DNA of 64,000 nt, from positions 248,001-312,000 of the forward strand of contig NZ_FMVC01000004.1 of assembly GCF_900101855.1 (NCBI RefSeq), in the 5' to 3' direction. The position numbers and the translations under genes are program-made. Shown in pieces: positions 1-64,000 of this stretch. Below the pieces are notes generated by a model. It was not told the origin of the DNA. It saw only the letters and a list, made by a program, of their open reading frames with translations, and searched no databases. This DNA comes from Flavobacterium anhuiense (lineage in GTDB: Bacteria; Bacteroidota; Bacteroidia; Flavobacteriales; Flavobacteriaceae). How positions within the stretch are numbered: the first letter of the stretch is position 1; each line of letters begins with the position of its first letter.

Positions 1-184
1 GTGCATCTGCAATTTCAACCAAATCATTATTTTGAACCGCCTCGTAATATTCCTCATTTTCCTCCTTCATTAAATTATAACGAAGTAATTTTTTCTCTGC
101 TCCTACATCGGCAATTGGAGTTAAACTGTGGCCAATTTTAAAAGCAGTGTGAAATTCGGTTACGGCGTCAAGTTGTTTTTTCAT
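1..184 (-). CDS. Nucleoside triphosphate pyrophosphohydrolase-like protein (N-terminal part, cut by window edge)
   Basis: Only the first 61 codons lie in the window; the gene runs leftward out of position 1. The protein begins MKKQLDAVTEFHTAFKIG and carries the acidic helix EENEEYYEA, the E-E-x-x-E metal-binding pattern of the all-alpha (MazG/HisE/dUTPase-like) NTP pyrophosphohydrolases, followed by the start of a second acidic helix (VEIADA). Such proteins hydrolyse (d)NTPs to NMP and pyrophosphate in the cytoplasm, often as house-cleaning enzymes; the substrate cannot be told here. The start is the ATG at 184-182, the first ATG after a non-coding stretch. Family call is fairly good; exact substrate unknown. 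Confidence 0.7.
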   Translation of the reverse strand, partial: MKKQLDAVTEFHTAFKIGHSLTPIADVGAEKKLLRYNLMKEENEEYYEAVQNNDLVEIADA

Positions 185-315
185 ATAGTAGTTTTCTTTT
201 TTTTGCTAATTTAAATCACTTTCTAATAATCTGAAAAATTATTGAATGAAATGAAAAGGCAATTTAGCAGCAAATCGTTTACAAATCTCTAAATTTGCTA
301 AAAATTTTTATAATT

Positions 316-504
316 ATGTTTAGTCAAGGACAATTACTATTTGGAGTATGTTTTTTTATCGCTTTTGTAATCATTATGATATTTGCTTATCGAAAAGATT
401 TGAAATTACACAAAGTTTTCTACAAAGGAAATTACAAAGTACTCCTTGCCTTTCTGCTTTTCATCGTCCTTTTGTTCGTAATTAAAATCTTTCTAAAAAG
501 ATAA
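316..504 (+). CDS. Small two-helix membrane protein, unknown function
   Basis: A 62-residue protein starting MFSQGQLLFG. An upstream in-frame TTG at 295 would add seven residues, but the ATG at 316 gives a cleaner start directly before the first hydrophobic segment. Two membrane spans are visible, roughly residues 8-26 and 42-58, separated by a basic loop with the pattern YRKDLKLHKVFYKGNYK. No enzymatic motif is present. It stands alone between a divergent gene on its left and the SRPBCC gene 97 bases downstream. I do not recognise the family; it resembles the many short inner-membrane proteins found beside Flavobacterium housekeeping genes. Confidence 0.6.
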   Translation: MFSQGQLLFGVCFFIAFVIIMIFAYRKDLKLHKVFYKGNYKVLLAFLLFIVLLFVIKIFLKR

Positions 505-601
505 ATTATTCTGGTCGTGATAAAATAAAACCTAATAATTAGGGGTTATTAGTAAGACTCATAATAAAATTTATAACTTTACCGAAACCAAACAATCTAC
601 C

Positions 602-1801
602 ATGAAAATTCTAAAGTATTTATTTCTTTTTGCACTTTTAAGCTTTGTTGCTCTTACTGTTTTTGTTGCTACACAGAAAGGAGATTTTTCTGTAGAAAGA
701 AGTAAAGTCATCAATTCGCCTCGTGCAACGGTTTATAACTACCTGAATGACTTTAGAAATTACGAAGATTTTGAATCATGGTCTGTTGAAGATCCTACGA
801 TTAAAATGACCTATGCTAATAAAACCAGTGGCAATGGCGCTACATTTTATTGGGATGGCGCAGACGGAAAAGGAAATTCTATTATTCTTAAAACGAAAGA
901 TGGAGAAAGCATCGATCAAAAAATGCAGTTTGATGGCACCGAAGCCGATGTAAACTGGACCTTAAAAGATACTTTAAACGGCAAAACAAAAGTTACTTGG
1001 AAAGGAAAAGGAACTATGAGTTTTCTATTTAAAATATACACCGCTCTTCATGGCGGTTCTGACCGAGTTATTGGAACTATCTATGAAAAAAGTTTAGCTA
1101 ATATTGACAAAAACTTAGATTACGAAACTAAAACTTATGCTGTTAAAGTAGATGGAGTGGTTAAGAAAACTGAAACTCCTTATATCAAGCAGACTTTTAC
1201 TAGCGAAATTGCCAAAGTAAGCAAGAATGCTAGAATTGTAATTCCGAAGCTTATTCAGTTTAGCGAAACAAATGGTTTGTCTGCGGCAGGAAAACCTTTT
1301 ATCATTTATCATACTTACGACACTAAAAATGGTTTAGCAAAGATTTCTATCTGTTTGCCTATTAATAAAGAGATTTCAACAAGTTCGGGAAGCGATATTT
1401 TAGCAGGAAAATTAAATGGTTTCGATGCTGTAAAAACAACGCTTAATGGAGATTATTCCCATAGGAATGAAGCCATTGCAAAAACAACGGCTTACATAAA
1501 CAATCAAAAGATTATTCCAGATTTAAGCTGGTCTCATCTTGAAATTTTGACATTAAGCAAATTGGATGTAAAAGCTTCATCTAAATTGGTGACCGAAATT
1601 TATTTTCCAATAAAACCAAAAGTAGTTCCTGTTGCTACAGAACCTGTCTATGCTCCAGAAACTACTGGCGAAATGACAAGCGAGCCACGAGCAGAACAAC
1701 CTACAGAAAAGCCTCGTACAGAACCTGTAAAACGCAAACCAGCTGCACCAACTCCAGCTCCTGCGCAAACACCTGCACAAGAGGAAGATTCAGAATTTTA
1801 A
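602..1801 (+). CDS. SRPBCC-domain membrane-anchored protein with proline-rich tail
   Basis: A 399-residue protein. Residues 4-24 form one hydrophobic N-terminal segment (signal anchor). The pattern VERSKVINSPRATVYNYLND at about 31-50 is typical of the SRPBCC/polyketide-cyclase helix-grip fold, in which a hydrophobic ligand cavity is formed; the domain continues to about residue 175. Residues 180-340 look like a GyrI-like (bacterial effector-binding) region, as in other SRPBCC-GyrI fusions. The tail (about 350-399) is rich in Pro, Glu and Thr, low-complexity, and probably disordered. No catalytic residues can be assigned; a ligand-binding or sensing role is an inference. It is followed 79 bases later by an ECF sigma gene on the same strand, but a functional link is unproven. 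Confidence 0.7.
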   Translation: MKILKYLFLFALLSFVALTVFVATQKGDFSVERSKVINSPRATVYNYLNDFRNYEDFESWSVEDPTIKMTYANKTSGNGATFYWDGADGKGNSIILKTKDGESIDQKMQFDGTEADVNWTLKDTLNGKTKVTWKGKGTMSFLFKIYTALHGGSDRVIGTIYEKSLANIDKNLDYETKTYAVKVDGVVKKTETPYIKQTFTSEIAKVSKNARIVIPKLIQFSETNGLSAAGKPFIIYHTYDTKNGLAKISICLPINKEISTSSGSDILAGKLNGFDAVKTTLNGDYSHRNEAIAKTTAYINNQKIIPDLSWSHLEILTLSKLDVKASSKLVTEIYFPIKPKVVPVATEPVYAPETTGEMTSEPRAEQPTEKPRTEPVKRKPAAPTPAPAQTPAQEEDSEF

Positions 1802-1880
1802 ATAATTTCAAAAGCGCATTAAACCTTTTGTTTTAAATTCTGTCTAACTTCTATTAAAAAAAGTTTACAAAACAAAAAGT

Positions 1881-2423
1881 TTGATAGACGAGAAAGAATT
1901 TATAAAACAACTATTAACCCCTGAAACGCAAAATACTGCGTTTCAAAAACTCTTGTCTGATTATCAGAAACCTTTGTATTCTCATATTCGAAACATTGTT
2001 TTGAATCATGATGATGCTGATGATGTATTACAGAACACTTTTGTAAAAGTCTTTCAAAATCTTAAAAACTTTAAAGGAGAAAGTAAACTTTTTTCCTGGA
2101 TGTATCGTATTGCCACAAATGAAGCTTTGACTTTTCTATCGCAAAAAGCAAAATTAAGTGGAATTTCTTCTGAAGATCTGCAAAACAAAACCATTGATGG
2201 TTTAAAAGCCGATCTCTATTTTGATGGAGATGAAATTCAAATCAAACTTCAAAAAGCAATTGTAACGCTTCCAGAGAAACAGCAATTAGTTTTCAAAATG
2301 AAATATTTTGAAGAGTTAAAATATGAAGAAATTGCAGATATTTTAGGGACATCTGTTGGAGCACTTAAAGCATCTTATCATCACGCAGTAAAAAAAATCG
2401 AATTATATGTTACAACAAATTAA
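1881..2423 (+). CDS. ECF-type RNA polymerase sigma-70 factor
   Basis: 180 residues, the usual length for an ECF sigma factor. Region 2 is visible around residues 27-85 (ADDVLQNTFVKVFQNLKNF followed by LFSWMYRIATNEAL), and region 4 around 128-175 (LPEKQQLVFKMKYFEELKYE then a helix-turn-helix ending HHAVKKI). The start is TTG at 1881; no ATG lies in frame before region 2, so this start is forced. The two genes behind it encode a small membrane protein and an exported helical protein, the usual sigma/anti-sigma/sensor arrangement. It would direct RNA polymerase to a small regulon in response to an envelope signal; the signal is not known. Confidence 0.9.
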   Translation: MIDEKEFIKQLLTPETQNTAFQKLLSDYQKPLYSHIRNIVLNHDDADDVLQNTFVKVFQNLKNFKGESKLFSWMYRIATNEALTFLSQKAKLSGISSEDLQNKTIDGLKADLYFDGDEIQIKLQKAIVTLPEKQQLVFKMKYFEELKYEEIADILGTSVGALKASYHHAVKKIELYVTTN

Positions 2424-2456
2424 ACCTTTTGTAACTAAAACTGTCTTATAAGTATT

Positions 2457-2876
2457 ATGAAAACATTTAAATTAGAAAACGAACCCAAAATAAAATCTGG
2501 CTTTAAAGCTCCAGAAAACTATTTTGATGATTTTTCGGAAAAGGTTTTGCAGCAATTAAACGAAAAAGAAGTTAAGGTAATTCCTTTTTACAAACGTAAA
2601 AAAACACTTTGGATGGCTGCCGCTGCAGTAGTGGGCTTTGCAATATTAATTCCTGCCATAAATAATTATAGAGCAAATTCAACCGATCTTGACGAGGCTA
2701 CTTTAGAAAATTATTTATCCTATCATTCTAATATAAGCCAATACGATCTTATTCAAAAACTGGATGACAGCGATATCGAAAAATTAGGTAACGATGTTAC
2801 TCTAGAAGATGAAACTTTAGAAGATATTTTAGCTACAAGCCCAAACATAGAACACTTAATTTCAGAACAAAATTAA
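2457..2876 (+). CDS. Single-span membrane protein, candidate anti-sigma factor
   Basis: 139 residues: a basic cytoplasmic part (1-48, ending in YKRKK), one membrane span at about 50-67 (LWMAAAAVVGFAILIPAI) and an acidic outer part (75-139) with repeated LEDETLEDIL-like segments. This N-in/C-out layout, placed 33 bases behind an ECF sigma gene, suits an anti-sigma factor or its accessory. No zinc-binding anti-sigma motif (HxxxCxxC) is present, so the assignment rests on context. The outer domain could contact the exported protein encoded next. Confidence 0.55.
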   Translation: MKTFKLENEPKIKSGFKAPENYFDDFSEKVLQQLNEKEVKVIPFYKRKKTLWMAAAAVVGFAILIPAINNYRANSTDLDEATLENYLSYHSNISQYDLIQKLDDSDIEKLGNDVTLEDETLEDILATSPNIEHLISEQN

Positions 2877-2907
2877 ATCAAACTTAACTCAACAACTTAG
2901 CTCAACA

Positions 2908-3366
2908 ATGAAAATAAAAAACATTTTACCGCTATTGCTATTTCTGACAAGTTTTTCATTTTTTGCACAAAATGGAAAAATTGATGAAAAGCGAGAAAAG
3001 ATTAAAGCTTTTAAAGTGTCATTTTTAACGACAGAATTAGAACTAACTTCAACCGAAGCTGAAAAATTCTGGCCAATTTATAATGCTTATGATGATAAAC
3101 AATATGAATTGAAGTACCTAAAAATGAAGACTTATATAAAACAGTTAAAAGATGAAAATCTTAAAAATCTTTCAGACAAAGAAGCTGTAACGTTATTATC
3201 TCAAATAGAAAGTACAGATAAAGAAATCTATCAGCTTCGTGAAAAATACATGAACAATCTGAAAAAAGTACTTCCTGCAAAGAAAATACTCTTACTTAAA
3301 AAATCTGAAGACGACTTTAATCGAAAATTATTGCAACAATACCGAGACAAAGCCAATAAGGATTAA
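2908..3366 (+). CDS. Exported helical protein, sensor-like partner of the ECF sigma factor
   Basis: 152 residues with a clear signal peptide (residues 1-20, ending FFAQ). The mature part is strongly helical and charged; it contains LTSTEAEKFWPIYNAYDDK, which resembles the LTxxQ-type repeats of Spy/CpxP and of CnrX-like periplasmic sensors, followed by a long coiled-coil-like stretch (about 60-125). It lies 31 bases behind the small membrane protein and is the last gene of the sigma operon. By analogy with Spy/CnrX it would sit in the periplasm and modulate the membrane anti-sigma protein; this is inference. A terminator follows it. Confidence 0.6.
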   Translation: MKIKNILPLLLFLTSFSFFAQNGKIDEKREKIKAFKVSFLTTELELTSTEAEKFWPIYNAYDDKQYELKYLKMKTYIKQLKDENLKNLSDKEAVTLLSQIESTDKEIYQLREKYMNNLKKVLPAKKILLLKKSEDDFNRKLLQQYRDKANKD

Positions 3367-3386
3367 ATCTTAACGATACAACAGCG

Positions 3387-3434
3387 ATAAGAACCCTATA
3401 TAATAATACTTACTTTATTATTTAGGGTTCTTAT
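3387..3434. terminator. Bidirectional terminator between convergent genes
   Basis: AAGAACCCT at 3389-3397 pairs with AGGGTTCTT at 3424-3432, with T-rich flanks on both strands, between the stop of the sensor-like gene and the stop of the leftward BNR gene. Confidence 0.75.
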
Positions 3435-3438
3435 TTTT

Positions 3439-4500
3439 TTATTTAAAATTCAATCGGACTACCTTATTGTGTCCTGCTGCGATTGCAGTATTTCTGTTCA
3501 CAAATCGAATGGTAAAAAATTTGTTATCTGTAGAAAGCTGCATCCAGTTTTCTCCTCCATTTTGAGAATATTGTATTCCTTCAGAACCAACACAAACAAT
3601 TTCTCTTCCATTACCTCCAGGAACATATTGTATACATGACGCATAACCAAATCCCATATTCTGACCAATTAATTGCCAAGTCTTGCCGCCGTCTTTTGTA
3701 AAAGCTTTATTATTGGCTTTATTATTAGGAAGATCATAATCTCCTCCTGCAATAAAACCTTGTTTAGAATCATAAAAATCGGCAGTAAAAATTCCTGTCA
3801 TCTGTTTTCCTTGCACAATTGGAGTTTCTACAACTTTCCATGTTTTTGCCTTATCTGGAGAATAAAAAACACGCGCTTTTCTTCCGCCTGAAACCAACCA
3901 AGTATCATTACCTTTTATAACGATATTTGTATTGCTGGCTGCAAAGGCTGCTTCTCCCGTGCTATTTGTCGGCAGTTTATCAGAAAGCAGTTTGGTCCAA
4001 GTCTCTCCGCCATCACGAGTAACTATAATTGAAAAAGTATCTTCTGTTGGATCACCAATTGCAATTCCTTCCTTGTCGTTCCAAAACTGCATGCTATCGT
4101 AAAATACTTTTGGATTAACTTCTTTGTAAACCAATTTAACTTTGCGATCCTTTTTTGAAACAGAGTAAAGAAGTGCAGGATTTGCCACACTCAATAAAAA
4201 AATATCTTTTGAAGTTTGCGCTATACTTCTAAATTCTAATTTTAATGTATCGCGATAAATATGTTCTTCAAATTTTTCTTTTTTATCCAAATCATAATAC
4301 CCAAAACGAGAATTATCGGCACCATACCAAACTTTATTTTTATCAATAAGAATTGCTCTAATACTAATTCTGTCTTTAAATAATGTATCTACCGTCATTG
4401 AAGTAAAGCCATTATTGTAAGCAACGTCAGTTTTATAATTAAATGATCTAAAAGACATCAATAAAATAAAAATAACACAAAATAAAGTGAGTTTTTTCAT
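3439..4500 (-). CDS. Exported BNR/Asp-box beta-propeller protein (Ycf48-like)
   Basis: 353 residues with an N-terminal hydrophobic signal segment (residues 3-17). Four Asp-box (BNR) motifs of the form S/T-x-D/N-x-G-x-x-W are visible: TRDGGETW, YSPDKAKTW (degenerate), TKDGGKTW and SQNGGENW. These mark the sialidase or Ycf48/HCF136-type beta-propeller. The arginine triad of true sialidases is not evident, so it is better named a propeller protein than a sialidase. It is probably periplasmic or outer-membrane associated. Family databases often call it an oxidoreductase, with no evidence in the sequence. It is monocistronic and shares the 250-base region upstream with the divergent Asn/Arg-rich gene. 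Confidence 0.7.
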   Translation of the reverse strand: MKKLTLFCVIFILLMSFRSFNYKTDVAYNNGFTSMTVDTLFKDRISIRAILIDKNKVWYGADNSRFGYYDLDKKEKFEEHIYRDTLKLEFRSIAQTSKDIFLLSVANPALLYSVSKKDRKVKLVYKEVNPKVFYDSMQFWNDKEGIAIGDPTEDTFSIIVTRDGGETWTKLLSDKLPTNSTGEAAFAASNTNIVIKGNDTWLVSGGRKARVFYSPDKAKTWKVVETPIVQGKQMTGIFTADFYDSKQGFIAGGDYDLPNNKANNKAFTKDGGKTWQLIGQNMGFGYASCIQYVPGGNGREIVCVGSEGIQYSQNGGENWMQLSTDNKFFTIRFVNRNTAIAAGHNKVVRLNFK

Positions 4501-4750
4501 AGGAAACTTAAAATTTGGTTAACGCTAAAATACAATTAATTCCCACATGGAAAATTAATTTTCTTATTTTTTTGCTAAGCTTATTTATTGTTTCATTTAC
4601 AGAACTTTATATAAAAAAGTCACAAAACCACTATTCTAAAAATTTAAAACGCTAAAAATCAGCATTATAAAATTCATCCTGTTTTAAATAAATTTTGTGG
4701 CACAGTAATTGGATATCTCATAACACAAAATAATTTAATACAAATTAGCC

Positions 4751-6049
4751 ATGAAAGCGAATTTACTTTTAATAGCAATATCAGCCCTAGTTTTTGGTTC
4801 TTGCGCTGCGCAAAGTCAAACTACTGTTTATGCAAAAAACTCAGATATAAGCGATAACTTAGATTTAAGAGCTGTTGCTTCGATGTTTGGAGAATCAGCC
4901 AATCTTCAAGATTTTGAAAGACGTTTAAATGACCCTAAATATCAAATATCAAATCTTGACCTTAACGGAGATGACGAAGTAGACTATCTTCGTGTAATCG
5001 AAAGTGTTGAAAACAGAACTCACGTTGTAATAATACAAGCAGTTTTGGACCGTGATGTTTACCAAGACGTTGCTACAATAGATGTAGAAAGAGACAATTA
5101 CAATAAAGTGAGCGTTCAAATTGTTGGAAACGCTTACTTATACGGAGCAAATTACATTTATGAGCCTGTTTATAGTGTGGCACCTGTTATTTACACTTCA
5201 TTTTGGGTAACAAATTACAGACCGTATTATTCAACTTGGTATTGGGGTTATTATCCAACTTACTATACTGCTTGGAGACCTTACCCTGTTTACAGATATA
5301 GAAATAATATCAATGTTTGCATCAACGTACACAATACATATAACTATGTAAATGTGAGAAGAAGCTACAGAGCCCCTGCTATTTATGAAACAAGACGTAG
5401 TTACGGTTACGAAAGAATGCGTCCTAACTACAGTTTTGCTGAAAGGCACGCAAACACATCTAACAGATATGAATTAGAACAAAGACGTGTAGCAAACAGA
5501 GAAACTAGCCGAAATACGTATAACACCAATAGAAATTATACAGGAAGAACAACATCTGATAATGGTATTTCTAACAGAACATATGCTGAAAACAGAAATG
5601 CAACAAACAGATCATCTGTAGACAGAAGCAACAATACCACTAGAGGTTATAACTCTACAGGCAGAAGTACTGAAAGTGTAAGCACAGAAAGAAGCACAAA
5701 TCGTGGTGGTTATTCAAATAATGGTTATAATTCTCAAAGAAATGAAAATGCAGCTAGAGTACAGAATACTCCAAGAGTAGATTACGGAAACGGAAATACT
5801 TCTAGCACATCAAGAGGATATTCTAACCGAGAGGCATCTGCTCCAAGAGCTGAAAGAAGTTCAAGAAGTTATTCTGAAAACCAGTCTAGCAATTCAAACA
5901 GAGACTATTCTGCTAGACCACAGCAAAGCCAACGTTCAGAATCTCCACGAATGAGCCAAGAATCTTCTAGAGGAAACCAAGAATCTAGAGGTGGACAGAG
6001 CCAAAGAGATAACGGTTCGAGTTCTAGAGGAAATGGCAGAAGAGGTTAA
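4751..6049 (+). CDS. Exported protein with an acidic EF-hand-like loop and an Asn/Arg/Ser-rich tail
   Basis: 432 residues. Residues 1-20 are a signal sequence with a possible lipobox (VFGSCAAQ). The N-terminal third (30-125) is a folded domain with LDLNGDDEVDYLRV, a D-x-N-x-D-x-E-like loop that may bind calcium. Then comes a Tyr-rich stretch (about 140-200, YRPYYSTWYWGYYPTYY) and a long tail (about 205-432) of Asn, Arg, Ser, Thr and Gly with almost no hydrophobic residues. The tail is basic and probably disordered; it might bind polyanions or cell-surface polymer. The fold and function are unknown to me. A strong terminator follows. Confidence 0.65.
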   Translation: MKANLLLIAISALVFGSCAAQSQTTVYAKNSDISDNLDLRAVASMFGESANLQDFERRLNDPKYQISNLDLNGDDEVDYLRVIESVENRTHVVIIQAVLDRDVYQDVATIDVERDNYNKVSVQIVGNAYLYGANYIYEPVYSVAPVIYTSFWVTNYRPYYSTWYWGYYPTYYTAWRPYPVYRYRNNINVCINVHNTYNYVNVRRSYRAPAIYETRRSYGYERMRPNYSFAERHANTSNRYELEQRRVANRETSRNTYNTNRNYTGRTTSDNGISNRTYAENRNATNRSSVDRSNNTTRGYNSTGRSTESVSTERSTNRGGYSNNGYNSQRNENAARVQNTPRVDYGNGNTSSTSRGYSNREASAPRAERSSRSYSENQSSNSNRDYSARPQQSQRSESPRMSQESSRGNQESRGGQSQRDNGSSSRGNGRRG

Positions 6050-6077
6050 TTTTCGAAATAAATAATATTCAAAAAAG

Positions 6078-6108
6078 AAAGCACAATTTTACGATTGTGC
6101 TTTTTTTT
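6078..6108 (+). terminator. Rho-independent terminator
   Basis: AAAGCACAA (6078-6086) pairs with TTGTGCTTT (6095-6103), followed by a T-run. It ends the Asn/Arg-rich gene. Confidence 0.85.
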
Positions 6109-6124
6109 ATCTTTTTAATTTTAA

Positions 6125-6157
6125 TTGCCTCTAATTTGTTTTAAAACAGTAAATTTG
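6125..6157 (+). promoter_or_regulatory. Bacteroidota-type promoter of kup
   Basis: TTG at 6125-6127 and TAAATTTG at 6150-6157 are separated by 22 bases, matching the TTG / TAnnTTTG pattern used by the Flavobacterium primary sigma factor. The -7 box ends 25 bases before the ATG. Confidence 0.55.
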
Positions 6158-6182
6158 CAACCGTCTTTTTATAAAATTATAC

Positions 6183-8156
6183 ATGAGCGCATCGCATAAA
6201 AACTTACATAGTAAGTTGTCTATAGGGGGTTTATTGATTACTTTAGGGATTATTTATGGAGATATCGGTACTTCTCCACTGTACGTAATGAAGGCTATTT
6301 TGGGTGATCATACGATAAATGCTGATATTGTTTTAGGAGGCATTTCGTGTGTGTTTTGGACACTTACATTACAAACTACAATTAAATATGTACTTATTAC
6401 TTTAAGTGCAGACAACCACGGTGAAGGAGGGATTTTTGCCTTATATGCATTGGTCAAGAAAACTAAAATTCAATGGCTTATAGTACCCGCGATTATTGGT
6501 GGTAGTGCCCTACTCGCTGACGGAATTATAACCCCGCCTATTTCGATTTCTTCTGCTGTAGAAGGAATTAGGGCATTTTACCCAACGATGCAGACACAAA
6601 CTATCGTATACATCGTAATTACCATTTTATTCGTTTTATTTACTATTCAGCAGTTTGGAACTAAATTGGTTGGAAAATTCTTTGCTCCAATGATGTTAAT
6701 CTGGTTCGCTATGTTGGGTACACTAGGAGCAATTCAGGTATTGAATTATCCTGAAGTAATTAAAGCGATTAATCCTTATTACGCTTATCATTTATTATCG
6801 ATACATCCTGATGGTTTCTTCGTTCTTGGATTTGTTTTCTTATGTACAACTGGAGCTGAGGCTTTATATTCTGACATGGGACACTGTGGAAGAAAAAACA
6901 TTAGAATTAGCTGGATTTTTGTGAAAACCACTTTAGTTTTAAACTATTTTGGACAAGCTGCTTATTTAATTCACCACGAAGGAAGTACGTTACAGCAATT
7001 AGGAGGTGAAAACGGAAATCCGTTTTACTTGATTATGCCACATTGGTTTTTACCTTTCGGAATCGTAGTTGCAACTCTTGCCGCTGTAATTGCATCTCAA
7101 GCGCTTATCTCTGGTTCGTTTACATTAATTAACGAGGCTATGCGTCTGAACTTCTGGCCAAAAGTAAAAATCAAATATCCAACAGAAGTAAAAGGTCAAT
7201 TGTACATTCCGTCAATCAACTGGCTATTGTTTTTTGGCTGTGTTGGAATCGTTTTACATTTCGAGAAATCAGGAAACATGGAGCATGCGTATGGTCTTGC
7301 CATTATTTTGTGTATGATCATGACAACCATATTATTGAATTACTACTTAATCATGAAACGTGTAAAACTGTACTTTATGGTACCGTTAATTACAATTTAT
7401 TTATTGATTGAGTTCAGCTTCCTTTTTGCTAATATTACCAAATTTGCCGAAGGTGGTTACGTAACATTAATTATTGCGAGTTTACTTATTTCTGTGATGA
7501 CAATCTGGTATCTAGCTAAGAAAATCAACAAAAACTACACTAAGGTGGTCAAAGTTGATGATTACAAGCAAGTTCTGGTAGAGTTAAGCCAAGATTTATC
7601 CATTCCGAAATATGCCACACATTTGGTTTATATGACCAATGCAAATCGCGTTGATGAATTGGAAGAAAAAGTAATTTATTCGATTCTTCAAAAACGTCCA
7701 AAAAGAGCTGATATTTATTGGTTTGTTCACGTTAATATTTTAACTGAACCTTACAAAACGCAATATAAAGTAACAGAAATTGCGAAAGACGATATTTATA
7801 GAATTGATTTTAACTTAGGATTTAGAGAGCCAACCAAAATCAATTTGATGTTTAGAGAAGTTATCAAAGACATGGTAAAACGAGGTGAAGTAGATATTAC
7901 CAGCCGTTACGAATCTTTAAACAAGAACAATATTATTGGAGACTTTAAATTTGTATTGTCTGAGAAATTCTTATCAAACGACAACGATTTAAGATGGCAT
8001 GAAAATATTATCATGAACTCTTATTTCTTCATAAAAAAACTGAGTTTGTCTGAGGAAAGAGCTTTTGGTCTAGACAGCAGTTCTGTTAAAATAGAAAAAT
8101 TCCCGATGGTGCTTCACGCTCCAGAAAATATTGGATTAACGCGTATTACAAAATAA
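6183..8156 (+). CDS. kup: Kup-family low-affinity potassium transporter
   Basis: 657 residues, within the usual 620-670 for bacterial Kup (TrkD). The N-terminus shows the family signature GIIYGDIGTSPLYV (about residues 22-35), and conserved segments such as DNHGEGGIFALYALV and SADGIIT-like LLADGIITPPISI follow. About twelve membrane spans lie between residues 15 and 450; the C-terminal 200 residues are a cytoplasmic domain. The protein imports K+ together with protons across the inner membrane. The gene is monocistronic, with its own promoter and terminator. The start at 6183 precedes a short hydrophilic leader typical of the family. Confidence 0.95.
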   Translation: MSASHKNLHSKLSIGGLLITLGIIYGDIGTSPLYVMKAILGDHTINADIVLGGISCVFWTLTLQTTIKYVLITLSADNHGEGGIFALYALVKKTKIQWLIVPAIIGGSALLADGIITPPISISSAVEGIRAFYPTMQTQTIVYIVITILFVLFTIQQFGTKLVGKFFAPMMLIWFAMLGTLGAIQVLNYPEVIKAINPYYAYHLLSIHPDGFFVLGFVFLCTTGAEALYSDMGHCGRKNIRISWIFVKTTLVLNYFGQAAYLIHHEGSTLQQLGGENGNPFYLIMPHWFLPFGIVVATLAAVIASQALISGSFTLINEAMRLNFWPKVKIKYPTEVKGQLYIPSINWLLFFGCVGIVLHFEKSGNMEHAYGLAIILCMIMTTILLNYYLIMKRVKLYFMVPLITIYLLIEFSFLFANITKFAEGGYVTLIIASLLISVMTIWYLAKKINKNYTKVVKVDDYKQVLVELSQDLSIPKYATHLVYMTNANRVDELEEKVIYSILQKRPKRADIYWFVHVNILTEPYKTQYKVTEIAKDDIYRIDFNLGFREPTKINLMFREVIKDMVKRGEVDITSRYESLNKNNIIGDFKFVLSEKFLSNDNDLRWHENIIMNSYFFIKKLSLSEERAFGLDSSSVKIEKFPMVLHAPENIGLTRITK

Positions 8157-8175
8157 TAGGCTTTTAAATAATTCA

Positions 8176-8206
8176 AAAAAACACTCTAATTTGGAGTGTT
8201 TTTTTC
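8176..8206 (+). terminator. Rho-independent terminator of kup
   Basis: AAAAACACTC pairs with GAGTGTTTTT around the loop TAATTTG, then a T-run, starting 20 bases after the kup stop codon. Confidence 0.85.
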
Positions 8207-8266
8207 TTTTAATACGAGTTAGATTAAGATTCAGTATTAAAAATTTAACTTTCAATCAATTAATAG

Positions 8267-8274
8267 TACCTTTG
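8267..8274 (+). promoter_or_regulatory. -7 promoter element
   Basis: TACCTTTG, an exact match to TAnnTTTG, 17 bases before the methyltransferase ATG. No clear TTG -33 box is seen at the usual distance. Confidence 0.45.
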
Positions 8275-8291
8275 CAACTCAAATTATAGAA

Positions 8292-9506
8292 ATGAGATTA
8301 CACAGAAATTTAGTTTATACTACCATTGACTCTTTGAATGCCATTTTCAACGAAGGAGAATATGCTGATAAAGTGGTAGCCAGAGCATTAAAAAAAGACA
8401 AACGTTGGGGAAGTTCTGACAGAAAGTTTGTTGCTGAAACGATATACGAAATTGTTCGCTGGAAAAGATTATATGCAGAAATTGCCGAAGTAAAAGAACC
8501 TTACGACAGAGATAATCTATGGAGAATGTTTGCGGTTTGGGCAGTTTTACGCGGTTATCCAATTCCAGATTGGAGACAACTGGAAGGAACTCCTGAAAGA
8601 AAAATCAAAGGTCGTTTTGATGAATTATCTAAAACTAGAGCCATAAAAGAATCTATTCCAGATTGGATGGATGAATTGGGCGTAAAAGAACTTGGTGAGA
8701 AAGTTTGGGCCAAAGAAATTGCAGCGCAAAATCAGCCGGCAAAAGTTATCTTGAGAACTAATACTTTAAAAGGTACAAAAGAAAGTCTTAGAAATACTTT
8801 AATGGATTTAAATATTGAAACTGAATATTTAAAAGATCAGCCAGATGCTCTTGTTTTAAAAGAAAGAGCAAACGTATTTTTGACAGACGCTTTTAAACAA
8901 GGACTTTTTGAAGTTCAAGATGCCAACTCTCAGTTAGTTGCAGCCTTTTTAGATGTAAAACCAGGAATGCGCGTAGTAGACACTTGCGCAGGTGCGGGCG
9001 GAAAAACATTACACATGGCTTCTCTAATGCAAAATAAAGGACAATTGATTGCAATGGACTTGTACGAAAGTAAATTGAAACAATTGAAATTAAGAGCTAA
9101 AAGAAATGGTGCTTTTAATATTGAATATCGCATCATCGACAGCACAAAAGTGATTAAAAAATTACACGAAAAAGCCGATCGTGTTTTAATTGATGCACCT
9201 TGTAGCGGATTAGGAGTTTTAAAAAGAAATCCAGATTCTAAATGGAAATTACAACCTGAATTTATCGACAACATTCGTAAAGTTCAGAGCGAAGTTTTAG
9301 AAAGCTATTCTAAAATTGTAAAACCAGGAGGGAAATTAGTTTACGCCACTTGTTCTGTTCTTCCATCAGAAAACCAAGAACAAGTAGAAAAGTTCTTAAA
9401 AACAGAAATCGGGCAACAATTTACTTTTATTGAAGATCGTAAAATGTTAGCTTCAGAATCTGGTTTTGATGGATTCTATATGGCGCTAATGGAAAGAAAA
9501 AAGTAA
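8292..9506 (+). CDS. RsmB/NOP-family RNA (cytosine-5) methyltransferase
   Basis: 404 residues. The N-terminal part (1-150) is the helical NusB-like/RNA-binding region (VVARALKKDKRWGSSDRKFVAE). The SAM-dependent domain follows, with the SAM-binding CAGAGGKTLHMAS (about 238-250), the motif IV catalytic DAPCSGLGVL (about 303-312) and motif VI ATCSVLPSEN (about 354-363), each with the two conserved cysteines used in m5C formation. It probably methylates C967 of 16S rRNA or a tRNA cytosine; the target cannot be read from sequence. Monocistronic, with promoter and terminator on either side. Confidence 0.9.
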   Translation: MRLHRNLVYTTIDSLNAIFNEGEYADKVVARALKKDKRWGSSDRKFVAETIYEIVRWKRLYAEIAEVKEPYDRDNLWRMFAVWAVLRGYPIPDWRQLEGTPERKIKGRFDELSKTRAIKESIPDWMDELGVKELGEKVWAKEIAAQNQPAKVILRTNTLKGTKESLRNTLMDLNIETEYLKDQPDALVLKERANVFLTDAFKQGLFEVQDANSQLVAAFLDVKPGMRVVDTCAGAGGKTLHMASLMQNKGQLIAMDLYESKLKQLKLRAKRNGAFNIEYRIIDSTKVIKKLHEKADRVLIDAPCSGLGVLKRNPDSKWKLQPEFIDNIRKVQSEVLESYSKIVKPGGKLVYATCSVLPSENQEQVEKFLKTEIGQQFTFIEDRKMLASESGFDGFYMALMERKK

Positions 9507-9556
9507 AAATTCCAATATCAAATTCCAAATTCCAACCTTGGAATTGCTTAATATTT

Positions 9557-9604
9557 AAAATCCCAAATTTCAATCTGAGTTATTGAAATTTGGGATTTTT
9601 TTAT
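9557..9604 (+). terminator. Rho-independent terminator
   Basis: An 18-base perfect stem (9557-9574 with 9582-9599; core ATCCCAAATTTC/GAAATTTGGGAT) followed by T residues. It lies in an intergenic stretch of AATTCCAAA-type repeats after the RNA methyltransferase. Confidence 0.75.
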
Positions 9605-9609
9605 TTTAC

Positions 9610-9642
9610 AACTTTGTCAAAGTTTAAAACTTTGACAAAGTT
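9610..9642. repeat. Perfect 15-bp-arm intergenic palindrome
   Basis: AACTTTGTCAAAGTT (9610-9624) and its exact reverse complement (9628-9642) are separated by three bases. Each arm is itself nearly self-complementary (AACTTTG/CAAAGTT). It lies between the convergent methyltransferase and MenE genes and could also act as a bidirectional terminator. Confidence 0.75.
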
Positions 9643-9677
9643 CTAAACTCAAGTTTGGAATTTAAAAGATTGAAATT

Positions 9678-10733
9678 TTACTCTTGCAAAGTTGGTTTAC
9701 GAAGTAATTTTCCGTTTTCATTTTCTTTGAATTTTGAAACGAAGACTATTTCTTTTGGCTTCTCGTATTTCCCTAAAACATCAAAGAAATCAGGTTCAAA
9801 TTCTTGTTTTTCTCCTTCTATAACCAAAACTAGTTTTTCTCCTAAAGTAGTATCTGGAAGTCCTGTCACAAAAAATCTATTAGCAATTTTTCCTGTCAGT
9901 TTAGCTTCAATCTGTTCTGGAATCAGCTTTACCCCTCCACTATTGATTACATTATCAATTCGACCTAAAAACTTAAACTGCTGTTCATTCACCAACTCTA
10001 CCAAATCATTTGTGACAATTGGCTCATCAGAAATTGTAGCTACATGAATCACCAAGCATTGACGATCGTCCTGAGAGATTTTGACATTTGGAAGAATCGA
10101 AAAAACAGAATCCCCCAAACGTTTCGCCGCAATATGCGTAATTGTTTCGGTCATTCCATAAGTTTCGTAGATTTCTGTTTTTAAAGGCAAAAGCTTTTCC
10201 TCAAGAGCCGAATCTAATTTAGCTCCGCCAATAATTAATTTGTGTACTTTAGAAAGTCCGCCTATAGAGTTTTGAACCTGAAGCGGCACCATTGCCACAA
10301 AATCGTAAGTCGTCGTATTGAATTGTAATGGATGCAGACTTGGCGAAACCACATCTAATTCCAATCCTAAAATTAAACTTCTCACCAGCATCATCTTCCC
10401 TGCTATAAATTGCGTTGGCAAACATAATAAAGCTTTATTTCCTGGCTCCAAACCAAAAAAATCACCTGTTGCCAAAGCAGATTGAATCATGGCTTGTTTT
10501 TTTAATCTAACCAGTTTTGGAAGTCCTGTTGTTCCAGAGGTCGTCATTTCGATATAATCTTTTTTATCAAACCAGTCTAAAAAGAACTCTCCAATAGATT
10601 GTTCATATGCATCTCCTTCTTTAATATAACTATAAGCGACACGGCACAAGTCTTTTGCATTTAGATGATATCCATTTAATTTGAAATAATTGTGAACGTT
10701 ATTTTGAGTTAAGTTTTGCATAATCTTAAGCAT
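9678..10733 (-). CDS. menE: o-Succinylbenzoate-CoA ligase (MenE-like acyl-adenylate enzyme)
   Basis: 351 residues; a short ANL-superfamily ligase, the compact form usual for Bacteroidota MenE. Seen: the AMP-binding P-loop TTSGTTGLPK (about 64-73), YETYGMTETITH (about 190-201) and the hinge/C-domain GRIDNVINSGGVKLIP (about 258-273). It activates o-succinylbenzoate with ATP and CoA in menaquinone synthesis. The start ATG at 10733 overlaps the stop of the upstream CPBP gene by eight bases (ATGCTTAA), suggesting translational coupling; an alternative ATG lies at 10721. No other men gene is in the window, so MenE is by family and size; another aromatic-acid ligase is possible. Confidence 0.8.
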   Translation of the reverse strand: MLKIMQNLTQNNVHNYFKLNGYHLNAKDLCRVAYSYIKEGDAYEQSIGEFFLDWFDKKDYIEMTTSGTTGLPKLVRLKKQAMIQSALATGDFFGLEPGNKALLCLPTQFIAGKMMLVRSLILGLELDVVSPSLHPLQFNTTTYDFVAMVPLQVQNSIGGLSKVHKLIIGGAKLDSALEEKLLPLKTEIYETYGMTETITHIAAKRLGDSVFSILPNVKISQDDRQCLVIHVATISDEPIVTNDLVELVNEQQFKFLGRIDNVINSGGVKLIPEQIEAKLTGKIANRFFVTGLPDTTLGEKLVLVIEGEKQEFEPDFFDVLGKYEKPKEIVFVSKFKENENGKLLRKPTLQE

Positions 10734-11658
10734 TTAATTCGACATTACTAATTTTTCCTGTTAGCTTTTCTTTCCAATTTGTCCAGCCATATTTTTTACT
10801 AAAAATAAAGAGCAGAATAGGATAAATAATAACCACTGGCAGAATTACATCAATTCCTGCTGAAGGTTCTGAAAGATCTTTAAATATAGAATTGGTTTGA
10901 AAAACGGTCCAATCTGAAGTAACCAATAATGCTCCAACAAGATTGTTTGCAGCATGAAATCCGAGTGCCAATTCCATCCCTTCATCCATCAGCGTTATTA
11001 CACCCAAAAACAATCCCGTTCCTATATAATAAATCATGATAACACCTCCCATTTTTTCAACTTCAGGATTGGTCCAATGCATCGAGCCAAATATGACAGA
11101 AGTCATTAAGAGCGGAAACCATCTATTCTGAACTAAATTGGCAAATCCCTGCATTAAATAACCTCTAAAAACATATTCTTCAGTTGAAGTCTGAATCGGA
11201 ATTAAAATGCATCCTAAAACTGCTAATGTCAAAAAAGGAACTAATTTAAACTGCAATACGAATTGCTCAGGTGATCTTAAATATACGAACAAAAAACTGA
11301 GCAAGGAGAAAAATGACCATAAAAAGAAAGAAAACAAGATTCTTTTCCAATCCATTTTAGATCTTGAAGTTGTCACCGACAATAGAGTTTGACGATGAAT
11401 ATATTTAACCACAAAATAAATTCCTGCAAAAGCAAAAATGAAAGAAATCATTATCAGAAAAAGAGTTGTATTAGACTCAAACATTTTCATTATTTCTTCA
11501 TTTGTAGTTGGGAAAGCAACATGCTCTGTGAATGTTTTATAAAATACAGCTGCTGTAATTGGAATTTGCCCTATAAAAGATGCCGAAATAATAAAAACTG
11601 ATCCTAACAGATATTTCCAAAATTTATTCTCGGGCTTAATTCCTTGTTCTAAAAACAT
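10726..11658 (-). CDS. CPBP-family intramembrane metalloprotease (Abi/CAAX-like)
   Basis: 310 residues with about eight hydrophobic spans. The CPBP motifs are present: EEYVFRGYLMQG (motif 1, the EExxxR pattern) near residue 165, FGSMHW (motif 2, FxxxH) near 195 and FHAANNLVGA (motif 3) near 240. Members are inner-membrane glutamate/metal proteases related to eukaryotic Rce1; bacterial substrates are mostly unknown. It is transcribed with menE, whose start overlaps its stop; this pairing is operonic but not obviously functional. It shares the upstream 114 bases with the divergent ArsC-like gene. Confidence 0.85.
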   Translation of the reverse strand: MFLEQGIKPENKFWKYLLGSVFIISASFIGQIPITAAVFYKTFTEHVAFPTTNEEIMKMFESNTTLFLIMISFIFAFAGIYFVVKYIHRQTLLSVTTSRSKMDWKRILFSFFLWSFFSLLSFLFVYLRSPEQFVLQFKLVPFLTLAVLGCILIPIQTSTEEYVFRGYLMQGFANLVQNRWFPLLMTSVIFGSMHWTNPEVEKMGGVIMIYYIGTGLFLGVITLMDEGMELALGFHAANNLVGALLVTSDWTVFQTNSIFKDLSEPSAGIDVILPVVIIYPILLFIFSKKYGWTNWKEKLTGKISNVELNA

Positions 11659-11772
11659 AAATTTAAAATTTTAAAAAATGAGAATTCAAATTCGATAAGT
11701 TAATCTTACTTTTGATAGCACTAAAATACCGCCTTTTTATTTTACGAATATTAAACGTTTAAATATAACAAA

Positions 11773-12117
11773 ATGATACAAATTTACCACAATCCAAGAT
11801 GCGGAAAATCGAGAAATTGTCTAGCTTTTATTGAAAAATCGAATCAGGATTTTGAAATCATACCTTACTTAACTGAAACTCCATCTTTTGACCAATTAAA
11901 AATATTATTAGGTCAACTAAATTTAGAGCCAATCCAACTCATTAGAACAAAGGAAAAAATCTGGATCGAAAATTTTAAAGGAAAAACCTTGAGCGATGAC
12001 GAGATTATAAATGCCATGGTAGAAAACCCAATTTTAATAGAGCGTCCAATTGTTGTAAAAGACGGAAAAGCTATAATTGGCCGAGACCCAGAACTCGTTG
12101 CTTCTTTTTTAGATTGA
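11773..12117 (+). CDS. ArsC/Spx-family thioredoxin-fold protein (arsenate reductase-like)
   Basis: 114 residues, the standard ArsC length. Cys10 lies in NPRCGKSR, the catalytic loop of glutaredoxin-linked arsenate reductases, and the region ENPILIERPIVV holds the conserved ERP arginine that binds the oxyanion. Members of this clade (YffB, ArsC) include true arsenate reductases and proteins of unknown role. No arsR, arsB or acr3 gene is nearby, so a dedicated arsenic function is not supported by context. Confidence 0.8.
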   Translation: MIQIYHNPRCGKSRNCLAFIEKSNQDFEIIPYLTETPSFDQLKILLGQLNLEPIQLIRTKEKIWIENFKGKTLSDDEIINAMVENPILIERPIVVKDGKAIIGRDPELVASFLD

Positions 12118-12208
12118 TTCTAAAATACCCTATTAACATTTTTTTGTGATTCTTCTCTTTAAACCAAAAACTACATTTGGCGTCTAAAGAGAAAAAGAAA
12201 ACCAGAAA

Positions 12209-14659
12209 ATGAAAAAAATCAAATTTGCTGTATTGCTTGTATTCATGTTTACAAGTTTCTACAATTACTCTCAACAAGGTCCCGGAGGCAGACCCAAAGT
12301 AAAAGTCACCGGAAAAGTTTTCGAGAAAGTAAGCAAACAACCATTAGAGTATGCTACAATTTCACTTACTGCTCCAAATGATACAAAAGTTGTTGCTGGA
12401 GGTATTACGAATCCGAAAGGAGAATTTGAAGTTGCGGTTGCACCCGGAACTTACGATATAAAAGTAGAGTTCATTTCATTCAAATCGACTGAAATTAAAC
12501 AGAAAAGCATTCAAGGCGATACCAATTTAGGTGTAGTAAACCTATCTGAAGATGCTGCACAACTAAACGAAGTTGTAGTTCGCGCTGAAAAATCGACTGT
12601 AGAAATCAAACTGGACAAAAAAGTTTACAACGTTGGTCAGGATATGATTGTAAAAGGCGGAAGTGTTAGCGATGTTTTAGACAACGTCCCTTCTGTTTCT
12701 GTTGATACAGAAGGAAATGTAAGTTTAAGAGGAAGCGACAACATTCGTATTTTAATTGACGGAAGACCTTCGCAAGCTATAAATATTGCAGAAGCTTTAA
12801 GACAGCTTCCAGCGGACGCAATTGACAAAGTAGAAGTAATTACAAACCCATCAGCGCGTTATGATGCTGAGGGTGGTTCTGGAATTATCAATATTGTTCT
12901 TAAAAAAGGAAAAAATCAAGGTTTCAACGGAACTTTTATTGCTTCAACAGGTTTACCAGAAACGTATGGATTAAGTGCTAACTTAAACTACAAAACTGAA
13001 AAGTTAAACTATTTTACAACTGCTGGTTACAACTACAGAACTACAGAAGGAGCTGGCCAGACCAATTCTGAATATTTAAATCCAGACGGTACAACAAAAA
13101 GTTTCTTAGACGAAGACCGCGATACAAAACGTATCAGAAACGGATTCAATGCAAGAGCTGGAGTTGAATGGACCATAACGCCATCTACATTCTGGACAAA
13201 TGCTATCAACTACCAAAAAAATACGGGTGACGATAGAGATCTGATCAATTATTATAATTACGATGCTAATCGCAATTTTACTGGAACAACGTATCGTTTA
13301 AACAACGCAGATACTGGAAGCGAAAACTTTGAGTACACTTCTAATTTGATTAAGAATTTCAACGATAAGGGACACAAACTTACCGCAGACCTTTCTATTT
13401 CAAGAAATACAGATGATAGCTACAGCACTATTACAGCCTCACCGAATTTCAATAATACGCTAAACGATCAGATCCAAAAACAAGTATTATTTCAGGCAGA
13501 TTATGTTCTTCCGCTAGGAAAAGGAAGCCAGTTTGAAGCAGGATATAAAGGAAGTTTTGGAGATCTAAACAACGAATATTATGTAACTGAAAATGGAGGA
13601 GCAAAAGATCCTAATTTATCAAATACTTTAGAATACAAAGAAAACATCAATGCACTTTACACACAGTATGGTTTCAAAGTAAATAAATTCTCTTATTTAT
13701 TTGGTTTAAGATGGGAAGACACGGACATCCATGTTAATTTGCTAGACAATAGCGATTTCAATACTAAAAAATACAACAACTTATTTCCAAGTGCTTTTAT
13801 TAGTTACGAAATCTCAGATCAAAGTAATTTCTCTGCAAGCTATAGCAAACGTTTGTCAAGACCAAGAGGACGTTTCATGAACCCTGCGGTAAACTATGCA
13901 AGTAATGTTAACATCTTTCAAGGAAATCCAGACTTAGATCCTTCTTTGACAGACAAATATGATATTGGCTACATCAAAAAATGGGATAAAGTAACCTTCA
14001 ATACATCGGCATATTTTGAAGACACAAAAGATGTTTTCAGTTTTGTACGATCTCCTACTGGAGACGAAGTTAATGGAGTGCCTGTAATCAAAAGCCAACC
14101 TATTAACTTAGGAAAAGAGCAAAAATTTGGTTTCGAATTTACGTTCAATTACACTCCATTCAAATGGTGGAAATTAAACAGTAACTTTAACTTCTTCAAT
14201 GTAAAAACTACAGGGGAACATAGTTATACAGATACGCAAGGAAAAGAGATTGTTCAAGATTTAGACAATCAGGCTAATTCTTGGTTTGCAAGAGTAAACT
14301 CTAAAGTTACACTTCCGTACAAAATTGACTGGCAGTTGACAGCAATGTACAACGGAGAACAAAAAACAGCTCAAGGTAAAAACTTAGGCCAATTCGGAAT
14401 GAATACTGCTTTCAGCAAAGATGTCATGAAAGACAAAGGAACTATTGCTTTCAACATTAGCGACGTATTCAATTCAAGAAAAATGAGATCGTACACGTAT
14501 TTAGATGATGTAAGTTCATATAGCGAATTCCAATTCCGTAAACGTCAGTTCAATTTATCATTCACATACCGTTTCAATAAACCAAAAGGTGAAAGAGATA
14601 AAAATGCACAGCCAAGAAATGATGGCGGTGGAGACGGTGGCGGAGATTTTCCTGGATAA
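12209..14659 (+). CDS. TonB-dependent outer-membrane receptor with carboxypeptidase-regulatory-like N-domain
   Basis: 816 residues. A signal peptide occupies residues 1-21. Residues 30-110 form a CarboxypepD-regulatory-like beta-sandwich (VTGKVFEKVSKQPLEYATI). A plug domain follows (about 120-220; VSDVLDNVPSVSVDTEGNVS, then LRGSDNIRILIDGRP), then a long beta-barrel of the outer-membrane beta-barrel family type. The tail is Gly/Asp-rich (GGGDGGGDFPG), unusual because most barrels end in an aromatic residue; the barrel's last strand ends earlier at LSFTYRFNKP. It probably imports or binds a large substrate at the outer membrane; the substrate is unknown. No SusD partner is adjacent. Confidence 0.8.
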   Translation: MKKIKFAVLLVFMFTSFYNYSQQGPGGRPKVKVTGKVFEKVSKQPLEYATISLTAPNDTKVVAGGITNPKGEFEVAVAPGTYDIKVEFISFKSTEIKQKSIQGDTNLGVVNLSEDAAQLNEVVVRAEKSTVEIKLDKKVYNVGQDMIVKGGSVSDVLDNVPSVSVDTEGNVSLRGSDNIRILIDGRPSQAINIAEALRQLPADAIDKVEVITNPSARYDAEGGSGIINIVLKKGKNQGFNGTFIASTGLPETYGLSANLNYKTEKLNYFTTAGYNYRTTEGAGQTNSEYLNPDGTTKSFLDEDRDTKRIRNGFNARAGVEWTITPSTFWTNAINYQKNTGDDRDLINYYNYDANRNFTGTTYRLNNADTGSENFEYTSNLIKNFNDKGHKLTADLSISRNTDDSYSTITASPNFNNTLNDQIQKQVLFQADYVLPLGKGSQFEAGYKGSFGDLNNEYYVTENGGAKDPNLSNTLEYKENINALYTQYGFKVNKFSYLFGLRWEDTDIHVNLLDNSDFNTKKYNNLFPSAFISYEISDQSNFSASYSKRLSRPRGRFMNPAVNYASNVNIFQGNPDLDPSLTDKYDIGYIKKWDKVTFNTSAYFEDTKDVFSFVRSPTGDEVNGVPVIKSQPINLGKEQKFGFEFTFNYTPFKWWKLNSNFNFFNVKTTGEHSYTDTQGKEIVQDLDNQANSWFARVNSKVTLPYKIDWQLTAMYNGEQKTAQGKNLGQFGMNTAFSKDVMKDKGTIAFNISDVFNSRKMRSYTYLDDVSSYSEFQFRKRQFNLSFTYRFNKPKGERDKNAQPRNDGGGDGGGDFPG

Positions 14660-14754
14660 AATCTTTTAAATTCCAATCTGGATAAAAAATTCCAATAAAA
14701 AAATTCCAAATTCCAATTTTTATCATTGGGATTTGGAATTTTCTATTTATAAGG

Positions 14755-14785
14755 AACCCGACAGGTTTTAAAAACCTATCGGGTT
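14755..14785. repeat. Intergenic palindrome (CAGGTTTT/AAAACCT family)
   Basis: Arms 14755-14768 and 14772-14785 (AACCCGACAGGTTT / AAACCTATCGGGTT) pair with one wobble position. It resembles the palindrome at 44941-44973 and sits in a 246-base gap filled with AATTCCAAA-type repeats. Confidence 0.65.
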
Positions 14786-14820
14786 TAAATAAGCTTATCG
14801 AATTGGAATTTGGAATTTGT

Positions 14821-14844
14821 CCCGAGGCTTCGGGATTGGAATTT
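14821..14844 (-). repeat. Dispersed intergenic repeat, copy 1
   Basis: Read on the minus strand this 24-mer begins AAATTCCAATCCCGAAGCC and is matched at 22 of 24 positions at 40334-40357 on the plus strand. Both copies lie between genes. Confidence 0.6.
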
Positions 14845-14858
14845 CCTTTTTTTGGCAC

Positions 14859-14888
14859 AAAAAAAAGAACCTTTTGGGTTCTTTTTTT
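14859..14888. terminator. Bidirectional terminator
   Basis: An A-run plus AAGAACC pairs with GGTTCTT plus a T-run around the loop TTTTG. It serves the TonB receptor on the left and the short leftward gene on the right. Confidence 0.75.
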
Positions 14889-14905
14889 ATGACATCAATC
14901 TAAAA

Positions 14906-15079
14906 TTAAATAGATTGTTCTTCTTGTCTTTTTCTGGCTCTTTTTTCTTTAATCATTTCCCAGCTAGCTCCTGTTACCCAATAAGATAAGAAACCTACCA
15001 AGAAAAACATTAACCAAAACCCTATAGTTAGTATGGTTAAGAAAAGTAAAAAACCTAAGTACTGTGAAAATTCAAACAT
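14906..15079 (-). CDS. Small membrane protein, 57 residues
   Basis: Open from ATG at 15079 (MFEFSQYLGFLLF) to TAA at 14906. Residues 7-36 are almost entirely hydrophobic, enough for one long or two short spans, followed by SYWVTGASWEM and a highly charged tail (KEKRARKRQEEQ). The reading frame, positive-inside tail and adjacent terminator support a real gene. I do not recognise the family. It may be transcribed alone, since the fumarase gene upstream is divergent. Confidence 0.65.
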   Translation of the reverse strand: MFEFSQYLGFLLFLTILTIGFWLMFFLVGFLSYWVTGASWEMIKEKRARKRQEEQSI

Positions 15080-15298
15080 GTTTTCCGGAATTTTTGAATG
15101 TTACCACAAATGTAGGGTATATATTTTTTCTCAGCAATAAAATCTAAATCAATTTTCGTTAAATAACATTTATCCGTATATTTATACTCATTTTAAATAA
15201 GCTTTTTTAGATCATACAATCCCTTTCTCTAAAAGAGCTCAGATGAATTTCATCAAAAAATTTCACATTTTACAAATAACATTTTTACATACAACATA

Positions 15299-16684
15299 AT
15301 GAAATACAGAATAGAAAAAGACACCATGGGCGAAGTTCAAGTCCCAGCCGATAAATATTGGGGTGCACAAACAGAACGATCTAGAAATAATTTCAAAATT
15401 GGGCCGGCGGCATCCATGCCAAAAGAAATCATAGAAGGTTTTGCTTACTTAAAAAAAGCCGCTGCTTATGCCAATTACGATTTAGGCGTTTTGCCAATCG
15501 AAAAAAGAGATGCAATCGCAGCAGTTTGCGACGAAATTCTTGAGGGAAAACTAGATGACCAATTCCCTCTTGTAATCTGGCAGACGGGTTCTGGAACGCA
15601 AAGCAATATGAACGTAAACGAAGTAATTGCCAACCGCGCTCAAGTCCTTAAAGGTTTTGAAATTGGCGAAGGCGAACAATTTATAAAAGCCAACGACGAT
15701 GTAAACAAATCCCAATCGTCAAATGATACTTTCCCAACTGGAATGCATATTGCCGCTTACAAAATGGTCGTAGAAACTACGATTCCTGGTATCGAAAAAC
15801 TTCATGCTACCCTAGCCAAAAAAGCTGCAGAATTTAAAGATGTTGTCAAAATCGGCCGTACGCACTTAATGGATGCGACACCATTAACTCTTGGTCAGGA
15901 AATTTCAGGTTACGCAGCACAACTAGCCTTCGGATTAAAAGCCTTAAAAAATACTTTATCCCATTTATCTGAAATCGCTCTTGGAGGAACAGCTGTTGGA
16001 ACAGGATTAAACACTCCAAAAGGATATGATGTAAAAGTCGCAGAATATATCGCAAAATTTACCAACCATCCTTTTGTAACGGCAGAAAATAAGTTTGAAG
16101 CGCTTGCAGCACACGATGCAATTGTAGAAACACACGGAGCTTTAAAACAATTGGCTGTCTCTTTAAATAAAATTGCCAACGATGTTAGAATGCTGGCTTC
16201 AGGTCCTCGTTCTGGAATTGGCGAAATTCATATTCCTGAAAATGAACCAGGTTCTTCTATTATGCCTGGAAAAGTAAACCCAACGCAATGTGAAGCTTTA
16301 ACCATGGTTTGCGCTCAAGTTATTGGAAATGATATGGCAATTGCTGTTGGCGGTATGCAAGGGCACTATGAACTGAATGTTTTCAAACCTGTAATGGCGG
16401 CCAATTTTTTACAATCGGCACAATTATTAGGTGATGCCTGTGTTTCTTTTGACGAACATTGCGCACAGGGAATCGAACCAAATCATAAACGCATCAAAGA
16501 ATTAGTTGATAATTCGCTTATGCTAGTAACTGCTTTAAACACCAAAATCGGATACTATAAAGCGGCAGAAATTGCTCAAACCGCTCACAAAAACGGAACA
16601 ACTTTAAAAGAAGAAGCGGTTCGACTTGGTTATGTAACTCCAGAAGATTTTGATGCTTGGGTAAAACCTGAAGATATGGTTTGA
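15299..16684 (+). CDS. fumC: Class II fumarate hydratase
   Basis: 461 residues, full length. It shows the fumarase/aspartase signatures [18 protein letters not shown] (about 98-115), [14 protein letters not shown] (about 139-152), [16 protein letters not shown] (about 184-199) and the mobile catalytic loop [15 protein letters not shown] (about 316-330) with the catalytic serine. It converts fumarate and water to L-malate in the TCA cycle; unlike class I enzymes it has no iron-sulfur cluster. The gene stands alone, flanked by a terminator on the right. Confidence 0.95.
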
Positions 16685-16721
16685 GTTATGAATTATGAGT
16701 TATTACTCTAACGTAAATAAT

Positions 16722-16755
16722 AAAAGGAGAAACATTTATGTTTCTCCTTTTTTAT
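16722..16755. terminator. Bidirectional terminator
   Basis: AAAAGGAGAAACA (16722-16734) pairs with TGTTTCTCCTTTT (16739-16751), followed by a T-run. The hairpin is itself flanked by outer inverted repeats of ATTATGAATT type, between the convergent fumC and dehydrogenase genes. Confidence 0.85.
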
Positions 16756-16792
16756 AGACAAAATCGGCTAACTCTAATTCATAATTCATAAC

Positions 16793-17995
16793 TTATTTAC
16801 CGTCTACATAATCCTGTAAATAACTGAATCTTTCTGTTAGTTTTCCATTTTCAGTGATTTTGGCGCGTTTTAAGATTCCGTCTTTATCACCGTTGAAGAA
16901 AGCTGGAATTACGTGTTCCATAAATTGTTCTCCAAAACCTTCGCTGGCATCTTTTGGAATTTCACACGGCAGATTATCTACTGCCATTACTGCAACTGCA
17001 GCTGGATGAAAAAGATCAACTTCACGATCTTCTAACGGAAAATACCCATATAAGGGATCTTCAATGGTTGACGAACGTATTGTACAAGCAATCGGACCGT
17101 TAACATCACAAGAAATATCAGCTACCACTTTCAATTTGCAGTCGCTTGCGTTCAGCATTTCTTTGGTTAAAATCATCGGTGCATTACTGGCATAAAAATG
17201 TCCAGCAAAATAAATGTCAGATACTTTCGTGAATCGTTCAAAATCAGATTCATACTCTTCTGGATGCTTAACAAAATCTACAAAATCCAAAACCTGCCCG
17301 TCTTTCCTTTTGTTGTATTCCAAAACATCCAATTGCACATAAACCGCTTGAGCATATTTTTTAGTCAAATAATTATCAATTGTAATTTCCTTCACTTTTA
17401 TAGCATCCAAAATTTCTTTGGCTCCGCTCCCAACCTTTCCAGTTCCAGTAACTACAAATTTCAGAGCTGGCATTGTGATACGCTTTAAGTGTTTTATCAA
17501 ATCTTCTTTTCCTGAAAGAGTTTCTGCTTTTGGAAGTTTGAACAATTCGAATTTAATTCCGAATGCGCGGATTCCGTTATAAACACCAACCATTCCAGCA
17601 TATTTTCCAAAACCAATTAAACGATGATCGTATTCGTTTACAATCGTTTCATGATCGTATAAATCGATATTTTTTTCTAAAATCGCCTGAAGTAATTTTC
17701 TATTATGAGGCTGTTTTTTAATTGTATGAGAAAAAAAGAAATACGCTTTGTTTGGAATCAAGCTTTCTACAGGAACTTCTTTCACACCAAATAAAACATC
17801 GCAGTCAGAAACATCATCAGTAACGGTAATTCCCATATTTTTATAGTCATCATCAGAAAAAATTCTGATATCTGAACTTTCGACTTTTACAGAGGCATCA
17901 TGATAAAGTTGCTTTAATCTTGTCAATTCATTTGGAGAAAAAACAACTCTTCTGTCAGGCGGGTTTTTTCTCTCTTTTATGATTCCAAATTTCAT
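16793..17995 (-). CDS. NAD(P)-dependent oxidoreductase of the saccharopine/alanine dehydrogenase family
   Basis: 400 residues. It begins MKFGIIKERKNPPDRRVVFSP, the N-terminal (AlaDh/PNT, Lys1-like) domain pattern, and has a Rossmann loop VVTGTGKVGSGAKEI (about residues 178-192). The layout matches fungal-type saccharopine dehydrogenase (NAD+, lysine-forming) and bacterial homologues labelled alanine dehydrogenase-like. It would oxidise an amino-acid-derived substrate in the cytoplasm; which one is not evident. No lysine-degradation partner is adjacent, so I give no gene symbol. Confidence 0.75.
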   Translation of the reverse strand: MKFGIIKERKNPPDRRVVFSPNELTRLKQLYHDASVKVESSDIRIFSDDDYKNMGITVTDDVSDCDVLFGVKEVPVESLIPNKAYFFFSHTIKKQPHNRKLLQAILEKNIDLYDHETIVNEYDHRLIGFGKYAGMVGVYNGIRAFGIKFELFKLPKAETLSGKEDLIKHLKRITMPALKFVVTGTGKVGSGAKEILDAIKVKEITIDNYLTKKYAQAVYVQLDVLEYNKRKDGQVLDFVDFVKHPEEYESDFERFTKVSDIYFAGHFYASNAPMILTKEMLNASDCKLKVVADISCDVNGPIACTIRSSTIEDPLYGYFPLEDREVDLFHPAAVAVMAVDNLPCEIPKDASEGFGEQFMEHVIPAFFNGDKDGILKRAKITENGKLTERFSYLQDYVDGK

Positions 17996-18214
17996 TAGAT
18001 TGGTTTTTTAGTATTTAATAATATAACTTTTTAAAACATATTTGTTTCAAATATAACAAATTTAGTTAAAATTTTGTTTCAAAAATTCTATTTAAAATGT
18101 TCCAAAACCGTTAAAAGCTGAAAAACAACCGAGTAAAATTTAGTTTTCTTAAAAAAATGTTAAAAAACACAAAATAGAGCTCCAGAACCAAGAATACAAC
18201 AAAATTGAATTCGA

Positions 18215-18222
18215 TATATTTG
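18215..18222 (+). promoter_or_regulatory. -7 promoter element
   Basis: TATATTTG, an exact TAnnTTTG match, 13 bases before the ATG of the serine-hydrolase gene. The short spacing would give a very short leader. Confidence 0.4.
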
Positions 18223-18235
18223 TTTTTAAAGAACG

Positions 18236-19438
18236 ATGCAAATGATTTTCCTTAAAAAAACAAAGATACCACAAATACTTTTTTCAATACTGGTTTTAAG
18301 TTCATGTGGCCAAAACAAAACAGCAGCCACAGATACAACTCAGACAGTCGAAGATACCTTACCTAAAATGAAGCCGTTAGGAGCTGAACCGAAAGTTTCA
18401 CAGGCTTATAAAAACTCAGTTGTCGGCAGAATAAATCACTTTTACAACAAAAATTGGCCAAATAATACCATGAATGGAAGTTTCTTAGTGGCCAAAAATG
18501 GACAAATTTTATTTGAAAGATATAATGGTTATGCCAATAAAAATGAAGGAACGGAGATAACTCCTGAAACACCTGTACAAATTGCTTCTGTGAGCAAAGT
18601 GCTAACTGCCACAGCGGTTTTAAAATTGGTTAACGCAGGTAAAATCGATTTGGACCAAAAAGTAAATACTATTTTAAAAACTTTCCCATACGAAGAATGT
18701 ACCATAAGAATGTTATTGGATCACCGCACAGGAATGCGTAATTACGCTTATTTCACAGACCGCGACAAATCGATTTGGGACAGACATAATCAATTAACCA
18801 ATAAAGACATTTTAGATATTCTGGCTACAAAAGATATTGGTTTGGAAGCTAAAACTGGAACACGTTTTAGTTATTGCAATACGAATTATGCCATGCTGGC
18901 TCTTATTATAGAAAAAATTACGGGCTTAAGTTATAAAGAAGCCATGTCTGAAATGATTTTTAAGCCTTTGGGAATGACTCATACTTATGTTTTTGATGAT
19001 GATAAAGACAGAAAAAAAATTGTTCCTTCTTATAAAGGCAACGGTGTAGAAATTGGCTTTGATTATTTAGATAATGTTTACGGAGATAAAAATATCTTCT
19101 CGACTGCACGAGATCTTTTAAAATTTGATCGCGCAAGACAATCGCCAGATTTCTTAAAACCTGAATTACTAAAACAAGTTTACACTGGCTATAGCAATGA
19201 GCGTAAAGGAACTAAGAATTATGGTCTTGGCATTAGAATGATTAATTGGGAAACGGGACAAAACTTTTATTTTCATAATGGATGGTGGCACGGAAATACC
19301 TCATCTTATATTACTTTGATGAAAGAAGGCGTAACGATTATTGCCCTGTCTAATAAGATGACTAGAAACACTTATGCAGTTCGTAAACTAGCTCCGATTT
19401 TTGGAGATTATCCTTTTAATTTTAAAGACGAAGAGTAA
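18236..19438 (+). CDS. Serine hydrolase lipoprotein, beta-lactamase class C/PBP-like
   Basis: 400 residues. A lipoprotein signal ends at LVLSSC (Cys near residue 23). The penicillin-binding fold signatures are present: SVSK (SxxK nucleophile motif, near residue 118), YCN (YxN, near residue 215) and a WWHGNTSS segment at the position of the third (K/H-T/S-G) motif. Such proteins include class C beta-lactamases, D-amino-acid peptidases and esterases; substrate is uncertain. It is probably anchored in the envelope. Monocistronic, followed by an inverted-repeat-rich gap. Confidence 0.85.
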   Translation: MQMIFLKKTKIPQILFSILVLSSCGQNKTAATDTTQTVEDTLPKMKPLGAEPKVSQAYKNSVVGRINHFYNKNWPNNTMNGSFLVAKNGQILFERYNGYANKNEGTEITPETPVQIASVSKVLTATAVLKLVNAGKIDLDQKVNTILKTFPYEECTIRMLLDHRTGMRNYAYFTDRDKSIWDRHNQLTNKDILDILATKDIGLEAKTGTRFSYCNTNYAMLALIIEKITGLSYKEAMSEMIFKPLGMTHTYVFDDDKDRKKIVPSYKGNGVEIGFDYLDNVYGDKNIFSTARDLLKFDRARQSPDFLKPELLKQVYTGYSNERKGTKNYGLGIRMINWETGQNFYFHNGWWHGNTSSYITLMKEGVTIIALSNKMTRNTYAVRKLAPIFGDYPFNFKDEE

Positions 19439-19460
19439 AAATAGTTGTAAAGTCATAAAG

Positions 19461-19640
19461 CCCAAAGTCGAAAGTCCAAAGTCTTAAAGTTGTTGTCTAT
19501 TTTGACTTTGTCTTTTAATATACTAATTGAGGTACAATAAAAAGGAGCAAAAGAAAGTAAGCTTTTGATTTTAAAAACTTTATAACTTTCAAGTTTCGAT
19601 TTCCGGCTTTAGACTTTCCGACTTTGGACTTTGGACTTAT
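19461..19640. repeat. Inverted-repeat region of CCAAAGTC type before ssrA
   Basis: Units such as CCCAAAGTCGAAAGTCCAAAG near 19461-19480 are mirrored by GACTTTCCGACTTTGGACT near 19610-19630. The 265-base gap 19439-19703 holds no gene that I can see besides these repeats and the ssrA promoter. Confidence 0.5.
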
Positions 19641-19681
19641 ATTTTTTTGAAAATTTTAGCAGAAAGTAATTTCAAATACTC

Positions 19682-19689
19682 TAAATTTG
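19682..19689 (+). promoter_or_regulatory. Promoter -7 element of ssrA
   Basis: TAAATTTG, an exact TAnnTTTG box, ends 14 bases before the mature tmRNA 5' end, leaving room for a short leader removed by RNase P. Confidence 0.55.
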
Positions 19690-19703
19690 CAGACTTATTT
19701 TTT

Positions 19704-20098
19704 GGGGTCGACTGGTTTTGACAGCAAGTCGAATTGAACAGTAAGCACGTCGAGCATTGAGACCTTGCTCGTAAATATAAGATCTCGAACTTTTACACGG
19801 CGAAAATAATTACGCTTTAGCTGCATAATCCGAATCATAGTAAGATTACGCCACGTCTCTACAAGGTAGAGAAGCTGGATTCTCCTGGAAAGCCTTGGTT
19901 TGTGGCGTTCCGTTCAGGGGAACCGTAAAAATAAACCTAGATTTCCATGAGCTTCGGGTGGATTTCGAAATTTAAGAAGATAAGTGTTGGGTGGTTGTTT
20001 CTGGCCTAGCTCAACATCGAAAATCCAATCAGGAAATAAGCGTGTAGAAAGCTCTTTAGTTGCTTGTTTGGACCCGGGTTCGATTCCCGGCGACTCCA
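19704..20098 (+). ncRNA. ssrA: Transfer-messenger RNA (tmRNA)
   Basis: The 5' end GGGGTCG (19704-19710) pairs with CGACTCC (20091-20097) as the acceptor stem, and the T-arm GGGTTCGATTCCCGG lies just before it. The tag reading frame, 19799-19828, reads GENNYALAA then TAA, the hydrophobic LAA-type end recognised by Clp proteases. tmRNA with SmpB frees ribosomes stalled on broken mRNAs and marks the unfinished protein for destruction. CCA is not encoded in full after the discriminator A. The 3' end is the repeated sequence described at 20091-20135. Confidence 0.95.
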
Positions 20099-20135
20099 CA
20101 AAAAAGCCTGTAAACAAATTGTTTACAGGCTTTTT
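20091..20135 (+). repeat. Left copy of the ssrA 3'-end repeat (candidate att site)
   Basis: The acceptor-stem 3' strand, discriminator, A-run and terminator stem start (20091-20115) recur at 24407-24431 with 24 of 25 bases equal; the rest of the terminator also recurs with one base less in the loop. tmRNA 3' ends are classic integration sites, where insertion regenerates the gene end and leaves a second copy at the far side. Confidence 0.7.
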
Positions 20136-20140
20136 GTTTT
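20101..20140 (+). terminator. ssrA terminator
   Basis: AAAAAGCCTGTAAAC (20101-20115) pairs perfectly with GTTTACAGGCTTTTT (20121-20135) around a five-base loop, then T-rich sequence. Confidence 0.9.
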
Positions 20141-20243
20141 TTTTTGGTTGACAATTTGGTTGATATTTTTTCTCCTTTGGTTTATCTTATTTTTTTGATG
20201 CTAAATGATAGCAATTCCAAAATAATTTTAAAACATCGCGGAG

Positions 20244-20696
20244 CTATCCATACATATTTTTTATCTCCGACATAACAAAGGTACTTTGGGTACTTCCTAT
20301 GCTTTCAACTGATCCCAATTTATTAAACACAAAATCCTGATAATGCTTCATATCTTTGGCAGAAACTTTCATTAAAAAATCGTAATCGCCTGAGATATTA
20401 TAACATTCTACAACTTCTTCTATTTTCATAATATCACTGACAAACTGATTCCCAATATTACGATCGTGCTGTTTTAGTTTGATATTACAAAAAACAATGA
20501 ATCCCCTGTTTAATTTTTCTGCATCAAGAAGCGCTATGTATTTCTTAATATAACCATTGTTCTCTAATCTTTTAATGCGCTCAAAAACGGGCGATGGGGA
20601 AAGATTTACCATCTTCGCCAGTTCTTTTACTGTATATTTAGAATTATCGTGAAGTATATTTAATAACTGAAGATCAATATCATCTATCTGCTCCAT
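20244..20696 (-). CDS. Lrp/AsnC-family transcriptional regulator
   Basis: 150 residues. Residues 4-58 are the AsnC-type helix-turn-helix (LDIQLLNILHDNSKYTVKEL with SPSPVFERIKRLENNGYI); residues 65-150 are the amino-acid-binding RAM domain. Lrp-type proteins sense amino acids such as leucine, methionine or lysine and act as octamers on AT-rich palindromes. It lies 138 bases downstream of the transporter gene on the same strand, inside the ssrA-flanked segment, so control of the mesX-mesD-transporter genes is the simplest guess. A palindrome just upstream of it may be its own operator. Confidence 0.9.
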   Translation of the reverse strand: MEQIDDIDLQLLNILHDNSKYTVKELAKMVNLSPSPVFERIKRLENNGYIKKYIALLDAEKLNRGFIVFCNIKLKQHDRNIGNQFVSDIMKIEEVVECYNISGDYDFLMKVSAKDMKHYQDFVFNKLGSVESIGSTQSTFVMSEIKNMYG

Positions 20697-20727
20697 AGAA
20701 TTTTACTTTAAATTAGGTTTAATTTAT

Positions 20728-20740
20728 TTCTAAATTAGAA
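20728..20740 (-). promoter_or_regulatory. Possible Lrp operator
   Basis: TTCTAAATTAGAA is a perfect 6+1+6 palindrome about 30 bases before the Lrp-type regulator start, the size and AT-rich character of AsnC/Lrp sites. Function is inferred. Confidence 0.35.
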
Positions 20741-20834
20741 TAAAATTCTTTAAATACAACTAGAAACAACACAAAAATCTTATTTTACACCAATTAAAAA
20801 AATAATAACCTGCACTTATTTGATATAACAAAAA

Positions 20835-21827
20835 TTACACTTCTTTTCGCCGAGCCATACCCTGAGCGATAATACTGGCGGCAATCAATTGCAATGCATG
20901 GTAAAGCATGAGCGGCAGCAATACGATCCCGGTGATAGTACTGTGCTGAAAAAGTACTTTTGACATAACGGTGCCATGTACCAATGACTTTTTAGACCCG
21001 CAGAATAAGACCGTAATACGATCTTCATCTGAAAAACCAAGCAGGCGGCTGAGTAGTCCTACACAAAAGAATACGACAAAAAACAACGCCATCATCCCTA
21101 CAGCAAGTCCAGCAAGTTCCAGAGCGGTGAAACCTTCAAAAAGATGTTCGGAGAATGACTTGCAAAACGAAGTGTAAATAATGGTTAGAATAACTGCCTG
21201 GTCGAAATATTTGAGCTGCTTCTTGTATTTTTCGGCAATGGCGCCAAAACGGGAATTTAAGCTTATGCCAATCATGACAGGCAGCAAGACTTGAAGAATC
21301 AACTTTATGACGATTTGAGTAACATCAAAATCGTCTGTCGCAGAAGCTATAAACAGCCCAACCCAGAGCGGCGTAACCAATACTCCGATCAAACTAGAAA
21401 TGCTTGCATTGAAAATCGCTGCGGGAATGTTTCCCTTAGCAATAGAGACCATAACCACAGAAGAGGATACTGTTGACGGTAAAGCCGCCAGAAAAAATAC
21501 ACCCAACCACAGCAGCTCGAACCCGTTATTGACAAACAACGGGCGAAATGCCAAAACAATGAGCGGAAAAAATAAAAAGGTGGTCAACTGGACGACAATG
21601 TGCATTTTCCAGTTGGAAAGTCCGGCTTTTAGTTTCTCAACACTCAGTCGCATGCCATAAAACAAGAAAATCAAGGAAACCCCAGCATTGGCAATCTCCT
21701 CCAGCGAAACAGGTTCTTTAACCATGCCTGGCTTTGGTAAAAAATAAGCCATCAGAATCATGGTGGCTATCATTAACAGGAAACCGTCGAAACCTGCTTT
21801 TTTTAATACTTGTAATAATTTTTTCAA
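20835..21827 (-). CDS. Bile acid:sodium symporter-family (BASS) transporter
   Basis: 330 residues with about ten hydrophobic spans and the SBF-like layout (FLLMIATMILMAYFLPKPG at the start, then VSLIFLFYGMRLS). Despite the family name, bacterial members carry varied organic anions, including keto acids and methylated sulfur compounds. It starts 13 bases after the mesD stop, so it is the third gene of that operon; transport of a substrate, precursor or product of the MesX-MesD reaction is a reasonable inference. The sequence is markedly less A+T-rich than its surroundings (about 45-47% G+C in two lines counted by hand), suggesting transfer. Confidence 0.85.
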   Translation of the reverse strand: MKKLLQVLKKAGFDGFLLMIATMILMAYFLPKPGMVKEPVSLEEIANAGVSLIFLFYGMRLSVEKLKAGLSNWKMHIVVQLTTFLFFPLIVLAFRPLFVNNGFELLWLGVFFLAALPSTVSSSVVMVSIAKGNIPAAIFNASISSLIGVLVTPLWVGLFIASATDDFDVTQIVIKLILQVLLPVMIGISLNSRFGAIAEKYKKQLKYFDQAVILTIIYTSFCKSFSEHLFEGFTALELAGLAVGMMALFFVVFFCVGLLSRLLGFSDEDRITVLFCGSKKSLVHGTVMSKVLFQHSTITGIVLLPLMLYHALQLIAASIIAQGMARRKEV

Positions 21828-21840
21828 TGTGTATTAAATA

Positions 21841-22914
21841 TTATTCCTCCATAGAAGTATGGACTCCATTATTAATATCGAGACTAATCCCAAGTTCTTT
21901 GCGTATAATTTCTGCTCCTGCACTTAAAGCACTTAATTTGCCTCTAGCTACGTTTCGAGATAACGGAGCCATACCGCAGTTTGTAGAAGGGTAAAGATTT
22001 TCGGCATCTACAAACTCAAGAGCTTTACGCAGGGTATCAGCTACTTCTTCTGGCGTTTCGATAGTGTTGGTTGCCACATCAATGGCACCGACCATTACTT
22101 TTTTACCGCGAACCAATTCCATTAAATCTAAAGGCACATTGGAATTGTGACATTCTAAAGACACCACATCAATTTTAGATTTTTGAATTTTCGGGAAAAT
22201 TTCTTCGTATTGTCGCCACTCAGAACCTAATGTCTTTTTCCAATCGGTATTTGCCTGTATTCCATAACCATAACAAATATGAACAGCAGTTTGACAATGT
22301 AAGCCTTCAATGGCTCTTTCTAATGCCGCCATTCCCCAATCGTTCACTTCATCAAAGAACACATTAAATGCAGGTTCATCAAACTGGATAATATCTACCC
22401 CTGCGTCTTGAAGTTCTCTTGCTTCTTGATTGAGTGCTTTCGCAAATTCCCACGCCAATTTTTCCCGGCTTTTATAATGGTCGTCGTACAAGGTATCTAC
22501 CATTGTCAGCGGGCCTGGCAATGCCCATTTTATAGGTTTATTAGTCTGTTTGCGTAAAAATTTAGCATCTTCAACAAAAACTGCTTTTTGGCGTGCAACC
22601 TCACCTACAACCACTGGAACACTCGCATCATAACGGTTACGGATTTTTACGGTTTTACGGTTTTCAAAATCTACACCGCTTAAATGCTCGATAAAAGTCG
22701 TTACAAAATGCTGGCGTGTTTGTTCGCCGTCACAAATGATATCTAGATCTGCCAATTGCTGTTCCTGCAGAGAAATGCGCAGAGCATCCTGTTTCCCTTC
22801 AAGTAACTGATCTCCTTCTAATTTCCATGGTGACCAAAGTTTTTCGGGTGGTGCAAGCCAGGCTGGTTTGGGTAAACTTCCAACAATAGAGGTGGGTAGT
22901 AATAATTTTTTCAT
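21841..22914 (-). CDS. mesD: Core (folate-domain-less) methionine synthase, MesD family
   Basis: 357 residues, equal to the C-terminal catalytic half of MetE only. The zinc ligands are intact: His212 and Cys214 (AVHICYGYG), Glu254 (SLECHNSN) and Cys313 (STNCGMAPL); Asp179 lies in IIQFDEPAF. The start GSLPKP motif fits the homocysteine-binding loop. MetE of about 750 residues needs an N-terminal half; this protein lacks it by design, since the gene is complete and paired with a DUF1852 gene 30 bases upstream. That pair defines the MesD/MesX system, reported to make methionine without methyl-folate or cobalamin and to need oxygen. It acts in the cytoplasm on homocysteine; its methyl donor is, to my knowledge, not established. 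Confidence 0.85.
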   Translation of the reverse strand: MKKLLLPTSIVGSLPKPAWLAPPEKLWSPWKLEGDQLLEGKQDALRISLQEQQLADLDIICDGEQTRQHFVTTFIEHLSGVDFENRKTVKIRNRYDASVPVVVGEVARQKAVFVEDAKFLRKQTNKPIKWALPGPLTMVDTLYDDHYKSREKLAWEFAKALNQEARELQDAGVDIIQFDEPAFNVFFDEVNDWGMAALERAIEGLHCQTAVHICYGYGIQANTDWKKTLGSEWRQYEEIFPKIQKSKIDVVSLECHNSNVPLDLMELVRGKKVMVGAIDVATNTIETPEEVADTLRKALEFVDAENLYPSTNCGMAPLSRNVARGKLSALSAGAEIIRKELGISLDINNGVHTSMEE

Positions 22915-22944
22915 AATAATATAATTTTAATGCGTTGTAATCAA

Positions 22945-23997
22945 TTAAAGGGTAAAATTAGCAGACCATTGTTCCAAGAGACTTTTGTAAGGCTTAATGA
23001 AATGCTCTTCTGCATATTTACCCTGCTCAACAGCCAGTCGGCTGCGCTCTTCGCGGTCATAAACCACGCGAGTCAGTGAATAATCTTCGTGTTTAAGACT
23101 AGGCTTATAGATTTTTCCAGCCACTGAATTTGCATTGTAAATTTCAGGACGATAAATCTTCTGGAAAGTCTCCATTGTGCTGATTGAGCTGATTAATCCA
23201 AGATCAGTATAATCGGCAAGCAGATCTCCAGAATGATAAAAAGCCATCGGTGCCACACTATTCGGAGGCATGAAAAAACGAACTTTTAAGCCCATTTTAG
23301 AGAAATATTCATCAGTGAGAGAATATTCATTCTGCAGATATTCAAAACCCAGAACAGGATGCTGGTAGTCAGTGCGGGTATACGTTTTGTTGCTCGATAC
23401 ACTTAAACAAATGATCGGTGACATCTTAAAATGCTCTTTATAAGTGACCGAATTCACAAAACATTTATAAAGTTTTCCGTGCAAATCGCCAAAATTTTCA
23501 GGAATAGAAAAAGTAGATTTATTTTTATTGTACTCGGTCAATAAAATACTGAAATCATAATCACGAACATAAGAAGAATAATTGTTTCCGGCAACCCCTT
23601 CGATTTGCTGGCCACTTTTACGGTCAATAATATTCGTTTTTAAAACTTCAATCATCGGTAAATCGTTACTGCCATTTTTATCATCAATACTCATCGTTAC
23701 TGTGAGGATTTCAAGTTCTATAAGGTAACGATCAGCTTTTGGATTATCCAAATGAGCCAATGCATTGAATCGATTGTTAATCATATTTAAGGCATTGCGT
23801 AAGTTTTGCTGGCGCTTATCTCCTCTAGCCAGATTTGCAAAATTGGTTGTCAAACGCGTTTGGCTTGAGGGATGATAGTTTTCATCTAAACAAGTGCTCT
23901 TTAGTGTGAATGCAAAATCATTCTTGATTGCATTCTGAGTATTTTTAATATCCTGCTTTTCGTTTATTCCCCTCTCTTCTTTTATGTTCGCTTTCAT
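22945..23997 (-). CDS. mesX: DUF1852 protein, MesX partner of the core methionine synthase
   Basis: 350 residues, no signal peptide, no membrane span. The protein matches the DUF1852 layout (start with a variable 25-residue lead, then FAFTLKSTCLDENYHPSSQT and RLTTNFANLARGDKRQQNLR). It is the first gene of the mesX-mesD-transporter operon. In the MesD family DUF1852 is required for activity together with oxygen, so MesX may be an oxygenase that supplies the methyl group, but its chemistry is not known. No recognisable flavin or iron motif is obvious to me; conserved His pairs could be metal ligands. Strong call by pairing and by family appearance. Confidence 0.85.
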   Translation of the reverse strand: MKANIKEERGINEKQDIKNTQNAIKNDFAFTLKSTCLDENYHPSSQTRLTTNFANLARGDKRQQNLRNALNMINNRFNALAHLDNPKADRYLIELEILTVTMSIDDKNGSNDLPMIEVLKTNIIDRKSGQQIEGVAGNNYSSYVRDYDFSILLTEYNKNKSTFSIPENFGDLHGKLYKCFVNSVTYKEHFKMSPIICLSVSSNKTYTRTDYQHPVLGFEYLQNEYSLTDEYFSKMGLKVRFFMPPNSVAPMAFYHSGDLLADYTDLGLISSISTMETFQKIYRPEIYNANSVAGKIYKPSLKHEDYSLTRVVYDREERSRLAVEQGKYAEEHFIKPYKSLLEQWSANFTL

Positions 23998-24072
23998 TTG
24001 ATGATAATATTTAGTTTTTTATCCTGCAAATTTTAAAATAAAAGATTAAATATTTTTATTCATACTTAAAAT

Positions 24073-24159
24073 CAGATAATTATTCTTTTTATGTATGTTT
24101 ATAAAGATTATTATCCTTTAAACAAATCTAATAATGAGCGAAAACAGATAATTATTCTT
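24073..24159 (-). promoter_or_regulatory. Candidate promoter and operator pair upstream of mesX
   Basis: The 15-mer CAGATAATTATTCTT occurs exactly at 24073-24087 and 24145-24159, 72 bases apart. Between them, TAGATTTG on the minus strand (24123-24130) matches the TAnnTTTG -7 box, so one repeat would fall in the -33 region and the other in the leader of mesX. The core ATAATTAT is palindromic, as expected for Lrp-type sites. No TTG box is seen at the standard distance. Confidence 0.35.
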
Positions 24160-24172
24160 AGTGCACTTAAAG

Positions 24173-24417
24173 ATGATTGATTCGGAGTTTCCTTTATTAC
24201 TTCAAAAACTCGAAAAAGAAAATATAAAGGAAAAATTATACCTAATAAAAGCTCAAATAATACTACTTTCAAATACTGGACATAATGTAAAATGATTGCA
24301 ATCTTCTTTGTCTCGAACTTAAATCACATATACTATTTTAATGGATATTATTTAAGTTTATCAATAAACATTACGATGGGAATTAGCTGTTCGAATGAAA
24401 TCCCTGCGACTCCATAA
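24173..24417 (+). pseudogene. Decayed HTH/IS630-like transposase N-terminal fragment
   Basis: A 40-codon ORF (MIDSEFPLLLQKLEKENIKE onward) ends at TGA 24293-24295. Shifting frame near 24292 continues the likely protein through to 24417: the joined text AQIILLSNTGHNVK + MIAIFFVSNLNHIYYF resembles the helix-turn-helix of IS630-type transposases (A-x-x-LLS-x-x-G-x-x-VK-x-IA-x-x-F-x-VS). The remnant runs straight into the second ssrA 3'-end copy. No catalytic domain remains. An unrelated HTH protein is possible. Confidence 0.45.
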
Positions 24418-24446
24418 AAAAGCCTGTAAACTCTTGTTTACAGGCT
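24407..24446 (+). repeat. Right copy of the ssrA 3'-end repeat plus terminator
   Basis: CGACTCCA, a single C/T difference, the A-run and GCCTGTAAAC match the left copy, and the terminator stem GCCTGTAAAC/GTTTACAGGC with T-run is preserved around the loop TCTT. The rest of the tmRNA (T-arm, pseudoknots) is absent, so this is not a second tmRNA gene. It marks the right end of the 4.3-kb segment. Confidence 0.75.
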
Positions 24447-24566
24447 TTTTTTCAATTGTTTCTACAATAGTTTTAACTATAACGGTGGCATTAAGTATTC
24501 TAAACGACAAATACGGCTTCCCTACAAAGAAGACCGCATCTATCAAACTAATTCAAATTAAAAAAA

Positions 24567-25088
24567 CTATAAAGTTGCTTTTACTTCACCACAGGTAAGC
24601 ATATTTTTGGGATAATATGGATTTTTGATTTCTTTACTATCGCTTGTCCAAACTGCGCCAGTCATTGGGCAGACTTGTAAATATAATGTTTCATCTGCTG
24701 CTTTAAACTTTGAAGCCTGATCCCAGTACTTTACTGAAAGAGTCTCAAAAATCTTGCGCTGTTTATTAATGTTTTTTGTCACGGCAATCTGATTAGCCAA
24801 TTCTATAATTTCTTTTCTTGAAATTGTAGCAATGTTCATTTGCTCCAACGTTAATTTTTTAAACTTGAAGTTTTTCAAAGAATTCGTCAAAGCCACAGCA
24901 CTTTTAACGGCAACAAGGCTATCCGAAAGTATTAAGCTATTCTTTAAAGCTAAATAACTCTTTGTAATTTCTTTCTTTTGCTCTTCTCTTTTTTGCACCA
25001 ATTCTGGAGTCACTTCTTCTTTTGACGTTAATTGTGCCTGAGCCAGAGTACTTAAGCAAATCAATGCTACAACTAATATTTTTTTCAT
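24567..25088 (-). CDS. Exported DUF3347 protein
   Basis: 173 residues with a signal peptide (1-18, ending LAQAQ). The middle is helical (about 30-130). The C-terminus carries VCPMTGAVWTSDSKEIKNPY and MLTCGEV, the typical DUF3347 end with two Cys and a Met, seen in proteins tied to copper and CusB-like efflux. It therefore may bind a soft metal in the periplasm. Its ATG overlaps the stop of the upstream metalloprotease gene by four bases (ATGA), so it is the last gene of the FecI/FecR/SusCD locus and probably co-translated. Confidence 0.75.
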   Translation of the reverse strand: MKKILVVALICLSTLAQAQLTSKEEVTPELVQKREEQKKEITKSYLALKNSLILSDSLVAVKSAVALTNSLKNFKFKKLTLEQMNIATISRKEIIELANQIAVTKNINKQRKIFETLSVKYWDQASKFKAADETLYLQVCPMTGAVWTSDSKEIKNPYYPKNMLTCGEVKATL

Positions 25089-27520
25089 ATCGCGGTTTTA
25101 TCTAATTTATTAACGATTTTATCGATTTCGATTAAAATGCTTTCGAAGTGGTCTTTATTGAATCCTGAAGAAGCATCTTCTAATTTTTTGATTTCATCTC
25201 TTAATTTTAAAAGATGCTGTTTCCCATACAATCTAATATCGCTTCGCTGAGCTGCATTTAAGGCTTTTCCGGGTTCTGCTTCTTTTGGCAATAAAAGCAT
25301 GCCTAGTTTTTCAATATAACCACGCTGTAAACTTCTTCTGTAAAAATCCTGCTTTTCATCGCCTGTAAATTTCACCCAAACTGTCTGCTGCAAATCGTTT
25401 AAAAATTCAGGAACTGTATAAGCATTTTCAAACTGGATCGATTTAAGACTGATATTGTACAGCATGCCTGGACTTAAAAGCATATTTAAAACCTGATTCT
25501 GCTGATCTGAAATTTGATCAGCTGTTTTTAAAGAAATAAGCTGATCAATTTCCTGCGGGTACATCCATAGCGGAGCTACAAACAATTGTCTTCCGACATA
25601 GTCAATCGCGGCTTTTACTTTTGCTTTTGGTATCTGCTGATAGACAACACCTTTTTCATCTACAGTTCTTTTGGTCACATAATTATTACCGATATATTTC
25701 AATACATGGTACAAATAGATACTATATTGTGACACCACCGCTTTGTGCATGTCCGATAAATTATCGTAAGCATCATTAGGCTGATAGGTCCATTCGATAA
25801 GATTTGGCACAACGCGCTTTAAATTTTTTATTCCGTAATCACTTGCCTTTACTGCGTCATCACCGATATCTTCTCTTTGGCTGCGCGGATCTTCATCTTT
25901 ACCTTCTCCGCCAAACCATAATTTAGGATTAGCAGCTAAACTATCAGTAGTTAATTTCGCCAATATTTTTTCTTCTTCAAACTCGTCCTTCGCATTTGGA
26001 TAATATCCATAACCCCATTGAACCGCCCATTTGTCGTAGCTTCCAATACGCGGATAAATTCCTTTTGGACTAATATTGTCTTCTGGCTGCGCCACATAAT
26101 TAAAGCGGGCATAATCCATAATAGAAACGGTATGGCCATTGGCTTCTACCCATTTTTTGTCACGAAGTTTTTCTACTGGAGTAGCATTACTTGCTCCCAT
26201 ATTATGGCGTAAACCAATAGTGTGACCTATTTCATGCGAAGAAACAAAACGGATTAATTGTCCCATTAATTCATCATCCAGATGCATTTTTCTTGCTCTC
26301 GCGTCAAGAGGTCCAGCCTGAATCATATACCAGCGCTGCACTAATTTCATCACATTATGATACCAACCAACATGGCTTTCTATAATTTCACCGCTTCTTG
26401 GATCGCTCACACGAGGCCCATACGCATTTGGCGTTTCAGAAGCGTAATATCTTACTACAGAATACCTTGCATCTTCTAGACTCATTGTTTTATCGTCTTC
26501 TGGCCATTCTTTCCCTACAATCGCATTTTTAAAACCAGCGGCCTCAAAAGCTTTCTGCCAGTCGTTGATTCCCGCAATTAAATATGGTCTCCATTTTTTT
26601 GGCGTTGCTGGATCTATGTAATAAACTATTTGCTTTTTTGGTTCAACCAATTCGCCTTTTAGATATTTTTTAATATCCTTCTCTTTTGGCTCTAAACGAT
26701 ACCTTTGAATGATAAATTTCTTCTGTGCGCGTTGTTCGTCATCATCAAAAAGGACATATTTGTTGGCAAAGTATCCCACTCTTTCATCAAAAAAGCGTTT
26801 GCGCATTGGTGTTTTAGGCAATAATACAATAGATGTATTTAATCTAATGGTTATGCTTCCGCTGCTTGCAGTACTGCTTGTGTACGTTTTTGTGGTTTTC
26901 ACTTCGATATTGATTGCATAGGTATCAATAGCCTCAATAAAAGATTTATCATCGGCAAGAGAAGTCAGTTTTTTTTCTGTTTTCTCTTTGCTTTCTAAAG
27001 AAAACATCGGATTGTCTTTTTTGAATGCATCTGTTACATCAATAACAATATTTCCGTTATCTGGATTAGTTGTCTTTATTGCAAAAGCCCCTACAATTGG
27101 GTTTTCATTACTTCCAGCCAATGCTTTTGCCAACATTGAATCAGCCGAACGTACATCTTGCTTATATTGCAGCGATCTCAAATAAACCGTATTATTAGCT
27201 CCTTTTTCAAAATAAATGGTTTGTTCGTTGGCTTTTTCTCCTCCAAAAGCTCCCATTCCTTCTGGAGTAGATAAATATCGTGTTACCACTAGCATGTATC
27301 TATTAAACAAGCTGTCTGGAATCTGAAAATAATATTTAGTATCAACCTGGCTTACAGTAAAAAGCCCTGATTTATTTTTTGCTTTATCTGTTATTACCTT
27401 ATTATAAGCCTGCATGCCTTTGGGCTGTGTACTGGTACTATCGGCTTTTTTTTCTGGGGTTTGAGCAAAACCATGCTGCCAAGCAGACAGCATGGTTAGT
27501 ATTATAATTAACTTTTTCAT
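25085..27520 (-). CDS. Exported zinc-dependent metalloprotease (DUF5117/DUF5118 type)
   Basis: 811 residues; signal peptide at 1-19. The N-terminal part matches the DUF5118/DUF5117 arrangement; the catalytic signature SHEIGHTIGLRHN (HExxHxxGxxH, gluzincin/metzincin-like) lies near the middle, followed by a SIMDYARFNYV Met-turn-like segment. It probably cleaves extracellular or periplasmic peptides. It begins five bases after the SusD stop; the set SusC-SusD-protease suggests capture and breakdown of a peptide or protein ligand. Full length for the family; no broken motif seen. Confidence 0.85.
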   Translation of the reverse strand: MKKLIIILTMLSAWQHGFAQTPEKKADSTSTQPKGMQAYNKVITDKAKNKSGLFTVSQVDTKYYFQIPDSLFNRYMLVVTRYLSTPEGMGAFGGEKANEQTIYFEKGANNTVYLRSLQYKQDVRSADSMLAKALAGSNENPIVGAFAIKTTNPDNGNIVIDVTDAFKKDNPMFSLESKEKTEKKLTSLADDKSFIEAIDTYAINIEVKTTKTYTSSTASSGSITIRLNTSIVLLPKTPMRKRFFDERVGYFANKYVLFDDDEQRAQKKFIIQRYRLEPKEKDIKKYLKGELVEPKKQIVYYIDPATPKKWRPYLIAGINDWQKAFEAAGFKNAIVGKEWPEDDKTMSLEDARYSVVRYYASETPNAYGPRVSDPRSGEIIESHVGWYHNVMKLVQRWYMIQAGPLDARARKMHLDDELMGQLIRFVSSHEIGHTIGLRHNMGASNATPVEKLRDKKWVEANGHTVSIMDYARFNYVAQPEDNISPKGIYPRIGSYDKWAVQWGYGYYPNAKDEFEEEKILAKLTTDSLAANPKLWFGGEGKDEDPRSQREDIGDDAVKASDYGIKNLKRVVPNLIEWTYQPNDAYDNLSDMHKAVVSQYSIYLYHVLKYIGNNYVTKRTVDEKGVVYQQIPKAKVKAAIDYVGRQLFVAPLWMYPQEIDQLISLKTADQISDQQNQVLNMLLSPGMLYNISLKSIQFENAYTVPEFLNDLQQTVWVKFTGDEKQDFYRRSLQRGYIEKLGMLLLPKEAEPGKALNAAQRSDIRLYGKQHLLKLRDEIKKLEDASSGFNKDHFESILIEIDKIVNKLDKTAI

Positions 27521-27525
27521 TGAAA

Positions 27526-28950
27526 TTAAAACGGAACTTTTTCGTCTGTATTTAAAGTAAGCTTTGGATTTTTTGTCAGTGCCGATAAAGGAAACGGAAT
27601 AATGTACAATCTTGAGTTAGGCTGCAATGTATAAGTCTTTTGAGGAACTGTTTTGTTTACGATTGGAAATACTCTTGTTATTGTTTTTGCGTATTCTGCT
27701 TCTGTATTTAATCGCTTTAGGTCAAAAAACCTATTAAATCCTAAAAGCAGTTCTTTTCTGCGTTCGTTCACCACCAATTCCATAGTTTCTTTTCTAGTTG
27801 CAGGAACCGTTAAATTTACTGTGCCAGATAGAATACGTTTTGCTCTTAAAGTATTTAAAACTCCTACTGCTTCGTTTAATTTATTGTCTCTGGCATAACA
27901 TTCTGCTAGCATTAAATATACTTCAGTAGTCTTCATGCCAACTGTTGGATAAAAAAACCTTGTATATTGAACTCCCCAATAAGCAGTATTCGAACCCTGA
28001 TCTAAATTGGTTGTACTCGTAGAATTGAAAAACAAATTAAAACGAGCATCATTTGTTCCAAATAAAGTTCTCAATTCAGGGCTAATAATATAGCTCTGCG
28101 CAAAATTCATTTCGTTATAACCTGTCATGTACATATAACTAAGAACTTCAATATTGTCTGCAGCTGGAACAGCCACTGATGTTGGCCCTCCTTTTGCGCT
28201 GTAAGCAACCATATCAAATATCTGATTGTTATAACTCAATGACTTTTCTGCCGCAGCCTGTGCCGCCGCAATTTCGCGTTTAAACAAATGTACTTTAGCT
28301 TTAAATGCGTAGGCAAATGCCAATGAAGGATGATAAACATCCATTGGTTTTTCCTTCAAATATGGCAACGCATCTTCTATATCTTTCTGTATAAAATCGT
28401 AAACCTGAGCAACAGTAGATTTTGAAGGCTGCGCTTCCAGATCAAATTTATCCATGATACAAATTCCTCCATCAGTCGCAGCGGTTTGCGGATCATAAGC
28501 TTTAGCATACGTATTTACTAATAAGAAATGATCGTACGCTCTATAAATTTTAGCTTCGGCTTTGGCTAATTGCTTTATGCTCTCATCTCCTTTACTATCA
28601 TCAACCAACGAAATAACAGTATTCCATCTATTAATATAAGTATAAGCTTGATTATAAAAACTTGAAGCTGTGAATAAAGAAACCCTGTCTATAGTTTCAT
28701 CAAAAGTAAAATTAATGATGTCGATGTTTGGAGTTCTTCCTATCACGTTGGCTTCTCTCATCCATTGGTCATCTGACAAATATTGAAAGTTATTGATTGG
28801 ATACCCTCTATTTGGCAGCGACACTAATTCAAGAAATTGTTGAGGAGTTTCGATCACCAAAGCGCCTTTGGGTGTTATTTCAGTGTATTCTTCGCATGAT
28901 GAAATCGTTAACATCATCAAAGACAATAATAGTATATAAACCTGTTTCAT
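27526..28950 (-). CDS. SusD/RagB-family outer-membrane lipoprotein
   Basis: 474 residues. The signal ends at ISSCEE, a lipobox with Cys near residue 19. The N-terminal TPR-like SusD fold and the C-terminal RagB segment (ETMELVVNERRKELLLGFNRFFDLKR, quoted in part: NERRKELLLGFNRFFDLKR) are clear. SusD proteins sit on the cell surface as a lid over the SusC barrel and bind the substrate. The gene starts two bases after the SusC stop. The ligand is unknown; the protease behind it favours peptides over glycans, and no glycosidase is encoded in the locus. Confidence 0.9.
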   Translation of the reverse strand: MKQVYILLLSLMMLTISSCEEYTEITPKGALVIETPQQFLELVSLPNRGYPINNFQYLSDDQWMREANVIGRTPNIDIINFTFDETIDRVSLFTASSFYNQAYTYINRWNTVISLVDDSKGDESIKQLAKAEAKIYRAYDHFLLVNTYAKAYDPQTAATDGGICIMDKFDLEAQPSKSTVAQVYDFIQKDIEDALPYLKEKPMDVYHPSLAFAYAFKAKVHLFKREIAAAQAAAEKSLSYNNQIFDMVAYSAKGGPTSVAVPAADNIEVLSYMYMTGYNEMNFAQSYIISPELRTLFGTNDARFNLFFNSTSTTNLDQGSNTAYWGVQYTRFFYPTVGMKTTEVYLMLAECYARDNKLNEAVGVLNTLRAKRILSGTVNLTVPATRKETMELVVNERRKELLLGFNRFFDLKRLNTEAEYAKTITRVFPIVNKTVPQKTYTLQPNSRLYIIPFPLSALTKNPKLTLNTDEKVPF

Positions 28951-28952
28951 TT

Positions 28953-31900
28953 TTAAAGAGTAAGATTAAGACCTAGTAAATACGTTTTTGGCAATGGTAA
29001 ATTACGCGTACCAGAATTTAGGCTATAAACCTCTGGATCAATACGATTACCAGCTGCACTCCAATACCAAATATTATTCATTTGAAAAGTAAATTTTGCA
29101 GACGCCATTTTTATTTTAGTTGCAAAAGCTTTAGGAAGATTGTAAGCCAAAGAAATATTTCTCAATTTAATATAATCGCCATCTACAACATTTGCGGTTG
29201 AGTTTCTCCATTGGCTGCTTATTGTTCCCGCATAATTTCTAATATTTTCGGCGAAATCAACATACAAACGAGTATTGTCATTTCTATTCGTGTCAGTATA
29301 ACGATCTGTGATACCAGAAAGATTTACGGCATCAGAACTCATATCTAAGGTTTCTTTACGCATTACGTTTCCTCCCGAAAAAACAAACAGAAAATTTAAA
29401 TCGAATTGTTTATACGAAAAACGCTGAGATAATGAACCTGTGTAAGTTGGCATTAAAGTTCCCACATTTACTAAGGCATCTGCATTGGTAATTGTTTTTA
29501 TACTTGTAGAAACTGGATTTCCGTTTTCATCAAAAGTTATAGAAGGATTTCCATTTTCATCCAAAACGTAAGGATAACCATTTACTGTTCCTCCGTATTG
29601 GTAAGCATACATGCTATTAAATAATTCATTTTCTAGAAAAAAATTGGTTGGCGAAGAAACATATACCGATGCTGTCGATTCAGCTCTTGTTACTTTTTTA
29701 ACGGTTGTCTTGTTGTGGGCAAAAACTAAATTAGAATTAATGCGGAAATTACCGTTATTATACCATTCAGAACCAATACTAAATTCTATACCTTTATTTA
29801 ATAGAGCTCCTGCATTGATTTTTCTTGACAAAGCACCAACAGTAGGATCAAGATCTGTAGTCGCCAATAAATCGCTGCTGTATTTGTGATAAACATCAAT
29901 TGTACCGTTTAATTTAGCTCTAAATAAGCTATAATCTACACCAATATTGGTACTTTGTGTTTTTTCCCATCTTAACATCGGATTTGGCTGAGCCGTAATA
30001 TTTGTATATTGTAAAGATTGATACAGGTTATCGTTTCTTCTTGTAGCAGTAATATAAGGTGTTGTATTTTGATCAACATTTCCGTTTATACCATAAGTTG
30101 ATCTCAATTTTAACATACTTACCCATTTAACCTCTTTCATAAAATCTTCATTGCTGATATTCCAGCCTAAACCTACGGACCATAATGGACGGTTTTTATA
30201 TTTTGGATCAACTCCAAACAAATCTGCTCTATCTACTCGGTAACTTCCCGTAAGGTTGTATTTTGATAAATAAGTATAACTGGCAGTACTAAAAATAGAA
30301 AAGTAACGGTGAAGGATTTCTTGCTGTGTTCTGCCTAATGCTGAAAGTGTTCTGTTATTCCCAAAAATATAACTAGAAACTCCCGTTTGGCTAAGTGCAA
30401 GATTGTTTAATACTGCAGAAGTAAGTGTAACAGGATCATACCCATATCGAAGTTGCTCTATGCTTCTTGGAACAAAAGTTTCGCGCATTTCTGTACCAAC
30501 TAACGCATTAACTGAGTGCTTGCCTTCTGCAAACTCTTGATTAAAATCTAATTGATTTCTAAAAGAATAATTACTTGCCTGACTGCTTGCCTGTTTGTAT
30601 CTTCCTCCTGTAGAAAAGCCATCAACGTAAGTGTATGCATTTGTAGTCGGATTATAGCCTGTTAAAGCATTGATAGCATAACGCATTCTATAAGAATTGA
30701 CATCATGATATTGTTCTCTATCATTTTTTCTTACTTCATATTGAAATTGTGTATTAAAGCTTAGACCTTTCCATAATTTAGCTTTTACGTTAGCGAAAGT
30801 TCTTAGGCTTAATGAATTTTGCTCCTCAATACCTTCTTTAAGCGCATCTAAAACATTAAAATTAAAAGATTTAAAACCGCTTAAACCTGCAAGTTTTTCA
30901 ACCATAGCCGGATTAAGAGCTCCACTAGAGGTAAATCCATCTTTAATTGATGCAAATGAAGATTGCACTAAATTTCCGTTATCATCTGTAATACGTTCGT
31001 ATCGTTTTTGAATGTCGTAATTGCCAAGATCATATTCTGTAACATCGTCATTGCTGTAGGTTCCATTTACTCCAAATGTTGCATTTAACCAATTATTTAT
31101 CTGGAAACTACTTTTTGCGTAAAGATTGAATGCACGTCCAGTATTATATTTTATACGATTTTTAGATTCATCATAATTAAGAGACACATACGTATTCTGT
31201 TTGCTTGTACTGCCCGAAAATGCGATATTGTAACGCTGTCTAAATTCATTTTGCCAAACATTATCGCGATAATCTTTATTGTAATCATTCTTTCTCCATT
31301 GTGCAAGAGTACTGTTATAAGTGGCATTATCGATTTTTCCCTCTTCCAGATTTCTGTTTAATTGATAAAGCGGACTGTAATATTTTGTACTGCTGTTTCC
31401 AATATCTCCGTAACTGCTAAACATGGTTGCAGTATCAGCAAATCTTGCTCTTTCTCTATTGTAAACCGCCTGCTCAAAATCAATCAGATCACTTGTTGAG
31501 GCATAGTTCATATCTCTCAAATTTGGTTTATCTGAAATAAAGAAATCTGAGTTTACCGTCACTTTTAACTTACCATTTCCTTTTTTGGTAGTTAATACAA
31601 TAATACCATTTGCCGCTCTTGAACCATAGATAGAAGCTGCTGCTGCATCTTTTAGAACATCTACACTTTCAATATCATACGGATTAATTTCATCCAATGT
31701 TAATTCTGTTGGCAGACCATCTATTACTACAAGCGGACTATAACCCACATCTGCAGAAAAAGTACCGATACCTCTTAATATTGGCTGATCAGATCCAAGT
31801 CCGTTTGGATTTTTTTGAAACATCAAACCAGCTACACGGCCTTCAAGCGCACTAGATAAATTGCCATTAATATTTTCGTTTAACACCTTTTCATCAACCT

Positions 31901-32585
31901 TACCAATAGCCCCAGTAAAATTACTTCTGGCAATTGTCTGAAAACCCGTTACCACAACTTCTTTCATGGCAGCCACTTTGTCTTCAACAATGAGTGTTAA
32001 TTCTGTGCGTCCTGCAATCCCAAAAGATTTATTCTCAATAGTTAGTCCAGAACATTCAAGAACAGCACTTGATGAAACTTTATCAAAAGAAAAACTACCA
32101 TCAAAATCGGTTATGCTTACTCTGTTAGTTCCAGAAACCGTAACTGTTACTCCCGGAAAAGGTTCATTTTTATTGTTTAGTACTTTTCCTCGTATATCGA
32201 TCAGTTCGTTTCCCAAGTTCTCGGCTTTATCTTTTGAACCAGTCACTACTATAGTTTGGTTCGCAAGATTGAACTTTAAATTCTGACCGCTAAAAATCCG
32301 ATTTAAAGTTTCCTTCAATGAAGAATTCTTTACATTAATCGTAACAGGTTTAGCATCTTTAAGCAGTTTTTGAGTGTAAAAAACTTCATAATTAGCTTGT
32401 TTGGCCACTTCTTTTAATACCGTCTCAAGCGATGCGTCTTTAAAATTGACAGTAATAGTCTGAGCTTGGCTCTTATAACTGCAAAACAAAGTAAACAGAA
32501 GACTTAATAAAGCCAGAAAACTAACTTTTGGAATCTTTTTTTTAAGTTTTTTGTAAGGTTTTTTTGGTTGTAAATTTAATTTCAT
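28953..32585 (-). CDS. SusC/RagA-family TonB-linked outer-membrane transporter with STN signalling domain
   Basis: 1210 residues. A long basic N-terminus and a hydrophobic span (about 22-41) lead to an STN (secretin/TonB short N-terminal) domain at about 45-115 (DASLETVLKEVAKQANYEVF), then a carboxypeptidase-regulatory-like domain (about 125-210), a plug domain with SSALEGRVAGLMFQKNPNG and the SusC signature, and a barrel to the C-terminus. The STN domain is what lets such receptors pass a ligand signal to a FecR anti-sigma factor, and FecR/FecI genes lie directly upstream, so the locus should be self-inducing. It imports the SusD-bound ligand using TonB energy. Confidence 0.92.
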   Translation of the reverse strand: MKLNLQPKKPYKKLKKKIPKVSFLALLSLLFTLFCSYKSQAQTITVNFKDASLETVLKEVAKQANYEVFYTQKLLKDAKPVTINVKNSSLKETLNRIFSGQNLKFNLANQTIVVTGSKDKAENLGNELIDIRGKVLNNKNEPFPGVTVTVSGTNRVSITDFDGSFSFDKVSSSAVLECSGLTIENKSFGIAGRTELTLIVEDKVAAMKEVVVTGFQTIARSNFTGAIGKVDEKVLNENINGNLSSALEGRVAGLMFQKNPNGLGSDQPILRGIGTFSADVGYSPLVVIDGLPTELTLDEINPYDIESVDVLKDAAAASIYGSRAANGIIVLTTKKGNGKLKVTVNSDFFISDKPNLRDMNYASTSDLIDFEQAVYNRERARFADTATMFSSYGDIGNSSTKYYSPLYQLNRNLEEGKIDNATYNSTLAQWRKNDYNKDYRDNVWQNEFRQRYNIAFSGSTSKQNTYVSLNYDESKNRIKYNTGRAFNLYAKSSFQINNWLNATFGVNGTYSNDDVTEYDLGNYDIQKRYERITDDNGNLVQSSFASIKDGFTSSGALNPAMVEKLAGLSGFKSFNFNVLDALKEGIEEQNSLSLRTFANVKAKLWKGLSFNTQFQYEVRKNDREQYHDVNSYRMRYAINALTGYNPTTNAYTYVDGFSTGGRYKQASSQASNYSFRNQLDFNQEFAEGKHSVNALVGTEMRETFVPRSIEQLRYGYDPVTLTSAVLNNLALSQTGVSSYIFGNNRTLSALGRTQQEILHRYFSIFSTASYTYLSKYNLTGSYRVDRADLFGVDPKYKNRPLWSVGLGWNISNEDFMKEVKWVSMLKLRSTYGINGNVDQNTTPYITATRRNDNLYQSLQYTNITAQPNPMLRWEKTQSTNIGVDYSLFRAKLNGTIDVYHKYSSDLLATTDLDPTVGALSRKINAGALLNKGIEFSIGSEWYNNGNFRINSNLVFAHNKTTVKKVTRAESTASVYVSSPTNFFLENELFNSMYAYQYGGTVNGYPYVLDENGNPSITFDENGNPVSTSIKTITNADALVNVGTLMPTYTGSLSQRFSYKQFDLNFLFVFSGGNVMRKETLDMSSDAVNLSGITDRYTDTNRNDNTRLYVDFAENIRNYAGTISSQWRNSTANVVDGDYIKLRNISLAYNLPKAFATKIKMASAKFTFQMNNIWYWSAAGNRIDPEVYSLNSGTRNLPLPKTYLLGLNLTL

Positions 32586-32650
32586 ACATTTACATTAGTT
32601 ATAGTTAAACAATAGTGGACAACTTATATTGGCTATAAACTTTTTAAACA

Positions 32651-32677
32651 ACCAGAAGCATCGCAACTGCCTCTGGT
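32651..32677 (-). terminator. Hairpin between fecR and susC
   Basis: ACCAGAAGCA (32651-32660) pairs with TGCCTCTGGT (32668-32677) with one wobble pair. The T-run is better on the plus strand, so on the leftward transcript it is more likely a partial terminator or an RNA-stability element separating fecIR from susCD. Confidence 0.45.
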
Positions 32678-32719
32678 TTTTTAGTTTATAAACTCAATAT
32701 AATCGGTTAAATAAAAGAC

Positions 32720-33865
32720 TTACGGATAGACGGTAATCGTTTTTCCTTCGACCTTAAATTTTATATTGCTAAGCTCAAGCACTTTTAATACTTCAGACAA
32801 ATTTTTATTTCTAAAAGTACCACCGTTAAATCTCACGTCTGAGACATCGCCGCGGTATTCTACTTTAATTCCGTACCAGCGTTCCAGCTGTTTCATTACC
32901 GATTTCAAATCAGCATTATCAAATTTAAATCGGCCATTTTTCCAAGCTATTGCCGCTTCTGTATCAACTTCTCTAATGGCAATTTTAGCATTATCACTTA
33001 TATTAGACTGCTGGCCCGGTTTTAAAATTGCTTTCTGATTTTTAGAAGAAACCGCAACACTTCCTTCTAACAATGTAGTTTTTACAGCTGCTTCATTATT
33101 ATAGGCATGTACATTAAAATGTGTTCCTAAAACCTCAATGGTCTGTTTGTCAGATTTTACTATAAAAGGTTTGCTTTTATCTTTAGCAACTTCAAAATAA
33201 GCTTCTCCTTCCAATTCTACGACTCTTTGATCTCCGTTAAACTGAGTTGGATATTTGATAGACGAAACGGCATTCAGAAATACCTTTGTCCCGTCTGCTA
33301 AGACAATATTATACTGCCCTCCAGTTGGCGTAGATAGTGTATTAAATGAATTGCCATTTTCTTTTGAAGTATCCGCATCTGGATTTATAACATAAGTAAT
33401 CACTCCATTGGCATCCATTTTTATAGTTACCTCATCTTGATCTTCTTTAGCAATGATATCTTTCGAAGAAATATCAGAAAGTATAATCTGTTTTCCGTTA
33501 GAAAGCGTCAAAATCCCTCTGTTTCCGCCTGGAGCAATTTCTTTTGCCTTTTCAACAATCTGAATATTTTCTTGTTTTGCTGCCGTTTCCAATTTTACAA
33601 AATAGAATATTCCAGCGCTTAACAGCACAATAATTGATGCTGCAGCGGCAACACGCGGCCAAATATTAATCACTTTTGTTTTTTGAGCCAACGGAAGCCT
33701 CGATTTCAAATGTTCGTAACTATCTGCCAGTTCGTACTCGCTAAGCTGTCTCTTGCTATTTGAAGCTTTATGTAAATACCACGCATCAAGTTTACCTCTA
33801 TCTTCATTAGATAAAGTGTCATTTTGATATTTTTTAAGCAGTTCTAGAAATTCAGTTTCATTCAT
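32720..33865 (-). CDS. FecR-family anti-sigma factor
   Basis: 381 residues. Residues 1-70 are the cytoplasmic sigma-binding part (NETEFLELLKKYQNDTLSNE), one membrane span follows at about 70-90 (AAAASIIVLLSAGIFYFVKL), then the periplasmic FecR domain (about 165-270, including TPTGGQYNIVLADGTKVFLN) and a C-terminal DUF4974 domain (about 310-381) related to STN. It would hold the FecI-type sigma factor inactive until the SusC STN domain signals that ligand is bound. It lies between the sigma gene and susC, 186 bases after the sigma gene. Confidence 0.92.
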   Translation of the reverse strand: MNETEFLELLKKYQNDTLSNEDRGKLDAWYLHKASNSKRQLSEYELADSYEHLKSRLPLAQKTKVINIWPRVAAAASIIVLLSAGIFYFVKLETAAKQENIQIVEKAKEIAPGGNRGILTLSNGKQIILSDISSKDIIAKEDQDEVTIKMDANGVITYVINPDADTSKENGNSFNTLSTPTGGQYNIVLADGTKVFLNAVSSIKYPTQFNGDQRVVELEGEAYFEVAKDKSKPFIVKSDKQTIEVLGTHFNVHAYNNEAAVKTTLLEGSVAVSSKNQKAILKPGQQSNISDNAKIAIREVDTEAAIAWKNGRFKFDNADLKSVMKQLERWYGIKVEYRGDVSDVRFNGGTFRNKNLSEVLKVLELSNIKFKVEGKTITVYP

Positions 33866-34051
33866 AATTACAACACGAAATTTTGTCTCGTTTTATAGTA
33901 AGACAGTTAGAAATGGGTTTTGTCATAGATGAAAATCAAAAAAATATTAATTTATCATTAATAAATTCATCAAAACGTTAGTTTCTCTTTATTAATGAGG
34001 TTATTAGAAGTAAATTTTGTTTTAAATTTTAACAAAAAGAACAAGAAAAAA

Positions 34052-34621
34052 TTACCAAATGAAAACATTTAGGGCCGATTTTAGTTTTCCACGAAGAATT
34101 TTCAGCGAATTATAAACTTGCTGTTTAGCTGTTTTGTCGGTTATATTTAATTGTAAGGCAATTTCATCATACGAAAGTTCTTCTACTTTTCTTAAAAGAA
34201 AAACTTCACGCATTTTTTCAGGAAGTAAGGCTATTTCGCTTTCAATAATTGCTTCTAATTCTTTTTCTCTGAGTTTAGAATCAGCAAAAACATAATCGCT
34301 TTCTATAAAATTCGAAATCGAATCAGCATAACGCGAAACTACTTTTTCGTGAGCAATATGATTAAGGATTTTGTTTTTTGTTGCTTTGTACAAATAAGAA
34401 GATAGAGAACCCGTAATTTCCAGCTCATGGCGTTTGTTCCAAATAAATAAGAACACTTCTTGAACAACGTCATTTGATTCATCCTGATTCCCAATCATTT
34501 TGTAAGCATGATTTACTAAAAGTCTGGAATATCTCTCAAAAATTTCTGTATACGCTAATTGATCATCTTCCTTAAGAAGATTCAATAAAATATGATCAGC
34601 ATATTTGCGGTAAACAGACAT
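34052..34621 (-). CDS. FecI-type ECF sigma-70 factor
   Basis: 189 residues. Region 2 (about 27-95, DESNDVVQEVFLFIWNKRHE) and region 4 (about 130-180, LLPEKMREVFLLRKVEELSYDE then the HTH and QQVYNSLKILRGKLK) are clear; this is the Bacteroidetes-type sigma-70 subfamily 1 that pairs with FecR. It is the first gene of the leftward inducible locus and should activate susC and the genes behind it. Confidence 0.92.
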   Translation of the reverse strand: MSVYRKYADHILLNLLKEDDQLAYTEIFERYSRLLVNHAYKMIGNQDESNDVVQEVFLFIWNKRHELEITGSLSSYLYKATKNKILNHIAHEKVVSRYADSISNFIESDYVFADSKLREKELEAIIESEIALLPEKMREVFLLRKVEELSYDEIALQLNITDKTAKQQVYNSLKILRGKLKSALNVFIW

Positions 34622-34957
34622 TTAACAATAAAAAGTGAGGATCAAAAACACAATATTAAACATTTTTAGTGTTAAAAACCAAAAGATGATGTAGTTAAAA
34701 CAAGCGCAAAGGATTTCGTAAAGCATTTTTTTAAATATCAATATGATTAATCTTAATAATATTGAATAGCCAGAATTATAGTTGGAAAAAGAACCAATTT
34801 ATATTTTTTCAATCTTCTTGCCCTTGCCTTTTTTGGTTAAATGAAAATTTGATAAGACTGTTAGAAAATTATATAAAACAATTAGCCGTGTTAGAATGTA
34901 ATTTTAGAATAATCTAATACAGAATTAGATACAATTATTCTTTAAAACTTATTTAAT
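34622..34957. other. 336-base divergent intergenic region
   Basis: A+T-rich sequence between the leftward sigma gene and the rightward acidic-protein gene. I see no gene, RNA fold or long repeat. A possible promoter for the rightward gene is TTG near 34849 with TATAAAA near 34873, not a TAnnTTTG box. Confidence 0.4.
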
Positions 34958-35248
34958 ATGAGATCAGAAAATTACATGTCAGACGAATTTGGATTAGAAA
35001 TGAATTCTTACGAGGAACAGCTATTATTAAATTATGATGATTATCTGGAAGGCGATTATAACAATAGGCTGACAGCTTCTAATCACTACAATCTAGAACT
35101 AGGAGAATTGGAAGATAATCTTGAATATGATTTCGACTCGGAATATGACGAAAATGACTGGGAAGAAGAAGAAGATTTAAATGATAATCTTGCAGGAGAA
35201 TATGATGAGAACGAAGAAAAACCAGGAAGCTTTGAAATGATGAACTAA
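34958..35248 (+). CDS. Highly acidic small protein
   Basis: 96 residues, about a third Asp or Glu, with repeats of DNLEYDFDSEYDEN and LNDNLAGEYDEN type and no hydrophobic segment. It should be cytoplasmic and largely disordered, perhaps a divalent-ion binder, nucleic-acid mimic or stress protein; none of this is shown by the sequence. It resembles in style the 88-residue acidic protein at 58318-58584. The lipoprotein gene starts ten bases after its stop, so the two are one transcription unit. Confidence 0.6.
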   Translation: MRSENYMSDEFGLEMNSYEEQLLLNYDDYLEGDYNNRLTASNHYNLELGELEDNLEYDFDSEYDENDWEEEEDLNDNLAGEYDENEEKPGSFEMMN

Positions 35249-35258
35249 AAATAGCACT

Positions 35259-35720
35259 ATGAAAAATTGGTATATACTTCTAATGTCAATTTTCTGTTTT
35301 TCATGTCAGCAGAAGGAAAATAATAAAACTGCTGCTGACGCTACAAAACCTGTTGTTCAAAAAGAAAAGCAGGAAAATAAACAAATAGGCGATACTATTG
35401 CTATGAATTTCAAAAATGAAGAAAATGTGTTTTCAGCTGAAGGCCATTTAGATTCTCTGAATTCAAAAGTGTATGTTCAATTCAAAAATGAAGTTTTGGG
35501 TGAATTAAACGCTCAAATTGTTCCAGATGCAGGAAAAGGAAACATCCGATTTAATCAAATTATTTTTCCTGATAAAACCTCAGATGGCCCTTTTGGAATG
35601 GACTTGAAAATCCCGCTTCAACAAAAAGGAACTCATATTTTGGTAATTGGCCATTCTTTAATGGCCAAAAATCCTTATTACGGCAATTTTAAAGTGCAGT
35701 TAAATATTCGAAAAGAATAA
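35259..35720 (+). CDS. Small lipoprotein, unknown function
   Basis: 153 residues. The signal ends at FCFSC (lipobox, Cys near residue 16). A Lys/Glu/Gln-rich linker (about 20-48) leads to a compact beta-rich domain (about 50-153) with GPFGMDLKIPLQQKGTHIL and a closing strand FKVQLNI. It probably sits on the periplasmic face of an envelope membrane. I do not recognise the family. It forms a pair with the acidic protein before it. Confidence 0.55.
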   Translation: MKNWYILLMSIFCFSCQQKENNKTAADATKPVVQKEKQENKQIGDTIAMNFKNEENVFSAEGHLDSLNSKVYVQFKNEVLGELNAQIVPDAGKGNIRFNQIIFPDKTSDGPFGMDLKIPLQQKGTHILVIGHSLMAKNPYYGNFKVQLNIRKE

Positions 35721-35733
35721 AGATCTATTAAAA

Positions 35734-36912
35734 TCATACTTTAATTCTCTTTCTATTTTTCGCCCAATAAGTAAGATATACAATTCCTAAAATTAGCACC
35801 AATATATCAAATCTAATAATTTGCGGTATGCGATTGATTTGATCATTATAATAAGTTCCACCCAAAAGCGCTCCTAATCCAATTCCGAGTTCCATCGAAA
35901 TATACATAGTGGCAACCGCTTTCCCTCTATGTTCAGGATTGCTCATATCTATGGTCCATGCGCTAATTGCTGGAGACAAAATACCAGTCCCAACTCCATA
36001 AATTCCAGCTCCAATCAATAACATCTCAATATCTCTTCCCGAACTAATTATAAAAAGAGCAATCGAAGTTATGATTAATCCAGCCATGATCACTTTTGGT
36101 CGGCCATGTCTATCTGAAACTTTTCCTGCCCCAAAACGCACCATAACCGAAGCTACCGTAAAAGCTGTAAAAAATATACCTTTATTTGTCGCTCCCAAAT
36201 GCTCACTCCAATCTGGAATTAAGGTTAAAATAAGTCCGAAAGCAGTGTACGAAAGAAAAGTAATAATTCCCGCAGGAAACACATTTTTATCTACAATATC
36301 GTTTCTTCCTATAATGAACATTGATCTGTTCAATTTTTCTTTCGACTTAAGAGTTTCTTTCATGTTCATTACGATTATAATTGAAAAGAAAGCCAAAAAT
36401 GACGAAGTGTAAAACATCACATTGATTCCATAATTATTTACAATCATACTTCCCAGCGCAGGTCCTAGTGCACCTCCAATACTAAAACATAATCCATGCA
36501 TTCCGAGAGCTTCTCCCCATCTGTGCTGCGGAATAATATCTGCCACATAAGCCGATGTCGAGGTTGGTTTAAATCCTGTTGAAAAACCATGAACCAAACG
36601 AAGTAATAAAAACCCTGAAACAGAACTCAAAATCGGATACAAAAATCCGCATACCACACATACCGAAGAACCTATTGCCATAACAGGAACACGTCCCCAT
36701 TTGTCGGTAAGCTTACCACTGAAAGGTCTCGAAATCGCAGCTGTTAATGTAAACAATGAGATAATAAGCCCTTTGTATTCTGCTCCTCCAAGACTGCTTA
36801 AATAATTAGGAAGTTCAGGAATCATCATATTAAAACTTGATGAAAATAATAAAGAACTCAAACAAAGTAAAATGAATTGTAAAGTATAAATTGATTTTTC
36901 GTTTTGTGACAT
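35734..36912 (-). CDS. MFS transporter (multidrug/YfkF-like)
   Basis: 392 residues, twelve predicted spans. The MFS loop 2-3 motif is seen as GKLTDKWGRVPVM (about 66-78) and its repeat in the second half as GKVSDRHGRPKVI. The long-range layout fits drug:proton antiporters of the DHA1 type, but substrate cannot be assigned. It begins 45 bases after the DUF763 gene on the same strand and is probably the second gene of that unit. Confidence 0.85.
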   Translation of the reverse strand: MSQNEKSIYTLQFILLCLSSLLFSSSFNMMIPELPNYLSSLGGAEYKGLIISLFTLTAAISRPFSGKLTDKWGRVPVMAIGSSVCVVCGFLYPILSSVSGFLLLRLVHGFSTGFKPTSTSAYVADIIPQHRWGEALGMHGLCFSIGGALGPALGSMIVNNYGINVMFYTSSFLAFFSIIIVMNMKETLKSKEKLNRSMFIIGRNDIVDKNVFPAGIITFLSYTAFGLILTLIPDWSEHLGATNKGIFFTAFTVASVMVRFGAGKVSDRHGRPKVIMAGLIITSIALFIISSGRDIEMLLIGAGIYGVGTGILSPAISAWTIDMSNPEHRGKAVATMYISMELGIGLGALLGGTYYNDQINRIPQIIRFDILVLILGIVYLTYWAKNRKRIKV

Positions 36913-36957
36913 TATTGGATTTTTATATAACTAAAGGCTGATAGAAAATTATAATTT

Positions 36958-38178
36958 TTAGAATAATTCCAGCTGATTGTTTGGGTTTATAGGTTTCTTT
37001 TTAGGAGGTTTTGCATCGCCAAAAACGGTTCTTCCGCCATACTTGTACGATTCCTCTCGTTCTCTCTGGATAAGAGCATCAAAATTAGAATTCGGCGTAA
37101 AACTTTCTTCTGCTTTCCGCGAAATCTCAGATAGTTTCTGAATGGCACTTAATTTATCGCTATTTCCGATTTTGGCGCGATTAATCGCTCTTTGCAACGT
37201 ATCAATAGTTTCATCGTAGATCTTAACGGGAACAGGAAAGGGATGTCCGTCTTTTCCTCCATGAGCAAATGAAAAACGTGCTGGATCTTCAAATCGTGTT
37301 GGAGTTCCATAAATGATTTCGCTTACCAAAGCTAAAGATTGCAAAGCCCTCGGCCCCATTCCTTTTAAGAGCAACAGTTCTTCAAAATCTTCGGGCTTAT
37401 TTTCATGCGTAGCCCAAAGCATGGCGCCCAATCTTTTCATATTCACATCTTCCATTCTCACATCATGGTGCGCGGGCATAGAAAGATGCTGCATTTCTTT
37501 TATGATTTTAACTGGCGATTCTTTTACCAATTCTAAAATACCTTCGCGAGATTTTGTTGCGGCATTGGCTGTAAGATTTAAAATCGAACCCTGATTTTCG
37601 CCATAAATAAACGTGTGCGGTTCGTTGATAAAAGATTTTAAATCTTGCGAGTGCCAATGGTATCTTCTGGCAGTTCTAGAATTCGGATTCATTCCCTGCT
37701 GGATAACAGCCCATTGTCCTTTATTATCGACAATAAAATTATGCTGATACAATTGAAATCCGTCTTGAATGGCGGTATTGTCCACTTTTGCCGTAAGTCG
37801 GCTGCAGCTGGCAAGATTGATTCCATCGAGGCCTGTTTTTTCTCCCACAAATAAGAGTTCTTGTGGCGTTGCCATAGAATGTTTTCCTTTTCCTCCACAA
37901 ATATAAATTCCCAACTCTTTTGAGTGCGGATTAACCGATTTTTTCAAAGCTCCAAGCACCGAAGTTGTAATTCCAGACGAATGCCAATCCATTCCCATTA
38001 CAGCTCCAAAACTCTGAAACCAAAACGGATTGCTTAATTTGCTAATAACTTCAGCAGTAGAAAATTCTATAGCAATGGTTTCCACAATGGCAAAACCAAG
38101 TTTAGACATTCGCTCAGCAAGCCATAATGGAACATGTCCATAATGTAAAGGAAGATCTGCCGTGCCGGAACGTTTCAT
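36958..38178 (-). CDS. DUF763-domain protein
   Basis: 406 residues with no signal or membrane span. It begins MKRSGTADLPLHYGHVP, the conserved start of DUF763, and holds the family blocks GIYICGGKGKHSMATPQEL (about 93-111) and NPNSRTARRYHWHS (about 165-178). The region KGMGPRALQSLALV looks like a helix-hairpin-helix motif, so nucleic-acid binding is possible. The family is shared by bacteria and archaea and has no established function. The C-terminus is Pro/Lys-rich. Confidence 0.85.
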   Translation of the reverse strand: MKRSGTADLPLHYGHVPLWLAERMSKLGFAIVETIAIEFSTAEVISKLSNPFWFQSFGAVMGMDWHSSGITTSVLGALKKSVNPHSKELGIYICGGKGKHSMATPQELLFVGEKTGLDGINLASCSRLTAKVDNTAIQDGFQLYQHNFIVDNKGQWAVIQQGMNPNSRTARRYHWHSQDLKSFINEPHTFIYGENQGSILNLTANAATKSREGILELVKESPVKIIKEMQHLSMPAHHDVRMEDVNMKRLGAMLWATHENKPEDFEELLLLKGMGPRALQSLALVSEIIYGTPTRFEDPARFSFAHGGKDGHPFPVPVKIYDETIDTLQRAINRAKIGNSDKLSAIQKLSEISRKAEESFTPNSNFDALIQREREESYKYGGRTVFGDAKPPKKKPINPNNQLELF

Positions 38179-38432
38179 TTGCTGGAATTATAATCCTGCA
38201 AAAATACTTCTTTTAATTGTGAATTATAAATTGTGAATTGTTAATTCAAGTGTAAAACTTTCTAAATAATCAATTGCGTCTATCTATAGGGAGATACACA
38301 AAATTTGCACAAAAAGGCTTTAGTCTAAATAATAACGATATTCGATTCCGAAAACCCCTAGCTGAAACTAGGGGCTATGCAAAAACATATCAGCGATTGA
38401 CAATTCGTAGCTAACCATCAACCATCAACAAT
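38179..38432. repeat. Repeat-bearing intergenic region
   Basis: It contains AATTGTGAATT-type short repeats and a hairpin CCCCTAG (38355-38361)/CTAGGGG (38368-38374) with a GAAA-like loop. The hairpin lacks a T-run, so it is more likely a dispersed intergenic repeat than a terminator. No gene seen. Confidence 0.5.
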
Positions 38433-39524
38433 TTAGACAATTTCAATATCGTCTGCAGGTTCTTCAACGGGCTCGGGATTATCATCTAACCATGCTACAA
38501 ATAATTTATATCCTATTGAAAACACAATTGGTCCGACAAATAATCCGATGAAACCTGACATGATGAAACCGCCAATTACACCCAGAAAAATTACAAGCAT
38601 TGGCACAAGCGCTCCTTTACCTAATAGAAGCGGCTTTAAAACATTATCTGAAAGTCCGCTGATGATAAAAAACACAGTCCAAAAAACAGCATGGCCAGAA
38701 TCTCCTGTTGAAAAAAGATAGATAATAACTCCAATATTAATTATAATGGGTCCAATTTGTAAAATAGAAAATATCAAACAAATCAAGGTCAATATTCCCG
38801 CATAAGGGATATCAGCCATAAATAATCCGATGGCCTGGATCAGAGTCTGAATAACGGCAACACCCAAAATGCCTTTAACCACTTGATAAATTGTTGAAAC
38901 AGAAATTGTCATAATTTCTTCAGCTTCACTTCCTGCAATTTTTTTAAGGAATTTCATAAAGAAAGCTTTACCTCCTGGCGATACTAATAAAACTCCAGCA
39001 ATAATAACCGAAAGTATAAATTGCAGAAATGCAGCACCAGAACTCAAAATACTTGCCATAATTTTAGATGACAATTCTCTAATCTGATCTTGATATTTAA
39101 CAACGCCTTGTTCCAAATCTGTTGACATCGTTAGCAAAAACTCGTAAAGAGGCTTCCCAATTATCGGCCATTCCTTTATAGAAGGTCCCGGTGGACTAAT
39201 TTTAAGCGTTCCTGCTTCAAAGCTGTCCTTCAGTTCCAAAAAATTGCCAGTCGCCGCTTTCAGGAAATAAATAAGAGGCACCACCATAATGGCAATAATC
39301 AAAATAGTAATGACAACCGATGCCAATGCTTTACGTCCTTTTAATATTCGCTGCAATGAATTAAACAATGGATAAAATACAACAGACAGTATTATAGCCC
39401 AAAGGATAGGCATAAAAAAAGGCAACAGCAATTTAAGACAAAACCCGACAAGGAGAAATATGAAAAATAACTGCAAAATAGTATCAAAGAGTTCTTTCTT
39501 TTTATTCGAATAAGTTGTTTTCAT
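38433..39524 (-). CDS. AI-2E-family (UPF0118) membrane transporter
   Basis: 363 residues with seven or eight spans and the family pattern near the C-terminus (ISGLSDNVLKPLLLGKGALVPMLVIFLGVIGG, quoted in part: NVLKPLLLGKGALVPMLV). Members include the AI-2 exporter TqsA and Na+/H+ antiporters, so the substrate is open. It lies 85 bases after the ion-channel gene on the same strand. Confidence 0.88.
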   Translation of the reverse strand: MKTTYSNKKKELFDTILQLFFIFLLVGFCLKLLLPFFMPILWAIILSVVFYPLFNSLQRILKGRKALASVVITILIIAIMVVPLIYFLKAATGNFLELKDSFEAGTLKISPPGPSIKEWPIIGKPLYEFLLTMSTDLEQGVVKYQDQIRELSSKIMASILSSGAAFLQFILSVIIAGVLLVSPGGKAFFMKFLKKIAGSEAEEIMTISVSTIYQVVKGILGVAVIQTLIQAIGLFMADIPYAGILTLICLIFSILQIGPIIINIGVIIYLFSTGDSGHAVFWTVFFIISGLSDNVLKPLLLGKGALVPMLVIFLGVIGGFIMSGFIGLFVGPIVFSIGYKLFVAWLDDNPEPVEEPADDIEIV

Positions 39525-39609
39525 GGTTATTATTTTAATGGTGAATGGAAATTTTGAGTTGTGAATTGTTAATGGTAAGTGATTTCTTTAACTCCTTACT
39601 CTTGCTTCT

Positions 39610-40314
39610 CTAATCTTGCTTCTTCTCAGTCTCATTAATAGAGAAATTGGCATCTGAAACCAACCTTCCAATTAAGATTACTGGATACAAAACGCCCGTA
39701 AGCACTTCAATCTGAACTAGGGATCGAGCCAAAGGATGAAGAGGCACTATTTCCCCAAAACCTGTTGAAGTGATACAGATATAACTGAAATACATAAAAC
39801 TAGCCAAATCGCTATTGCTTGTAAATTTCGATTCGGTTATCTGAAAAGCACCTTCAATATGTTCAAAAAGAAATAAATAAAGGGTTGACCAAAAATGAAC
39901 CAACAGCATGTAAACTACAATCGAACCCACAATGCGATAAGTTGTGACCGGACCAGGTTCTAGAACTTTTATTAAAACCAAAGTAATTAGCAGAAGCATG
40001 ATGGCAATAGAAAGAATAAGGTCGGCAAAGAGAATAAAAATATTATGTTCAAAATAATTAATCCATTGTGTTACAATGAATAAAAATGGAATTATTGAAA
40101 TAATTAGAGCCTGTTTTTTATGTTTGGATAATGCCAAAATTCCAGCAAAGAGAAACAGCATCCAAAATATATTAACAGCAACCACAAAGCGTGTATAACT
40201 GCCGAAAAAAGGAATGATAATGAAATGCATGATAAACAGCAATATCAACATACCGCTGAGCCCTTTTTCTTGAGTCCAAAAGCGATATAAAAAACGATCT
40301 TTTTTTACTATCAT
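39610..40314 (-). CDS. Ion-channel-domain membrane protein (two-pore-helix K+ channel type)
   Basis: 234 residues with about six spans. The pore segment reads SYICITSTGFGEIVP (about 180-194), i.e. TxxGFGE in place of the TVGYGD of canonical K+ channels; GFGD/GFGE filters occur in K+-selective and less selective channels. A final span follows (VLTGVLYPVILIGRLVS). No cytoplasmic RCK/TrkA domain is attached. Selectivity is therefore uncertain. Confidence 0.75.
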   Translation of the reverse strand: MIVKKDRFLYRFWTQEKGLSGMLILLFIMHFIIIPFFGSYTRFVVAVNIFWMLFLFAGILALSKHKKQALIISIIPFLFIVTQWINYFEHNIFILFADLILSIAIMLLLITLVLIKVLEPGPVTTYRIVGSIVVYMLLVHFWSTLYLFLFEHIEGAFQITESKFTSNSDLASFMYFSYICITSTGFGEIVPLHPLARSLVQIEVLTGVLYPVILIGRLVSDANFSINETEKKQD

Positions 40315-40333
40315 AATGTTAATTTCAAATATT

Positions 40334-40357
40334 AAATTCCAATCCCGAAACCTCGGA
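40334..40357 (+). repeat. Dispersed intergenic repeat, copy 2
   Basis: Matches the minus strand of 14821-14844 at 22 of 24 positions (AAATTCCAATCCCGAAACC at its start). Confidence 0.6.
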
Positions 40358-40392
40358 AAAAATCTATGTTCTTACTTCTTTACTCTTGCTTC

Positions 40393-40441
40393 TTTCATCT
40401 TTCATCTTTCATTTTTCATTTTTCATCTTTCATCTTTCATC
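40393..40441. repeat. Seven tandem heptamers TTTCATY
   Basis: Seven consecutive copies of TTTCATC or TTTCATT, ending two bases before the stop codon of the MFS efflux gene. It forms a short variable-number tandem repeat in the 128-base gap before the ion-channel gene. Confidence 0.85.
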
Positions 40442-40442
40442 T

Positions 40443-42011
40443 TCAAATCGGAATCGGCTCTACTTCAACTCTTCCAATTGGTCTACGCCAAAGTTTGAAA
40501 ATCAGTATAATGAAAATGGGCAGAAAACAGACTGCTGACATGACGAGATAAATATCTTTATAAGCCAATAATATTGAGGCTTGCGAGGTTTGATTAGAAA
40601 GACTCTTCTCAGCTTTTTTCTGTGCTTCGGCATCTGATAAACCCATATATAAAAATTGCCTTTTTGAATTTTCCAACTGATTTTCGGCTTGTTTATTTAT
40701 CGGACTCAGCTGCTGGCTCAGACCAGTTTTATGCTGCACATTCATGTTCGAAATAAAAGTTCCTAAAACAGCACTTCCCAACAAAGAAGCAAAAACTGCC
40801 TGAGCAATAATTCCAGTCATCATGCGCGATGTGCTTAGAAACGGAGGAATTCCCTCTGAAATGTAAAGCAGCGAAACAGGGAAAAGAAATCCCATTCCTA
40901 ACCCTTTAAAAATTAATGGCAGATAAAAATCAGATGCATCAATTCCTGGATAAAATCTGAAAAAAAGTATTATGTGATACATTCCGTAACAGGCAAAACC
41001 AATGACCCAAATCGTAGCGAGATAAATGCGTTTGTATAAAAGATAAGTCGAAAGCGGAATTGAAATACATAATCCAATTAAAAGTGAAAGATGCGTTACC
41101 GCTCCCAAAACAGGATCAAAACCTAAAACATTGGTCATATAGCCCGTTACAACGCTTCCTGTCCCATTCATTATTCCTATATAAAACATTAAAAATGCAC
41201 CGGGAATCACATTTTTAAATTTGTAAACATCCGGATTAATTAATGGTTCTTCCGTAAAACGAACATGAAGCAAATAGATTCCTGCCACGATAAACAAAAC
41301 TGCTGAAGCTAATGTTATTTTAGGATCATTAAACCAATTTCTGGTCTGACCTTCGGCACATAAAAAAAGGATAATCGTAAAAAATAGAATCAGTATAATC
41401 CAGCCTCTCCAATCAAATTGAAATTTGGTTTTGAGAGGCGCCACATCGGCTCTGTAAAAATACCAAGCCAGAATAATACAGATTAAAAAATTGACATTCA
41501 GAAAATAAATTCCAAACGTCCAATTATGAAAACTCACAAAATGTGCTCCTAAATACTGATACAAATGCTGGCTCCCTTTTTGAATAAACTGAAAAATTCC
41601 ATACATCAAAGCCATATTTAAAGCTGGATTGTATTTTAACAAAATGGGCACCATCGAAGCAAATATTCCGATAATGGAAACAATTGCCAAAAGCGAACGG
41701 CATAAAACAAACCAAGCAATAGTGGGCGCAAACAAGGATGCCGTATTGAAAAGCAGAGACAAAAACGAAACCGATAAAATCATGGTTCGAACTTTAATTT
41801 GTTTTCCTAATTTCAAACCCAAAGGCAAAAAAGCCAACATTGCAAAAATGGGAATGTAAACCGCATAACTAAAAGCCGTGGTAGAAGGTCCGAAATGTCC
41901 TAATATCTGCGAATTATCATAAGTTGTGACATTGAGTCCGTTAAAAAAAGGAATCGTCAGGATATACAATCCTGCCAATGTAAAAACGCTCCTTTTTTTT
42001 CCTGCAAACAT
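40443..42011 (-). CDS. MFS efflux pump, EmrB/QacA (DHA2) type
   Basis: 522 residues with about fourteen spans, the DHA2 number. The N-terminus runs YILTIPFFNGLNVTTYDN, and a long outer loop follows near residues 430-470. The gene starts three bases after the HlyD-type adaptor and completes a TolC-HlyD-MFS tripartite pump, which would move a toxic compound or metabolite from cytoplasm to outside. It lacks several usual DHA2 charged motifs that I could check by eye, so the substrate remains open. Confidence 0.88.
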   Translation of the reverse strand: MFAGKKRSVFTLAGLYILTIPFFNGLNVTTYDNSQILGHFGPSTTAFSYAVYIPIFAMLAFLPLGLKLGKQIKVRTMILSVSFLSLLFNTASLFAPTIAWFVLCRSLLAIVSIIGIFASMVPILLKYNPALNMALMYGIFQFIQKGSQHLYQYLGAHFVSFHNWTFGIYFLNVNFLICIILAWYFYRADVAPLKTKFQFDWRGWIILILFFTIILFLCAEGQTRNWFNDPKITLASAVLFIVAGIYLLHVRFTEEPLINPDVYKFKNVIPGAFLMFYIGIMNGTGSVVTGYMTNVLGFDPVLGAVTHLSLLIGLCISIPLSTYLLYKRIYLATIWVIGFACYGMYHIILFFRFYPGIDASDFYLPLIFKGLGMGFLFPVSLLYISEGIPPFLSTSRMMTGIIAQAVFASLLGSAVLGTFISNMNVQHKTGLSQQLSPINKQAENQLENSKRQFLYMGLSDAEAQKKAEKSLSNQTSQASILLAYKDIYLVMSAVCFLPIFIILIFKLWRRPIGRVEVEPIPI

Positions 42012-42014
42012 CTC

Positions 42015-43079
42015 TTATTTTTTTACTTCAACTGTTACATTCATTCCTGGTCTTACTTCCTGAAGCTCTTTTGTTGGAGTTTCAAATTCAATTTTCGCTG
42101 GAATACGCTGTGTGATTTTTACAAAATTACCAGTCGAATTATCGGGTTCAACCATAGAGAATTTGGCTCCTGTGGCTGGAGAAAAACCAGCAACTTTTCC
42201 TTTAAATTCTTTTCCGTCTAACGCATCAATTGTAATGGTCACTTCTTGTCCTTGCTTTATTTTTTCGATTTGAGTTTCTTTAAAATTCGCTGAAATCCAT
42301 AATTTTTCAGTCAGTACGATTGTAGCAATGGTTTGATTGGCATTGATTAATTCGCCAATAGACAAATTTCGTTCGCCAACAAAACCATCAGCGGGAGCCA
42401 ATATAACCGTATAAGACAGCTGCAATTTTGCTGCATCAAGATCTGCTTTCTTTCTCGCAACAGTTGCTGTGGCAGCTTCAAGATTAATCGAACTCTGTTT
42501 GGTAATCGAACTGCTGGCATCTAGACCTTTTCTGCCCGCCTTTACATAAGCTTCTTCCGATTTTAATTTGGAAATAACCTGATCATATTGATTTCTCGTC
42601 ACAGCCGAATCGGCATACATATTCTTGAAACGCTGATAATCTTTTTGTGCTTTTTCTAAACTCGCCAAATCTCCCGCCAATTTTTCTTTTCCCGAAGCCT
42701 GATTAGAAATCGAAGTGGTTATATTTTGCTGTAGCGAATGCAGATTTCCTTCGGCTATAGCCAAATCAGCTTCTGCTTGTTTGACTTTGATGATATATTC
42801 TGAATCGTCTAAAACAACCAATGTATCGCCTTTATGCACCTGCTGATTGGCTTCAAAACGAATTTCTTTTATATGGCCAGTCGCTCTTGCCGCAACGTTA
42901 TTGATGTAAGCTTCTACCTGAGCATTATTAGTAGTTTCGTAAGAGCTGAAATCAAAGAACAAACTTAAAATCCACACCCCTCCTGCAAGTAAAAAAACAA
43001 AAGACAGTAGCGTAAGAATGCTGTTTCTCTTTTTTTCACTTTTCTTAACTGCTCCGTTTTGTGTATCTGCTTCGCTCAT
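42015..43079 (-). CDS. HlyD/EmrA-family membrane-fusion protein
   Basis: 354 residues: a Lys-rich cytoplasmic start, one span (about 20-42), a lipoyl/barrel part (VAARATGHIKEIRFEANQQV near 65-85), a long helical hairpin (about 95-205) and a beta-barrel end (LWISANFKETQIEKIKQGQE). It bridges the MFS pump and the TolC-type outer-membrane channel in the periplasm. It lies 11 bases after tolC-like and 3 before the pump gene. Confidence 0.92.
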   Translation of the reverse strand: MSEADTQNGAVKKSEKKRNSILTLLSFVFLLAGGVWILSLFFDFSSYETTNNAQVEAYINNVAARATGHIKEIRFEANQQVHKGDTLVVLDDSEYIIKVKQAEADLAIAEGNLHSLQQNITTSISNQASGKEKLAGDLASLEKAQKDYQRFKNMYADSAVTRNQYDQVISKLKSEEAYVKAGRKGLDASSSITKQSSINLEAATATVARKKADLDAAKLQLSYTVILAPADGFVGERNLSIGELINANQTIATIVLTEKLWISANFKETQIEKIKQGQEVTITIDALDGKEFKGKVAGFSPATGAKFSMVEPDNSTGNFVKITQRIPAKIEFETPTKELQEVRPGMNVTVEVKK

Positions 43080-43090
43080 AACAAGAAATT

Positions 43091-44434
43091 TTAAAGTTTG
43101 CCCATTGCATATTGAAGTGAATAATATTGAATGATTAAATCTAAATTGGCGTTTACAAGTGAAATTCTGGAGTTATTTAACTGTAATTCTGCATCTACAA
43201 TCTCGCTGATTAAAGCAAAATCATTATCATATCGGCTTTTTACAATTTTATAATTGCTCATTGACAGCTCGACATCTTTTTTGTAGGTTTTGATGTTTTC
43301 TTTACTTTCAGCATATCTGACAAATGCATTTTTTACTTCTGTCGTAATCTGATCTTTGGTAACTTCTAGAGCGATATTGCTCTTATCAATTTCCAGTTTA
43401 TCACCATTTATCCGATGTTTCAGATTATAAAAACTCGAAATATCCCAGTTTAAAGAAAGTCCCGCTGCCCAGTAATTCAGAATATTGACATAATTGGGCC
43501 ATTGAGCCGGATATTCTGTATTCAGTATGAGGTTTGCATTTAAATTGGGTTTAAATCCGCTTTTGGTCAAACTCAGCGAAGATTCTGACAATTTGATTCT
43601 TATACTTGCCCTTTTTATTTCTTCTCTGTTTTGAAAAGCCTCTTCCAAACTTTCTTGCAGGTTCATATTTTCTGTCGGAATCATGCTTTCTGTCACTTCA
43701 GGTTTCAGAATTGTATTGGTCGGGAAACCGATTAATATATCCAGATAATTGCTGATAAGCTGAATGGTATTGGTGCTTCTAAAAACCGAAACCTTAAAAT
43801 TAGATTGTTGTAGTTCGGTTCTCAAAAGGTCACTTGTCAGATTCTGACCGTTTTTTACACGCGATTTCAGCTGATTTATTCGAATGTCAGTATTGATGAT
43901 ATTCTGTTTCGTAACCTCAATCTGGCGGTACAATTTCTCGAGTGTGAAATATTGTTCTGTAATGGCATTTTTAACGTCTGCCTCAGTCATTCGAACAGCA
44001 GATTCCTGCATTTGACTAATTAATTCCTGCTGATTGATTCTGGTGTTAATGGCATTTCCGGCGTAAATTGGAAGTGAAGAAATAATATTAGCAAAAGCCT
44101 GATGATCGTAATAATCTACGGTGACATTTCTGGCATAAAATCCTTCATAGAGTTTAGGATCTCCGATGTAGTTGTATCCGCCATTCAAACTTATTCTTGG
44201 CGCTTTTGCAATTTTTGCCTGACCGACATTTTCGTTAGCAATAGCCAAATCAGCATTTGCCAGTTTTAATTGCCGGTTATTTTTAATTCCTAATAAAATT
44301 GCTTCATCGAGTCTTATTTTTTTTGCAGATGCAAGACTGCTGGTATCCTGCTGAGCAAAATTGAAGTTACAGCAGCACAATAAGACAAGAGTCAAATGTT
44401 TTAAATTTGAAACTCTTAATTGCCAATAACACAT
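43091..44434 (-). CDS. TolC-family outer-membrane efflux protein
   Basis: 447 residues. The signal region follows a short lead (VSNLKHLTLVLLCCCNFNFA). The two repeated OEP domains with long amphipathic helices are visible (about 50-230 and 245-440), e.g. NRQLKLANADLAIANENVGQ and ALISEIVDAELQLNNSRISL. It is the first gene of the efflux operon and would form the trimeric channel. The start at 44434 gives an unusual MCYWQLRV lead; an ATG nearer the hydrophobic stretch is absent, so I keep it. No TetR or AraC regulator adjoins the operon. Confidence 0.9.
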   Translation of the reverse strand: MCYWQLRVSNLKHLTLVLLCCCNFNFAQQDTSSLASAKKIRLDEAILLGIKNNRQLKLANADLAIANENVGQAKIAKAPRISLNGGYNYIGDPKLYEGFYARNVTVDYYDHQAFANIISSLPIYAGNAINTRINQQELISQMQESAVRMTEADVKNAITEQYFTLEKLYRQIEVTKQNIINTDIRINQLKSRVKNGQNLTSDLLRTELQQSNFKVSVFRSTNTIQLISNYLDILIGFPTNTILKPEVTESMIPTENMNLQESLEEAFQNREEIKRASIRIKLSESSLSLTKSGFKPNLNANLILNTEYPAQWPNYVNILNYWAAGLSLNWDISSFYNLKHRINGDKLEIDKSNIALEVTKDQITTEVKNAFVRYAESKENIKTYKKDVELSMSNYKIVKSRYDNDFALISEIVDAELQLNNSRISLVNANLDLIIQYYSLQYAMGKL

Positions 44435-44981
44435 CCGATTATATTGATTTAATTTTTAATTTTTGGGAATTGTAATCAATATTCTTCAACAAACCTTTCG
44501 GTAAAACTTGAAATCTTTCTATAAAAAAGTCACGGCGTAAAATCTGAAATTGTTCTTTTGCGATAATTATTTTGATATAAATTTAAACAATTATTATTCA
44601 AGACTTTAGAGTACAAACACTCAAAATTGTTTCATTTTATAAATTGGAACAATTTTTAAGGCTTTGAAGCAAAAAAAATTGCAACAATCAGATGATCATT
44701 GCAATTTTAGAAAGAAATCAAAATGTAATTGTCGGCGTATAATTATCTCAATTTACAGTATCCATTAAATAGATCATTGAATGGGCGAAAGTGTATTCAT
44801 CAGATAGAATAAAACTAATTTTGCCAGAAATAATAATGATGCATTACAAAGTATGAGTTTAGTGCATTAATCAGTGTGGCTCTCTTTTTAGGACTATCAT
44901 TTCCAAATCTTTATCAAACGGAATCTGGACTTTATACTAAAAACCTAACAGGTTTTCAAAACCTGTTAGGTTTACTACTAA
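44435..44981. other. 547-base intergenic region with hairpins
   Basis: No convincing gene. It holds a perfect 10-bp stem AAAATTGCAA (44675-44684)/TTGCAATTTT (44699-44708) flanked by A- and T-runs, which would terminate in either direction though no gene ends there, and the 16-bp-arm palindrome at 44941-44973. The hairpin could be the end of an unseen small RNA or of a lost gene. Confidence 0.5.
44941..44973. repeat. Perfect 16-bp-arm palindrome, likely terminator of the aminotransferase gene
   Basis: AAACCTAACAGGTTTT (44941-44956) and its exact reverse complement (44958-44973) are separated by one base. It lies nine bases beyond the leftward aminotransferase stop and is related to the palindrome at 14755-14785. 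Confidence 0.8.
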
Positions 44982-46454
44982 CTAATCTAACTTAAACCAT
45001 TCATTTACTTCTCTTGCGATGGTATCTTTAATTTCGGGATTTTCAAATTCATTTGAAACCGAATTATATACATAATCTTTTTTCCACTTTTTATAATTAT
45101 GAGCCACTTTTTCAATGGCATCGCAGATATACAAAAGCTCTTCATTGGTTGTAATTGGATGCAATGACAAACGTACCCAACCCGGTTTATTGGTCTGATT
45201 TCGCTGCAATAATTCGTTTGTAATCTCTGCCGATTTCTTTTCGTTGATATTGAACAAATAATGAGCATAAGTACTAGCACACGACCAGCCACCGCGAACC
45301 TGAATTCCGAAACGGTCGTTTAAAAGTCTTACAATCAGATTGTAGTGAATATCTTCAATTACAAACGAGACACAGCCAATTCGCTCAGTGGTCAAATCTC
45401 CTAAAATAGACAAGCCTTGTATTTTTTGAAGTCTTGAAAAACAAAGGTCAAGCAATTCTTTTTCTCTTTTTTTGATGTTCTCCACGCCCATTTGCTCTTT
45501 CAATTCTAAAGCCAATGCCGTTCTAATAACCTGCAGAAATCCTGGAGTTCCGCCATCTTCTCTTACTTCTATCACATCACTGTAACAATATTTTCCTAAC
45601 GGATTGGTCCATTTTACATTTCCTCCACCTGGATTATCTGGAAAATCAGATTGGTATAATTTTTCATTAAAAACCAGAATACCGCAAGTTCCTGGCCCTC
45701 CTAAAAATTTATGCGGAGAAAAGAAAATCGCATCCAATTGTTCTTCTGGGTCTTCCGGATGCATATCAATTTTAACATACGGCGCCGAAGCCGCAAAATC
45801 TACAAAACAAAGTCCGCCGTTTTGATGCATGATTTTGGCCAATTCGTGATAAGGCGTAATAATTCCTGTAACATTTGAACAAGCTGTAAACGAACCGATT
45901 TTTAAGCTTCTGTCGGCATATTTTTTTATTGCTGACGAAAGAGCTTTTGGGTCAACCAAATTATTTTCATCGGGTGGCAGAATAACCACTTCTGCATTCG
46001 TTTCATACCAAGAAACCTGATTGGAATGATGCTCCATGTGTGTGATGAAAACCACTGGTCTATCTTCTTCAGCTTTTGTTCGAAGCGCCATGATACGCTG
46101 CAATTTGGATAAAGCAGCCGTCATTCCGCTTCCTGTTGTTACCAAAACATCAGATTCATTGACATTTACCGATTTTTTAATAATATCTCTCGCATGCTGA
46201 TAGGCGTAAGTAGAAGTTTTTCCTGTCTGACTTGAAAGTGAATGCGTATTGGCAATCATGGGACCAATTTTATTAAGCATGATATCTTCGATCGGGGCGT
46301 ATAATCTTCCGCTGGCAACCCAGTCTGCATAAACTAGATTCTGTTCTCCGTAAACCGATTCGAAAGTATGATCAATTCCTACTGTATTTTCTCTAAATTT
46401 AGAAAAGTAACACTCAGGTTCTGTTGGTTTTGTTGTTGGCTCAATAGCATTCAT
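44982..46454 (-). CDS. Class V PLP-dependent aminotransferase, cysteine desulfurase-like
   Basis: 490 residues. The PLP lysine lies in FFSPHKFLGGPGTCG (about 246-260). The segment RGGWSCASTYAHYLF (about 390-404) aligns with the active-site cysteine loop of SufS/CsdA desulfurases (RxGxxCAxP), so release of sulfur from cysteine or a related amino acid is plausible. It is longer than SufS (about 410) by an N-terminal lead and a C-terminal extension. It follows the TlpA-like gene by 93 bases and probably shares its SAM-I riboswitch; no suf or isc genes are beside it. Isopenicillin-epimerase-like or kynureninase-like activities cannot be excluded. Confidence 0.82.
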   Translation of the reverse strand: MNAIEPTTKPTEPECYFSKFRENTVGIDHTFESVYGEQNLVYADWVASGRLYAPIEDIMLNKIGPMIANTHSLSSQTGKTSTYAYQHARDIIKKSVNVNESDVLVTTGSGMTAALSKLQRIMALRTKAEEDRPVVFITHMEHHSNQVSWYETNAEVVILPPDENNLVDPKALSSAIKKYADRSLKIGSFTACSNVTGIITPYHELAKIMHQNGGLCFVDFAASAPYVKIDMHPEDPEEQLDAIFFSPHKFLGGPGTCGILVFNEKLYQSDFPDNPGGGNVKWTNPLGKYCYSDVIEVREDGGTPGFLQVIRTALALELKEQMGVENIKKREKELLDLCFSRLQKIQGLSILGDLTTERIGCVSFVIEDIHYNLIVRLLNDRFGIQVRGGWSCASTYAHYLFNINEKKSAEITNELLQRNQTNKPGWVRLSLHPITTNEELLYICDAIEKVAHNYKKWKKDYVYNSVSNEFENPEIKDTIAREVNEWFKLD

Positions 46455-46547
46455 ATCCTTGTCATTTTAAATTAACTAATATTGTATTTTTTGTATTTCT
46501 TATCAATCTTATCATTCATCTGAAAGACAAGATTGCGCTTTTCTTTT

Positions 46548-47537
46548 TTAAATTTTATTTTCTAAAAGTCTTTTCAATGTAGATTGCAATTCTTCTCCAT
46601 ACAGGTTTTTCGCAACGATTACTCCTTTCGAATCCACCAAATAATTTCCAGGAATGGCTCTTACACCATATAATTTGGCAACTGCACTGTTCCAGAAAAG
46701 CAAATCAGAAACATGCGTCCAGGTTAAATTATCGTCTTTAATTCCTTTGATCCAGTTTTCTTTCTTTTTATCCAAAGAAATTGCGACAATATTGAATCCT
46801 TTGTCATGAAATTCTTTGTAAGCCGCAACAATATTTGGATTCTCTCTTCGGCAAGGTCCGCACCATGAAGCCCAAAAATCAATTAAAGTATAGCCTTTTA
46901 AGTTATCATAAAGTCGAACTGGCTTTCCATCAGGATCATTGGCTGTAAAATCTGGGGCTTTTTTACCTACCGATAATCCGTCTAAAACAATAGCCAGTTC
47001 TTTTAATTCTTTCACGTAAGTGGTACTTTGAAGACTTTTATCTAGCAAAGCAATATTTTGTGTAATCTGTTCAGGTGTTAATCTGTAAGACCAGTTTCTG
47101 TACAATACATAAGCAGAAACAATAGATTTTGGATTTTCTGTTATGAATTTACTGATTTCTACATCTTTGCTCTTTTTATAGGCTTCAAACAAATCCTGAG
47201 AAGCAGAACCTTCAACCACAGATGTTGTGTAATATTTCTTCGGACTCAGTTTTACTGTAATCGGATTTTTTTCTAGAAAAATATGCAATGGCGAGCTTTC
47301 TGTATTTACGCTTAATCCGTATAAATCTGGCGTTTTTACTTTCGTTTTAAAACTAAAATTTCCGTCTTTTACTTTTGCCGAATCAATCGTGGTAAACATC
47401 TTATTGTGAAATTTCTGCAAGTAAACGTATTGCGCTACAGTATCAGCAACCGTTCCTTTCAATTGTAAATTATTTTCTTGAGCCTGAGTTTGAAGAGCCC
47501 CAAGAAATAAAGCGAAACCTAACAGTATTTTTTTCAT
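46548..47537 (-). CDS. TlpA-type thiol:disulfide oxidoreductase with DUF4369-like N-domain
   Basis: 329 residues from the ATG at 47537, where a clean signal peptide begins (MKKILLGFALFLGALQTQAQ); an in-frame ATG at 47564 would put nine polar residues in front. The N-terminal half (about 25-185) is DUF4369-like. The C-terminal thioredoxin domain has YTLIDFWASWCGPCRRENPN, with the CxxC pair WCGPC intact, and the cis-proline AIPGNYLVD loop. It should reduce or isomerise disulfides in the periplasm. It is the first gene behind a SAM-I riboswitch, so its expression should rise when S-adenosylmethionine is scarce. Confidence 0.85.
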   Translation of the reverse strand: MKKILLGFALFLGALQTQAQENNLQLKGTVADTVAQYVYLQKFHNKMFTTIDSAKVKDGNFSFKTKVKTPDLYGLSVNTESSPLHIFLEKNPITVKLSPKKYYTTSVVEGSASQDLFEAYKKSKDVEISKFITENPKSIVSAYVLYRNWSYRLTPEQITQNIALLDKSLQSTTYVKELKELAIVLDGLSVGKKAPDFTANDPDGKPVRLYDNLKGYTLIDFWASWCGPCRRENPNIVAAYKEFHDKGFNIVAISLDKKKENWIKGIKDDNLTWTHVSDLLFWNSAVAKLYGVRAIPGNYLVDSKGVIVAKNLYGEELQSTLKRLLENKI

Positions 47538-47575
47538 TTTATATTTAGTTTTAAGATTAGACAAAAGAATTTCAG

Positions 47576-47597
47576 GCCAATGTCAGAAGTCATTGGC
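47576..47597. other. Hairpin in the leader of the riboswitch operon
   Basis: GCCAATG (47576-47582) pairs with CATTGGC (47591-47597) around eight bases, 39 bases before the TlpA-like ATG. It lacks a T-run on the minus strand and may sequester or expose the translation start. Confidence 0.45.
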
Positions 47598-47646
47598 AGT
47601 ATTTTATTTTACAAAGAGAATCTGGAATAAACTATTGTTTTAGCAT

Positions 47647-47727
47647 TTAGAAAAAAGCAAAGGCGTTTTCTTCAAAAATGGAATTCAAGAGCTCATAACC
47701 GACATATACAATTGATTCAGCTTTCAT
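47647..47727 (-). CDS. Possible 26-codon leader ORF between riboswitch and TlpA-like gene
   Basis: ATG at 47727 opens 26 codons ending at TAA 47647-47649. The peptide starts MKAESIVYVGYELLNS and ends IFEENAFAFF, with a strikingly aromatic C-terminus and no Cys or Met after the start. It lies about 50 bases after the SAM-I aptamer and 109 bases before the TlpA-like start, wholly inside the leader. It might be a translated leader peptide or a small protein; its reality is unproven. Confidence 0.4.
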   Translation of the reverse strand: MKAESIVYVGYELLNSIFEENAFAFF

Positions 47728-47779
47728 ATTAATAAAGATTTGGTTAGATGATCTTAAACAGATTTACGGAGAAATCTTT

Positions 47780-47876
47780 CTTATCTGCCCGCTTGTAGCG
47801 GAAGGATTTAGCACCTTATTCGGCAACAGGTTGCTAAGACTTCATTGGGCCTATTCCCTCAGTCTTTCTGGATAAG
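47780..47876 (-). promoter_or_regulatory. SAM-I (S-box) riboswitch
   Basis: Read on the minus strand from 47876: P1 strand CTTATC, then CAGAAAGACTGAGGGA, ATAGGCCC, GAAGTCTTAGCAACC, AAGGTGCTAAATCC and the closing P1 strand CAGATAAG ending at 47780. These are the ordered S-box blocks (kink-turn AGA, GGCCC, GCAACC, GGTGCTAAWTCC). It binds S-adenosylmethionine and usually lowers expression when SAM is plentiful. A short hairpin AGATTT/AAATCT follows (47760-47777), but no strong terminator is evident, so control may act on translation. It serves the TlpA-like and aminotransferase genes. Confidence 0.92.
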
Positions 47877-47902
47877 TATCATGTTATAAATTTTCTTCGA
47901 TA

Positions 47903-47934
47903 CAAATATATATTAATTCTACCGAATTAGTCAA
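47903..47934 (-). promoter_or_regulatory. Promoter of the SAM-I riboswitch operon
   Basis: On the minus strand TTG (47934-47932) and TATATTTG (47910-47903) are 21 bases apart, an excellent match to the Flavobacterium TTG / TAnnTTTG pattern. Transcription would start near 47896, about 20 bases before the aptamer. Confidence 0.65.
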
Positions 47935-48100
47935 GTTTAAGTTGGTTTTTTTTAAAATTAATTGAAAAAGCGTTTTTAATAAGAAAACAAATCGCTCATA
48001 ATCAAATAATTAAAAAACACAAATACATCGTTTTGAAATTCTTATTTATAAAAGAAATTCATACGTTTTTAAAATCTGAATTGAAAAGTATTTTTAAATT

Positions 48101-48550
48101 CTAAAGAAAAAGATGCAGGTATTGGTTCTTTTCCAGATTGGAAAGCGGTTCTTTTAATCCGTTTTCAAGATTTGAGGTAATCAGTCCCAACACTTGTTTT
48201 AGATCGTTGAAATTATTTGGCTTCACAAAATAACAGAATGCACCAAGGTTGCCGGCAGCTTCCATATCATTTTTATGTGAAGAAGTAGAAATCATAATTA
48301 CCGGAATATCTTTATAACGCTCTTCCGATTTTAATCGTTTCAGACATTCCCATCCATTCATAATAGGCATATTTAAATCTAAAAAGACAACTTCAGGAGT
48401 TTTATCATGACTATTTAGCATTTTCAATGCTTGATCCCCATTTTCTGCACAATGACAAATAATACTTTCATCTATATCAGCCAACGCTTCGCAAAACATT
48501 TCTGCGTCGTCCCTGTCATCATCGGCTAATAAAATTATTTTCTTACTCAT
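48101..48550 (-). CDS. Single-domain response regulator (Rcp1-like)
   Basis: 149 residues, a receiver domain alone. The acidic pair ADDD (residues 9-12), phospho-acceptor Asp58 in VVFLDLNMP, the switch residue in VIMISTSS and the lysine of YFVKPNN are all present, so it should be phosphorylatable. It has no output domain and would act by protein contact, as Rcp1 does with phytochrome kinases. It begins two bases after the kinase gene and is almost certainly its partner. Confidence 0.92.
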   Translation of the reverse strand: MSKKIILLADDDRDDAEMFCEALADIDESIICHCAENGDQALKMLNSHDKTPEVVFLDLNMPIMNGWECLKRLKSEERYKDIPVIMISTSSHKNDMEAAGNLGAFCYFVKPNNFNDLKQVLGLITSNLENGLKEPLSNLEKNQYLHLFL

Positions 48551-48552
48551 GC

Positions 48553-51225
48553 TTAAATGTCTTTTTCTGTTTGTTCAAATGGCAACATAATTGTAAAAAC
48601 AGCTCCTTTATCGACAATTCCATTTGCTGTAATGCTGCCTCCGTGACGTTCCGCTATTTTTTTACAAAGCGACAACCCTAAGCCAGTTCCTTCATAACGG
48701 TCTTTAGAATTTAATCGGGTAAAAGTTTCAAAAATACGTCCCGTCTGATCGGGGTCAAATCCGATTCCGTTGTCTCGTACCGTAATTACAGCAATTCTTT
48801 TACCGTCTTCAAATTTTTCTTCTGTATTAATGGCAATCTGCGGCGGAACATTTTCTTTAGCAAATTTAATAGAATTGTTTATCAGATTATAAAACAATTG
48901 ATAAAGCAGCACAGAAGCTCCTTCAATAACAGGAAGTCCTTGATAATAAATATTTCCGCCTGTTCTTTGAAGTGAAATTTCCAGATCGGTTTCTATATTT
49001 TTGATGACTTCGTTAAGATCAACTATTGTTGCTTTCTGCGAGTCGGCATTGATTTTAGAATAGGCAAGTACACCATCAATCATAGTAAACATGCGATCTG
49101 CCGCTACATGGATTCTTTCAATATATCTCGTTGCCGATTCGTCGAGCTTATTTTCAAGATGGTCTTCCAAACGGCTTACAAATGTTTTTATTTTCCTAAC
49201 AGGCTCTTTTAAATCGTGAGAAGCGACATGAGCAAATTGCTGTAAATCATCGTTAGAACGCTGGAGTTCTTTGGTACGGTCCGCCACCAAAATTTCCAGC
49301 TTTTCGGTAATCGACTTCTGTTCATGAATATCGGTGCAGGTACCAAACCAATTGGTGATAACGCCTTCTTTATCTCTAATAGGAAGTGCTTTACTCAAAA
49401 ACCAACGGTATTCGCCTGTACTTCCATTTTTTAAACGAAATTCCATTTGGTAAGAAGACCCCGCTTGAACGCTTTGATACCAAGTTCTTAAAACATCATA
49501 AACATCATCGGGATGGAGCGCTGGAACCCAACTGGAATCACCAAATTCATATTCATTAAAACCGGTGTATTCATACCATCTGCTGTTGTAATAATCTATA
49601 AATCCGTCAGGACGAGCAGTCCAGATAATTTGAGGCACCAGATCGGCAAGCTGCCTAAATTTCTCTTCACTTTCTGCAATAACATTTTGAAGTTCTTTTT
49701 GTGAAGTAATATCACTCGCGGCGCCAAACCATTCTACGATTTTTTCTTTTTCATCTAATATCGGAACCACTCTAGACAAAACCCATCTTACAGAATCATC
49801 TTCTTTTATAATTCTGTGTTCCATTTCAAAAATGCTTTTCTCCACTATAGATTTAGAAATAAGATGAACTGCTTGTTCCAAATCGCCAGGATGTACAAAT
49901 TTATCCAGCCAATTGATACTTTGCCCTCCAGTTCCAGAAAGCCTTCCTCCTCCTTCAAGGCTATGCATTACCATCCAATCAGAATCCATTCGGTAAACCA
50001 GATCAGATGAAGCGTTGACCAAAGCTCGAAAACGGTTTTCACTTTTTTCCATTTTCTGGCGAGCTTCAACTTGTTCGGTAACATCAACCGCTACTTGAAT
50101 CATTCCTGTTATCTGATCTTCTTCAATTAATGGGCGATAGGTCAAGTTATAATAGTAGTTTTTTAATTCTCCCGTTCGATTGTGCGGTACAAGAACCTCG
50201 CTTTGGTCAAAAGGAATTCCTTCATTATAAACCTTTAAAACCTGCTCCCAAACATATTGCCCTTCAAGTTCCGGCAGCACATCAATCAATCGCATACCAA
50301 TAATTTCTTCACCACGGCCTATCATTTGCAGCATGTGTTTATTTATCTGCTCAATAACCAAGTCGTCTCCTCGTAGCACTAAAGTTGGGGCTGGTGTCTG
50401 ATGGATCATTTTGCGAAAACGGTTTTCACTCTGCTGCAATTTTTCTTCAGCTTGTTTGCTTTCCGTAATATCTCGTGTCGTTCCTGCTACAAGTTCCACT
50501 TTTCCGTCTTCATTAAAAACGGGAACAAAAATATAATCGTATATCCTTCTTCCTAATTCTGCATGCGGAAAAGAAACAGTTCCTCTAATGGATTTTTTTT
50601 CAGCAACTACAATGTCTATTTCTCTTTCGTGCATTTCGGCATGCCAATCTTCATATCCATTTTCTCGAAGGCCGCGCCCAATTGCATCCTCTGCCGATTT
50701 CCCCCACATTGTCAGTAAGGCTTTATTGGCATAAGTAAACTTATAATCGAGATCAAACACATAGACCAAATCGGGAGTCCCATTTATTATAGAGTTGTAA
50801 AGCCTTTTTTGTTTTTCCGCATCAATTAAAGCAGTATTCAGTTCGGTTTCGGCATATTTCTTTTCGGTAATATCCTCCATTGTCATTACCAATAAATCAT
50901 CTTGCATAACAACAGTAAATTTCAAGCACTGTTTTCCTCTTTCATCATTATGCCATTGCTCAAAATAGGCTGTAATTCCGGTTTCTGCGGTTTCAATACA
51001 CTTTTCGAGAATCGTGTTTCCTTCAATTTTAGAAAAAACTTTACTGAATCTCTTTCCCTTGTAGTCTTCGATATTGATCCAATTTATAAGGTAGTTATTT
51101 AGCAACAGCACTGAAAAATCTTCGATTGTATTTTTAGTGCTATGCAAAGGTTTTAAAACTGCAATACCATTTGGCGCAGCATTAAAAACAGTTTTAAAAA
51201 GGTCTAAATTATTTATTAACTCCAT
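48553..51225 (-). CDS. Multi-PAS sensor histidine kinase
   Basis: 890 residues, soluble (no membrane span). About five PAS/PAC modules run from residue 10 to 640 (e.g. LVYVFDLDYKFTYANKALLT, APTLVLRGDDLVIEQINKHM, IIWTARPDGFIDYYNSRWYE). The HisKA box ASHDLKEPVRKIKTF lies near residue 668 and the ATPase has LINNSIKFA (N), DNGIGFDP (G1) and YEGTGLGLSLCKKI (G2). It is a complete kinase and transcribed with the receiver gene behind it. No cofactor-binding Cys typical of phytochrome is seen; the stimulus is unknown. Confidence 0.93.
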   Translation of the reverse strand: MELINNLDLFKTVFNAAPNGIAVLKPLHSTKNTIEDFSVLLLNNYLINWINIEDYKGKRFSKVFSKIEGNTILEKCIETAETGITAYFEQWHNDERGKQCLKFTVVMQDDLLVMTMEDITEKKYAETELNTALIDAEKQKRLYNSIINGTPDLVYVFDLDYKFTYANKALLTMWGKSAEDAIGRGLRENGYEDWHAEMHEREIDIVVAEKKSIRGTVSFPHAELGRRIYDYIFVPVFNEDGKVELVAGTTRDITESKQAEEKLQQSENRFRKMIHQTPAPTLVLRGDDLVIEQINKHMLQMIGRGEEIIGMRLIDVLPELEGQYVWEQVLKVYNEGIPFDQSEVLVPHNRTGELKNYYYNLTYRPLIEEDQITGMIQVAVDVTEQVEARQKMEKSENRFRALVNASSDLVYRMDSDWMVMHSLEGGGRLSGTGGQSINWLDKFVHPGDLEQAVHLISKSIVEKSIFEMEHRIIKEDDSVRWVLSRVVPILDEKEKIVEWFGAASDITSQKELQNVIAESEEKFRQLADLVPQIIWTARPDGFIDYYNSRWYEYTGFNEYEFGDSSWVPALHPDDVYDVLRTWYQSVQAGSSYQMEFRLKNGSTGEYRWFLSKALPIRDKEGVITNWFGTCTDIHEQKSITEKLEILVADRTKELQRSNDDLQQFAHVASHDLKEPVRKIKTFVSRLEDHLENKLDESATRYIERIHVAADRMFTMIDGVLAYSKINADSQKATIVDLNEVIKNIETDLEISLQRTGGNIYYQGLPVIEGASVLLYQLFYNLINNSIKFAKENVPPQIAINTEEKFEDGKRIAVITVRDNGIGFDPDQTGRIFETFTRLNSKDRYEGTGLGLSLCKKIAERHGGSITANGIVDKGAVFTIMLPFEQTEKDI

Positions 51226-51390
51226 TATCTTACTGAGTGAAAATAATTTCTAATGCTGCTTAATTTACAAAATACGCTGAATTTTGTTAAATTCCTTCTC
51301 AAATATAAATAAAAACGCATTCACTTTAAGCAATCTTTAAAATGATTTTTAACTAAAAAACATAGTAAAAGTCTTTTCTGATGCAACATC

Positions 51391-51430
51391 AAAAAAAGCT
51401 GAATCCTTTAGATCCAGCTTTTTGTTTTTT
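51391..51430 (-). terminator. Terminator of the 67-residue lipoprotein gene
   Basis: On the minus strand AAAGCTGGATC pairs with GATTCAGCTTT (one wobble) around the loop TAAAG, followed by seven T residues. Confidence 0.75.
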
Positions 51431-51446
51431 GTGCATAATAAAACAA

Positions 51447-51650
51447 TTATCGCTTGATAGAATCGGTTTTAACGGTTGAAGTCGTATCCATATTTATGGT
51501 ATCAACTTCTGGTCCAACAGTATCCATAGTGTTTTGAATGCTATCATTTTCATGCGAATCTATTGTAGTGCTTTCATTCTTTTTACAAGAAAATGCTAAT
51601 CCTGCTAGGAGAATCAAAAAAGCCATTTTAGTTATTATTTGCGTTTTCAT
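51447..51650 (-). CDS. Small lipoprotein, 67 residues
   Basis: Signal sequence ending LAFSC (Cys near residue 22), then a short Asp/Thr/Ser-rich mature part (KKNESTTIDSHENDSIQNTM) with no hydrophobic residues to speak of. Such short disordered lipoproteins are common in Flavobacterium and have no known role. It has its own promoter and terminator. Its composition resembles the 115-residue lipoprotein encoded 105 bases upstream, so the two may be related by duplication or by regulon. Confidence 0.65.
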   Translation of the reverse strand: MKTQIITKMAFLILLAGLAFSCKKNESTTIDSHENDSIQNTMDTVGPEVDTINMDTTSTVKTDSIKR

Positions 51651-51709
51651 AATTATATTTTTTAATGAACATTATCAAATTTTAATTTTTATAAAAATAG
51701 CTCTTTATA

Positions 51710-51737
51710 CAAATGTACTCTTTACACAATTTTCAAA
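51710..51737 (-). promoter_or_regulatory. Promoter of the 67-residue lipoprotein gene
   Basis: TACATTTG on the minus strand (51717-51710) with TTTG (51737-51734) sixteen bases upstream; the -7 box lies 59 bases before the ATG. Confidence 0.45.
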
Positions 51738-51755
51738 ACTTCTTATATAATGCTG

Positions 51756-52103
51756 TTATTTCTTTTTCTTCTTTATACTGTCTTTTTTCAATCTTACGCT
51801 ATCTTTTTGTACACCCGATTCACTGGTGTAGGTTGCGCCATCTTCTGCGCTCGCACTGGGACCTGTACCTGTTCCAGCGTTGCTATGTTCTGCAGATCCG
51901 CTGTTGCCAGATCCCATACTCTGCGGATCTTCGACATTTACGGCATTATCATTAATGCTTCTTGCAGTGTCTTTTGCCGCTGCACCAGTATCTAGCGGAT
52001 TTTGGTTAGTTTCTATTTCGTCGCTGTACCCATCATTATTGTTTTTACAAGAACCTATCATTCCTGTTAGAATAATGAGAATCAAAATTTTTAATGTTTT
52101 CAT
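51756..52103 (-). CDS. Small lipoprotein with Ser/Gly/Asp-rich body and Lys tail
   Basis: 115 residues. Signal ending MIGSC (lipobox; Cys near residue 19). The mature part is polar and rich in Asp, Ser, Gly and Asn (GSGNSGSAEHSNAGTGTGPS) and ends in the basic run RLKKDSIKKKKK. It should be unfolded and tethered to an envelope membrane. No family recognised. The C-terminal Lys cluster opposite an acidic body is unusual. Confidence 0.6.
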   Translation of the reverse strand: MKTLKILILIILTGMIGSCKNNNDGYSDEIETNQNPLDTGAAAKDTARSINDNAVNVEDPQSMGSGNSGSAEHSNAGTGTGPSASAEDGATYTSESGVQKDSVRLKKDSIKKKKK

Positions 52104-52296
52104 AATAATTCGTTTTTACAATTTGCACTAAGAAACTACCATTCAACTATTTATGTTTACAAAATTTCTATTGGTTGTTATATAAAAGCACAATGGAAAT
52201 CCTATAAATTTTTAGAATTAAAACTGTAAGCCATTGGTATTTTTTACTTAGTAGCTTTGATATGAATGGATTAGACCTCAACAAAAAGTTTAAAAA

Positions 52297-53877
52297 ATGG
52301 AAAATTCAAATCAAAATATAAATGAAGGCAGTATTACTTCAGGTGATAATGTTTCTTTCTGGATTGATTCTACAGATATAATTGCTTTCGAAAAACCGAC
52401 TCAGGACATTACTACTGAAGTGCTGATTATCGGAGGCGGTATTGCGGGACTTACAACTGCTTATAAGCTTTTAAAAGCAGGAAAAAAAGTGGTTTTGGTA
52501 GAAGACGGTTTTATTGGCAGCGGAGAAACAGGAAGAACTACAGCACATTTAACTTGTGCCTTAGACGATAGATATTATTATCTTCAAAACACATTTGGAA
52601 AGGAAAACGCCCGACTTGCCGCCGAAAGCCATACGGCCGCAATAGATGAAATAGAAAAAATTGTAAATGAGTTACAGATTGATTGCGATTTTGAAAGAGT
52701 AAACGGTTATTTATTTCTTCATCCGAATGACAAGGAAAAAAATTTGGATAAAGAATTTGAAGCTACTCAAAACGCAGGGTTAGAAACTGTCCTTTTAAAC
52801 CATACGCCTTCGCTGGCCGAATCTCAGAATCAAAGATGCCTCGCATTTAAAAATCAGGCGCAATTTCATATTTTACATTATGTAAAAGGACTTTCAAAAG
52901 CTATAATCGATTTAGGCGGCACTATTTATACTGAAGCACACGCCGAAAATATAACCGAAAAAGGTGCAACCGTAAATGGTTTTAATTTTTGTGGCAAATA
53001 TATAGTTGTGGCAACTAATACACCTATTAACGATGTGCTGACCATGCATACCAAACAGCACGCTTACCGAACCTACGTTATTGGAGGAAAAATTCCGAAA
53101 GGCAGTTTGCCGCATGCTTTATGGTGGGATACTGGAGATCCAGAATCCAAATGGGTTGCACAGCCTTATCATTATGTGCGATTGCAAAATTTTGATGATG
53201 AAAATGATCTGCTGATTGTGGGAGGTGAAGATCATAAAACGGGACAAGCTGATGAAGAAGGAATATCTGCATTTTCGCGTTACGAGTTATTGGAGATTTG
53301 GGCTAGAAAATATTTTCCATTGTTAAATGAAATCAGCTATAAATGGTCTGGACAGGTTATGGAACCTTTTGATTCTTTAGGCTTTCTGGGCAGAAATCCA
53401 GGCGATCAAAATGTCTTTATCATTACTGGTGATTCTGGAAATGGAATGACTCACGCTACTATTGGTGCCATGATTATTTCTGATATGATTCAGGGGATCG
53501 ACAATAAATGGCAGGATTTATACAGTCCGTCGCGAATCACTTTTAAAGCAATTGGAGATTATATGAAAGAAGCTGGAAATATGGCTTCGCAATATCTGGA
53601 TTGGATTACAGGATCTGATCTTGACAACACAGCCGATTTAGAACTTGGGGAAGGCGGTATTCTATCTTTCGGATTACGAAAAGTGGCAGTTTATCGAGAT
53701 TACGACAAGACGCTTCACGCCTTCTCTGCTGTTTGTCCGCATTTGGGCTGCATTGTGCAATGGAATTCAGATGAAAAATCTTTTGATTGCCCGTGCCACG
53801 GTTCCAGATTCGCAGCCGACGGTACAGTATTAAATGGTCCTGCTGAAAGCAATTTAAGCAATCTTCACATTAAATAA
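52297..53877 (+). CDS. FAD-dependent oxidoreductase with C-terminal Rieske [2Fe-2S] domain
   Basis: 526 residues. The FAD-binding (DAO-type) domain starts with LIIGGGIAGLTTAYKLLKAG (about 44-63) and shows GDSGNGMTHATIGA near the second FAD motif (about 387-400). The C-terminal Rieske domain has CPHLGC (about 487-492) and CPCHGSRF (about 506-513), the CxH...CxxH cluster ligands. Related fusions oxidise small amines or carry electrons to other partners; the substrate here is unknown. It lies 18 bases before an SDR gene, suggesting a joint redox function. The frame is intact and full length. Confidence 0.88.
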   Translation: MENSNQNINEGSITSGDNVSFWIDSTDIIAFEKPTQDITTEVLIIGGGIAGLTTAYKLLKAGKKVVLVEDGFIGSGETGRTTAHLTCALDDRYYYLQNTFGKENARLAAESHTAAIDEIEKIVNELQIDCDFERVNGYLFLHPNDKEKNLDKEFEATQNAGLETVLLNHTPSLAESQNQRCLAFKNQAQFHILHYVKGLSKAIIDLGGTIYTEAHAENITEKGATVNGFNFCGKYIVVATNTPINDVLTMHTKQHAYRTYVIGGKIPKGSLPHALWWDTGDPESKWVAQPYHYVRLQNFDDENDLLIVGGEDHKTGQADEEGISAFSRYELLEIWARKYFPLLNEISYKWSGQVMEPFDSLGFLGRNPGDQNVFIITGDSGNGMTHATIGAMIISDMIQGIDNKWQDLYSPSRITFKAIGDYMKEAGNMASQYLDWITGSDLDNTADLELGEGGILSFGLRKVAVYRDYDKTLHAFSAVCPHLGCIVQWNSDEKSFDCPCHGSRFAADGTVLNGPAESNLSNLHIK

Positions 53878-53895
53878 TATAAAAATATATACAGC

Positions 53896-54654
53896 ATGGA
53901 AATCTTATCAAACTACTTTACTGAAAATATATCTCAGAAACGAATTGTAATAACAGGCGGTACAACTGGAATTGGCAAAGCTATTGCCGATTTACTAGTT
54001 TCTCTTGGCGGAAAGGTCTTCATTTTTGGAAGAGACGAAACGGATTTTTATCATGCTATGGATGATATTAAAGCCAAATCGTCTAAAGGGGAAATCTATG
54101 GAGAAACAGCAGATATCACCCAAAAAGAAGATATTGCCAGAATTTGGGAAAGGGTTGACAAAGTCCTTGGCGGAATAGATATTTTAATTAACAACGCTGC
54201 TCTGCCAGCTCGCGGCATTATTGAAGGCGAGTATGAGGATTGGAAGTATATTTTAGAAACCAATATCTTAGGATATATAGCTTTTGCGAAAGAAGCAGTC
54301 AATAGAATGAAAGAACAAAAATCTGGGCATATTGTAAATATTGGTTCTATGAGCGCCGAAGTCAAAGAAAAAACAGGCGTTATTTATGTAGCCACCAAAA
54401 CTGCCATAAGAGGTTTTAGCACTGCTTTACGCAAAGAAATTAATCCGCTTGGGATTAAAGTATCGCATGTAGAGCCAGGTGCGGTAACAAGTGATATGCA
54501 GCCTGATCCAAAAGAAGTCCAAAAAGAGAAAATAAAAGAAATGAAGATGCTTGAAGCAGAAGATATTGCCATGAGTGTATTATTTTGTCTCTGCCAGCCC
54601 AAACGTTGCGATGTTGTTAGCATGCAAATAAGACCTCATCTCCAGATCATTTAA
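53896..54654 (+). CDS. Short-chain dehydrogenase/reductase
   Basis: 252 residues, standard SDR length. Visible: the NAD(P) loop TGGTTGIG (about 21-28), NNAA (about 98-101), the active-site Ser in GSMSAE (about 151-156) and the YVATK catalytic Tyr/Lys (about 164-168). Substrate unassigned. It is the second gene behind the FAD-Rieske oxidoreductase; a terminator follows at 54691. Confidence 0.9.
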   Translation: MEILSNYFTENISQKRIVITGGTTGIGKAIADLLVSLGGKVFIFGRDETDFYHAMDDIKAKSSKGEIYGETADITQKEDIARIWERVDKVLGGIDILINNAALPARGIIEGEYEDWKYILETNILGYIAFAKEAVNRMKEQKSGHIVNIGSMSAEVKEKTGVIYVATKTAIRGFSTALRKEINPLGIKVSHVEPGAVTSDMQPDPKEVQKEKIKEMKMLEAEDIAMSVLFCLCQPKRCDVVSMQIRPHLQII

Positions 54655-55049
54655 AAATAAAATACTCACTTTTTTCATTTTTTTAATTTGAAAATGCCTG
54701 TGCAAATTTCTGTGCGGGCGTTTTCTTTATTGTTCTGAAAATTATAGAATTTAATCTGAAAATTATGTAAACAAAATTTCAGATTTCATTTTTACATTAG
54801 CGTTACCATACACAAAATCTTTTTAATCTTCACTTAATAAAGTCTATTGTTTAATGGACTCTTATTTTTAAACAAACTGAAAATTTAAAAATAGCTGTCT
54901 TTAATCGTTTATTTGGTGAAAGCAATCTCATACTTTCTATTTTCTATTTTGTTGCTATACATGCATTTACTAATTGCATCTGTTTTTGCATGTCTACGTT
55001 TTTAGTATAAAGCTTTCGTCATATGAAGGTAACTTAACCCCAAACGACC
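54655..55049. other. 395-base intergenic region with terminator
   Basis: A stem AAAATGCCTGTGCA (54691-54704) pairs with TGTGCGGGCGTTTT (54711-54724) using four wobble pairs, then a T-rich stretch; it ends the FAD-Rieske/SDR unit. Beyond it I see only A+T-rich sequence and no gene. Confidence 0.5.
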
Positions 55050-58000
55050 ATGAATATTGTGCATTTAAATAGAACTCAAAAAGCCGAATCTTTTTTTCCG
55101 ATTGTTGCCATTAGTTCAGCTTCATCAGAAATTGAAATTCTAAAAAAAGTAATTTCAGAATTTCCCGCAGATTCTAGAATGGCTTATCTCATTATGGAAG
55201 ATTTGTATTTTCCACAAACCGAAAATCTAGCATTCGAACTCGAATCGTATTCAGAAATGCCAGTTATAGAAATTGTCAGCTCAGTTGATCTTCACCCAAA
55301 TCACATTTATGTTATTCCAGCTAATAATTTTCTCGAAATCGAAAATGGTTCGCTTGTGCTTAAATCAAGAACAAGAAGCAGTAATTCTGCCAACTGCCTC
55401 GATTTCTTTTTTGATTCTCTTGCTAGCATTTATAAAAGTTATACCATTGGTCTTGTTATTTCTGGAAGCGCTGTAGATGGTTTTGCCGGACTTAAAAAAG
55501 TCAAAGAAATGGGCGGTACTTCTATTGCAATTCTGCACAAAAAGGGAGTTCCGAAAAACGATGACACTGGAAATTTTATAGATTATTTTAGTCCGCAAGA
55601 TCGAGTTTCAGACAAATTAAAAGAAATACAAAACAGTTATGTAGTCAATCACGCCTACCAAGACAATCAAAATAATAACAACGAAGAGGAAGAAAATCTA
55701 CTTAAAGAAATTACTGCTTTATTACAACTAAGAACAGGAACCAATTTTCAACATTATAAACATCAGACAATTCGAAGACGTATTGCAAAAAGAATGGTGG
55801 TTACACATCAGGAAAGCACTCAAAAATACTTGAATATTCTAAAAAACAGTACAGTAGAACAAGACGCTTTGTTTAATGATATTCTTATTCCTGTGACTTA
55901 CTTTTTTAGAGATGCTTCATTTTTCGATCATTTGTGCACAGCCATTTTTCCCTCTTTAATAGAAAATGCAAACAATGAGATTTTACGTATTTGGTCTGCG
56001 GGCTGCTCGACGGGAGAAGAAGCATATTCACTGGCAATTTGTCTGCACGAATATTTAGAGCAGAATAATAAGCATAATATAAAAATTCAAATTTTTGCCT
56101 CCGATTTATCTGATCATTGCATTGTCAAAGCGCGCTCGGGAGTATACACTTTGCAAGATGTCAAAAATATTAGCAGTGAAAGACTCGAAAAATATTTTAC
56201 AAAAAGAAACAATACATTTCATGTCAATAAAATTATTCAGGACATGTGTGTATTTGCTGTTCATGATTTAACAAAAGATGCCTCATTTTCTAAAATAAAT
56301 CTTATCTCCTGCCGCAATGTTTTAATCTACTTTGATACAGAATTACAAAATCAAGTGTTGACTTCTTTTCATTATTCTCTAAGAGATAACGGATATTTAT
56401 TTTTAGGAAAAGCAGAAACAGCCCATAATGTGCCCGATTTATTCGCCATAGTGGATAAACAAGAGAAAATCTATATTCGAAAAAATGAAACGAAACATCC
56501 CAAAACTATCCGTTTAGGCACAAACAGCAATAGAACAAAAAATGTTGCCTCAGAAACTGAAATAGATTATAAAAAAATTGCTTCTGACATTCTTCTTGAA
56601 AATTTTTCTCCTGCGGCCGTAATGATAAACGAACAGCTTGAAATTGTCTATTTTCACGGAGACACAAGTCCGTTTTTACAGCCAGCATCTGGAAAACCAA
56701 GTTTCAACATCTTAAATATGGTTCGAGAAGAGATTAGTCTGGAACTTAGAAATGCCATTTTAAAAGCAAGAAACGAGAAAAAAAACTTCTCAAACGGCTA
56801 CATTGCTGTAAAAAAACAATCTTTTTTAACTTCTTTCGAAGTTATTTTTCTTCCTTCAAATCTTGATTTGCTGTTGATTGTGTTTTGCAAAAAAACACTT
56901 TCGCATTCAGAACTCATTACCAATGCTGAAAGTCCTTCGGACGAATTTGAAAAAGAATTGCATCAGCTTCGAGGCGATTTTAAAAGAGTTACCGAAGAAC
57001 AGCAGATTTATTTTGAAGAATTGCAGAATACCAACGTAGAATTATTGGCTAATACTGAAGAATTACAGCTTATAAACGAAAAACTTACGGCTTCTGCTGA
57101 AGAATTGCAGTCAAATAACAAGGAGCTTTCTTTTTTAAATGAAGAATTACAGAACCGTAGGGATGAACTTGCTCTTATGCGAAACTTTTACGAATCTATT
57201 GTAAAAACAATCCGAGAGCCAATACTTATAATTGATCGAAACGCTGCTATAAAAAGCGCCAATACTTCATTTTACAATTATTTTAAAACCATTCAGGAAG
57301 AAACAGAAGGAAATTCAATTTTTGAAATTGGCTCTTGCCATTGGAATATTCCAGAATTCAAAGAATCTGTTTTGAAGAAAGTAAATCAGGGAGAAACGGT
57401 AGAAAATTTTAAAATCAGTTTTATTCTTGAAAACGGAATAAAAAAAACAATGATTTTAAATGCCACTCCCATTATTCATTCTGTTCCCGAAGGAATGATT
57501 TTAATTGCACTTGAAGATATTACAGAGTTAGAGTTTAGCAATGAATCTATTAAAAATAAAAATCTTGAATTAAAAAGCTACAGTGAACATCTAGAATCAT
57601 TTACCAATGCAGCGAGCCATAATTTGCTTGAACCTGGACGAAAAATCTATATGTTTGGAAAAAAGGTTTTAGACTCCGAAAAGTTATTGTCGGAATCAGG
57701 AAAACACAATTTGCATCGTCTATTGAATACAGCTGTAAATCTGAATCAGCTTATTGAAGATTTAATTGATTATTCTAAAGTAAATTTTAGCGAAAAATCT
57801 TTCAAGAAGACTGATCTTAATGTTGTAATAAAAAAAGTTATGATCGAACTAAAAGTCATGATCCAAGAGCACAAAGCAGAAATTATTTCCGATTTGCTTC
57901 CTGTTCTTTATAGTATTCCTTCCCAGATGAAACAGCTTTTTTCTCAATTAATAATCAATTCTATTAAATATGCTAAGAAAGGTGTAAACCCCCAGATTAA

Positions 58001-58286
58001 GATAAGTGCAGTACAGCCATCTCCAGAGGAAATTAAACATGTAAATGCCAATTCAAGCCGAAATTATACTAAAATCATGATTAAAGATAATGGAATGGGG
58101 TTTACGAAAGATTTTGAAAATTTAATTTTTGATCCTTTCTATAAGCTTCATAGCAACGAAGACCATTATGGTAGCGGATTGGGTTTGACGATCGTGCATA
58201 AGATCGTTTCCAATCATAACGGTTTCATTCAAGTTTCAAGCAAACCAGAAAAAGGAACTATTATTTGTATTTATCTTCCTGTATAA
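55050..58286 (+). CDS. CheB/CheR/PAS/histidine-kinase fusion protein
   Basis: 1078 residues. Residues 15-195 resemble a CheB methylesterase domain but the catalytic residues appear lost: VAISSASSE has Ala24 where Ser is expected, and LIMEDLYFP has Asp51 where His is expected; only Asp143 (ISGSAVDGFAG) remains. Residues 210-490 are a CheR methyltransferase (QTIRRRIAKRM, IWSAGCSTGEEAYSLAICLH, ISCRNVLIYFD). A coiled coil follows (about 640-715, EELQ repeats), then a PAS domain, and a kinase core: ASHNLLEPGRK (H box near 860), LIINSIKYA, DNGMGF and YGSGLGLTIVHK. It is a soluble, complete kinase with a CheB-like but probably inert front. It is monocistronic, beside two small leftward genes. Confidence 0.88.
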   Translation: MNIVHLNRTQKAESFFPIVAISSASSEIEILKKVISEFPADSRMAYLIMEDLYFPQTENLAFELESYSEMPVIEIVSSVDLHPNHIYVIPANNFLEIENGSLVLKSRTRSSNSANCLDFFFDSLASIYKSYTIGLVISGSAVDGFAGLKKVKEMGGTSIAILHKKGVPKNDDTGNFIDYFSPQDRVSDKLKEIQNSYVVNHAYQDNQNNNNEEEENLLKEITALLQLRTGTNFQHYKHQTIRRRIAKRMVVTHQESTQKYLNILKNSTVEQDALFNDILIPVTYFFRDASFFDHLCTAIFPSLIENANNEILRIWSAGCSTGEEAYSLAICLHEYLEQNNKHNIKIQIFASDLSDHCIVKARSGVYTLQDVKNISSERLEKYFTKRNNTFHVNKIIQDMCVFAVHDLTKDASFSKINLISCRNVLIYFDTELQNQVLTSFHYSLRDNGYLFLGKAETAHNVPDLFAIVDKQEKIYIRKNETKHPKTIRLGTNSNRTKNVASETEIDYKKIASDILLENFSPAAVMINEQLEIVYFHGDTSPFLQPASGKPSFNILNMVREEISLELRNAILKARNEKKNFSNGYIAVKKQSFLTSFEVIFLPSNLDLLLIVFCKKTLSHSELITNAESPSDEFEKELHQLRGDFKRVTEEQQIYFEELQNTNVELLANTEELQLINEKLTASAEELQSNNKELSFLNEELQNRRDELALMRNFYESIVKTIREPILIIDRNAAIKSANTSFYNYFKTIQEETEGNSIFEIGSCHWNIPEFKESVLKKVNQGETVENFKISFILENGIKKTMILNATPIIHSVPEGMILIALEDITELEFSNESIKNKNLELKSYSEHLESFTNAASHNLLEPGRKIYMFGKKVLDSEKLLSESGKHNLHRLLNTAVNLNQLIEDLIDYSKVNFSEKSFKKTDLNVVIKKVMIELKVMIQEHKAEIISDLLPVLYSIPSQMKQLFSQLIINSIKYAKKGVNPQIKISAVQPSPEEIKHVNANSSRNYTKIMIKDNGMGFTKDFENLIFDPFYKLHSNEDHYGSGLGLTIVHKIVSNHNGFIQVSSKPEKGTIICIYLPV

Positions 58287-58314
58287 AAAAAGAGTGGAAA
58301 ACCACTCTTTTTAT
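58287..58314. terminator. Bidirectional terminator
   Basis: AAAGAGTGG (58289-58297) pairs with CCACTCTTT (58302-58310) with A- and T-runs, directly after the kinase stop and before the stop of the leftward acidic-protein gene. Confidence 0.85.
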
Positions 58315-58317
58315 TCT

Positions 58318-58584
58318 TTAATCTGTTTTTGTTTCTTCATTTCGAAAAGTTCGAATGTTCATGACGGAATTATCTTTATGTCTGAGCTCTTCGTAATCAG
58401 CATCATCTCCCCAATCTCCTGTATTTGGTTTTTGAATTGGGCTATTGGCTTCATTTAATTCCTCATCCTTATTCTCGTCATTCGGAAAATACATGTGATA
58501 CCCCAAAATAGGATCCCAATTTGCTTCTTGAGTACGATCAATGCCATCTTGGAATAAATCGTTGTTTTCATTTCTTGCATCCAT
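58318..58584 (-). CDS. Small acidic protein, unknown function
   Basis: 88 residues, rich in Asp, Glu and Asn, no hydrophobic segment. Segments such as DPILGYHMYFPNDENKDEEL and TGDWGDDADYEELRH are visible. It looks cytoplasmic and loosely folded. I do not recognise the family. In style it resembles the acidic protein at 34958-35248. It lies 128 bases from the receiver-like gene on the same strand, so co-transcription is possible. Confidence 0.55.
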   Translation of the reverse strand: MDARNENNDLFQDGIDRTQEANWDPILGYHMYFPNDENKDEELNEANSPIQKPNTGDWGDDADYEELRHKDNSVMNIRTFRNEETKTD

Positions 58585-58712
58585 TTTCTACTGTTTTTAT
58601 ACCATCAGAAATTGAAAGTATGATTATTACCTCGTTTCATAAACAGTAAAATTCAATAAATTAAGCGAAGTACTTGTTATATCATTTTGGAGAAAATTTA
58701 TAAGATTCTGTT

Positions 58713-59159
58713 TTATAGTGTTTTTATTTTGTTTCGCCATTTTGATTTGTATTGTTCGGCAGAATGTTTCAGTGACCAGTATTCTATTATGGTCTGTATA
58801 GTTTCTTTAAATTTTTCATCGCTGTAAGGCGTTATAAAATAACTCTTTGCAGGTATTGCATAAGTATCTATGACAAAAGAACTGGTAAACAAAATAGAAT
58901 AAAAAAGGCAAGGACATTTCATCTTCCTTAATATTGTTTTTTTATAACTGGATTGTCTGTCATCTTCATTGAATTGCAATACATTGGAAAATAACAAAAA
59001 AGGTATATTTTTTTGAGCAGCCATATACAACATAGCCTCAGCAAAGGTGTTGAAACAAAGCAGAGTATTCCTGAGTTCCAAATCTGAAATAATTTCCTGA
59101 AACAAAAGACGATTTTCTTTGTTTTCTTCTATTACAATTATACTTCCTTTTATATTCAT
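58713..59159 (-). CDS. Response-regulator-like protein without phospho-acceptor
   Basis: 148 residues with the receiver-type layout: GSIIVIEENKENRLLFQEII at the start (acidic pair EE at 11-12 kept) and alternating strands and helices. Where the phospho-acceptor Asp should stand (strand 3, IPFLLFSNVLQF) there is Ser/Asn, and the conserved Lys before the last strand (KPY/KPF) is replaced in YFITPYS. It is therefore predicted not to be phosphorylated and may act by binding alone. The C-terminus is basic. The CheB/CheR kinase lies close by, divergent in orientation. Confidence 0.6.
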   Translation of the reverse strand: MNIKGSIIVIEENKENRLLFQEIISDLELRNTLLCFNTFAEAMLYMAAQKNIPFLLFSNVLQFNEDDRQSSYKKTILRKMKCPCLFYSILFTSSFVIDTYAIPAKSYFITPYSDEKFKETIQTIIEYWSLKHSAEQYKSKWRNKIKTL

Positions 59160-59414
59160 GATTATAATCTTTTGGGTTAGACATTCAGAATATTCTCATT
59201 TTCAAAGTTCATATTTTAAAAATCTTTCATTTATATAATTGTTAGCGTATTTTTACATAATTCCCACACTAAACCCTTCAAACAATTGATTTTTAAAACA
59301 TTATCTGCTAAATAAAAAAGTGGGAATAATGAAAGATTTGCCTAAAATTATATAAGTAGAGAACGGGATGCCATTATATTTTGCGCAAAAAATTAATCCT
59401 TAAACCCCAACAAC

Positions 59415-59573
59415 ATGAACAACTTATATTTTAAAATTATCGCAATCGTCATTTTGATAAGTTTTAATTACAGCTGCGACGCACTTTGCAATGACGAAGA
59501 TTCTCCTAGCGCTAAAAAAGAAGCGGCAGTACTTAAAAAAGCAGATAGCTTAAATGTATCTATAACTGACTAA
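59415..59573 (+). CDS. Very small lipoprotein, 52 residues
   Basis: ATG at 59415 to TAA at 59571-59573. The signal ends FNYSC (lipobox, Cys near residue 21), then CDALCNDEDSPSAKKEAAV and a short charged tail. Two further Cys close behind (in DALC) are unusual. A perfect 14-bp terminator stem follows. Too short to assign a role. Confidence 0.6.
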   Translation: MNNLYFKIIAIVILISFNYSCDALCNDEDSPSAKKEAAVLKKADSLNVSITD

Positions 59574-59583
59574 TAGTAAAATC

Positions 59584-59622
59584 AAACGGCCTGTAAAATC
59601 AATATTTACAGGCCGTTTTTTA
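59584..59622 (+). terminator. Rho-independent terminator
   Basis: AAACGGCCTGTAAA (59584-59597) and TTTACAGGCCGTTT (59605-59618) form a perfect 14-bp stem, followed by T residues. Confidence 0.9.
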
Positions 59623-59651
59623 ACAATCTAAAATCTGAAAAAAAAGTCTTT

Positions 59652-61514
59652 TTAAAAAGTCACCAGTTTTACTCCCAAAGTAAACCAGCGTGATGGCAAT
59701 GGCACCGCCCCTACTTCATAATAAGTGGCATTAAAAATATTCTGGCCATCTAAGAAAATAGTGAATTTGTTAATCGCTTGACTTACTCTAAAATCATTTA
59801 CCCAGTAAGAAGGTCCTGTAATTCTTTCGTTGAAACGAGTTGCAAACATTACAGACAGGTTTTTAAACTGATAATCTATTGTATTGGTAATTTGATGTTT
59901 TAATGAAGAAATTGCATATTTTGAATACGTTTCTGTACGTGTCGTCTTAAATTCAGAATCTAAATAAGTATAGGCTAACAAAATGCTTAATCTAGAATCT
60001 TTAGAGAAATCAAATCTGTAATTTCCGCGTAAATTAATTCCGTTTGTGTTCAAATCTCCTTTGTTCTGGCTCTGCCAAGGCACATTTGTAGCATTACGCA
60101 TCCAGTCGATATAATTGTCTATTTTTCTGTAGAAATAATTAGCGTTTAAGCTCAAAGCTCTTTTATTGTATTTAAATCCAATTTCGCTCTGAAAAGCATT
60201 TTCTGAATCTAAATCTGGATTCCCGATATTTCCGGTCTGCTTCAGATACAAATCGGTAAACGACGGAATTCTTTGGCTTGTTCCTACATTTCCAATGATT
60301 TTAAATGCGTCGGTAATAGCATAACTAGCATCGATTCCTGGATAGATTTGCCATTTATAATCTGAATTGTAGTTTAAATAAGTTCCGATATTGACATCCA
60401 GTTTTTCAGTAAAGCTTCTTCTGTATTCTGCATAAAGCCCAACATTTTCGCGATCGTGGTCTCCAATGTTTGAAGAATGAATATTTTCATTTCTGAATTC
60501 AGCTCCAAAACCAATTTCTCCTTTTGATAATTTAACCGTAGAATTCAATTCTCCCGCAATAGAATTAGTATAATGCTGACTTCTTCCCACAGCTAGATTT
60601 GAATTTCCCAAATAGCGGTAATCATCATAATTGTATCGGTACGTAACTCTCGGCATGATTTTCCAGCTATCTGTAATTTGATGATTGGACTGAATGTTGG
60701 CAAACGTAGTCTGAACAATCTCAGTAGCATTTTTATCTCCTGGTGCAGCGTAAAATCCGTTTGCTCCAAATCCGTTTTTGATGTAACCTGCAGAACCTAA
60801 AATTTCGTTCTTATCATTTATCTGCACGTTTCCTTGGTAGAAAATTTTATTGTTTTCGAATGCTGTATTATAACGGTAACCATTACTTTTATCGTGCGAA
60901 GCAAAAAGCAAATGCTGTTGTTTTTCTTTGCCTAAAACAGCTCCTGCTTGAACGCCTGTTCCGTAAAATGTATCGCCAGTGTCCTGAGTATCTTTTTCGA
61001 AGTTAGAACCTGCATAAGTGCTTACTAAAAATCCAGAATCAGTTGGCTTTTTGGTAATGATATTAATCGCTCCAGTTAAACTGTTGATCCCATAAATCCT
61101 TGCCGCTGGTCCGCGAACTACTTCAATTCTTTCAATTGCTTCAACCGGAAGAGGCAAGTTCAGCATATTATGAGCCGTTTGCGAGTCGATTACTTTTGCT
61201 CCGTTTAACAGAACAACAGTCTGCTCAAAACTTCCGCCGTCAACACTGATGTCTGCTTGAGTTCCAAAAGGTCCTCTTTGTCTAATATCGACTCCGTTGG
61301 CATATTGCAATACTTCTTGCAATGTTCTTCCTGGAAGTTTTTTTATGGTTTCGCTCGAAATAACGTAAACATTTCTGTTTTGCTTAGAAATAGGCGTGTT
61401 AAAACGGCCTTCATTAATAATAACTTCATCCATTTGGTTGATGGAATCCTTTTTTGTCTGTGCGTAAAAATTGGTACAAATTACTGTAAAAACAGCAAAA
61501 TAGATTTTTTTCAT
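59652..61514 (-). CDS. TonB-dependent outer-membrane receptor (BtuB/FepA-like)
   Basis: 620 residues. Signal peptide 1-18 (ending NFYAQ). The TonB box/plug begins QMDEVIINEGRFNTP, then the plug with IKKLPGRTLQEVLQYANGVD, VVRGPAARIYGINSLTGAIN (about 130-149) and a 22-strand-type barrel ending WFTLGVKLVTF. No adjoining ABC or riboswitch gene is present, so the ligand (siderophore, cobalamin or other) is open. The leader of 22 bases between start and a possible TACTTTTG box (61536-61543, minus strand) suggests its own promoter. Confidence 0.88.
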   Translation of the reverse strand: MKKIYFAVFTVICTNFYAQTKKDSINQMDEVIINEGRFNTPISKQNRNVYVISSETIKKLPGRTLQEVLQYANGVDIRQRGPFGTQADISVDGGSFEQTVVLLNGAKVIDSQTAHNMLNLPLPVEAIERIEVVRGPAARIYGINSLTGAINIITKKPTDSGFLVSTYAGSNFEKDTQDTGDTFYGTGVQAGAVLGKEKQQHLLFASHDKSNGYRYNTAFENNKIFYQGNVQINDKNEILGSAGYIKNGFGANGFYAAPGDKNATEIVQTTFANIQSNHQITDSWKIMPRVTYRYNYDDYRYLGNSNLAVGRSQHYTNSIAGELNSTVKLSKGEIGFGAEFRNENIHSSNIGDHDRENVGLYAEYRRSFTEKLDVNIGTYLNYNSDYKWQIYPGIDASYAITDAFKIIGNVGTSQRIPSFTDLYLKQTGNIGNPDLDSENAFQSEIGFKYNKRALSLNANYFYRKIDNYIDWMRNATNVPWQSQNKGDLNTNGINLRGNYRFDFSKDSRLSILLAYTYLDSEFKTTRTETYSKYAISSLKHQITNTIDYQFKNLSVMFATRFNERITGPSYWVNDFRVSQAINKFTIFLDGQNIFNATYYEVGAVPLPSRWFTLGVKLVTF

Positions 61515-61757
61515 TTTGGTTTACTATTTTTTTGGCAAAAGTAATCTCTTACCGTACCAATAAAGCATACCAGTTTTGTAATTATAACTAGTCCGGACGA
61601 ATTTCTATTCTATTTTCCTAAAATTCAAATAAACCTGAAAGATATTACTTATAAATCAAATGTTTAACTCTCCATCTTTTTCCCAACTGCTCCTTATTTC
61701 TTCTTCCGAAATTCCTACCTCAATCTGATTATGATTAGTTTTTCATGTCGTTGTATT

Positions 61758-61859
61758 TTTAGCCACGAATTCACGAATTATTTTTTTATATCTGTTTATT
61801 AAAAAAACATACTGAATTACACTAATCTAATATTGAAAATTCATGAATTCGTGGCTAAA
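61758..61859. repeat. Inverted repeat of 22-bp arms around 58 bases
   Basis: TTTAGCCACGAATTCACGAA (start of the left arm, 61758-61779) is matched by its reverse complement at 61838-61859 with one mismatch. The 58-base centre is A+T-rich and non-coding. The whole unit, about 100 bases, lies in the 349-base gap between two leftward genes and looks like a small non-autonomous element or intergenic repeat. Confidence 0.7.
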
Positions 61860-61863
61860 AAAA

Positions 61864-63168
61864 TCATCTATTAATTTGCCTCCAGATTTTAGCACTAAAA
61901 TCGTCTTTATACATTAATCTGTTTGTCCTCGTTGGATTTACACGATTCGTCAGAATGATTAAAAATCGATTTCTATTTCTGTTCATGAAGAAAAAAGTTC
62001 CTGTAAAACCTGTATGTCCAAAATCGTCTTTGGTAAAAAACTCATCCGGTTTTCTTTTGTCAAAACCTAAACCTCTATAAATTCCTTCTTTTGCAAGCGG
62101 AGAATCTGCAAACTCTTTTACAACATTTGCTTTTAGAATCTGTTTTCCATTATAAGTTCCGTTGTTCAGTAACATTTTACAGATTACTGCAATCGATTCT
62201 GCATTGGCAAACAAACCTGCATTCCCAGAAACGCCTCCAAAAATCGCCGCTGCTTCATCGTGCACATAACCTTTAACCGTATCTTTTCTAAAAAAATGAT
62301 CTACTTCCGTTGGCATTACATTATCTATCGAAGTCCATTTTAACGGATTATAGCCAATTTTTGAAATGCCTAATTCCGTATAAATTTCATTGGTAAACTG
62401 ATCGAGTTTCTTTCCTGTTTTGGTTTCAATCATTTGTTTCACCAAAAGCAAGTTTAAATCGCTGTACAAATATTTCCCTCTCGGATTTGTATTTGCTTTC
62501 GCAATCCTTTCGTAAACTGATGGATAAAATTCTGGATTCAGCCACATATTTTTATAAATCTGAACCCAATTTTGTTTCGGTTCAAAAACCAAATACTTTG
62601 AGTCGTAAACAATGTTTTTGTTCACATACATATTATCAAACTGCTCAACATATTGCTCCGATTTTTGATTGCTCAACAAAGGCGAATTATCTGGCGTAGA
62701 AAGCAATGCCTGATAAAAAGTGATACTTGGCGTTAATCCAGAAGTATGTGTTAAAAGTTCAAAAAGCGTTAAATCTGCAATGGCTGTATTTTTATACATT
62801 GGAACAATTTGGCCAACTTGATCTGTAAGTTTTAGTTTATTGTCTCCAACCAAACGCATCGAAACAAGCGTCGCTCCAAGAACTTTAGACATCGAAGCCA
62901 AATCGAAAACATCGTCAGATTTCACCAATTGCTTTTTCGTATAATCATGATATCCATAATTTTTTGAAATCAGAACTTCATCTTTAGTTCCAACAATAAT
63001 TTGCGCACCAGGAAAAAAGCCTTTTTCGAGCGCATTTGTCATCATTGAGTCGATATAAACTTCATTTCGCTTTAAATCGAAAGACTGCTTTGCATTTTTC
63101 TGGGAATGACTTTTTGTTCCCACAAAAATCAAAGAAATCATTATAATTTTAACACCAATATTTTTCAT
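61864..63168 (-). CDS. Exported serine hydrolase, beta-lactamase class C/PBP-like
   Basis: 434 residues. N-terminal signal (1-22, ending SHSQK). The motifs SMSK (SxxK, in DLASMSKVLGATLVS near 93), YSDLN (YxN type, near 234) and DFGHTGFTGTF (HTG, near 395) are all present, so it should be active on a peptide, ester or lactam. It begins four bases before the stop of the gene encoded upstream (a GH20-like protein), so the two are co-transcribed. In Bacteroidota such pairs often belong to cell-wall sugar recycling; that is inference. Confidence 0.85.
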   Translation of the reverse strand: MKNIGVKIIMISLIFVGTKSHSQKNAKQSFDLKRNEVYIDSMMTNALEKGFFPGAQIIVGTKDEVLISKNYGYHDYTKKQLVKSDDVFDLASMSKVLGATLVSMRLVGDNKLKLTDQVGQIVPMYKNTAIADLTLFELLTHTSGLTPSITFYQALLSTPDNSPLLSNQKSEQYVEQFDNMYVNKNIVYDSKYLVFEPKQNWVQIYKNMWLNPEFYPSVYERIAKANTNPRGKYLYSDLNLLLVKQMIETKTGKKLDQFTNEIYTELGISKIGYNPLKWTSIDNVMPTEVDHFFRKDTVKGYVHDEAAAIFGGVSGNAGLFANAESIAVICKMLLNNGTYNGKQILKANVVKEFADSPLAKEGIYRGLGFDKRKPDEFFTKDDFGHTGFTGTFFFMNRNRNRFLIILTNRVNPTRTNRLMYKDDFSAKIWRQINR

Positions 63169-63172
63169 AGTA

Positions 63173-64000
63173 CTACGGATTAATTTTTAAGTCCTGCGCT
63201 GCCATCAAAGGCTCGTTATTGGTTCCCTTAATTTGTATTCTAACTGCTTTTACAGGCTGTTTTGGATAAATTGACGCATTTCCGTAATCAAAATTATCGC
63301 CTTTTATGAAATCCGTTCCGTTGTATGAAAACTCAACGTAACCGTCATTTATTATAAATCTCGGATGATGCGGAATTCCAGTTAAAACATCTATTTTAGA
63401 AGAAGTTACAGGAGTAGTAAAAGTATACAAAATCCAATCGCCATCTTTACAAGCAACATCAGTACGCAAATACGATTCTTCGTTATAATCTTGCAGATTT
63501 GAAATCGGGAACTTCGGATTTTCTGTCATCGAAGAAGTCACTTTAACTTCTGGTTCTTGATATGGCGAACAATTGAATTTTACGTTTGCCGCTGACTTTT
63601 TCTCTTCTTTATTTTCAACAGTAAAATCTAATCGATACGTATTTTTTTCGTTATAATTTCCAATTACAAATCTCAAACGAGGTTTTGCTTTTAACGCTTT
63701 TTCGTCTGCATAAGTCTGAATCAATTTATCATTTTCAAAAAGCGAAACACTTTTGATTGTTCCGTTTGCTCCATCATCTGCTGGATTAAAATTCAGATAC
63801 CAAATTCCTTTTTTATCAACATGCTCTGAGATATTTTCTGAAATCGTTAAAACTTCTGCTTTCGATGTATTCCAATTGGCAACAGGCAATTTTTCAGCTT
63901 TTACAGCTGGACTTGCCGAAGTCTCATTAAAGAAAACTCTAAACCTATATTGCTCATAATTTTCTGTCTGAATTGGTTCGGTATACAAAGGCGACTGTCT
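63173..64000 (-). CDS. C-terminal part of a probable GH20 beta-N-acetylhexosaminidase (cut by window edge)
   Basis: 276 codons lie in the window and the frame is open past 64000, so the start is missing. The visible sequence starts RQSPLYTEPIQTENYEQYRF, which fits the chitobiase/hexosaminidase C-terminal (FN3-like) domain (xSPLYTxPI), then further beta-rich modules including SKIDVLTGIPHHPRFIINDG and VRIQIKG, the F5/8-type C-like ending. The catalytic TIM barrel is outside. It would release N-acetylhexosamine from chitin or peptidoglycan-derived sugar in the periplasm. The serine hydrolase gene follows four bases later. Confidence 0.6.
   Translation of the reverse strand, partial: RQSPLYTEPIQTENYEQYRFRVFFNETSASPAVKAEKLPVANWNTSKAEVLTISENISEHVDKKGIWYLNFNPADDGANGTIKSVSLFENDKLIQTYADEKALKAKPRLRFVIGNYNEKNTYRLDFTVENKEEKKSAANVKFNCSPYQEPEVKVTSSMTENPKFPISNLQDYNEESYLRTDVACKDGDWILYTFTTPVTSSKIDVLTGIPHHPRFIINDGYVEFSYNGTDFIKGDNFDYGNASIYPKQPVKAVRIQIKGTNNEPLMAAQDLKINP

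Follow-up and report, generated by a model that had tools for sequence, protein, structure and literature searches.

What can a protein assembled from chemotaxis enzymes and a histidine kinase still do when residues are missing from two of its catalytic sites, in a genome where no chemoreceptor is found? This question is raised by a gene on the forward strand (55050-58286) of a 64,000-nucleotide stretch of the Flavobacterium anhuiense genome, hereafter the window. Its open reading frame, Pfam matches and structural model define a fusion of 1078 aa with the order CheB, CheR, PAS, coiled coil, PAS, DHp and HATPase, the CheB and DHp domains lacking catalytic residues. CheB-CheR-kinase fusions are present in genomes that yielded no chemoreceptor. 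No account of their function turned up in the open-licence PMC papers searched, an absence that is weak evidence; cheBR fusions were counted in Geobacter, their function not being described in the available part of that study (PMC8396549).

The sequence-only reading had noted the lack of chemoreceptor and flagellar genes in the window, and genome-wide searches extended this. The chemoreceptor family (MCP, PF00015) gave no match in the whole genome at E<=1, and the CheW, CheA-dimer (PF02895) and flagellin families gave none at E<=0.01. MCP and CheW (PF01584) were likewise not found in 14/14 genomes carrying close relatives of the fusion (E<=0.01), while the searches for MCP, CheW and CheA-dimer, run on 14 control genomes, each gave matches in 7 or 8.

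The full-length model of the fusion (mean pLDDT 79.7, pTM 0.47) and the Pfam matches delimit, all on the forward strand, a CheB-fold domain at residues 14-203 (55089-55658; Pfam 19-160), a CheR_N and CheR methyltransferase at residues 218-472 (55701-56465; Pfam 218-266 and 282-472), a PAS domain at residues 713-826 (57186-57527; Pfam 713-824) and a HATPase domain with N, G1 and G2 boxes (57789-58283; Pfam 958-1077). Predicted secondary structure in the model points to a further PAS-like domain, unnamed by Pfam, at residues 507-616 (56568-56897), and a coiled coil of EEL heptads spans residues 643-712 (56976-57185) by alignment and model; HisKA scored only under the Pfam cut-off. Foldseek/VIA rows of the CheB model falling outside CheB and weak coiled-coil Pfam matches were disregarded. 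Relatives were compared in a clade alignment of 24 members, window included, 23 of which carry the kinase part, and in a wider alignment and tree of 69 rows, where this lineage, hereafter the dead clade, contributes 25 rows for CheB and the ATP boxes and 26 for CheR (L007 and L133 counted).

The residues first read from the sequence alone in the CheB domain were borne out by alignment to solved CheB chains (3sft, 6ymz and 1chd), to other fusions and within the clade. Ala24 (55119-55121) stands at the nucleophile Ser of GASTGG and Asp51 (55200-55202) at the catalytic His of QHM, and Asp143 (55476-55478), at the Asp of the DG loop, is still present in 24/24 clade members; the window fusion has these three residues in place of the Ser-His-Asp triad, at positions equivalent to Ser164, His190 and Asp286 of Salmonella CheB. 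The fold around them is preserved in the model: the domain matches PF01339 with 81.6 bits (cut-off 24), is predicted with a mean pLDDT of 87.4, and superimposes on 3sft with a Z of 21.2 (rmsd 2.7 over 176 residues) and on 1chd with a Z of 20.4, Foldseek concurring. The CheB Pfam score lies at 82-90 bits in four dead-clade proteins, against 142-181 in three paralogues that have a His-Asp kinase pair.

These losses are shared across relatives, the CheB His and both loop Gly being absent in 24/24 aligned clade members and, among dead-clade rows of the wider alignment, the His being found in 0/25, both Gly in 0/25 and the Ser in 5/25. A complete triad formed by a flanking Ser and another His, which would keep the esterase active, was not seen in the clade alignment, and this candidate was rejected at the level of sequence. 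No substitute Ser/His pair was found in the 24 members, with no invariant Ser at positions 22-26 (22/24 have Ser or Thr at position 23), no His at position 51 and no His column above 58% among residues 14-200; column 201, 83% His, is located in the tail past the CheB domain. In 7/8 dead-clade pairs, dN/dS was below 0.25 for all computable domains and 0.07-0.23 for CheB, the mark of purifying selection throughout the protein. Judged by its aligned residues, the CheB domain is catalytically dead with its fold retained, and loss of the triad is a trait of the lineage. Purifying selection maintains this domain as it would the binding or regulatory module that had been suggested. No literature on catalytically inactive CheB was found in open-licence PMC papers, where absence is again weak evidence.

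The kinase core had been described as intact, a claim that stood for the phospho-acceptor His857 and the N, G1 and G2 boxes and failed at H+1, where Asn858 replaces the catalytic acid (codons of His857 and Asn858 at 57618-57623, in the DHp domain). Among the 23 clade members that have a kinase part, 5 keep the acceptor His and 18 have lost it, and in none of them, nor in any dead-clade row, does the His occur together with an H+1 acid. HisKA scores reach 17-24 bits in four dead-clade proteins (cut-off 26.9) versus 30-35 in three His-Asp paralogues; the ATP-binding boxes are present in 25/25 dead-clade rows. The available text of a study on four HisKA kinases reports that the H+1 acid is required for their autophosphorylation (PMC3510030). 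The kinase part of the fusion is probably inactive, because its H+1 acid is Asn, because the acceptor His is lost in most of the clade and because the adjacent receiver has no phospho-Asp; some weak activity would still be possible, since His857 is present.

This adjacent receiver, on the reverse strand (58713-59159), is assigned by profiles and alignment to the Rcp1-type single-domain receivers, with Asn59 (58983-58985) replacing the phospho-Asp and Thr110 at the Lys position. Receiver homology is present (hhalign 99.7% to intact receivers; RcpB 1k66 at E 5e-7 by profile) and the phospho-Asp is missing, which makes it a pseudo-receiver. The Asn form is one branch of the receiver tree, with Asn in 12/12 readable members, all in genomes of the dead lineage; sister receivers of the same subfamily have Asp in 11/11. 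Between the window and L149, dN/dS of the receiver is 0.04. By adjacency, it is likely the partner of the fusion. In six dead-lineage genomes, however, the Asn receiver is found alongside a neighbouring fusion with the His-Asp pair. The mechanisms of bacterial pseudo-receivers are termed a mystery in the available part of a recent review (PMC12632262). In the present case the neighbouring gene supplies a candidate partner, and the residue changes of fusion and receiver trace back to the root of a single lineage. In addition, a PAS histidine kinase (48553-51225, SHDLKEP) and a receiver with its Asp (48101-48550, FLDLNMP) form a reverse-strand pair (48101-51225) 4 kb upstream, which is a possible trans partner of the fusion.

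Among the 46 other aligned ORFs, the CheB Ser and His are kept in 36 and the kinase His in 35. A tree-wide link between loss of the CheB triad and loss of the kinase pair found no support: of 5 independent pairs, an average of 0.8 showed a kinase difference in the same direction and an average of 1.0 one in the opposite direction. As placed by the tree and alignments, CheB and kinase residues were lost together once, at the root of one clade.

By contrast with these two modules in the same lineage, esterase and probably kinase chemistry being dropped while methyltransferase and ATP site are retained, the CheR part is intact, as first read. Its motifs FFRD, GCSTGEE, SD and NVLIYF are present, it scores 190.7 bits against PF01739, and its model matches CheR-SAH 5ftw with a Z of 27.8, so that both fold and SAM-site residues are found. 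In the dead-clade rows Arg287 is kept in 24/26, Tyr427 in 24/26 and Asp352 in 26/26, the first two positions being retained in the 24 members other than L007 and L133, and CheR residue losses across the whole tree concern 5/69 rows, one of them a truncated ORF. In Pfam scores, CheR reaches 187-195 bits in four dead-clade proteins, no lower than the 179-192 of three His-Asp paralogues. L007, the second fusion of the same genome, has lost CheR motifs and scores 141 bits. On our best reading of these sequences, CheR would be the single complete active site remaining in the window fusion, and a target other than a chemotaxis receptor, proposed earlier, is plausible. In the EEL coil, a conceivable substrate of CheR, inspection by eye shows that the dead clade lacks some of the EE pairs and retains others. 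A long-form catalase gene was found in 16/24 and a DUF892 gene in 19/24 of the dead-clade stretches fetched; neither adjoins the window's own fusion, and catalase was rejected as an exclusive marker of the clade, being also present in 3/39 stretches near other fusions (L189, L197 and L102).

These results suggest that the protein now signals by means other than the transfer of phosphate. In the reading that we favour, with about even confidence, the esterase and probably the kinase are pseudoenzymes, CheR is the sole complete active site, and retained folds serve docking while methylation by CheR is the output. Its PAS domains, together with the binding of ATP, would provide sensing. The folds of CheB and DHp may offer surfaces for docking or regulation, the one on DHp perhaps receiving the Asp-less receiver with no phosphate involved, and the output under control would be methylation of a non-chemoreceptor target in a stress-response setting. 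Against this reading stand the CheR losses in L007 and elsewhere on the tree, the lack of a tree-wide link between CheB and kinase loss, the single branch to which the receiver's Asn belongs, the six genomes that combine the Asn receiver with a neighbouring His-Asp fusion, the His857 still present, and the lack of catalase and DUF892 genes beside the window's own fusion. Such a lineage indicates which of the activities is least easily lost, and directs attention to CheR and to roles of kinase and receiver folds that need no phosphate.

The strongest competitor, possible though we consider it improbable, is that the kinase half serves solely to dephosphorylate a receiver, as in the Deinococcus radiodurans bacteriophytochrome DrBphP, and would act on another Rcp-type receiver such as 48101-48550. 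The predicted residue pattern is there: Glu861 at H+4 (57630-57632) is kept, this position being Glu in 21/23 and Asp in 2/23 clade members, and Arg at H+7 is found in 21/23, together with the constant ATP boxes, whereas 18 have lost the acceptor His. DrBphP, whose H+1 residue is His, is kinase-dead; its phosphatase needs ATP, the H+4 Glu and partly the H+7 Arg, according to the sections available (PMC8292422); H+1 mutants of the four HisKA kinases also retain phosphatase activity (PMC3510030, available text). However, the Asp found at H+4 in two members is a change that abolishes the DrBphP phosphatase (same source), the adjacent receiver offers no phospho-Asp, the accessible part of the review deems phosphatase unlikely as a general role of pseudo-histidine kinases (PMC12632262), and the likewise repurposed kinase DivL does not act as a phosphatase, according to what is available of its description (PMC4211667).

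A more sweeping proposal, which we find doubtful, is that of a phosphate-free pair, in which CheB catalysis, autophosphorylation and the receiver phospho-Asp were lost at the base of the lineage and the ATP site, both folds and CheR were kept, so that docking signals and methylation, possibly of the protein's own EEL coil, is the sole chemistry. It is rather unlikely that the fusion heterodimerises with a sibling kinase or is a decoy for the sibling's receiver. A complete His-Asp fusion does adjoin the dead one in 6/24 loci (L070, L073, L075, L152, L155 and L187), and the ChrS pseudokinase, mutated in its CA domain, forms heterodimers with HrrS in the available account (PMC9491836). Recruitment of a sibling was nonetheless set aside as a general explanation because the window's own genome (G000) has no fusion besides this one and a second that is more decayed, and G162 and G223 show a single fusion each at E<=1e-90; another search gave three matches in each of these two genomes, with the fusion and a standalone CheR among the matches listed. 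That CheR is only a SAM sensor, like CheWS of Treponema denticola, is very unlikely: a CheR-like domain binds SAM and acts as a sensor there (PMC10653840, sections available), but that domain lacks the catalytic residues, whereas Arg287 and Tyr427 persist in the clade outside L007 and L133. Functionless decay, the least probable reading, could draw on the repeated changes of the acceptor His (8 on the 69-row tree), on the further motif losses of L007 and its long branch (1.31) shared with a G209 counterpart split into two ORFs, and on a G223 receiver remnant containing stop codons, but it is opposed by full-length open frames in 23/24 clade members (L187 is truncated), by the low dN/dS and by the invariant ATP boxes.

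The favoured reading, of docking folds with a CheR output, resembles several known systems in part. Closest are the Flavobacterium CheB-CheR-PAS-kinase paralogues (e.g. L079 and L084), which have the same domain order with ~50% identity over the full length and, for some, an adjoining receiver of the same subfamily; most of them keep their catalytic residues, whereas the dead clade is without CheB His and His-acid pair throughout. DrBphP senses light via its phytochrome and has a receiver with Asp, while the Asp-less receiver and the fused CheB and CheR distinguish the present case. To our knowledge, DivL of Caulobacter has no CheB or CheR part. It shares a kinase-like fold without kinase activity, here probable from sequence, and PAS domains, and differs by a Tyr at the acceptor site, weak ATP binding and the sensing of a phosphorylated receiver (PMC4211667, available text), and the pattern of absent H+1 acid, H+4 Glu, H+7 Arg and ATP site is the one shared with DrBphP (PMC8292422, likewise). 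CheWS also uses a CheR-type domain outside receptor methylation, as predicted here, but lacks the catalytic residues and works in chemotaxis arrays (PMC10653840, in part), whereas here the residues are kept and array proteins were not found. Finally, as in other aspartate-less receivers, the phospho-Asp is replaced while receiver homology is kept (PMC12632262, accessible part); what differs here is that the kinase-like product of the adjacent gene has lost kinase residues as well.

The fusion ORF (55050-58286, + strand; 1078 amino acids) carries Pfam domains for CheB (residues 19-160), CheR_N (218-266), CheR (282-472), PAS (713-824) and HATPase (958-1077), and HisKA scored only below the Pfam cut-off. 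The full-length predicted model (mean pLDDT 79.7, pTM 0.47) adds a PAS-like fold (about residues 507-616) and, at 643-720, a long helix. The sequence-only reading had described a CheB front deprived of its nucleophile Ser and catalytic His with Asp143 remaining, and alignment to solved CheB chains, on which triad placement rests rather than on coordinates, bore this out, with Ala24 at the Ser position, Asp51 at the His position and Asp143 as the retained Asp. Since a model of residues 1-205 (pLDDT 87.4) matches CheB structures 3sft (Z 21.2) and 1chd (Z 20.4), the CheB fold is kept.

Relatives were gathered through family, genus and named-genome searches, part of the matches being fetched as stretches (L-numbers). 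These held 134 ORFs, or 118 after duplicate removal; the 70 aligned fusion ORFs comprised 60 above 400 bits and ten hand-picked rows from nine further loci, two of the 70 being halves of the single L133 gene. A 69-row tree, obtained by a quick search with CheB and the H box left out and with SH-aLRT support only, grouped the window protein, 23 other members (together, the 24-member dead clade) and the fast pair L007/L133 into one clade of 26 rows (support 100). Genus-wide, matches above 560 bits occurred in 14 of 398 genomes, the window's own included, and all belong to the dead clade; the other ten members came from named genomes, including F. tistrianum, F. defluvii, F. phragmitis and F. reichenbachii. 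Flavobacterium sp. HBTb2-11-1 (L148, 94% identity) is the closest named relative. On these comparisons, the dead fusion is a lineage trait rather than a single odd gene. Because the clade is one lineage, its joint losses are a single event and give no measure of repeated association. Outside the clade, independent losses of the acceptor His, or of residues of the CheB triad, occurred in L077, L195, L199, L200, L201, L097, L092 and L102, the last with a dead CheB beside an intact kinase pair; L165 and L166 carry Glu for the triad Asp and keep Ser and His.

Across the 24 members, position 51 carries Asn in 14, Asp in 8, Arg in 1 and Thr in 1, Ser24 persists in 5, Asp143 in all, Gly26 and Gly27 in none, and position 50, mostly Gln in intact fusions, is Glu in 23. 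Pfam CheB scores fall to 82-90 bits in four dead-clade proteins from 142-181 in three paralogues with the His-Asp pair. With simple Nei-Gojobori estimates, members shared between pairs and some dS above 1, CheB dN/dS was 0.07-0.23 in seven dead-clade pairs, and six pairings of other fusions gave 0.05-0.14; the remaining domains of the same seven pairs stayed below 0.25 where computable (the DHp of the window versus L149 was saturated), and an eighth dead pair (L163/L186; 1.73 at dS 0.01) was not informative. From this comparison, the dead CheB is somewhat relaxed yet far from neutral.

CheR is the part that stays. Arg287 and Tyr427 are present in 24/26 clade rows (all except L007 and L133) and Asp352 in 26/26, and Pfam CheR shows no drop (187-195 bits in the four dead-clade proteins versus 179-192 in the three paralogues), in agreement with the intact CheR described initially. 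CheR residues were lost in five rows of the 69-row tree: the truncated ORF L091; L007, L092 and L097, where CheB triad and kinase pair are lost as well; and L133, also lacking the kinase pair.

The kinase core had likewise been called intact. Its His and its N, G1 and G2 residues are indeed present, the latter in 25/25 clade rows including L007 and L133, but the acid after His is missing (ASHNLLEP versus ASHDLQEP in paralogues with the complete pair), so that the kinase is not intact. In four tested HisKA kinases, autophosphorylation is reported to depend on this acid, whereas phosphatase activity does not (PMC3510030). Among the 23 members with the region, His persists at the acceptor position in 5, against Glu in 7, Asn in 4, Asp in 4 and Gln, Ser or Gly in 1 each; H+1 carries Asn in 13, Ser in 5, His in 4 and Glu in 1, and none has His followed by an acid; as a background rate, 722 of 76,471 HisKA domains are reported to lack His (PMC12632262). 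Pfam HisKA scores were 17-24 bits in the four dead-clade proteins versus 30-35 in the three paralogues.

The adjoining gene (58713-59159, - strand) has no Pfam score above cut-off. Its family aligned with Asp-bearing receivers at 99.7% probability, and its profile picked up PDB entries for RcpB, Rcp1 and RcpA, 1k66 being the best (E 5e-7); with Asn59 at the phospho-Asp position and Thr110 at the Lys position, it is a pseudo-receiver. A 42-row receiver tree placed it in a subfamily of 24 rows (support 95) containing a 13-row branch (support 100), all from dead-lineage genomes, with Asn in 12, two of these from the window's own genome, and a stop at the site in the remnant of genome G223. The other 11 rows are Asp: eight adjoin fusions outside the dead clade, two of them altered (L077, Tyr for the kinase His; L082, Gln for the CheB His), and L212-L214 have such a fusion on the same contig, at least 20 kb off. 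The 18 more distant rows are Asp. Genome G127 holds a dead and an all-residue fusion, its single receiver at E<=1e-10 being Asp and adjoining the latter; among receiver matches assigned to loci, G162, G237, G486 and G396 had only more distant receivers and G469 none at E<=1e-10. Because six dead-lineage genomes combine an Asn receiver with a tandem pair whose other fusion keeps His-Asp, the receiver's Asp loss is not tied to a missing kinase motif. The receiver is conserved: dN/dS was 0.04 for the window versus L149, three further dead-lineage pairs gave 0.14-0.16, a fourth being saturated, and the window versus L069 showed no amino-acid change (dS 0.012). Adjacency and shared lineage make it a candidate partner of the fusion. 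In G223 (C6:132280-132558, L222), the remnant near the dead fusion has internal stops and seems to be decaying while the fusion stays open.

The window fusion is preceded by a Rieske/FAD oxidoreductase, a short-chain dehydrogenase and, 4 kb upstream, a PAS kinase with a receiver keeping Asp. Within the fetched 11-15 kb, long-form catalase occurred in 16/24 and a DUF892 gene in 19/24 dead-clade stretches, neither being found around the window gene, L148 or L149; catalase occurred in 3/39 stretches around other, non-tandem fusions. Stressosome-type genes precede the dead fusion at a distance of a few genes in L150 (RsbRD/STAS) and L153 (SpoIIE-phosphatase-like), both by Pfam, and in L161 by similarity. 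The genome also encodes a second fusion (contig C4, L007:7027-10296), whose CheB is dead, whose acceptor site carries Asp and whose CheR motifs are broken (Pfam CheR 141 bits, CheB 69 bits, no HisKA row) and which has an SDR and a DUF892-type gene nearby; its G209 counterpart (L133) is split into two ORFs, and a second Asp-less receiver (L205:1474-1905) lies about 8 kb from it. Just one CheB of the genome retains Ser, His and Asp; it is encoded by a standalone gene (C4, L008:6783-8167) that neighbours a receiver, a multi-receiver hybrid kinase and a CheR gene, likewise standalone. The window had been remarked to lack chemoreceptor and flagellar genes; in the genome, searches for chemoreceptor, CheW, CheA dimer domain and flagellin, each matching 4-9 of 14 control genomes, found none.

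The esterase, kinase and receiver-Asp losses, with CheR and the ATP site kept, lead us to infer that the fusion may act as a PAS- and ATP-gated methyltransferase hub, its CheB and DHp parts being folds putatively used for docking or regulation. As the main rival, compatible with the hub, it could be a phosphatase for another receiver, like DrBphP, the kinase-dead, ATP-dependent receiver phosphatase of Deinococcus radiodurans: H+4 (Glu 21, Asp 2), H+7 Arg (21/23 members) and the ATP site are kept, as reported for DrBphP (PMC8292422). Heterodimers of sibling fusions fit only 6/24 loci, those with a tandem pair (L070, L073, L075, L152, L155, L187), where a His-Asp-pair fusion with a partly decayed CheB adjoins the dead one. 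A coil of about seven EEL heptads lies between CheR and PAS (56976-57185); it resembles the methylation helix of chemoreceptors and is a possible in-cis CheR substrate.
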